Shown: piece by piece, positions 1 to 29,800 of the stretch
Layout of the letters: each line of letters starts with the position of its first letter
Position numbering within the stretch: position 1 is the stretch's first letter
Origin: a virus
Strand: one strand, 5' to 3'
Length of the DNA: 29,800 nt
IMG/VR virus record: IMGVR_UViG_3300000117_000154
Location: 1 to 29,800 of that record
Position numbers and translations under genes: made by a program
The notes under the pieces: generated by a model
Seen by the model: the letters and a program-made list of their open reading frames with translations, nothing else
What the model was told of the DNA's origin: nothing
The model's database searches: none

Positions 1-342
1 GGTGCTGTCGCTTCTGCTTCCATACAAGGTGGATTGGCTGGTGGAGGAGGAGGTTTAATGGGTGCATTAGCAAAAATGCCTTCATTTGCTCGATCTATGC
101 TAGGTAATTTAGCTATGAGTTTGGTGACAAGTTTATTTACTAAAAAACCAAAAAAGAATGAAACAGACCAAAGCACTCGACAAAGCGGTATGTTCGGTAA
201 TTTAACTAATACAACAGAATCTGGAACCCCTATTCCTTTGCAATATGGATTAGTTAGAGTTGCTGGCCAAATGTTAAGTGGTTATGTAGATTCTGATGAG
301 CACGGTAAAAATGATATTATAAAGGTTGAGGATAAATTCTAA
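1..342 (+). CDS. Tail assembly protein, lambda gpI-like (5' end cut off by window)
   Basis: The frame is open from base 1, so this is the C-terminal part of a longer protein. A TTG at 34 could start it but is probably internal. The visible part has a Gly/Ala-rich stretch, a hydrophobic segment, a basic patch (KKPKK), and then the motif NTTESGTPIPLQYGLVRVAG. That motif closely resembles the C-terminal 'NTTAQG-PVPV-YGE' region of lambda tail assembly protein I. In lambda this protein acts late in building the tail tip and is encoded directly before gpJ, which is also the order here: the stop codon overlaps the next ATG by one base (TAATG). The family call rests on this motif and on gene order. 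Confidence 0.75.
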   Translation, partial: GAVASASIQGGLAGGGGGLMGALAKMPSFARSMLGNLAMSLVTSLFTKKPKKNETDQSTRQSGMFGNLTNTTESGTPIPLQYGLVRVAGQMLSGYVDSDEHGKNDIIKVEDKF

Positions 343-3300
343 TGGCTAGACGTTTTTTAAATTATCAAAATCAAGTAGTTCCTGTCATTGGAGGAGCAAA
401 AGGCGGTAAAGGCGGAGGTGGAGGTGCTGGTGAAGACCCTAACTCCTTATTTTCGACAGATATAGTTTTTATTACTGCAGGGTTAGGCGAAGGGCCTGTT
501 TATCGCATTAATCCTAATGGCCCTCAAGATATTGAAATACAAGATAACCAAATTGATGATCTTATTGACTTTTCAGATAATACCGCTGATGGGGATAAGT
601 TTGTTACTTTATCTACTACAGGAACGACTAGTCAAGCTCCTCTTACTGTCTTTGGCGAGTCTATACAAACTCCACAATCTTTTGCGTCTCCTGTGTCCTT
701 GAAAAAAGGAAATCTAGACGGAGTACCCTCTGTAAAAGTCACAGACCAAGAAACTTCAGCAAATGATTGGGATGCTATAAAGTTTAATTTTCAAATCTCA
801 TCACTTCAAAAAGTTACCAAAAAGGGTGATGTTAAAAATCACTCTATATCAATTAAGATAACACTTAAAAGAAGAATTTTAACAGGTAGTTTAGGTACTG
901 ATACTATAACTTCTATAGAAAGAACAATTTCAGGTAAAACTACCACTCCCTTTAGATTTAACGTTAAAATAGTAGTTCCAGATGCTAATAAAGATATTAG
1001 TGGTTATAGATTTACAGTAGAAAAAACTTCCGATGATGATTCAAGTTCTGGAGTGTCTGAAGCAATTCAGCTTGTAAGCTGGTCTGAAATTGAAAATTCA
1101 AAGCAGGCGTATCCTAGAACAGCAGTGGTTGGATATGCACTTAAAGCTGTTGACGAGCATCAAGGCGGGGTTCCTAATTTTACTTCGCTAGTAAAGGGTC
1201 TTTTAGTTAAAGTTCCTTCAAACTATAATCAGCCCACTCTTACGAATGGAGAAATAGATTGGAGAGAGGTTGAAGTCTCAGATGCTAAAAGAACAGGCAA
1301 TGGGTATAGACTACAGAATTCAACTTCTGTCCAAACACAATCTCAACCCCAAATTTATGTTGGTACATGGGATGGAACATTCGTATATTCGTGGACTCAA
1401 AACCCTATTTGGATAGTCTATGACATACTTACAAACTCAACTTATGGTTTAGGGATTCCTGAAGATAACATCGATAAATATAAATTTTTTCAAGTTGCCC
1501 AATATTGTGATGCTTGTGACGCTATTACAGGCAAGTTTGTAGGTGTAGATGGCCAAGCTGATGGTACTTTCCGACATAAACCTAGATTAGATTTTGCAGG
1601 AGTAAGAAATACTTTAATAGGCTCACCTATTGGTACGAAGATTAAAGAAAGGCGTTTTACTCTTAATATTAGTATTGCTGACGACAGTCAGGCTATGGAC
1701 ATGTTAAACACCATGTGTTCTACTTTTAGAGGAGCATTAGTATACTCTTTAGGAAAATTAACTTTAGCAGTTGATATGCCTGATGAATATCCTGTCATGG
1801 TCTTTAATGAAACGAATATAAAAACAGGTTCGCTTGTGATTTCTGGAACTAAAGAAAGTGACGTTATTTCTGGAGTTGATGTTAGTTATGTTGATCCTTC
1901 TAACCATTACAAAAGAGAAGTTGTAAGAGTTGATACTGCAGATGCAAATGACGGTGCCGAAAGAAATGTGATTAAAAATGTTCAATCTCTTGATTTACCA
2001 GGAGTTACGAGAAGAAGTCAAGCTCTAAGGTTTGCACAATATCAAATAGCAGCGTCAAGATATTTACGTAGAAACGTAACTTTTACAACAAGTACTGACG
2101 CTTTAACACTAGCTCCTGGAGACGTAATATCTGTTGCTCAGCAACTATCTGGAATTGCCTATGGATTTAGTGGAAAAATTTCTGCAAATTCTGACTCCTC
2201 TGGCGCAGGATCGAATGCAAACATATTTTTAGAACATTTTAGCTCACCATCGCTGGCGTCAACTAATTTTACAGCTAACTCTGGACCTCTAGCTCTTAGA
2301 GTAATTAAAATGAAAGATGATAGAGTGGATTTATACTTAGTAAGTAATACAAAATTTGCTTTATCTAATGTTGATGTTACGAGCGGGTTTGATCGTGCTG
2401 AAATCAACGTTATTGCAAAATTTAATAAACAATCAAAACAGTTTCAAAACATTACTAACTTTTCTCCTTCTACTATCGCACCCGTAAAAGGAGATCTCTG
2501 GACCTTTGGAGAAATTGAAAATCCAAATAATTTTTATACTAATAAAGCAGGTAAATTATTTAAAATAACCTCTATTGATCGAGAACCTGATGAAGAAGAA
2601 GTGACTTTATCGGGTATAGAATATATATCTAATGTTTACGTTGACTCTGATACTTTTATTGACTACACTCCTACAGCTTATACTGATATTATTTCTCCTT
2701 TATCACAACCTCCATCTCCTGTATTTTCTTTTAATTCAGTACCTAGAGAACGTATAGATGGTTCAGTTGTTGTTGATGGGCAACTGCAAGTTAGAAATGA
2801 ACTTATCGGATATAACCAAGATTTACGTACAGAGTTTTTTATATCAAAACCTGACGTTGCTACGAGAGTCATGAATACTTTTACGTCTTCTGGTGTCTTG
2901 AATATTGTTGCTAATGATGAATTAAATACTTCTATCCCTGCTAAATTATCAGGTAAAAATGGTTTTTCTGGTTTAGCAGGAGAAATTAGACTATTATGTA
3001 ACGCTGTTTCTGAGGTGGATACAGTAGGCGGAACACTAGATGGTAATGTTCAACTTACTCTTGAAGGGTTAAATGTTGCATTTGATGAAAACTTTTTTAA
3101 ACATATATTAGAAGTTAATGATAATCCTGCAGTTTTTAATAACTTAAAAGGCACAGACTTTATCTCGGTACCTGTTAAAGAAAAAAGTGCTGTACAAGGG
3201 ACAGAAGATTTTCCTGGTTTTGCTGGAGATATTGTTGAATTAGCAGTTGAAATAAAAGATTTTGATAAATCTACTAATACCATAAAATTCGAAAATACCA

Positions 3301-6300
3301 GAACAGGGTCTTTAAAATTTATCGAAAAACTCCCTGATGCTCCTTTCTTTATAAGAATTAATCAATTATTAGATTCTAGATTCTACTCAAATAATAGTTT
3401 TTATGTGGGAGGTTCTGAGATGTTAATATCAAATACAGGTACATTAACAAGCGGAGTTGTAAATGATATACCTCTCCATGTCGAGCCTCGCCGAGCTGAG
3501 TTTGTTAAATTTTTTGTAGATGGCATTGAAAAAACACCTTCACAATTTACCGTTAATCTTAATTCGACTAATGCTAGAGAGGCTAATATTAATTATACTC
3601 CGTTATCTAGTGAAGTAAATTTTAGAACAAAGATTGATCACTATACTGTTCCAGCAATTGAACTTGGTGATAATGTGGAATTAGCTTTTAATAACACCTA
3701 TAGTGTAACAAAGACCTCTTTTGATCCTGCTAGTCCTACTTATAACGCTGCTCTAACTGCAAATTCTATTTATAGAGTTGAGTTATCAGAGAGTCCAACA
3801 ATCAATGCAATAGGACTAAGTTTTGTAAATATATCTCCAGACATAAGTGGTAATTTAGGCAATATTTCAGGAAATACTGCTACAGTAGACTTTAGCACTA
3901 CAGGTACTCCTAGTATATTTAATTTAGGAAATAATAGAATTTATAATGTAGAAGTAGGTGGAGAATTTGAAAAACTTTTCTTAGCAGAAAATGGCCTAGT
4001 ACAAGATTTAGATGTAGGAACAACATCTATTCGCGCTAGAAACAGAAATGTATTAGGTAGATTAAGCCCTACGACCACTAGATCAATTACTGTCTCAACT
4101 ATTCCAATCAGAAAAGTAACTGGTTTAGCTATTTCTGAATCTTTATATCGTGAGCAAACTGGTGGAGTTGCCATCAGGGCAACTTGTGCGTTTACTCATA
4201 TTGTAGGACAACAAGTAACAGACTATGAAATATCGTATAGATTAGATAATATTGATAATGTGGGAAGTGACGATGGTGGGGCAGATTTAACTGCATTCAA
4301 TACCGTTAAAGTTCCTGCTACAGGTGTTGATGATGACGGAAAAATTAGGTTTACAGTTTCAGGCATAAACAGAGGTCTAAATAGTGACTCAAACTCAATT
4401 CTTTTCAGAATTACTCCTTTGAATAAATCCATTAGAGGAGATACTGCTAGCATTTCTAAAAGTATAATAGGAAAAACAGCAAAACCTAGTAATATATTTA
4501 GTTTTACTGGAGGTCAGAATACTGATCAGATAACTCTTTTGTGGCAATACCCAAGACAAGCTTCAGGAGATTTACTAGACTTAGACTTAAAAGAGGTTGT
4601 AATTAGACGATCTCCAGGATCTATAACTGCAAGCGTTGAGAATTTTGTTGCATCTGACCCCTTAGTAACTGTGTCTGCAGGTACAGCAAGAAAGTCTATT
4701 CCAATTGATACTTTTGGCGAGTTTACTTATTTAGCTAGAACTCGTGATACTAGCGGTAATTTAAGTGATGATGTTGTTAGTATAACTTTAACAACAACTA
4801 GACCAGATAGATCTACTGTGGTAGCTGCTTTTAATGAAGACTCTCCTAGTGTAGCTTTTACTGGTATTACCAATACAAACGCTGGTGAGTCAAACTTTCC
4901 CTCTTTTGCAGATTCTACACAAGGAGGAACTGTTGTAGCTGACGGTAATCAGACAGATAATTCTAATGGAACAGCTAGTGGTTTTTCTGCCATAGGGGGA
5001 TCACCGACCGATTTACTAGCAGTAGATGACGCTACTTATATTACTAAAATTAGAGATTTTGGAGCAACAGTAACTGGGTCTGTTTTTGTGGATTTTACAG
5101 CTTCACAAGAAGTAAAATCAACTTTTAATGATGCGTTTGAAGAAGTTTTGTCAGGTGTGTCAGACGCGTCTGCCCCTAATTCTAATGTTATTAAAGAAAC
5201 AAGCTTTGGAGGTCTAGGAACTGTTCTTGGATTTGCAAATACTACTTTATCGCCTAATCCGAGATTTGATGCAAATAACCAAACTTTAATGACAGGTGGT
5301 GCTAGTGGTAATGTATTTGCAATTCTAAATACAGGTAAATTTACAGGAAACGTAAGTTCTATTACTGCAATAACTAAAGCCTCCACTTCCAGAGTGACAA
5401 CAAGTGGTTCTGAGCACGGAATTGCTAGTACATCGTCTCCAGGTAAACGAGTAATTGTTCATGATGTTGGTGGTATGACTCAAATTAATAATAGAGAGTT
5501 GTTTGCTAAAAGAATTAATGCAACCACTATCGATTTATTTACAGATTCTGGGTTGACGTCAGGTCTTGACTCCTCTGGCTTTGGAACTTTTACAAGTGGT
5601 GGGGTATTAGATGAAGGCGACTACTCAAATTCAAATGCTTACGCTTTTATTGCTGGAACTATTAATGCTGATCACGTTGAGTTAGGAGCATCCTTTTTTG
5701 CTAATGGCGCACCTACTGGTTCAAATGCGTTTGCTAACGTTACAGTTAGTGGAAATGCTTATAAATTAATAAATATGACACAATATTCTGATACTGGAGC
5801 AGCTGAAACATTTTCTGGAACATTAGGGGCAGTTTCTTCACAAGTTTTGATTAGAACAACAACTGCAGATAATAGCGCACTTTACGCTTCAACAGGCACA
5901 AATGATAGAGCTGAGGGAGCAGTACAAACAAGTGAATTTGTCGGATCTTCAGTAAATGATGGTTTTCAAGCATATCAAGCGGGTTCAAGAACTTTTAGAC
6001 AGTTCCAATTAAAAATTATCCTAAACAATTCAAAGCCTAATGAATTTGACTTTACAATTGATAAATTTAGGTATAGTATAGAAAAAGATACAGTAACTTT
6101 TACGGATACAGTTACTTATGACGGTGCGCCCAAAACTGTTTCATTTACAAGTGCAGGTTTTTTAAATAGACCCGCAGTTTCTTATGCAGTTTTAACACAA
6201 CTAGATTCTGTTGCAAACCCTTCTATAGTAGTAACTACAGCTGCTTCAAACCAGTCTGTAAGCTTTAGAATGGTAGCAGCTGACGGTACAGGTGAATATA

Positions 6301-6347
6301 ATGCAAACAGCACTGCAACAGTAATGGTTACTGCGATAGGAGTATAA
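342..6347 (+). CDS. Tail tip / host-specificity protein, lambda gpJ-like (2001 aa)
   Basis: This is the central tail-tip protein that contacts the host receptor and closes the tail tube. The N-terminus (about residues 20-60) has the gpJ pattern of a Gly-rich start followed by a line ending in GLGEGPVYRINPNG. Around residues 357-392 is the family block IVYDILTNSTYGLG followed by an AQYCD motif, matching lambda J. Around 434-600 it continues through RRFTLNISIADDSQA, a CSTFRGALVY segment, and LAPGDVISVAQQ. The rest (about 650-2001) is a long Ser/Thr/Asn-rich chain with fibronectin-III-like segments (for example near 1370-1430). It is much longer than lambda J (about 1130 aa), so the C-terminal extension probably carries host-range modules. 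It is followed directly by the collar fibre gene (TAA then ATG). Confidence 0.9.
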   Translation: MARRFLNYQNQVVPVIGGAKGGKGGGGGAGEDPNSLFSTDIVFITAGLGEGPVYRINPNGPQDIEIQDNQIDDLIDFSDNTADGDKFVTLSTTGTTSQAPLTVFGESIQTPQSFASPVSLKKGNLDGVPSVKVTDQETSANDWDAIKFNFQISSLQKVTKKGDVKNHSISIKITLKRRILTGSLGTDTITSIERTISGKTTTPFRFNVKIVVPDANKDISGYRFTVEKTSDDDSSSGVSEAIQLVSWSEIENSKQAYPRTAVVGYALKAVDEHQGGVPNFTSLVKGLLVKVPSNYNQPTLTNGEIDWREVEVSDAKRTGNGYRLQNSTSVQTQSQPQIYVGTWDGTFVYSWTQNPIWIVYDILTNSTYGLGIPEDNIDKYKFFQVAQYCDACDAITGKFVGVDGQADGTFRHKPRLDFAGVRNTLIGSPIGTKIKERRFTLNISIADDSQAMDMLNTMCSTFRGALVYSLGKLTLAVDMPDEYPVMVFNETNIKTGSLVISGTKESDVISGVDVSYVDPSNHYKREVVRVDTADANDGAERNVIKNVQSLDLPGVTRRSQALRFAQYQIAASRYLRRNVTFTTSTDALTLAPGDVISVAQQLSGIAYGFSGKISANSDSSGAGSNANIFLEHFSSPSLASTNFTANSGPLALRVIKMKDDRVDLYLVSNTKFALSNVDVTSGFDRAEINVIAKFNKQSKQFQNITNFSPSTIAPVKGDLWTFGEIENPNNFYTNKAGKLFKITSIDREPDEEEVTLSGIEYISNVYVDSDTFIDYTPTAYTDIISPLSQPPSPVFSFNSVPRERIDGSVVVDGQLQVRNELIGYNQDLRTEFFISKPDVATRVMNTFTSSGVLNIVANDELNTSIPAKLSGKNGFSGLAGEIRLLCNAVSEVDTVGGTLDGNVQLTLEGLNVAFDENFFKHILEVNDNPAVFNNLKGTDFISVPVKEKSAVQGTEDFPGFAGDIVELAVEIKDFDKSTNTIKFENTRTGSLKFIEKLPDAPFFIRINQLLDSRFYSNNSFYVGGSEMLISNTGTLTSGVVNDIPLHVEPRRAEFVKFFVDGIEKTPSQFTVNLNSTNAREANINYTPLSSEVNFRTKIDHYTVPAIELGDNVELAFNNTYSVTKTSFDPASPTYNAALTANSIYRVELSESPTINAIGLSFVNISPDISGNLGNISGNTATVDFSTTGTPSIFNLGNNRIYNVEVGGEFEKLFLAENGLVQDLDVGTTSIRARNRNVLGRLSPTTTRSITVSTIPIRKVTGLAISESLYREQTGGVAIRATCAFTHIVGQQVTDYEISYRLDNIDNVGSDDGGADLTAFNTVKVPATGVDDDGKIRFTVSGINRGLNSDSNSILFRITPLNKSIRGDTASISKSIIGKTAKPSNIFSFTGGQNTDQITLLWQYPRQASGDLLDLDLKEVVIRRSPGSITASVENFVASDPLVTVSAGTARKSIPIDTFGEFTYLARTRDTSGNLSDDVVSITLTTTRPDRSTVVAAFNEDSPSVAFTGITNTNAGESNFPSFADSTQGGTVVADGNQTDNSNGTASGFSAIGGSPTDLLAVDDATYITKIRDFGATVTGSVFVDFTASQEVKSTFNDAFEEVLSGVSDASAPNSNVIKETSFGGLGTVLGFANTTLSPNPRFDANNQTLMTGGASGNVFAILNTGKFTGNVSSITAITKASTSRVTTSGSEHGIASTSSPGKRVIVHDVGGMTQINNRELFAKRINATTIDLFTDSGLTSGLDSSGFGTFTSGGVLDEGDYSNSNAYAFIAGTINADHVELGASFFANGAPTGSNAFANVTVSGNAYKLINMTQYSDTGAAETFSGTLGAVSSQVLIRTTTADNSALYASTGTNDRAEGAVQTSEFVGSSVNDGFQAYQAGSRTFRQFQLKIILNNSKPNEFDFTIDKFRYSIEKDTVTFTDTVTYDGAPKTVSFTSAGFLNRPAVSYAVLTQLDSVANPSIVVTTAASNQSVSFRMVAADGTGEYNANSTATVMVTAIGV

Positions 6348-7547
6348 ATGGCACTAATAGATTCAAATACCTTTATTGAACCAACCTCGGGTACCTCACT
6401 TAATACTGCTCGTTCTCAGTTCAATAACGCAATTAGATCTCTATTAACTAATTTTAAATCTTCATCTCCTCCTGCGACTACTAATATTTCAGCTTTAGGA
6501 GATACTATTGGCGAACAAGACGGTATGCTATTTCGTATGGCAAACTCTAACGTTTCTGCCTTATATATCTCAGACTCAGTTCAAAAAAAATCATCTGAAA
6601 TAGGTGGTAACTTTACAAGAGCTGGTATTGGGAATCGTATAGAAAACGGTATCGTAGCTATGATGGCTAATGTTACTCATTATGAGATCGGAGAGCTAAC
6701 TGCTACTGTTACTGCTGATGCAGGGTTAGCTGGTAATGCAAGACTATACCTAGTAAAAGCAAATGCGGGAACTTCTGCTGATTTTATAGATGTAGGTATA
6801 CCTCCAACTAATGGATCTGTTGTTAATACTATGATTGCTGTTGGCGGTGTTACTGCTGATAGACTAAACTTAGCAGGAGACGTAGTAACTTCTGCTCCAG
6901 CAAATAGACAAAATGCACATTTAAAAGTAGGTTCTGCCAACGGTACAAATACTTCAATACTATTGGGTTCTGCTAATACGACATCAAATGTATCCTTAGT
7001 AAAACTTCATGGAGGAGTAGCCGAAGACGCAGGTCTTAGTGTTTTTGATCAAAGTTCAAAATATGCTCCTATATCTGCGAATTTACTATCACAAGCTACT
7101 ATACAAGGAACAGATACTGACGTAGCACCACTTATGCCAGCTGGCTCAGTAATTGTATGGGCAACTGGATCAGCCCCTGCTGGTTGGTTATTATGTAACG
7201 GTGCCGCAATAAATAGAACAACTTATTCAGCCTTGTTTGCAATAATAGGCGTAACTTATGGTGTAGGAAACGGATCAACAACTTTTAATGTACCAGACAC
7301 AACAGATAGAATAGTAGCTGGAGTAGGAGCAAATAATGCAATTGCAAGCTCCTCAGGTAGACTAAGAGGTACCCATCAAATTATAACTGATTCAGGATCT
7401 GCTGCAATTACAGCAGGTACTTTAGAAGTTTCAGTTGGTGCAAAAGACGCTGGAGGACAAACAGTTGTTAACTCGATTAATGCTGGAGGACATACTCATA
7501 CAGCTACATTACCATTAGTAGTAATGAATTATATAATTAAAACTTAA
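6348..7547 (+). CDS. Tail fibre with phage tail-collar domain
   Basis: This 399-aa virion protein is likely part of a receptor-binding fibre. The N-terminal two thirds are Ala/Asn/Thr-rich and fibre-like. Residues about 262-330 form a tail-collar (MdpB-like) domain: PAGSVIVWATGSAPAGWLLC, then the NRTTYSALFAIIG block, then TTFNVPDTTDRIVAG. The C-terminus has GGHTHTATLPLVVMNYIIKT, the usual end of such proteins. The ATG follows the gpJ stop codon with no gap, which suggests translational coupling and co-assembly at the tail tip. Confidence 0.88.
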   Translation: MALIDSNTFIEPTSGTSLNTARSQFNNAIRSLLTNFKSSSPPATTNISALGDTIGEQDGMLFRMANSNVSALYISDSVQKKSSEIGGNFTRAGIGNRIENGIVAMMANVTHYEIGELTATVTADAGLAGNARLYLVKANAGTSADFIDVGIPPTNGSVVNTMIAVGGVTADRLNLAGDVVTSAPANRQNAHLKVGSANGTNTSILLGSANTTSNVSLVKLHGGVAEDAGLSVFDQSSKYAPISANLLSQATIQGTDTDVAPLMPAGSVIVWATGSAPAGWLLCNGAAINRTTYSALFAIIGVTYGVGNGSTTFNVPDTTDRIVAGVGANNAIASSSGRLRGTHQIITDSGSAAITAGTLEVSVGAKDAGGQTVVNSINAGGHTHTATLPLVVMNYIIKT

Positions 7548-7558
7548 AGAGGGAAAAA

Positions 7559-8032
7559 ATGAAATATATAAAGTTTAATATAGACGAAATGCATCAACGA
7601 ATGGTGTTTTGCGAGTATAGAGATTTTACTGAAGGTAAAGGTCCAATGCTCACTAGAGCCTTTCCCCTTGACGCCATTGCTGAACAAGAGCCTAAAATTA
7701 ATGAATTAATAGTTGGTAATGAAATCGGTATGTATTATGAACTTAAGGGGTCTACCGAAGTTAGAGAGACCCAATATTTAGAAAGAATAGACTCAATTGA
7801 TGATGAGATCGTTGAGTGGATAAAAGAGTTTGTTGAAAGAGCCTGCGTGCAAGGTTTGTGGGATGAGTTATTAAAACCGCCTACAGTTGATCAACAAGTT
7901 GAAGATTTTATAAAAGAATTTTTTGACGAAGAAGAAAATCAAGAGGAACCGCTTGAGAAAAAAGACTTTTTAGCAGAGTTTTTTCAAGAGTTAGAAGACG
8001 ATGATAAAGAGGCGGCAGACTCTAAGGAGTAA
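7559..8032 (+). CDS. Acidic hypothetical protein between tail fibre genes
   Basis: I do not recognise this 157-aa protein. The last 50 residues are strongly acidic and hold two similar helices, EDFIKEFFDEEE and KDFLAEFFQELEDDD, which look like amphipathic repeats ending in an acidic tail. A GAGGG Shine-Dalgarno lies about 7 bases before the ATG. It sits between two fibre genes, so a role as a fibre chaperone or minor tail component is possible, but this rests on position alone. Confidence 0.75.
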   Translation: MKYIKFNIDEMHQRMVFCEYRDFTEGKGPMLTRAFPLDAIAEQEPKINELIVGNEIGMYYELKGSTEVRETQYLERIDSIDDEIVEWIKEFVERACVQGLWDELLKPPTVDQQVEDFIKEFFDEEENQEEPLEKKDFLAEFFQELEDDDKEAADSKE

Positions 8033-8034
8033 AA

Positions 8035-9408
8035 ATGTCATTAACAAGAATTACATCAGGAGTTGTTGGTGCTAATGCTATTTCTACAGAGAAACTAGCA
8101 AACGGTGCTATTACTTCAAGACACATAGCAAATACATCTATTGAATTAAAGCACTTAGGTTCTTCCGCTAATCAAGTTGCTGGAATTAATACGATAACAG
8201 CTAATGTTAACACTGTTCAAGCTAATCTTAATATTGTTCAAGCTAATGTTAATGCACAGACAACAAATGTTAATATAGTTTCCGCTAATGTGGGTAACAC
8301 AGTTGCTTTTACAGCTAATGTTGAGGCTAGACGTGTCGCTAATATTGCTGGTGCCATAAGCACTGTTCTTACTGGTGATTTAACGGTGTCAAGAGCTTTA
8401 GTATCTTCTGGAAGCGGTAAAATCGCAGTATCAGCAGTTAGTGCAACAGAACTTGCTCATTTAGACGGCGTATCTTCAGCTATTCAAACACAGTTAAATG
8501 CTGTTGAGGCTAGAAGAGCTGCAAATAATATTGCTACCACTTTCACTGATGATGTTATTGTTACAGGTAACTTGATTGTTAACGGAGACACTACTACTGC
8601 AAATTCCATAAATATGGTTGTCCAAGACCGTATGCTTATGTTAGCTAATTCAGCTACGGGCGCACCAGCTGCTGACGTTGGGTTACTTTTCAACAGAGGT
8701 AACCAAGGTAACGCTGCAATTTTCTATGATGAATCAGCAAAAACATTTAAATTAAGTGACACAAAAGACCCTTCAAGTAACACTTCTTTATCCCCTGTTA
8801 CTGCGTCTAACTTAGATGTCGGCATTGTCACTGCTGCTACTTTAAACGCTACTGCTATAACACAAAATGGTGCTACTTTAGATAATTTAATAGGGTCTAA
8901 TGTTTCTGGAGCTATATCAACTGTAAAATCTACTGATTTAACTGCTTCACGTGCATTAGCATCAAGTGGTTCTGGTAAGATAGAAGTAAGTGCCGTCACA
9001 GCTACTGAATTAGGATACTTAGGTGGAGTAACAGGAGCTATCCAAACTCAGCTAGATGCTAAAGAATCAATCGCGGCATCTGCAGCTAATGACTTTATTA
9101 CTTTTACTAGGTTAAACGCTAATATTAATGTTGTGTCAGGTAACGTTGCATTAGGTTTAACTCAAAAAACAAATGTCATTACAAGTGGCGGAGCAAATAC
9201 TTTTCACATAGCAACCCCTCCTGCTAGTAATCCTACTACTATATCTAATGTTCAGGTGTTCATTGATGGTTTAGTACAAAAACCAAAAACAACAAGTAGT
9301 GATAACGATTATATATACACTGCAGGAAGCGGATTAGTAACAATTACTGATGCTTCTTTACCGTCAGGATTGGCCATTCAAATTACTGCTCTATACCCGC
9401 CTTCCTAA
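8035..9408 (+). CDS. Tail fibre / appendage protein with internal repeats
   Basis: This 457-aa protein has the architecture of marine phage fibres. The N-terminus has the ISTEKLANGAITSRHIANTS pattern common in marine phage fibres. Residues 54-87 hold a run of seven-residue repeats of the type (A/T)N(V/L)Nxxx, consistent with a trimeric stalk. Residues 107-157 and 292-343 are two copies of one repeat: AISTV, DLT-SRAL-SSGSGKI, SAV-ATEL, AIQTQL. Between them is a segment (TGNLIVNGDTTT, then LMLANS and AIFYDESAKTFKL) that resembles beta-structured parts of cyanophage fibres. An AAGGAG-type Shine-Dalgarno precedes the start. The stop codon overlaps the ATG of the radical SAM gene (TAATG), so the two are probably translated together. 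Confidence 0.85.
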   Translation: MSLTRITSGVVGANAISTEKLANGAITSRHIANTSIELKHLGSSANQVAGINTITANVNTVQANLNIVQANVNAQTTNVNIVSANVGNTVAFTANVEARRVANIAGAISTVLTGDLTVSRALVSSGSGKIAVSAVSATELAHLDGVSSAIQTQLNAVEARRAANNIATTFTDDVIVTGNLIVNGDTTTANSINMVVQDRMLMLANSATGAPAADVGLLFNRGNQGNAAIFYDESAKTFKLSDTKDPSSNTSLSPVTASNLDVGIVTAATLNATAITQNGATLDNLIGSNVSGAISTVKSTDLTASRALASSGSGKIEVSAVTATELGYLGGVTGAIQTQLDAKESIAASAANDFITFTRLNANINVVSGNVALGLTQKTNVITSGGANTFHIATPPASNPTTISNVQVFIDGLVQKPKTTSSDNDYIYTAGSGLVTITDASLPSGLAIQITALYPPS

Positions 9409-10403
9409 TGCGACCTATCAGACAACTCACCACAGAATTAACTTTTAGATGCAATGCAAAATGTCCTGCTTGCCATCGTCAAAAGCCTTTATCAGTGGAT
9501 TTAAATGCAAAAAAACATACAATATCCCTAGATAACTTTAAAAAACTATTTTACCCTGAATTACTAAAAAAGATGGAATGGCTAGTTCTTAACGGTAATT
9601 TTGGCGATTCCATAATGAATAAACAATTTAGAGATATCATTTCATATGTCAAAGAGCATGATACTAGAATATTAATTCATACTAATGGAGGTATCCATAA
9701 TCATGACTATTGGACTGACGTTGGTAATATTTTAACAGATAAAGACATTATAAATTTTGATTTAGATGGTTTAGAAGACACCCACCATATTTATCGTATA
9801 AACACTAAATTTGAAAAGGTTTTTAGTAACGCAAAGTCTATTATAGCTACTAACAGGCCTCAAGTTCATTGGAAATATATTGTATTTGAACATAATAAAC
9901 ATCAGGTTGAAAAAGCAAGAAAATTAGCAAATGATAATGGATTTACTACTTTTTCAACAGTTAAAACATCAAGAGATGTTTTTGCACCCTCTACAGGTAA
10001 GTTTGTTCATTCAAAAAAGACCTCTGCTTATAAACAAGCACGAAGAGAAATTCATTGTGTTTGGGATAATTGGGGTAAATGGTATGTTTCTCCTGAAGGT
10101 CTTGTGTTTAGATGTTGTTGGACGGGAGGACACTACTACGATCAAGGTGAAAAACGTTTTTATTACCCTCCTAAGTTTGAACGTATGTTTAACGGATTTC
10201 ATGTTCCCATCGAAAAAATTATAAGTTATGATTATTGGAATAAATTAAGAAATTTTTTAGACGGTTATGAACGATCATTTTCTTTATGTAAATCATCTTG
10301 TGGTAAAATAGTTTCTTCAATAGAAAAGACAGAAGAAAACTTAATAACAGGAGAAACTGTAGTATTCGACTCTAAAAGCAAGGAGACTTCTCGTGTCAGC
10401 TAA
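9408..10403 (+). CDS. Radical SAM enzyme with extra C-terminal cysteines
   Basis: Residues 11-24 contain the radical SAM motif C15-x3-C19-x2-C22 (TFRCNAKCPACHRQ), which binds the 4Fe-4S cluster that cleaves S-adenosylmethionine. The segments LVLNGNFGDS (59-68) and LIHTNGG (89-95) fit the beta-barrel core, although the usual GGEP motif is altered. Cysteines at 217, 236, 237, 294 and 298 (EIHCVWDNWG, VFRCCW, SLCKSSCGK) suggest a SPASM/Twitch-like auxiliary cluster, typical of enzymes that modify peptides or proteins. The substrate is unknown. The gene starts on the last base of the upstream fibre gene and is followed by small peptide genes, so either a fibre or a small protein could be its target. 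That is inference. Confidence 0.87.
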   Translation: MRPIRQLTTELTFRCNAKCPACHRQKPLSVDLNAKKHTISLDNFKKLFYPELLKKMEWLVLNGNFGDSIMNKQFRDIISYVKEHDTRILIHTNGGIHNHDYWTDVGNILTDKDIINFDLDGLEDTHHIYRINTKFEKVFSNAKSIIATNRPQVHWKYIVFEHNKHQVEKARKLANDNGFTTFSTVKTSRDVFAPSTGKFVHSKKTSAYKQARREIHCVWDNWGKWYVSPEGLVFRCCWTGGHYYDQGEKRFYYPPKFERMFNGFHVPIEKIISYDYWNKLRNFLDGYERSFSLCKSSCGKIVSSIEKTEENLITGETVVFDSKSKETSRVS

Positions 10404-10596
10404 AATAGTGAGCAAAGTAGGAAAATTTAAATTTTTAAGATTCCCTAATCGGGGTATTCGCAGAAATGAACGAATTAGAAAACTTGCCACACGCCGAAAA
10501 TTAAGTTATTCTACAATTGAAAAATTAATAAATAAAGAACGTGGTTTAGGTTACCCTATAAAGTATTCTAAACCGATTGGCTTTAAAAAAAACTAA
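10393..10596 (+). CDS. Small basic hypothetical protein (67 aa)
   Basis: The gene starts with GTG at 10393, supported by AGGAG at 10381-10385, 7 bases upstream and inside the end of the radical SAM gene. The protein is very rich in Arg and Lys (KFLRFPNRGIRRNERIRK, LATRRKLSYSTIEKLINKE), which suggests nucleic-acid binding; the second block could form a short helix-turn-helix. I do not recognise the family. Its TAA is followed at once by the riboswitch-like RNA. Confidence 0.65.
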   Translation: MSAKIVSKVGKFKFLRFPNRGIRRNERIRKLATRRKLSYSTIEKLINKERGLGYPIKYSKPIGFKKN

Positions 10597-10645
10597 CGTT
10601 CATCTCACAAGAGACGGAAGTAGGTTTATAAACCGAAGGAACGCA
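10595..10645 (+). promoter_or_regulatory. Glutamine-II (Downstream-peptide / glnA type) riboswitch candidate
   Basis: The stretch carries, in order, the conserved pieces of this RNA family: ACGTTCATCTC, GAGACGGAAGTAGG and CCGAAGGAACGC. P1 pairs CGTTC (10597-10601) with GAACG (10639-10643). P2 pairs TCTC (10603-10606) with GAGA (10611-10614) around an ACAA loop. A third stem pairs GGTT with AACC around TATA (10623-10634). The highly conserved GGAAGTAGG joins P2 and the third stem. The family senses L-glutamine and, in its Downstream-peptide form, lies before genes for short proteins, exactly as here: an 83-aa gene starts 25 bases further on. The match was made by eye from recalled consensus. 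Whether glutamine turns the gene on or off cannot be read from the sequence. Confidence 0.87.
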
Positions 10646-10669
10646 CTTAACTGTAACAGGGAGAGTGTT

Positions 10670-10921
10670 ATGACAAATATAATCGAAACTAAGTTTGGTA
10701 CTTTAGTTAATACAAAAAAGATAGCAGCAGGAAGTGCCTCTAGCATAAAAAAATCTGGAGCATTTTATAACTTCTCTATCAGAGTAACAAATGACGACAT
10801 AAGAGAATACTCATTTACAGATCTTGCAAGAGCTGAATATATGAGAAGAATTATGATCGGTCATTTAGAAGAAAAAATTAAAAAGGAATCAAAGAGTATT
10901 CCTAAAACTACTGTGGCATAA
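10670..10921 (+). CDS. Small protein under the glutamine riboswitch candidate (83 aa)
   Basis: The start chosen is the ATG at 10670, with AGGGAG at 10658-10663 six bases upstream. A longer frame from TTG at 10577 would run through the riboswitch and is rejected. The protein has a basic N-terminal half (NTKKIAAGSASSIKKSGAFY), then a beta-strand-like stretch (FSIRVTNDDIREYSF), then a helix (DLARAEYMRRIMIGHLEEKI) and a Lys-rich tail. I do not recognise the family. In cyanobacteria, genes behind this riboswitch class can encode small inhibitors of glutamine synthetase. The small size and basic charge here would fit such a role, but no clear sequence match is visible. Confidence 0.8.
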   Translation: MTNIIETKFGTLVNTKKIAAGSASSIKKSGAFYNFSIRVTNDDIREYSFTDLARAEYMRRIMIGHLEEKIKKESKSIPKTTVA

Positions 10922-10963
10922 AAAATAGATTTTCAAAAGACCCACGTTTATAAGGAATCTAAC

Positions 10964-11305
10964 ATGAAAAATAATAAAGATGGTCATACTGACGTTGCTT
11001 CTGCTAGAAGGCAGTGCGCAAATATAATCGAAGATTGTCAGGATATGCTGAAGGCTTTACCTGATGATAGCGAAGCTTCACTACCTACGTGGTGGACTAA
11101 CAAACTTGCTGTATCAGCTGCTTATATTAATTCTGATAGAGATTACTTAGTTTATACTATGCAACAAAATTCTGAAGAAGAAACCTCTGAAGAGCCTGTT
11201 GTAGTTGATGATGATCAGCGAATGACAATAAATTTTACAGTAGATGAAGATGATATGACACCTCCATCTGCTAAAATGGTTAAAGAAACAGATAATGCCT
11301 CTTAA
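10964..11305 (+). CDS. Acidic hypothetical phage protein (113 aa)
   Basis: The middle carries ASLPTWWTNKLAVSAAYINS followed by DRDYLVY, a block I associate with small conserved proteins of marine T4-like phages. The C-terminal third is very acidic (EEETSEEPVVVDDDQ). AAGGA lies 7 bases before the ATG. Function is not known. The next gene starts inside its last codons, so the two are translationally coupled. A virion or head-related role is suggested by neighbours only. Confidence 0.75.
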   Translation: MKNNKDGHTDVASARRQCANIIEDCQDMLKALPDDSEASLPTWWTNKLAVSAAYINSDRDYLVYTMQQNSEEETSEEPVVVDDDQRMTINFTVDEDDMTPPSAKMVKETDNAS

Positions 11306-11498
11306 AAAAGGTAAATCTCAAAAAACCATTTCAACAAATATAAAAGAGCTTATGAAAAACCCCTCTAAAGCTCGTTCTAAGGGTATCGGTACTCTTGCTA
11401 AAAAACAAGGTATCACACGTAAACAGGCTCACCGTCGTCAAGCAGTTGCAATCGCACTTAGAGCGGCAGGTAAACCTCGTATAAAACGTAAAAAATAA
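11295..11498 (+). CDS. Small basic phage protein (67 aa)
   Basis: A highly basic protein beginning MPLKKGKSQKTISTNIKELM and ending QAVAIALRAAGKPRIKRKK. The pairing of 'PLKKGKS-KTIS-NI' with 'QAVAIAL--AGK' recurs in small proteins of marine phages, usually near structural genes; function unknown. The chain is mostly helical with a central KKQGITRKQAHRR segment, consistent with nucleic-acid binding. It overlaps the end of the preceding acidic gene by 11 bases, so an acidic and a basic small protein are made as a coupled pair. Confidence 0.77.
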   Translation: MPLKKGKSQKTISTNIKELMKNPSKARSKGIGTLAKKQGITRKQAHRRQAVAIALRAAGKPRIKRKK

Positions 11499-11501
11499 AT
11501 T

Positions 11502-11542
11502 TTGACACATAATTGATTATCTGTGAAAATATACTATAAATA
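11502..11542 (+). promoter_or_regulatory. Promoter region of the 215-aa structural gene
   Basis: Two alternative signals lie in this 65-base gap. One is TTGACA at 11502-11507 with a weak -10, GAAAAT at 11525-11530, at 17-base spacing (4 of 6 matches). The other is TATAAATA at 11535-11542, identical to the T4 late promoter core, 21 bases before the ATG. Both precede a strong AAGGAG (11551-11556). TATAAATA can occur by chance in DNA this AT-rich, so which signal is used is open. Confidence 0.5.
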
Positions 11543-11563
11543 ATCTTTCTAAGGAGAAGAACT

Positions 11564-12211
11564 ATGGCATTAGTCTATAACATCGGTGGCCCTAACTCAA
11601 ACTTTTCAACAATTGCAGAAATTGATTCTACAACTTTGACTCAGGGCGATAACACAATACAAATATACCCAGGTACTCACGCAGCCCCAACTTCTATTAC
11701 TGCTTCTAACATTGCTTTTAAAGGCATGGGAGATCGCGACGACGTAATTATTGATGGTGCAGCTGGAGCAGCGCTTGGCGTCACTTTAAGTGATAGTTGC
11801 TCAGGCACAATTACTTTCGAAAACTTAACAATTAAAGGACAAGATAACGTACTTACTGGAAATCCAGCAGGTGCTAACGCTGCTATTACTAAATCAGGTA
11901 ATGACGACGTAAAACTTGTTTTCCGTAACTGTAAGTTCACTAACGCAGAACATGCTGTTATTCATAACGGTATTCATGCTAACGCGCTTGGCGTAAACCA
12001 AGTTGAAATGCATTATTGTCAAGCTGACGTGGATAAAGCAATCGTTTCAAATTCAAACGTATTTGCAACATATTCACTTTTTGGTGCAAACGCATATCAT
12101 ACAGCAGCAGGAGCTGCAACTCCATCAACAGCTATTAAAACAATGTTGTGTGGACCAAACACTGCAAACGTTGGTAACTCAACTGAAACAATACTTGCAA
12201 CAATTGCATAA
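11564..12211 (+). CDS. Beta-helix-like structural protein (215 aa)
   Basis: The sequence shows short beta-strand repeats ending in Asn/Asp/Gly turns (ASNIAFKGMGDRDDVIIDGA, GTITFENLTIKG, KLVFRNCKFTNAEHAVIHNG, QVEMHYCQADVDKAIVSNSN), the pattern of a right-handed parallel beta-helix. It lacks obvious catalytic residues of pectate lyases or depolymerases and is short, so a decoration or appendage role is more likely than an enzyme. It has the best expression signals in the window: its own promoter-like region and AAGGAG at 7-base spacing. It is therefore probably an abundant virion protein. The exact role is not determined. Confidence 0.77.
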   Translation: MALVYNIGGPNSNFSTIAEIDSTTLTQGDNTIQIYPGTHAAPTSITASNIAFKGMGDRDDVIIDGAAGAALGVTLSDSCSGTITFENLTIKGQDNVLTGNPAGANAAITKSGNDDVKLVFRNCKFTNAEHAVIHNGIHANALGVNQVEMHYCQADVDKAIVSNSNVFATYSLFGANAYHTAAGAATPSTAIKTMLCGPNTANVGNSTETILATIA

Positions 12212-12238
12212 TAATAATTCTATTTAAGGAGAAAAATC

Positions 12239-12571
12239 ATGGCTATGATTAATAAAAAAGCAAAACAGCCAATGGAGCAAAAAGCTAGTTATGCTAAAGT
12301 CAGTGACGCAGCTGGTGGCGGAACACAAAGAACTGGTTTTACAGGTTCAAGCGACCCACGTGGAGCTGGAATGCTAGGTCAAACTAAAATGCTTAAAGAT
12401 GCAAAAGGTTATATTGACCAAGGTCCAGATACTATGGATACTTCTGGCGATGCTAGAGGCTTTGTCTCTGGTGGTCCAAAGTCTGCTGGTAGCGCAGGTG
12501 GTATGGTTAGCCCAGCCAAAGAAAACGTTACATCAGGAATGGGTGGAAAAGTCATTAAGGATATGAAGTAA
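12239..12571 (+). CDS. Gly/Ser/Lys-rich hypothetical protein (110 aa)
   Basis: A low-complexity protein with many Gly, Ser, Lys and Met residues and no hydrophobic core or membrane segment (for example DAAGGGTQRTGFTGSSDPRG). It has a strong AAGGAG Shine-Dalgarno and follows the beta-helix-like gene by 27 bases. The next gene begins right after its stop codon. Such disordered proteins are common in marine phage structural regions, but I cannot assign a function. Confidence 0.7.
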   Translation: MAMINKKAKQPMEQKASYAKVSDAAGGGTQRTGFTGSSDPRGAGMLGQTKMLKDAKGYIDQGPDTMDTSGDARGFVSGGPKSAGSAGGMVSPAKENVTSGMGGKVIKDMK

Positions 12572-12772
12572 ATGGCTAGAACCTCATTTGGAAGTGGAAT
12601 CGGAGAAGGTAAAGTAGAGACTATTGGCGATAACCGTTATGGTCTTCGTGAAACCTATGATGATGCTGAAATGAAAAAAACTAAAGAGCATTATCGTAAA
12701 GGTGACACTTTAACTATCAAAGAAGTTAAAAACCCTCTTCTACAAACTGTTAAAACAGTAAAGGCAAAATGA
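12572..12772 (+). CDS. Small hypothetical protein (66 aa)
   Basis: The ATG directly follows the preceding stop codon, with no separate ribosome binding site beyond AAGGATATG in the upstream gene, so it is probably translated by reinitiation. The protein is charged and Lys-rich (EMKKTKEHYRKGDTLTIKEV) with no recognised motif. It ends in an ATGA overlap with a further tiny gene. Confidence 0.65.
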   Translation: MARTSFGSGIGEGKVETIGDNRYGLRETYDDAEMKKTKEHYRKGDTLTIKEVKNPLLQTVKTVKAK

Positions 12773-12864
12773 GTATTGCTCCTGACGTATTTAAACGCTC
12801 AATGCCTAAATACAAAAAACGAGCTAAGAAAAAGAATCGTAAAGTTACGAAAAAGAAGAAATAA
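12769..12864 (+). CDS. Very small Lys-rich protein (31 aa)
   Basis: The frame starts in the ATGA overlap with the preceding stop and reads MSIAPDVFKRSMPKYKKRAK then KKNRKVTKKKK before TAA at 12862-12864. About half the residues are Lys or Arg. The tight coupling argues for a real product, and the composition suggests binding to DNA or to an acidic protein. Its last 20 bases overlap, on the opposite strand, the end of the convergent methyltransferase-like gene. Confidence 0.55.
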   Translation: MSIAPDVFKRSMPKYKKRAKKKNRKVTKKKK

Positions 12865-13399
12865 GATTACGTAACCAGGTTTTATCATAAGGCGCACAGA
12901 TATTAACTTGCGCCTTACTCGTTTTTATAATCTTTTCAATTATTTTTTTACTATCTACATCTACAGAAATAAATACCAAATCATCAATTCCTAACCAGGA
13001 ATAATCATAATCAATTGCATTAGTATTTACAATTTTAATCTTATCCTTACACGGACTTGCTGCTATCAATTTTTTGCTGATTACGCATCTGTTTTTATCA
13101 ATTTCAATTCCTATTTGATAAATATTAGGATACTGTCTATGAACATCAAACATTGAATAAGGGTACATACCACTACCTATCAACACTAAATTTTTACATG
13201 AATCAAATTTGTATCTCTGCTTTTTATCTCTTAATGTTCTGATAATCCAAGCATTTTTTTCTGCTAAATCGTACGGTTTACTATAGTCCTTACTTTTAAG
13301 GCAACTTTTTAAAAGAGCTATTTCGTTCTGGGCGACAAGATTCTTCCAAATTACTTCATCTTTTTTAACATCATCCATTGTGTATTTTTTTAATGACAT
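12845..13399 (-). CDS. SAM-binding protein, nicotianamine-synthase/methyltransferase-like
   Basis: Residues 71-80 (LVLIGSGMYP) form the glycine-rich SAM-binding loop, and IGIEIDKN (96-103) gives the acidic residue that normally holds the SAM ribose. Later strands (IKIVNTNAIDYDY, DDLVFISVDVD) complete a class I Rossmann fold. The 'GSG-P' loop with a following helix recalls nicotianamine synthase-like proteins, which transfer the aminocarboxypropyl group of SAM; a plain methyltransferase is also possible. GGAG lies 7 bases before the chosen ATG, which is inside the end of the upstream GT-B gene (29-base overlap). The pairing suggests the two enzymes act on one substrate, which is unknown. Confidence 0.7.
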   Translation of the reverse strand: MSLKKYTMDDVKKDEVIWKNLVAQNEIALLKSCLKSKDYSKPYDLAEKNAWIIRTLRDKKQRYKFDSCKNLVLIGSGMYPYSMFDVHRQYPNIYQIGIEIDKNRCVISKKLIAASPCKDKIKIVNTNAIDYDYSWLGIDDLVFISVDVDSKKIIEKIIKTSKAQVNICAPYDKTWLRNLISSFS

Positions 13400-14477
13400 T
13401 TGCTGACTCCGTTGCTCCGTTTAGGTTAAACTTAAATTTTTTAGGTTTACTATTTAATACCTCTTTTAAAGTGTTACCAATAGTTGTAAGCTCTTGACTA
13501 TTTATTACTTTATAGAAACCGTATGGCTCAAAAGTGTACGCTCTAATAAATTGTTCCATTTTTTGCCCGTCTTGTCTAGGAATTATGATAGAGGGTATTC
13601 GACTTTTAAGTATTTCTACAGTAGCATTATATCCACCATAAGTTATATAGGCAGCACAATCTATTAATTTATTTCGTAAGTTAGGAATATACTCAGTCAT
13701 AATTACATTATTTTTTTGTTTAGTTTTTATATTTATGTACCTATTTGCAACCGTCATAATAAATGTATAATCTTTAAAATCTTTAGCTACTGGTAGTAAG
13801 TACTTAAATAATAATAAACCTTCTTCTTTATTAAGCCCTGTGCTGACATATATTATATTATTTTTCTTTTTATGTATAGGCATAGATTCATCGCACACAT
13901 AACCTGTATAATGTAACTTATCCGATAAATCATTTATAATTGCAGTACTATTAGCTTGTCTACGTCTATCCGAGTACAGGGGCATAATACTGGGGTCTCC
14001 ATGAACAAGGACTTTTTCTGCATAGTACTTACAAATTAAATTCTGTGTATATAGAACCCAATCTTGTAAAGAGTTATCATGAGGCTCGTCCCACGGAAAA
14101 TCTCGAATAGATATTATAATTTTAATATTTCTTTTTTTACACTCTTCAAAGTATCTAACATACTCATGCGCAAATTGATGACGACAAAAAGGAAATCCCT
14201 CACATACTAAAGTCTTTACACTATATTTTTCTATTGCGGAGATAAAACATTTAATACGGAAATTTATTAGCTTTTCTTGCATTATAAACTGAAACATATT
14301 ATTTACGTCACCTACTTTATAATCTTTTAAAAAAGCGGTATGTGGAACATCGTATTCTAACGGAGGCTCAAATAACTGATCAATAATTACTACATCATTT
14401 TTAATCTTTTCAGCAATAAATTTTATTCGTTGTGAGTGCCCTAAACCTCTATAGTATTGAGTTAGTAAACCTATCAT
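13371..14477 (-). CDS. GT-B fold glycosyltransferase (MurG / COG4671-like)
   Basis: The N-terminus MIGLLTQYYRGLGHSQR matches the first glycine loop of MurG-type enzymes (GxGH at 11-14). IIYVSTGLNKEEG (208-220) is the start of the second Rossmann domain. The block TYGGYNATVEILKSRIPSII (279-298), followed by PRQDGQKMEQF, is the nucleotide-sugar binding region, where the Glu of 'NATVEIL' contacts the sugar nucleotide ribose. At 368 aa it has full length for the family. The acceptor is unknown: modified DNA bases, phage protein or host glycan are all possible. The ATG overlaps the thyX stop (ATGA), and the methyltransferase-like gene overlaps its end. Confidence 0.8.
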   Translation of the reverse strand: MIGLLTQYYRGLGHSQRIKFIAEKIKNDVVIIDQLFEPPLEYDVPHTAFLKDYKVGDVNNMFQFIMQEKLINFRIKCFISAIEKYSVKTLVCEGFPFCRHQFAHEYVRYFEECKKRNIKIIISIRDFPWDEPHDNSLQDWVLYTQNLICKYYAEKVLVHGDPSIMPLYSDRRRQANSTAIINDLSDKLHYTGYVCDESMPIHKKKNNIIYVSTGLNKEEGLLLFKYLLPVAKDFKDYTFIMTVANRYINIKTKQKNNVIMTEYIPNLRNKLIDCAAYITYGGYNATVEILKSRIPSIIIPRQDGQKMEQFIRAYTFEPYGFYKVINSQELTTIGNTLKEVLNSKPKKFKFNLNGATESANVIKKIHNG

Positions 14478-15133
14478 TCAAAGGTATACGGAAATATTTT
14501 AGCTATTGCTTGTCCGCACGCTTTTGCTATCTCCATGTGTTCCTTCTGCGTACCGTTTGCACTCCTTAATTCAATATAATGAATCCAACTACGTATTGTG
14601 CCACTCATGTACAGTCTTGTTTTGGTTAATCCTTCTGGTAATACCTTACGAGCTTGTTCTTTGGCAATACCATTCTCAATTGCCCATTCGTAAGCTTCTT
14701 TAGCAGCTTCAATTACTTTATCCTGTTGCACAGTAAACTGGTAGTGTAGTTCTACGTTTTCAGTAGGAATTGAGTTTTGCCTATTTTTTGTATCTTGTAA
14801 TCTACAGTCCGCGTAGGTGAACATGTCACCCATTTCTTTTGGATTAGCATAGCGTTGACTGAACTCTTGAAAACTAAAACTACGATGACGTACGATCTGA
14901 TGTGCAATATCACGAGTAGTATCAATCTCTAAACAAGCATTCGCCATTTCAAATGGAGACCAATGCTGGTGCTTTATTAAGTAATTGAGCAATTTTTCTG
15001 AGGTAGCAGTATTGATCTGTGCATTTGGATTTGATACTTTAGCACAAAATGCAATAAGATCTTGTACATTCTCTAATCCTTCTTCCTTCCATTCTTCAGT
15101 TGGTTGTGTATAGCTAACTAATTTAACTTCCAT
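14474..15133 (-). CDS. thyX: Flavin-dependent thymidylate synthase ThyX
   Basis: The enzyme makes dTMP from dUMP with methylene-tetrahydrofolate as carbon donor and FADH2 (from NADPH) as reductant, releasing tetrahydrofolate rather than dihydrofolate. The signature RHR-x7-S is intact: R82-H83-R84 through S92 (RHRSFSFQEFSQRY). The second conserved block TIRSWIHYIELRSANGTQKEH (from 179) carries R181, H185 and R190. At 219 aa it is the normal size. GGAG lies 5 bases before the ATG, and the gene overlaps the end of the dUTPase-fold gene by 11 bases. It shares an operon with SHMT, which makes its folate substrate. Confidence 0.96.
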   Translation of the reverse strand: MEVKLVSYTQPTEEWKEEGLENVQDLIAFCAKVSNPNAQINTATSEKLLNYLIKHQHWSPFEMANACLEIDTTRDIAHQIVRHRSFSFQEFSQRYANPKEMGDMFTYADCRLQDTKNRQNSIPTENVELHYQFTVQQDKVIEAAKEAYEWAIENGIAKEQARKVLPEGLTKTRLYMSGTIRSWIHYIELRSANGTQKEHMEIAKACGQAIAKIFPYTFE

Positions 15134-15731
15134 TGTGACTCCTAATGTAATTATCTATCTCTTCTCTTGAGTAAAACTGAGATAGCCGTTGTTTTTTAAT
15201 ATCATAAATATCAGGTGATATTTTTTTCTTAATATCTTGAATAAATTTTTTTGAAGTTCTAAAATTTAAATTAGATTCTTCTATCTGATCAACATAATTT
15301 ATTACCATTTGTGGCAATTGTCGAATAGAAAAAGTTGCTAGTTTTTTTGTCGGATGTATAGTTTGTACTTCTTTAAAATTATTTTTAATTAATAACCAAA
15401 TTTCATTTCTAAACGTATAACTGAAAAGCATAGGTGAGTCAAAAATTGTTAAACCTTCATTGTATGCAAGATCATGATCTGTTCCTACCTCTACTATAAA
15501 GTTAGGGTTTAATAATTGAAGATACATACCTGTTGGGACGGGTAATACTTCTCCTGGCTCTATTGTTATATCTTTTATTAAACAAGCCCTTAAATGGTGA
15601 TAAGAATCTAATGGAGTTTCTTGACTAAAACCCCACTCAATTCCATATACCTTTTCTAAAGTTTTTGCTAGAGAACTTTTTTCTATGTTTACTTTACATA
15701 CTTTTAAGTTTTTCAATAGGTTCATCTCCAT
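15123..15731 (-). CDS. dUTPase/dCTP-deaminase-fold protein with altered active site
   Basis: The central part follows the trimeric dUTPase fold: IEPGEVLPVPTGMYLQLLNP (motif-1 region), VEVGTDHDLAYNEGLTIFDS (replacing the RSGLA block), FRNEIWLLIKNN (motif-3 strand) and TKKLATFSIRQLP (motif 4). Two key features are missing: the RSGLA motif, and the Asp of the usual I-D-x-x-Y motif before 'RNEI', where the sequence reads MLFSYTF. It may thus be an inactive or altered-specificity relative. The ATG at 15731 has AGG 5 bases upstream; a GTG at 15758 would add nine residues. It overlaps the exonuclease gene. The neighbours (ThyX, NrdAB, MazG) fit a nucleotide role. Confidence 0.68.
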   Translation of the reverse strand: MEMNLLKNLKVCKVNIEKSSLAKTLEKVYGIEWGFSQETPLDSYHHLRACLIKDITIEPGEVLPVPTGMYLQLLNPNFIVEVGTDHDLAYNEGLTIFDSPMLFSYTFRNEIWLLIKNNFKEVQTIHPTKKLATFSIRQLPQMVINYVDQIEESNLNFRTSKKFIQDIKKKISPDIYDIKKQRLSQFYSREEIDNYIRSHNGS

Positions 15732-16542
15732 ACTTACCTGCACGAATCGCGTCTTCACAGTATCGTCTTAGGTTTATAAGTTTTTCGTTTCTAACTAACA
15801 AATCTTTACCTGCATTTAAGTTTTGAATATACTTTGCTCTACCTTTTATAGGGAGTGCTTCAATCAAATTAGGTAAAGTTTTATATTCTTTAGCTAGCGC
15901 TTGTGCACGTTTTGGACCAATTCCTTCAATGCCTATTATATTATCACTTTTATCCCCCTCAATGTATCTTGATAAAAGATACAGTTCAGGTGATATATCC
16001 ATATCATCATTCATTGATGCATTAGTTATTTCACGTCTACCGAATATATTGAAAATACTAGTTTTTTCACTAACTAATTGGTATAAATCTCTATCTGACG
16101 ATACTAGCCAAATGTGATCATATTTATCAGTTTGTTCATATTTTTTAACCATATAGGCTAAAACATCGTCTGCTTCAACTCCTCTAAATTTAAGCACTTC
16201 TTCGTCTAGTTGGTCTGGTAAATCATTTAAAACTGCAAAAAATTCTTCATATTTTTTTATTTCTTCCTCATCTTGAGGTTTTTTACGCGTACCTTTGTAT
16301 TCATCGAGCATCTCCATTCTGTAATAACTTTTCCCAAAGTCAAAACATACTACAGTTCTAGTAGCTTCATAAGATTTTGAAAGGGATTGAACAGTGCGAA
16401 CGAAGTCAGCACCAAAAGATGCGTAATTAGGTCTTTGTAACCATCTGTACGATAAGTTGTTTGCGTCAATTAATAGTAAGTTATTATACGCTTCGTAATC
16501 GGGTGACTGCAAATCTGCTAAGTCATTCCAAGATTTTGTCAT
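15694..16542 (-). CDS. 5'-3' exonuclease / flap endonuclease (T4 RNase H-like)
   Basis: This FEN-family nuclease removes RNA primers and 5' flaps during replication. Metal-binding acidic residues are all visible: D26 (LLLIDANNL), D68 (VCFDFGKS), the FRGVEADDVLAY block (119-130) with E123, D125 and D126, LVSSDRDLYQL with D150 and D152, and EGDKSDNI with D197 and D200. The last is followed by a helix-hairpin-helix, GIEGIGPKRA (204-213). It is 282 aa, close to phage relatives. GGAG lies 8 bases before the ATG, inside the loop of a 10-bp inverted repeat. It matches the recombination and SSB genes of the same strand. Confidence 0.93.
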   Translation of the reverse strand: MTKSWNDLADLQSPDYEAYNNLLLIDANNLSYRWLQRPNYASFGADFVRTVQSLSKSYEATRTVVCFDFGKSYYRMEMLDEYKGTRKKPQDEEEIKKYEEFFAVLNDLPDQLDEEVLKFRGVEADDVLAYMVKKYEQTDKYDHIWLVSSDRDLYQLVSEKTSIFNIFGRREITNASMNDDMDISPELYLLSRYIEGDKSDNIIGIEGIGPKRAQALAKEYKTLPNLIEALPIKGRAKYIQNLNAGKDLLVRNEKLINLRRYCEDAIRAGKYGDEPIEKLKSM

Positions 16543-16580
16543 TGATATATCTCCTGTTAGTTATAATTAAATATATCAAT
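16541..16580 (-). promoter_or_regulatory. Inverted repeat around the exonuclease ribosome binding site
   Basis: ATTGATATAT (16541-16550) and its exact complement ATATATCAAT (16571-16580) flank a 20-base loop. In the minus-strand mRNA the Shine-Dalgarno GGAG lies at the loop end, and the start codon's first two bases lie in the stem. It could be a translational operator or a protein-binding site. All but two of its base pairs are A-T, so RNA stability is modest. Confidence 0.45.
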
Positions 16581-16587
16581 TTTTTAA

Positions 16588-17043
16588 CTAAGAAGCAAGG
16601 TCAGTTTGCTCTTTTATGCAAGTTAACCAGTCATCTAATTTTGTTACTTTAAAGTGACAATCAAAGGATTTTACCTCAATATAAAGGTCAATTTTTAAAT
16701 CATCATCAAATGCTACAAAATCTTTAGAGCGATTCCATCTAAATATTAATAGTGGTTTCTTTTTCATTACTTCAGCTTCTCGAACTGCTTGCCTCCAAAA
16801 CTGTAGCATATCTGTTGTTTTAGAAGTTAGTAGGTTATTCCATTCAATATCTTTATAGTGTTTACACTCTATTGCGTAAGGCCACCATGCTGTATCATGA
16901 GGTGTCCAAATGTCCCCTTTTAAGTAGTCTATTGCTCCAGACAAAGGGACTCGTCTAAACTCTTTTTTAAACTCTGAAGTTAGACGAGTTGCTATTTTTT
17001 GCTCATAGGCTGAGCCTTTAGCTTTACTTTTATTATGTGCCAT
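16588..17043 (-). CDS. Holliday junction resolvase-like PD-(D/E)xK nuclease
   Basis: The order of motifs fits the Hjc-type resolvase and related endonucleases. An early Glu lies in GSAYEQKIATRLTSEF. The block RRVPLSGAIDYLKGDI holds the 'RVPxSGA' motif and a catalytic Asp. YAIECKHYKD carries the E-x-K pair. The protein is 151 aa, close to archaeal Hjc and phage relatives. A function in resolving recombination intermediates fits the neighbouring exonuclease and gp46/gp47 genes; a role in cutting host DNA is also possible. The ATG overlaps the SHMT stop codon (TAATG). Confidence 0.77.
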   Translation of the reverse strand: MAHNKSKAKGSAYEQKIATRLTSEFKKEFRRVPLSGAIDYLKGDIWTPHDTAWWPYAIECKHYKDIEWNNLLTSKTTDMLQFWRQAVREAEVMKKKPLLIFRWNRSKDFVAFDDDLKIDLYIEVKSFDCHFKVTKLDDWLTCIKEQTDLAS

Positions 17044-18188
17044 TACTTATCAAGTAAATTACAGATCTTATGTGCTATAGTTTTAAAATCTGCTTCTTTA
17101 AGTCCTCTAGTAGTTTCTGCGGCAGTTCCAAGTCTGAATCCACTTGTTTCGATAAAGCTACGTGGATCATTAGGTATACCGTTTTTATTAACAGTGATAC
17201 CATTATCTTCTAATTTATCTGCAGCCTCTCTACCACTATACTTACTATCACTTAAATTGACAAGAATTATGTGACTGTCTGTGCCATTGGTCTGAATTTT
17301 AAGTCCTCTATCATTAAATACCTCACACATGGCTTTTGCATTTGCAATAACCTGTTTTATATAATCTGTAAAGGATTCTTCAAGAGCTTCTAAATAACAT
17401 TGTGCTTTGGCAGCGACAATATTCATTAGTGGTCCACCTTGTGTGCCAGGAAAGATAGCACTATTTATCTTTTTTGTATAACGACTATCATTCCAAAGTA
17501 TCATACCGCCACGAGGACCACGTAATGTCTTATGAGTTGTACTAGTAACAACATCTGCATAAGGTAATGGACTTGGATATTGTTTTGCAGCTACTAATCC
17601 GCTATAATGTGCCATATCACATACGAGTTTTGCTCCAACCATATCTGCTATTTCCCTAAACGCTTTCCAATCAATATGTCTTGGGTAAGCACTTGCACCT
17701 GCTACTATAACCTGAGGTTTATGTGTGGCTGCTAATATTCCAATCTCTTTATAGTCTAACAATCCATGTTCATCAACACCATATGAAACGGGCTTATAAA
17801 ATTTACCACTTAGTGTAGGAGGAGCGCCATGACTAAGGTGTCCACCACTTGCTAAATCCATACCCATAATAATATCACCAGGGTTCATTAATGCTTGATA
17901 AACAGCGGTGTTTGCATTTACTCCACTATGCGGTTGTACGTTTGCGTACAAACAATCATACAGTTTAGTAACAGATTCAATAGCTAAATTTTCTATTTCA
18001 TCCATTTGTTCACAACCGTTATAATAACGTTTTCCTGGATATCCTTCTGCATATTTATTAGTAAATATACTACCACACAAATTCATTACAGCTTCACTAG
18101 CAAAGTTCTCACTTGCTATTAATTCAACAGTATCTTGTTGTCTTTTATACTCATTTGTTAAAATGAAACTTATTTTAGGGTGCGTCAT
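17043..18188 (-). CDS. glyA: Serine hydroxymethyltransferase (phage-encoded)
   Basis: The PLP enzyme converts serine and tetrahydrofolate to glycine and methylene-tetrahydrofolate. The match to bacterial GlyA is strong throughout: VELIASENF (21-29), TNKYAEGYPGKRYYNGCE (43-60), YANVQPHSG (81-89), D191 and H194 for the cofactor ring, and the PLP lysine K220 in STTHKTLRGPRGG. It is 381 aa against about 417 for E. coli, lacking roughly 15 N-terminal and 30 C-terminal residues. The usual AHIAGL reads AHYSGL. AAGGA lies 7 bases before the ATG. It probably feeds ThyX; a role with a nucleotide hydroxymethylase elsewhere in the genome cannot be excluded. Such genes are uncommon in phages. Confidence 0.95.
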   Translation of the reverse strand: MTHPKISFILTNEYKRQQDTVELIASENFASEAVMNLCGSIFTNKYAEGYPGKRYYNGCEQMDEIENLAIESVTKLYDCLYANVQPHSGVNANTAVYQALMNPGDIIMGMDLASGGHLSHGAPPTLSGKFYKPVSYGVDEHGLLDYKEIGILAATHKPQVIVAGASAYPRHIDWKAFREIADMVGAKLVCDMAHYSGLVAAKQYPSPLPYADVVTSTTHKTLRGPRGGMILWNDSRYTKKINSAIFPGTQGGPLMNIVAAKAQCYLEALEESFTDYIKQVIANAKAMCEVFNDRGLKIQTNGTDSHIILVNLSDSKYSGREAADKLEDNGITVNKNGIPNDPRSFIETSGFRLGTAAETTRGLKEADFKTIAHKICNLLDK

Positions 18189-18867
18189 CTTTAATCCTTT
18201 TTATTAACCATTTTGCAATTAATCTCTGACCCTCTATAGATATATTATTAGGCAGATTATTGTATTTTCTATGTTCTTCTGCAGTTATATTCATGGAGTC
18301 ATATACTTTACCAGCATTTAAAGAAACCCATGGGGGTATGTTTTTTGGCCGACATAAATACATAGTTTTTATGCCTTTTGTTTTTAGCCACATATCAATT
18401 TGCAATAGTGTTCCTGCTTGTCTGTTTATTTGAGCTTCAGAGTTATAAAGATATTTTTTATATAAACTACATAGTTCTATAAATTCTTGTTTATCTTTGA
18501 ACTGGTTACAAAGGTTTCTATGGTTACTAAATTTAAGACCAGGTTGTGTACCCTTATAATCAAATATTTGTTCAGCTCTGTTAAGTATAGTATCATCAAC
18601 TTTGAAATCAATAGCACAAGTAGGCAAGTATGTAAATTTATAACTACTAAAGTTAACTATCGCAAGATCTAATTTCTTTTTACATTTCTTTAGTTCGTAT
18701 AGAACTCTTTCAGTACTTCCTTGTTGTACTGCTTTATTGAACTGTTCTGCGTTAAAATACTTGCAAACTAAATCATTCCATGAATATGCTATTTTTTTAG
18801 TATCAAGACATTGGTAAGGATAACCATACCAAGCAGTTTCCGATGTTCCAAAAAATCCTATTCTCAT
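18175..18867 (-). CDS. SGNH/GDSL hydrolase-like protein (230 aa)
   Basis: The start is set at ATG 18867 because MRIGFFGTSETAW is the natural first strand and block I of the SGNH fold; the longer frame upstream only reads through the tRNA. The chain has a second strand, LAIVNFSSYKFTY, and ends with NNISIEGQRLIAKWL, which resembles the SGNH C-terminal block, but the catalytic His is not obvious, so activity is uncertain. There is no Shine-Dalgarno within 15 bases: the ATG directly follows the CCA end of the tRNA-like gene. It overlaps the start of glyA by 14 bases. Confidence 0.7.
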   Translation of the reverse strand: MRIGFFGTSETAWYGYPYQCLDTKKIAYSWNDLVCKYFNAEQFNKAVQQGSTERVLYELKKCKKKLDLAIVNFSSYKFTYLPTCAIDFKVDDTILNRAEQIFDYKGTQPGLKFSNHRNLCNQFKDKQEFIELCSLYKKYLYNSEAQINRQAGTLLQIDMWLKTKGIKTMYLCRPKNIPPWVSLNAGKVYDSMNITAEEHRKYNNLPNNISIEGQRLIAKWLIKRIKDDAP

Positions 18868-18939
18868 TGGAGGAGCTGGGGGATTCGAACCTCCATCTCC
18901 AGAGTAAATCTGGCGCATTCCCAAAATGCTACTAGCCCC
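18868..18939 (-). tRNA. tRNA-like gene, anticodon unclear
   Basis: Reading the minus strand there are an acceptor pairing GGGGCT with AGCTCC, a D-arm (GCAT, TTTGGGA, ATGC), an anticodon arm (CCAG, loop ATTTACT, CTGG), a T-arm GGAGG-TTCGAAT-CCCCC with one A-C mismatch, and an encoded CCA end. The total is 72 bases, slightly short, with a small variable region and a pyrimidine at position 37. Counting the loop in the standard way gives anticodon UUA (would read the UAA stop); a one-base shift gives UAC (Val). Neither is convincing. It may be a degenerate tRNA or an unusual one. It lies between the SNase-like and SGNH-like genes on the same strand. Confidence 0.72.
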
Positions 18940-18964
18940 ACTGTTATCATATTAATAATCATTT

Positions 18965-19375
18965 TTATCTTAATAAAACTAATTTTCTATTTTCAAGATG
19001 ACTTTGTGCTATATCATCTTTTGATTGACCATAGTAAGCCACTGCATGATGTTTTTCTATCATATAGTCATTTATTGATTGATCAGCAAAATTTGTGGTT
19101 CTCCAAACTTCCCCAAGTATTCTACCAAACTTTCCTCTCTCATCTTTATGTGTTTTTAGTATGAGATGAGAATCATCTAACATTTCAGTTAAAAAAGCTT
19201 TAGCAGCTAATCCATATTTCTTTTCCTCTAGGTCACGAGTTCGTGATTCTGGTGTATCAATTCCATACATTCTAATTCTTTGGTTACGTAACCAAACTCC
19301 AAAACCTAGATCTATGTCAACATCGATTGTATCACCATCTATAATTTTTATTAATTTACATTTATATTCAAACAT
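18965..19375 (-). CDS. Staphylococcal-nuclease-like endonuclease
   Basis: This 136-aa protein is a single SNase (OB-fold) domain. IIDGDTIDVDIDLGF (11-25) is the first beta region with the calcium-binding Asp. RIRMYGIDTPESR (33-45) carries R35, D40, T41 and E43, and GKFGRILGEVW (81-91) carries R85, so the catalytic Arg-Glu-Arg set is complete. No signal peptide is visible, so it should act inside the cell, perhaps in degrading host DNA. It begins directly after the phoH stop codon. Confidence 0.9.
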   Translation of the reverse strand: MFEYKCKLIKIIDGDTIDVDIDLGFGVWLRNQRIRMYGIDTPESRTRDLEEKKYGLAAKAFLTEMLDDSHLILKTHKDERGKFGRILGEVWRTTNFADQSINDYMIEKHHAVAYYGQSKDDIAQSHLENRKLVLLR

Positions 19376-20077
19376 TTAGTATCCTAACTTATATTTTTCT
19401 ACTATATAGTGTTTTAGAAAATCACTTCTAACAATATCAGGTATTTTAAACTCAACCGTTACAAAATCATCTAAACCTTTCAAGATTTTCATAAAATTTA
19501 AAAGTCCTGAGCGATCACTTTCTCTTGTTAAATCGGTTTGTGTATAGTCTCCACAAAATATTATCTTACTGTTTTTACCAACTCTAGTAATTATACTATC
19601 GAGTTCATGAAAATTTAAATTCTGGCACTCGTCAACTAAAATTACTGCGTTATTAATAGTAATTCCTCTTATAAATGAAGTGCTCATAAACTTAACATTG
19701 TTTTGTTGTTTTAAAGAATCATAAGCATCCTTTAATCCGAATAGCTCTCTACAAATAGATCTGTAAGGAGCCTCATAAATAGACACTTTCTCTTGTTCGT
19801 CTCCAGGTAAAAAACCAATGTCTCTGGTGGAAACTACTGACCTTACAATAAATATATCATCGTATACTGTTGATGGATCTAAAACTTCTTCTAAAGCAAG
19901 ATACAGACTTAAAAATGTTTTTCCAGTTCCTGCAATTCCATGTAATAATAGATGTTTTCCATTTTTATAAGAATTATACGTAATTTCTTGATTATTTGTA
20001 ATAGGTGAGAAAGTTAGTAAGTCATCGATTCTGACTCGTTTTAAATGGTGTTTACCATTACCGTTACCGTTGGGGAT
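19376..20077 (-). CDS. phoH: PhoH-like P-loop ATPase with an apparent AUC start codon
   Basis: The frame encodes Walker A GIAGTGKT (about residues 47-54), the PhoH segment IVRSVVSTRDIGFLPGDEQE, then FIRGITINNAVILVDECQN (Walker B near 149-150) and IIFCGDYTQTDL. That is a complete PhoH of about 233 aa, common in marine phages; its function is still debated, with links to RNA metabolism. No ATG, GTG or TTG exists in frame before Walker A; the first is a GTG at 19786, after Walker A. The best start is an ATC at 20075-20077, seven bases after AGGAG (ACAGGAG), just past the glutaredoxin stop. The next in-frame stop upstream is at 20126-20128. Confidence 0.85.
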   Translation of the reverse strand: MPNGNGNGKHHLKRVRIDDLLTFSPITNNQEITYNSYKNGKHLLLHGIAGTGKTFLSLYLALEEVLDPSTVYDDIFIVRSVVSTRDIGFLPGDEQEKVSIYEAPYRSICRELFGLKDAYDSLKQQNNVKFMSTSFIRGITINNAVILVDECQNLNFHELDSIITRVGKNSKIIFCGDYTQTDLTRESDRSGLLNFMKILKGLDDFVTVEFKIPDIVRSDFLKHYIVEKYKLGY

Positions 20078-20097
20078 AAAAAATCTCCTGTTTCTAG

Positions 20098-20358
20098 TTA
20101 AGTTGAAGCAAAATGCTTCATTAATTCAGTATAGCCTCCGACGTATTTATCCTCAAGAAATATTTGTGGAACTGAGCGAGCATTGGGGACGACTTTTAAT
20201 AAGTCTTCCTTAGTATACATCAATTCCTTACTCTCTTCTGGAGTTGCTGGTTCTATTATTTTTTTAACTGTAATATTATAATGTCTATGTTCTAGCTCTT
20301 TGATCGCTAGATCACAAAACCCGCAGGTTTCTTTACTCCATACTACTGCATTAGCCAT
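20098..20358 (-). CDS. Glutaredoxin
   Basis: An 86-aa thioredoxin-fold protein with the active site CGFC at residues 12-15 (SKETCGFCDLAIKEL), the cis-proline motif RSVPQIFL, and the GSH-binding YVGGYTEL near the end. It would supply electrons to ribonucleotide reductase, encoded two genes upstream in the same operon. The ATG overlaps the MazG-like stop codon (TAATG). Its last codons lie a few bases before the Shine-Dalgarno of phoH. Confidence 0.95.
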   Translation of the reverse strand: MANAVVWSKETCGFCDLAIKELEHRHYNITVKKIIEPATPEESKELMYTKEDLLKVVPNARSVPQIFLEDKYVGGYTELMKHFAST

Positions 20359-20756
20359 TAAAGATCGCCTTCTTTTCTATTTTCTGAATAGTGAACATCG
20401 AATGCACCGCCTGGATATCTAGCTTTTAATTTTTCTACATTTTCTGCGATTACTTCGTTCGGGTCTAAGTCTAGAGCTCTACAAGAATTAACCCAATACC
20501 ACATGATATCTCCTAACTCTCTTTTCATATGAAATTTTGTATCTTCATCCATAGGCTTACCTTGAAATGTTATTTTTTTAACTATTTCTGAGAACTCTCC
20601 ACCCTCACTTGCAATACCTATTGCTCCTGTTAGTAATAACGATATGTTAACACTATTATTTAATTCATGCATTCGGGCTTGTGTGTATGCCCAATCATTT
20701 GACTCCTCAGAAGTCACTTCTTTTACGAAGTCTTTATATTTATTTAAATCTATCAT
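20358..20756 (-). CDS. MazG-like nucleotide pyrophosphohydrolase
   Basis: A 132-aa all-alpha NTP pyrophosphatase. The metal-binding motif is complete: IASEGGEFSEIVKK supplies E51 and E54/E55-region acids, and MKRELGDIMWYW supplies E80 and D83 (ExxE...ExxD). The family hydrolyses non-canonical or excess NTPs and dNTPs; phage versions have been proposed to affect (p)ppGpp or to recycle host nucleotides. It sits between nrdB (ATGA overlap) and glutaredoxin, consistent with dNTP pool control. Confidence 0.87.
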   Translation of the reverse strand: MIDLNKYKDFVKEVTSEESNDWAYTQARMHELNNSVNISLLLTGAIGIASEGGEFSEIVKKITFQGKPMDEDTKFHMKRELGDIMWYWVNSCRALDLDPNEVIAENVEKLKARYPGGAFDVHYSENRKEGDL

Positions 20757-21934
20757 AAAGAAAACCCTTTAAAACTATCTTGTGTGATATCTTGTTTAGT
20801 ACCTCCAATAATATAACTGGATATTTCTGTTTCTTGCGGCGCAACTTGCACCTCTGACCCACTAATCCATTTTTGTGTCCATGGTAGTGGGTTAGCTCTT
20901 GGAACTGTGTATGGTGATTTCATGTTTACAGCTATCATACGTTTATTTGCAATCCATTCAATATAATTATCTAAAAGTTCTTTATTTAGTCCAATCATTG
21001 ATCCGTCTTTAAATAGATATTCTGCCCACTGCTTTTCTTGATTAACAGCATCTATAAACATTTGTACACATTCATCTTTTGTTTCTTCTTTTATCTTAAT
21101 AAAATCTTCGTCATCTTTAGGTAAGAGTTTTAAAAGTTGTTGAGTACTTCCTAAATGGACATTCTCATCTCGTGCAATAAACTTAATAATTTTAGCATTG
21201 CCTTCCATCTTCTTAAGTTCAGCAAATGCCCAACTACAAGCAAAAGATACATAAAATCTTACTCCTTCTAGTATGTTAACACTCATTATTGTTTTCCATA
21301 AAAGAGTTTTTAATTCATACAAATCAACTTTTATGGTTTTAGCCATACCAACTTGATTTTTCTCATTAAGGGAAGATTTAAACCCGCCCGTATTTCTAAA
21401 AGTACTAACTTCATGCTCACCTTCTCCAAATAGATTGTACATCATTGACTTTTCAATTAACTCATCATAGCACTCTGTTATACTATCTGCACAATCTACT
21501 ATTTCTTTAATATCCATCATCTCATCAAATATTTTACTTGGATTACTGTAAATATTACGAATAATGTGAGTGTAACTTTTACTATGAATTGTTTCACTAA
21601 AAGTCCATGTTGTAATCCAATTTTCTAATTCGGGTAAACTAGTGATTGGGTTAAATGCTTCAGCAGGTGCACGTCCTTGCACACTATCTAAAAGTATTTG
21701 TCTTTTTAAATTACTTGTAAAAATATGCTGTTCATGCTCATTTAGCTCTTTAAAATCTTTTGCATCTTTTAAAATATCTACTTCTTCAGGACGCCAAAAG
21801 AAACCTAACTGTTTATCAGTAAGTTTATCAAAAGCTCGATATTTAACAGTGTCGTATCGTTGCATACCTAACTCGCCGTCAAAAAACGCTTTCTTCTCTG
21901 TGTGATCAAATTTGTTTGTATTTAGTACTGACAT
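20753..21934 (-). CDS. nrdB: Ribonucleotide reductase class Ia, small subunit NrdB
   Basis: NrdB holds the diiron centre and tyrosyl radical. Ligands seen are the Asp in RQILLDSVQGR, Glu and His in WTFSETIHSKSYTHI (which also contains the radical Tyr), the Glu of ILEGVRFYVSF, and Glu/His in ARDENVHLG. The ATG at 21934 is chosen because GGAG lies 5-6 bases upstream and MSVLNTNKF is the natural N-terminus; an extension of ten residues upstream has no such site. The protein is about 393 aa, close to E. coli NrdB (376). It follows nrdA with its Shine-Dalgarno near the nrdA stop. Confidence 0.96.
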   Translation of the reverse strand: MSVLNTNKFDHTEKKAFFDGELGMQRYDTVKYRAFDKLTDKQLGFFWRPEEVDILKDAKDFKELNEHEQHIFTSNLKRQILLDSVQGRAPAEAFNPITSLPELENWITTWTFSETIHSKSYTHIIRNIYSNPSKIFDEMMDIKEIVDCADSITECYDELIEKSMMYNLFGEGEHEVSTFRNTGGFKSSLNEKNQVGMAKTIKVDLYELKTLLWKTIMSVNILEGVRFYVSFACSWAFAELKKMEGNAKIIKFIARDENVHLGSTQQLLKLLPKDDEDFIKIKEETKDECVQMFIDAVNQEKQWAEYLFKDGSMIGLNKELLDNYIEWIANKRMIAVNMKSPYTVPRANPLPWTQKWISGSEVQVAPQETEISSYIIGGTKQDITQDSFKGFSL

Positions 21935-21942
21935 TATATCTC

Positions 21943-24225
21943 CTATAGTACGCAGCTTTCGCAATTTTCTTCATTATTTATTTCTTCGACAGGTAAATTA
22001 TCTAGTTTACTAACATCAATTTCACCTTGACCATCATTTGTATTAAAGTAGTATAGTTGTTTACCTCCATACTTATAAAACATTAATAAATGTTGAATCA
22101 TAAGACTCATTGGTATTTTCTCATCTTCAAAAAACTGTGGGTTGTAGCTTGTATTTACACTAATACCTTGGTCAATATATTTTTGTAAAACAGCCATAAT
22201 CTTAAGATAGCCTTCAGGGGACTGTTGATCCCATAATAATTCATATTTATTTCGTAATTTATGAATACCTGGAACTACTTGTTTTAAAACTCCATCTTTA
22301 CTTTGTTTGACGCTAACAAAACTTCTTGGAGGCTCAATACCGTTAGTAGCATTACTAATTTGTGCAGATGTTTCTGCAGGCATAAGCGCCATAAGAGTAC
22401 TGTTTCTAATTCCATGCTTTTTTAAATCAGTTCTTATGCTATTCCAGTCTAATCTTTCTGTATGCGGAACCAACTCATCAACATCTTGTTTTCTAGTATC
22501 TATAGGAACTAGACCTCTACTATATTTAGTTTCACTAGATAAAGGGCAAGATGTTTGTTCTTTAGCTAGCTCTATAGATGCTTTAATTAAGTAGTAACTC
22601 CATGCTTCTGCCCACTCGTCTATTAATGCAAGATTTGGGTTTTGATATGAAGTATTATTTTTTGCTAACCAGTAGGCTAAATTTATTATTCCTATTCCTA
22701 ATGGTCTCCTATTCATAGTACTATTCTCTGCTGCTTTAACAGGATAATTTTGATAATCTAATAAAGCATCCAGCCCTCGAACTGCTAACTCACACGGCTT
22801 TTCAAAATCAGAAGGCTTTTTAATATTACCCCAATTTATTGCGCTTAGAGTGCATAAAGCTATTTCCCCATTTTCGTCACTAAAATCATTTAATGGTTTT
22901 GTAGGTAAATCTATTTCACAACATAAGTTTGACTGATGAATAGGAGCAATTTTTTCATCAAAACTACTATGCGTATTAGCATGATCTACATTCATCAGGT
23001 ATATACGTCCTGTATTCTTACGCTCTTCCATAAATGAACTAAATAATTCTATTGCAGGAATCTCTTTTTTTCTTATATTTGGGTGTACTTCCGCTTTTTC
23101 GTATAAGTATTTGAACTGCTCTTGGTCATTAAAAAATGCTTCATATAATCCTGGTACATCACTTGGACTAAATAAGGTAATCGTACCTCCACTCAATAAT
23201 CTTTCATACATTAGTTTATTAAACTGTACGCCATAGTCCATATGCCTAACTCTATTGTCTTCTGTGCCTTTATTATTTTTTAGTACAAGTAAATCTTCAA
23301 CTTCTAAATGCCAAATTGGGTAGTATAGAGTAGCAGCACCATTACGAACACCGCCCTGACTACAACTTCTAGTAGCACTTTGAAACATCTTGTAAAACGG
23401 AACAACACCTGTATGAAAAGCATCTCCACTACGAATTGGAGAGCCTAAAGCTCTTATATTACCTGCTCCTATACCTATTCCAGCTTTTTGACTTACGTAC
23501 TTAACGATACTGCTAGTAGTAGCATTAATACTGTCCAAGCTATCTGCAGTTTCAATGAGTACGCAGGACGAAAACTGCCTTTGCGGCGTTCTAACGCCAG
23601 CCATAACAGGAGTAGGCAAACTAATATCAAAGGTAGATACTGCATCATAATATTCCTTTATTATTTTAATTCTATTCTCACCATAGTGTTGAAACAGAGT
23701 CATGGCGATAAGCATATAGGCTATTTGGGGAGTTTCAAATATTTCTTTAGTTACTCTATTTTGTACGAGATATTTACCTCTAAACTGCTCCATTGCCGCA
23801 TAAGTTAAATTATCATCTCTTTGATGTTTAATGTAAGAATTTAACTTATTAAACTCTGCTTTAGAAAATGAAGATATGATTTCTTTATCATAAAAACCTC
23901 TTTCTATATTTTTTGTAACTATACCGTGTAAATGTGGAGGGTCAAATTGTCCATAAACCATTTTTCTTAGATGATAGTTTATTAATCTTCCAGCAACCCA
24001 TTGATAGTTGGGTGTTTCCTCACTTATTAGATCAGCGGCACTTTTTATTAATGTTTCTTGAACATCTTCTGTCTTGATTCCATCAAAAAATTGTATTTTA
24101 CTATTTAATTCTACTTGGCTAACACTAACCCCTGCTACATTTTCACAAGCAAAATATACAACTTTATGTAGTTTTTCAATATCTAAAGGCTCTCTACCGC
24201 CGTCTCTTTTAATAACCTCTGTCAT
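21943..24225 (-). CDS. nrdA: Ribonucleotide reductase class Ia, large subunit NrdA
   Basis: The catalytic subunit of 760 aa, full length. The N-terminus has an ATP-cone (VIKRDGGREPLDIEKLHKVV). Active-site residues are present: the first redox Cys in QFSSCVLIE, the N-C-E set in QSNLCCEIDLP, the second redox Cys in IALCTLSAINWGN, and the radical-transfer Tyr pair in QLYYFNTNDG. The C-terminus ends NCESCVL, the mobile cysteine pair that is re-reduced by glutaredoxin or thioredoxin; glutaredoxin is encoded in the same operon. AAGGA lies 7 bases before the ATG and overlaps the gp46-like stop codon. Confidence 0.97.
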   Translation of the reverse strand: MTEVIKRDGGREPLDIEKLHKVVYFACENVAGVSVSQVELNSKIQFFDGIKTEDVQETLIKSAADLISEETPNYQWVAGRLINYHLRKMVYGQFDPPHLHGIVTKNIERGFYDKEIISSFSKAEFNKLNSYIKHQRDDNLTYAAMEQFRGKYLVQNRVTKEIFETPQIAYMLIAMTLFQHYGENRIKIIKEYYDAVSTFDISLPTPVMAGVRTPQRQFSSCVLIETADSLDSINATTSSIVKYVSQKAGIGIGAGNIRALGSPIRSGDAFHTGVVPFYKMFQSATRSCSQGGVRNGAATLYYPIWHLEVEDLLVLKNNKGTEDNRVRHMDYGVQFNKLMYERLLSGGTITLFSPSDVPGLYEAFFNDQEQFKYLYEKAEVHPNIRKKEIPAIELFSSFMEERKNTGRIYLMNVDHANTHSSFDEKIAPIHQSNLCCEIDLPTKPLNDFSDENGEIALCTLSAINWGNIKKPSDFEKPCELAVRGLDALLDYQNYPVKAAENSTMNRRPLGIGIINLAYWLAKNNTSYQNPNLALIDEWAEAWSYYLIKASIELAKEQTSCPLSSETKYSRGLVPIDTRKQDVDELVPHTERLDWNSIRTDLKKHGIRNSTLMALMPAETSAQISNATNGIEPPRSFVSVKQSKDGVLKQVVPGIHKLRNKYELLWDQQSPEGYLKIMAVLQKYIDQGISVNTSYNPQFFEDEKIPMSLMIQHLLMFYKYGGKQLYYFNTNDGQGEIDVSKLDNLPVEEINNEENCESCVL

Positions 24226-24235
24226 TTGTAATTCC

Positions 24236-26062
24236 TTACTTTATTAAACTTATGTTTTCTTGTTTTTCAATAGATATTTTTTCTATCAATGGGTGAGTAA
24301 AATCATGAGAAATTAAAAATACATTGAGATTTCCCTCAGTCTGTAATACCTCAATAAGTTTCTCTTTTCCTTCTTCGTCAAGGACTCCTGTTATTTCATC
24401 AAGAAATAAAAGATTTACACTACTGCCACCAAGTTTTGATAGCAGGCTACGAATTGCTAATAGTATTGAAGTTTGTATTCGGGAGAACTCTCCGCCAGAT
24501 ACAGTCTCTATAGGTGTTCCTATACCATTATTGATAACTGAGATATTCAGTTTTTCTTTGTCTAATTTGAACTCTACCTGAAACTGTCCATCACTTAATA
24601 AAGATAAGTAATGATTTATGGTAATTTCTAATTCTTTTGTTAAATTCTCTAATTTAAAGGCTACGATCCCAGATGTTGAAAAAGCTTTTTTTAAAATATT
24701 TAAAGAATTTATCTGATTTTGTAAAGATACTGTATCATTCTTTAGAGTAACTTGTCTATTATTAAAATCTTCTTTTTGATCAAGTAGAGCATCTACTTTA
24801 GCATTGTGTGCTGAGACACCATTATTGTGATCAATGGCTTTTTCTCTGGCTACTTTTTGCTCTTTATATGTTAATGTACAAGCATCTATTTCATTTTGTA
24901 TCTCATCTATTTTTGGATAAACTCTAGGAATATTATTGTCTATTAATTGAGTTAGTTGTTCAAACTTTTCTATAGCTTTTTGATTCTTTTGATAGGCATA
25001 GTTTTCTTTATCAAAAAGGTCTTTCTTTTGTTGTAAACTTTTTGCGATGCCTATATAGTGTCTCTCACTGCTCTCCTCTTGGTAAATCTTATTTTCTAAA
25101 TCAATTCGCACATTTCTAGCCTCATCGTTATTAATTGATTGGCCACATGTCGGACAAGTGTCTCTATCATCTACACCTGATAACTCTCTTCTGAGACTTT
25201 TTATGTCGTTTTGGGTTATCAGTAAATTTTGTTTGTGCTGATCTAAAAGTTCATACTCTTCAAAAGGTACAGGTTCTAACAAGTTCATTACAAAATCAAT
25301 GCTATCTCTTTCTTTTACATACATTGTGTTTTTGTCAATTTTTTTACAAGTTTCTGTATAACTTTGTATTTCTAGTTGTAAGACGCCTATTCTTTGCTGT
25401 ATTTCTGGATCTATCTCTGGAACGCTTATCATTTCTTGTTTAACAGGTATTGAAGTATACTTTAAGAAATCTTTAACTGACTTTAGTTCTCCTTGTAGTT
25501 TAAGATTTTCTCTATCTGTCGTAGTGGCTTTAGTTTTTATCTTATCCCCTATTTGAATATATTTTTCTAAATTAAATAAATTGATTAAAAACTTTTTACG
25601 ATTTGTATCGGTTGCTTTTAAAAATTCTAATAAGTCTGTAGAAGATTGGTAAGTAAGTTGAGAAAATACTTCAAAGTCTAATCCAATAATTTGTTGTATC
25701 TTTTTATAAGTATCTAAAACTTTATGGTCTGAGATATCAATTCCGTTTTCGATCAGCTTAACTTTAGTTTGTGCCCCGCTTCTAATAACTGATATTTGAT
25801 ATTCTATTTCTCCTACACTAAATTCTAAACTTCCTGACCACTGCTTTGTTTTAGACCATCTGTTTAAAATATCGGACTTTTTAATGCCTTTAACATTTTT
25901 ATTAAAGAGTATCTCTTGTATAATCATTGCTATAGACGACTTACCGCTACCATTAGGAGCCGTAAGTTGAGTTATTCTATTTTTATGTAAATTCATTTCA
26001 TTATCATTTCCATATGAAAACATATTAGAGAATGATAAGTTTTTTAGTTCTATACTAGGCAT
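24236..26062 (-). CDS. Recombination endonuclease subunit, gp46 / SbcC / Rad50-like
   Basis: The SMC-type ATPase that works with gp47/Mre11 to resect DNA ends. The start is set at ATG 26062 (MPSIELKNLSFSNMFSYG) because AAGGA lies 7 bases upstream. Walker A is LTAPNGSGKSS (about 33-43). Two coiled-coil arms flank the zinc hook CPTCGQ near residue 300, and the second ATPase half has the signature VSGGEFSRIQ (about 515) and Walker B NLLFLDEIT (about 548). At 608 aa it is close to T4 gp46 (560). It overlaps the PP-loop gene by 8 bases. Confidence 0.95.
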   Translation of the reverse strand: MPSIELKNLSFSNMFSYGNDNEMNLHKNRITQLTAPNGSGKSSIAMIIQEILFNKNVKGIKKSDILNRWSKTKQWSGSLEFSVGEIEYQISVIRSGAQTKVKLIENGIDISDHKVLDTYKKIQQIIGLDFEVFSQLTYQSSTDLLEFLKATDTNRKKFLINLFNLEKYIQIGDKIKTKATTTDRENLKLQGELKSVKDFLKYTSIPVKQEMISVPEIDPEIQQRIGVLQLEIQSYTETCKKIDKNTMYVKERDSIDFVMNLLEPVPFEEYELLDQHKQNLLITQNDIKSLRRELSGVDDRDTCPTCGQSINNDEARNVRIDLENKIYQEESSERHYIGIAKSLQQKKDLFDKENYAYQKNQKAIEKFEQLTQLIDNNIPRVYPKIDEIQNEIDACTLTYKEQKVAREKAIDHNNGVSAHNAKVDALLDQKEDFNNRQVTLKNDTVSLQNQINSLNILKKAFSTSGIVAFKLENLTKELEITINHYLSLLSDGQFQVEFKLDKEKLNISVINNGIGTPIETVSGGEFSRIQTSILLAIRSLLSKLGGSSVNLLFLDEITGVLDEEGKEKLIEVLQTEGNLNVFLISHDFTHPLIEKISIEKQENISLIK

Positions 26063-26972
26063 AATATTTTCCTTCAAATCCTTTTTTAACAAATACTTTT
26101 CTGATAAAAGCTAGCGTATACTCTTCCCACGTAATAAATGATTGATATCTAAAGTTAGATTCTTCTCTTATTAAGTTTGTTAATTCACCTATTACATTAT
26201 CACTCTTTTCCCAACCTGTCATCTTAATTCGACGTTTGAGCTGTGGAAACGCTTCATACAAAAAGTCATTATTCTTGTCTCCTGGTTGGCTATGGTCATA
26301 ATTAGCTGCATAGTGACAAAATATAGGTTCAAGGGAAGTAAATGTAAAAAATTTATAATATTTTGCTAACGCATACTTTACAATATTAGGAGAATCTTCC
26401 CACCAACCGATACCTATATCAGTATGAAAGTCAGGGTTGTGTCCTGAGTTAATTAATATTTCTTTTGCAGGATCTATGTAGTTAAATAAGTTACACAAAG
26501 CTATTTGAGAGTATGAATGAGTAAATTCCCCATGCTTTACTGCATCAGGAATGACTTCCTTCTTTAATTTTTCTAAAGAGAGGTCTATGATCTTAAATGG
26601 GATGTTTCTATGTTGGCAGTATTTAACGGCAAAGATAATGTCGTGGTCATTTGCGCCTTTAAACAGTCTCTGTATAACTGCTCTGAAAGGAATTCCACAC
26701 TGATAAAATGCCTCAGCTGTTACTTCTGAATCTATCCCTCCCGAAAGAGATATTACATAATTAAAGTGAGGATACTTCTGTATAAATGCTTTTATCAGCC
26801 CAGTTAAATCATGGTAAAATGACTTACCTCTACGTTTATATACTGGAACTGTTGCACGCACTCCTAAACATGGTATTAGAGATGAACACAAATAGTCTTG
26901 CTGAGGTCTAAGATGAGTTTTATTTTGTACATACTCCCAATAAACACGATTAAGCGATAGATCGATATTCAT
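26055..26972 (-). CDS. PP-loop (N-type) ATP pyrophosphatase, unknown substrate
   Basis: Residues 72-85 (YVISLSGGIDSEVT) contain the PP-loop SGGxDS, which binds ATP pyrophosphate in enzymes that adenylate a substrate, such as asparagine synthetase, QueC/ExsB, NAD synthetase, tRNA-thiolating enzymes and PAPS reductase. The following strand-helix pattern (FRAVIQRLFKGANDHDIIFA, YCQHRNIPFKIIDL) fits this fold. It lacks the zinc CxxC pairs of QueC and the glutaminase domain of asparagine synthetase, so I cannot place it. It lies between the two subunits of the recombination nuclease and overlaps both, an unusual location. The N-terminal 70 residues are unlike known PP-loop proteins. Confidence 0.78.
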   Translation of the reverse strand: MNIDLSLNRVYWEYVQNKTHLRPQQDYLCSSLIPCLGVRATVPVYKRRGKSFYHDLTGLIKAFIQKYPHFNYVISLSGGIDSEVTAEAFYQCGIPFRAVIQRLFKGANDHDIIFAVKYCQHRNIPFKIIDLSLEKLKKEVIPDAVKHGEFTHSYSQIALCNLFNYIDPAKEILINSGHNPDFHTDIGIGWWEDSPNIVKYALAKYYKFFTFTSLEPIFCHYAANYDHSQPGDKNNDFLYEAFPQLKRRIKMTGWEKSDNVIGELTNLIREESNFRYQSFITWEEYTLAFIRKVFVKKGFEGKYYA

Positions 26973-27906
26973 TCATCACCGTCTCAATGTCAGTTACTTT
27001 TATATGGTCTAAATATATCTCAAGTTCTTCATAGATAGTTTTACCTTTTAAATCTAGTGTAGAGTCATCTGCGGGTTTTTCGACCATCTTTTTATCTAAT
27101 AACTCTGTGTTCTCGATTTTAGCTAACTCATCTAGTGACCCTTTAACTTCATATATTACATGATTCTTTGCATCTGCGGGCATAGCTTCTCCAGCTGCAA
27201 TTGTTCGTCTAACTAACTTTGGTAAATTTAAATTATGAAAGCGTCTAACATATGTACCATCTGATTGATAGTCATATAAATCTATTCCATATTCACGAGT
27301 TGCATCTCGATCAAAAGTAGTATTTAGAGGACTACCAGGATAGTAACAGTTAGTGTCGCCATAACGATGATTAAAGTGTAGGTCACCAAGTAAACACAAG
27401 CCCCAAGGGGAGAGACGGGAAAAATCATATTCTGGCGATATATGAGGCGGAACTTCTCCACGAATGTGTGTAACCAATATATCCCCTTTGACATATTGTG
27501 GTAAATTATTGTTCTGCATCTCACCGTACGGGAAGAAGCAAAAGCTAACTTCACCCACACTCGCACGTCCGTTTCTAGTAAAAACATGAACGTTCTCATT
27601 TTTGATAGCGTTCTCCTGAGTAAAGTATTCAAAAAATGATTCTCCTTTTTTAGTTGCTTCATGATTACCTGGTATGATGTAGGTAGGTATTGTGACTGAA
27701 TTGATATAGCTTAAGAACAAACAGACTTCGTCTGGCTCTGGCTTTTTATCAAATATGTCACCAGCTATAATATGCACATCACAACTTTGCTCAAGTGCGA
27801 TGAGTTTTCTAAACATTTCACGGAATCGATTCACTTGCCAATCGTATGGAACTTTCTTTTTGTGAAGGATTATGTGCCAATCAGCTGAACATAAAATTTT
27901 TATCAT
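26950..27906 (-). CDS. Recombination endonuclease subunit, gp47 / SbcD / Mre11-like
   Basis: A calcineurin-type metallophosphoesterase that is the nuclease partner of gp46. All metal motifs are visible: SADWH (7-11), AGDIFDKKP (48-56), PGNHE (79-83), VTHIRG (145-150) and LGDLHFNHR (173-181). At 318 aa it is about the size of T4 gp47 (339). AAAGGA lies 5 bases before the ATG. The leader upstream, 27907-28076, is unusually rich in hairpins. It overlaps the PP-loop gene by 23 bases. Confidence 0.94.
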   Translation of the reverse strand: MIKILCSADWHIILHKKKVPYDWQVNRFREMFRKLIALEQSCDVHIIAGDIFDKKPEPDEVCLFLSYINSVTIPTYIIPGNHEATKKGESFFEYFTQENAIKNENVHVFTRNGRASVGEVSFCFFPYGEMQNNNLPQYVKGDILVTHIRGEVPPHISPEYDFSRLSPWGLCLLGDLHFNHRYGDTNCYYPGSPLNTTFDRDATREYGIDLYDYQSDGTYVRRFHNLNLPKLVRRTIAAGEAMPADAKNHVIYEVKGSLDELAKIENTELLDKKMVEKPADDSTLDLKGKTIYEELEIYLDHIKVTDIETVMNEYRSIA

Positions 27907-27956
27907 TGCATTTCCTTTAAATATATGCTAATTTAGTGATTAGCTATTGAATAACG

Positions 27957-28064
27957 CTTCCAACGTAGTTGAAAAGCTGTTGAACACGACTCGCCTATAT
28001 GAGTTAGCGAGGGCACGTAGTGCCCCAGCAAGGAACGTAGTTCCGCAGTTTGTGTTATGCCACA
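27957..28064. repeat. Cluster of tandem short hairpins in the gp47 leader
   Basis: Five inverted repeats follow one another: CTTCCAAC-GTA-GTTGAAAA (27957-27975, core CAAC/GTTG), CTCGC/GCGAG (27990-28011), GGGCAC-GTA-GTGCCC (28011-28025), GGAAC-GTA-GTTCC (28032-28044), and TGTG/CACA (28051-28064). Three share the core ACGTAGT. Two adjacent plus-strand units, AGCGAGGGCACGTAGTGCCCC and AGCAAGGAACGTAGTTCCGC, look like copies of one unit. It fills most of the 170-base gap between gp47 and the GT-A gene. On the minus strand it would lie in the mRNA leader of gp47. No promoter or ORF was seen in it. Confidence 0.75.
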
Positions 28065-28076
28065 CTTGCGTCTAAT

Positions 28077-28895
28077 TTAAGACTGTGTTGAATCCGCACG
28101 ATTAATAATTTTTCCCACGTCACCTTCAAAAGTATAGGTTCCTATATGATTTAACTTAGTATTTGGGTCTAACCATATTTCCCCACCAATCTTTTGCCAT
28201 CTTCTACAAAAAGTATAATCTTCTGAAAGATAACGATTATCGTCTGGATCGTGAATTGTATCAAAAAATGAATAACAATATTTATTATACTTAGGATCAA
28301 TATTAGAATCATTACGATAATGTAACTCTGGATATTCTGACATCATCTTTTCAATTACTTCACGTTTGATTAGAAAAAACCCTGTTGACGCATCTAATAC
28401 TTCTACGGCACCATTTTCAATTCTAATCTGCTTTGTAGCTTGATCAATAAATTTAAAATTAATTGCATACTGCACTGGTAGTGCTTTTTTAGGATATGCT
28501 GCTGCCATAATCGGTTTATCATAAGCTAGAGCTCTTAATACAGATTCAGCATCAAACTCTATGTCAGCATCAATAAACAGTAAGTGGGAACAATCAGATT
28601 CTAAAAACATGGCTGTAAGAATATTTCTGGCTCTAGTTACTAATGATTCATTTCTTAACGTGGTAATTCTAAAGTTTATTCCATGCTTCATAAAGTCTTG
28701 TGATACTCTAAACATAGATAAAAAGAATTGATCCGTTACCATACCTCCGTAACAAGGAGTCGCAAAAAATATATTATGTTTTCGCAAAATATTAAGATCT
28801 ATTTGTGCTTGACTACCTTCAACGTTTGTAAAAGCACCAAAGGATTTCTTTGGTGCTTTTTTATCCGTAGTCATATCTGCTAGGGATTTTTTCAT
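28077..28895 (-). CDS. GT-A glycosyltransferase-like protein
   Basis: The core resembles family-2-type transferases: NIFFATPCYGG (41-51) starts the nucleotide-binding domain, LLFIDADIEFD (105-115) carries the DxD metal motif (D109-A-D111), and LSEDYTFCRRWQKIGGEIWL near residue 225-245 is the acceptor-side block with the catalytic Glu-Asp. It is followed by LNHIGTYTF. The protein is 272 aa and has no membrane segment, so it should act in the cytoplasm on a sugar nucleotide and an unknown acceptor (virion protein or DNA). The ATG overlaps the SSB stop codon (ATGA). A terminator-like hairpin lies within codons 13-21. Confidence 0.84.
   Translation of the reverse strand: MKKSLADMTTDKKAPKKSFGAFTNVEGSQAQIDLNILRKHNIFFATPCYGGMVTDQFFLSMFRVSQDFMKHGINFRITTLRNESLVTRARNILTAMFLESDCSHLLFIDADIEFDAESVLRALAYDKPIMAAAYPKKALPVQYAINFKFIDQATKQIRIENGAVEVLDASTGFFLIKREVIEKMMSEYPELHYRNDSNIDPKYNKYCYSFFDTIHDPDDNRYLSEDYTFCRRWQKIGGEIWLDPNTKLNHIGTYTFEGDVGKIINRADSTQS
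28834..28862. terminator. Intrinsic-terminator-like hairpin inside the GT-A gene
   Basis: GCACCAAAG (28834-28842), loop GATTT, and CTTTGGTGC (28848-28856) form a perfect 9-bp stem. On the plus strand it is followed by six T's (28857-28862). On the minus strand, the direction of local transcription, four T's follow (TTTTAC). It lies about 40-60 bases inside the glycosyltransferase reading frame, where it encodes APKKSFGAF. It could reduce transcription from ssb into the genes below, or stop plus-strand transcription. Confidence 0.6.
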
Positions 28896-29551
28896 GCTAA
28901 GTCATCCACATCTTCTTGAGGTTTAAACTCATCAGAAACATCGCCTGCGAAGTAAGAGGTGTTCTGCAATAACCACTCTTTTTGCTCTTCGTATGTTTGA
29001 CGTTTATAGATTTTTGAAAGATCAAAAAGTTCTAAGGCTGTTTCTTCATCAGTAAGAGGTGAGTTATTACGAGCAGGTAAACAAGAATACTTTACATTTT
29101 GTGGTAAAGGCCCTGTTTTCTCTTTTTTGATAGTTATATCATAACCATCTGAATCCCCAGCTGGATTTCCATAATCTGGGTTAGTTGCATAGTCTACGAT
29201 CTGTGAATAAATGGTTGAACGTAAATCAAATAGTTTGATTTTACCGTCAGCACGATCTATTACGTTACAGACATATGAAAACTGAGGTTTATCCGAAAAA
29301 ATTGATTCATCAATTTCTTTGAAAGGGTCTTGAGCAGAGTTATCAAATGACTCAGTTTCTCTACTGAATTGCAGACACTCAACAGGCATTTTTTTACCTT
29401 CTGTAGTGACTACCCAATAACAGTATCTAGGCATTACATCACCTATTAACCTAACTTTAGTATCTCCGATACTCATAGTTAATCTTTCGATTTCTCTTCT
29501 TTGTTGATTTCCAGAGGATTGTTTTCCTTTGGCTTTATCCCATGCGACCAT
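28892..29551 (-). CDS. Single-stranded DNA-binding protein, gp32-like
   Basis: The core (about 35-160) matches phage gp32-type OB-fold proteins: MPRYCYWVVTTEGKKMPVEC, then SYVCNVIDRADGKIKLFDL and TIYSQIVDYATNPDYG, then GYDITIKKEKTG. A basic N-terminus (WDKAKGKQSSGNQQRREIE) could serve cooperative binding, and the chain ends with the acidic tail EFKPQEDVDDLA that recruits partner proteins. At 219 aa it is shorter than T4 gp32 (301). AGGAG lies 6 bases before the ATG. As SSB it supports replication and recombination with gp46/gp47. It would be needed in large amounts, which may explain the hairpin after it. Confidence 0.83.
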   Translation of the reverse strand: MVAWDKAKGKQSSGNQQRREIERLTMSIGDTKVRLIGDVMPRYCYWVVTTEGKKMPVECLQFSRETESFDNSAQDPFKEIDESIFSDKPQFSYVCNVIDRADGKIKLFDLRSTIYSQIVDYATNPDYGNPAGDSDGYDITIKKEKTGPLPQNVKYSCLPARNNSPLTDEETALELFDLSKIYKRQTYEEQKEWLLQNTSYFAGDVSDEFKPQEDVDDLA

Positions 29552-29587
29552 AGTTGTCTCCTTTTTGTTGAACGTTGGTTCTTTTGT

Positions 29588-29776
29588 TTAGGTATTCCTC
29601 GCTACCGAGGACTCTTGTGTAAAATAAATTTTATTTCCTTTTATATTGATAAAAGGATTTTGTAAATCTTTTCTAATATAATTCTTAGATATATAATCAT
29701 GTTTTTCACTGATTCTACGCATTGATAACATTTGTATATATTCAGTTTTTTTAATAATAGAAACATTTTGAGTCAT
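29588..29776 (-). CDS. Small hypothetical protein, possibly helix-turn-helix (62 aa)
   Basis: The frame reads MTQNVSIIKKTEYIQMLSMR, then RISEKHDYISKNYIRKDLQN and PFINIKGNKIYFTQES. The middle resembles a short helix-turn-helix of the excisionase type followed by a wing, but this is weak. There is no clear Shine-Dalgarno. TATAAATA lies on the minus strand at 29788-29795, 11 bases before the ATG. Its last codons cover a 5-bp hairpin (CCTCG/CGAGG at 29597-29610). It could be a regulator of the ssb operon or not be a gene at all. Confidence 0.42.
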   Translation of the reverse strand: MTQNVSIIKKTEYIQMLSMRRISEKHDYISKNYIRKDLQNPFINIKGNKIYFTQESSVARNT

Positions 29777-29800
29777 AAAATAAGGGTTATTTATATAACT

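Follow-up and report, generated by a model that had tools for sequence, protein, structure and literature searches.

Why would a virus carry a glutamine-sensing RNA, and which gene would such an RNA control? The question is raised by a 29.8-kb virus fragment from IMG/VR (hereafter the window, meaning the whole stretch of DNA that was analysed), in which a candidate riboswitch is located between a basic 67-aa ORF and an 83-aa ORF. The genes of the window include a leftward block of replication and nucleotide genes (ThyX, exonuclease, RusA, PhoH, MazG, NrdA/B and SbcC/D) and a rightward block with tail genes (a 2001-aa lambda-J-type tail protein, a tail collar protein and a virion structural protein), a radical SAM gene and small genes. 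The riboswitch and the 83-aa gene are located where the rightward tail module ends, in agreement with the initial annotation, which had placed them inside the virion region. The explanation that we favor, and consider likely as a whole, is that the phage, probably one of SAR116 Alphaproteobacteria, has a glutamine-I riboswitch within its rightward tail-module transcript, and that this RNA would work as an ON switch for the translation of a small gene that the phage obtained from its host. The radical SAM gene, located at the tail operon's end about 200 bases 5' of the riboswitch, is SPASM-like, with matches below the NCBIfam cut-offs to SPASM-type maturases.

The RNA had initially been described as a glutamine-II riboswitch with three consistent stems, to be checked with both Rfam models in Infernal. 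That it belongs to a glutamine riboswitch was borne out, whereas the class label had to be exchanged: cmscan matched the glutamine-I model RF01739 well above its threshold (62.1 bits; gathering score 35), covering model positions 1-53 of 53 with zero non-standard pairs, and the glutamine-II model RF01704 gave no match in the whole window, even at E ≤ 1. Glutamine-II RNAs (Downstream-peptide RNA) sense the same ligand and precede ORFs of 17-100 aa in cyanobacteria, but they have a pseudoknot architecture, and this class is ruled out by the lack of an RF01704 match. When RF01739 was searched alone as a single family, the E-value was 2.8e-15. Only one other family, a weak tRNA match, reached E ≤ 1 in the window, which excludes chance as an explanation for the RF01739 match. 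The tRNA-like match itself (18872-18938, minus strand; 33.3 bits against a cut-off of 29) overlaps a predicted ORF, and no tRNA was found there by ARAGORN.

The pairs of P1, P2 and P3 were all confirmed, as was a three-way junction with an E-loop strand, and P1 starts immediately after the TAA of the 67-aa ORF (10594-10596). In the crystal numbering, which we assigned from the sequence and the text of two structural papers (PMC5393176; PMC6698751), the conserved ligand contacts C1, G22, G23, C58, G59 and C60 are all kept, as C10597, G10616, G10617, C10642, G10643 and C10644. G22 and G23, which form the ligand-induced long-range contacts, lie within the conserved CGGAAGUA strand (Table 1). Judged by its sequence, the RNA is a true member of the known glutamine-I class, and the window copy would be expected to bind glutamine.

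Table 1. Features of the riboswitch locus, in window coordinates.
Feature	Position	Strand	Evidence or remark
Radical SAM protein	9408..10403	+	upstream, co-directional; phrog_21308, E 2.4e-28
Basic 67-aa ORF	10393..10596	+	directly 5' of riboswitch; 87.5% aa identity to L304:15964-16155; kept beside riboswitch in L088 phage
Glutamine-I (glnA RNA, RF01739) aptamer	10595..10647	+	cmscan 62.1 bits, E 1.2e-11
P1 stem	10597-10601/10639-10643	+	pairs checked
P2 stem	10603-10606/10611-10614	+	pairs checked
Conserved CGGAAGUA strand	10615..10622	+	invariant in 13 aligned leaders
P3 stem	10623-10626/10631-10634	+	pairs checked
Shine-Dalgarno-burying hairpin, proposed expression platform	10643..10668	+	RNAfold; arm covariation across phage leaders
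Shine-Dalgarno AGGGAG	10658..10663	+	sequence; G10659, G10660 and G10663 mostly paired in predicted hairpin
83-aa regulated protein, SAR116 chromosomal family	10670..10921	+	dN/dS 0.03-0.08; homologues in IMG/VR and SAR116 order
113-aa ORF	10964..11305	+	downstream; conserved flank of exchange; 75% aa identity in L088 phage

The 83-aa gene is most likely the one that the riboswitch controls. As first described, the RNA lies straight after the stop of the 67-aa ORF and before an 83-aa ORF with its own AGGGAG, the start of which (10670) is 25 nt from the last C of the aptamer (10644). The low dN/dS of this frame in comparisons with its homologues in phages and hosts indicates strong purifying selection, and thus a real gene. 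The RNA has the position of a 5' leader, and a co-varying hairpin at the Shine-Dalgarno sequence provides a candidate expression platform, as discussed below.

No Pfam or NCBIfam family was found for the protein, and a PDB sequence search gave a chance match only. An AlphaFold2 model with a mean pLDDT of 71.6 contains strands and a helix at residues 19-75 and an unreliable N-terminus, and a Foldseek search with this model against BFVD and PDB returned nothing at E ≤ 0.001. The initial annotation had hinted at a glutamine synthetase inactivating factor and suggested structure prediction as a check; neither Pfam, NCBIfam, PDB nor Foldseek provided such a link, no confident relative came out of the structural comparison, and a role for the protein as a glutamine synthetase inhibitor is not supported. 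Membership in IF7/IF17 or DUF4278 was rejected, as no Pfam or NCBIfam family matched; for comparison, a cyanobacterial IF7-like protein matches NF052599 below the cut-off and one small phage ORF matches DUF4278 above the cut-off. A match to phrog_14733, a family of unknown function, was set aside at E 0.002-0.004. The first impression that the product matches nothing recognisable has been superseded, in that it is a conserved protein of SAR116 chromosomes.

Of the 136 genomes of the SAR116 order, 42 encode the family (about 90% aa identity, dN/dS about 0.04). The order was recognised via two members called SAR116 cluster (L184, G018; L258, G025); among 289 genomes spread over the class to which it belongs, the family was found in only 3. 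The host copies occur in chromosomal contexts that are common to several genomes. Judging by sequence, we take the neighbours at one type of locus to be DNA polymerase I, an ABC transporter, GIY-YIG and a 114-aa gene, while the other type is presumably situated between YajQ and photolyase-like genes. Two copies about 6-9 kb apart were observed in two SAR116-order genomes (L344, 4537-4779 and 13419-13655, minus strand; G340, contig 39). No riboswitch was found within 200 nt upstream of the host copies (L309-L342, two of which could not be parsed), and RF01739 was present in only 9 of the 136 genomes, which indicates that the SAR116 hosts mostly do without the glutamine-I signal themselves.

Relatives of the 83-aa gene are also encoded by 57 IMG/VR stretches. 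In clade A (L002-L007) the riboswitch is located directly upstream of the homologue; in clade B (about 50 stretches) the gene is preceded by another reading frame, and no riboswitch stands directly before it. Clade A groups with two host copies (L314 and L320) with a bootstrap value of 98, and this grouping of phage with SAR116 copies makes SAR116 the likely host of the window phage. The alphaproteobacterial tmRNA in the L002 phage fits an alphaproteobacterial host. A transfer of the gene from host to phage is favored by these patterns, but monophyly of the phage copies was not rejected (AU p 0.24) and would allow other numbers and directions of transfer. Host identity, this transfer and a part played by the protein in the nitrogen physiology of the host are inferences. 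No isolate phages with the 83-aa protein or with near-identical DNA were found, and the nearest isolates for NrdA (best about 61% identity) and the J protein (best about 26%) were uninformative as host clues.

How general is the pairing of this switch with a small gene? A pattern scan of IMG/VR yielded at least 120 stretches and at least 111 non-redundant riboswitches, with a callable ORF in 106. Among the matches listed, the first ORF with a ribosome site was at most 83 aa long in 106 of 106 phage copies (median 45), a few of these calls probably being wrong frames. This result was not forced by the procedure, since a looser version of the same first-ORF rule gave ORFs longer than 140 aa in 56 of 119 cellular copies. 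In the marine proteobacteria, these large ORFs often seem to be amtB-like or glnA-like, as judged by reading the sequences. Our findings suggest that phage glutamine-I riboswitches lead microproteins as a general rule, often ones too small for annotation. The regulated phage families include YRG peptides, one of which scored above the DUF4278 cut-off and one just below, DUF4278 being a domain common to cyanobacterial IF17 (PMC6316151). A T4-like late promoter (NATAAATA) was present at most 45 nt upstream of the riboswitch in 37 of the 111 phage copies listed, as compared to 1.6% of control positions; no such promoter was found near the window riboswitch.

These promoters, together with the terminal position of the 83-aa gene in the tail module, could be taken to mean that the riboswitch is a late-timing device, for which the use of glutamine in virion synthesis would serve as a clock, and that the 83-aa protein acts on assembly or lysis and not on host nitrogen. 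A lysis-timing idea has in fact been put forward for the phage Melnitz (PMC9004378). However, the family to which the 83-aa protein belongs is conserved on chromosomes of the SAR116 order and is not a virion family, and the DUF4278 members among the genes regulated in other phages point to the cyanobacterial IF17 domain. We consider a timing role rather unlikely.

The way in which glutamine could act on this gene is indicated by the hairpin that buries the ribosome site. Two of its bases, G10643 (G59) and C10644 (C60), also belong to the aptamer, and the energy that RNAfold predicts for the hairpin is -7.6 kcal/mol when folded from G59, -6.1 from C60 and -3.6 without either, making the overlap worth 4 kcal/mol in the model. 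Most phage leaders have such a hairpin with the ribosome site directly 3' of P1, the CACCA, CAAAT and CCAGA leader types being the ones in which it is missing. The two arms co-vary: when each 5' arm was taken with its ribosome-site segment, 29 of the 53 distinct combinations were fully pairable, versus 13.7 ± 2.1 after shuffling of partners (5000 shuffles, maximum 22), and the start of the segment pairs with its own 3' half in 81% of 101 phage leaders. In the cyanobacterial small-protein leaders (IF7-like and DUF4278), which read ...GAACG-CGCCTC...GAGGCG-ATG, the Shine-Dalgarno hairpin likewise starts from C60.

In the glutamine-bound crystal, C60 is paired with G23, a base that, like G22, is disordered when the ligand is absent (PMC5393176), and G59 pairs with C1 and contacts the glutamine (PMC6698751). 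We hypothesize that at low glutamine levels G59 and C60, at the 3' edge of the aptamer, pair into the hairpin GCACUU...GAGUGU, so that AGGGAG is buried. Bound glutamine would instead hold G59 in C1-G59 and C60 in the long-range pair G23-C60, the hairpin would weaken from -7.6 to -3.6 kcal/mol, and the 83-aa protein would be made. A translational ON switch is the most likely mode of action, given the overlap of G59 and C60 with the hairpin, the lack of any intrinsic terminator at 9300-11600 and the activation of expression reported for both glutamine riboswitch classes (PMC6316151), the direction being a deduction from these points. According to the free-energy model, P1 and the hairpin coexist if C60 is free, which implies a modest destabilisation and not a clean two-state swap, and the switch may be graded.

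The adjacency of P1 and the hairpin, which are able to form together, could also serve the opposite purpose: glutamine would stabilise P1, P1 would stack on the hairpin, the ribosome site would be locked and the protein would be made when glutamine is scarce. Such an OFF switch would be in line with the many proteobacterial aptamers that precede amtB or glnA, genes that are expected to be glutamine-repressed. Yet, those leaders lack this hairpin, and the geometry in the phage matches that of the cyanobacterial small-protein leaders, which are reported to be ON. Moreover, the first base of the hairpin, C60, is used by the ligand-induced G23-C60 pair. We regard an OFF switch as improbable and retain the ON switch.

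Comparisons of phage genomes show that the riboswitch and the gene beneath it are exchanged. One contig (L088, G004) is collinear with the window: apart from the 83-aa gene, all genes tested have about 60-94% aa identity, among them the upstream 67-aa gene and the downstream 113-aa gene; at the nucleotide level, the identity is 85% for the 67-aa gene, 77% for the riboswitch and 76% for the 113-aa gene. The 83-aa gene is absent from this phage and an unrelated 49-aa ORF takes its place under the riboswitch. Five other phages (L002, L003, L004, L006 and L007) have the riboswitch and the 83-aa gene in common with the window and essentially no other window gene in the stretches compared, apart from an NrdA match of 21% identity (L002). 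The phages with this pair include a UvsX-bearing phage and a 328-kb contig. One small gene has thus been replaced by another beneath a switch that stayed in place, and switch and gene also move jointly between phage backgrounds; the two behave as a cassette that marine phages exchange. What is new here is the arrangement, in which a glutamine switch in a phage that probably infects SAR116 stands before an exchangeable small gene of host origin.

Phage genes travel with their leaders, and since the switch function is a predicted one, the RNA could also be an inherited leader with no present regulatory effect. This is very improbable, as every ligand-contact position is kept and the helices vary in a compensatory way: in L002 the closing pair of P1 is doubly changed (from CGTTC/GAACG to CGTTG/CAACG), and the RNA still scores 42.9 bits. 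In addition, riboswitch and gene have stayed side by side in the clade A phages, which are unrelated to that of the window, and the riboswitch stays when the gene is swapped. That part of the RNA instead encodes an in-frame N-terminal extension, the frame being open through the riboswitch (a 114-aa TTG ORF, 10577-10921), can be dismissed because the distance from GAACGC to ATG, 25 nt in the window, is 27 nt in L002, 25 nt in L003 and 24 nt in L004, differences of one or two bases with which the frame is not kept, and because the host homologues begin at the same Met as the 83-aa protein.

Glutamine riboswitches have previously been described in phages, namely in T4-like cyanophages, Melnitz, Mosig and AG-345-P14 (PMC9004378; PMC9602691; PMC9964418). 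The riboswitches of Melnitz, Mosig and the cyanophages are of the same RNA class as that of the window, and between the window and Melnitz leaders the identity is 84% along 62 nt that extend through the ribosome site; the window phage differs from these phages by its lambda-J-type tail protein and SAR116-type gene. The window riboswitch leads a small ORF, whereas the authors on Melnitz concluded that theirs controls the tmRNA (PMC9004378). In the Melnitz genome (MZ577097.1; L179), a permuted tmRNA of alphaproteobacterial type (3559-3976) is followed by the riboswitch (3984-4032) and, directly behind it, by an unannotated 32-aa ORF from 4055 with its own ribosome site (L179:3984-4153). The riboswitch is thus located 3' of the tmRNA and before a small ORF, as in the other phage copies surveyed, which makes the published assignment doubtful and opens the Melnitz case to re-reading. 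Among cellular systems, the gifB leader of Synechocystis (glutamine-I, RF01739) resembles the window in its aptamer, its conserved contacts and its small downstream protein gene. The window copy differs from the cyanobacterial ones in residing on a phage genome and in leading a SAR116-family product with no detected relation to IF7, IF17 or DUF4278. A literature search for SAR116 and riboswitches, by title and abstract, gave nothing on glutamine.

Riboswitches in phages have mostly been noted as curiosities with unclear targets. In this case, the target belongs to the conserved chromosomal genes of the likely host, and it points to SAR116, a group with few known phages. It is plausible that the phage tunes host nitrogen metabolism, and the locus offers a concrete test case for whether phages read the nitrogen state of their hosts, as is also suggested by the many ocean phages with the same switch before exchangeable tiny proteins. 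We tentatively propose that marine phages of cyanobacteria, OM43, SAR116 and probably SAR86 possess a mobile two-part device, consisting of a constant glutamine-I riboswitch with the common Shine-Dalgarno hairpin and a swappable microprotein taken from the host, which, depending on the glutamine level, would release a small protein that regulates nitrogen or central metabolism of the host. If so, infection would respond to the glutamine level of the host.

Glutamine-I riboswitches were also common, and often in tandem, in contigs titled SAR86, SAR116 and other marine Proteobacteria (L183-L301). They often precede the amtB-like and glnA-like genes mentioned above, contrary to a review in which glutamine riboswitches are restricted to cyanobacteria (PMC6316151) and in agreement with what Weinberg et al. 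(PMC2864571) described from environmental sequences. In SAR86 chromosomal contigs (L250, of 482 kb, L249, L263 and L291), riboswitches lead small ORFs that end in FFPYYL/NPFYP, like those of one phage family, which suggests a host source for phage microproteins of this type. Finally, 17-aa peptides of the form MKEVTLVYRGVKYTK(R/K)V were observed directly under the riboswitch in three phage stretches (L062, L065 and L070), and may represent a minimal DUF4278-like product.
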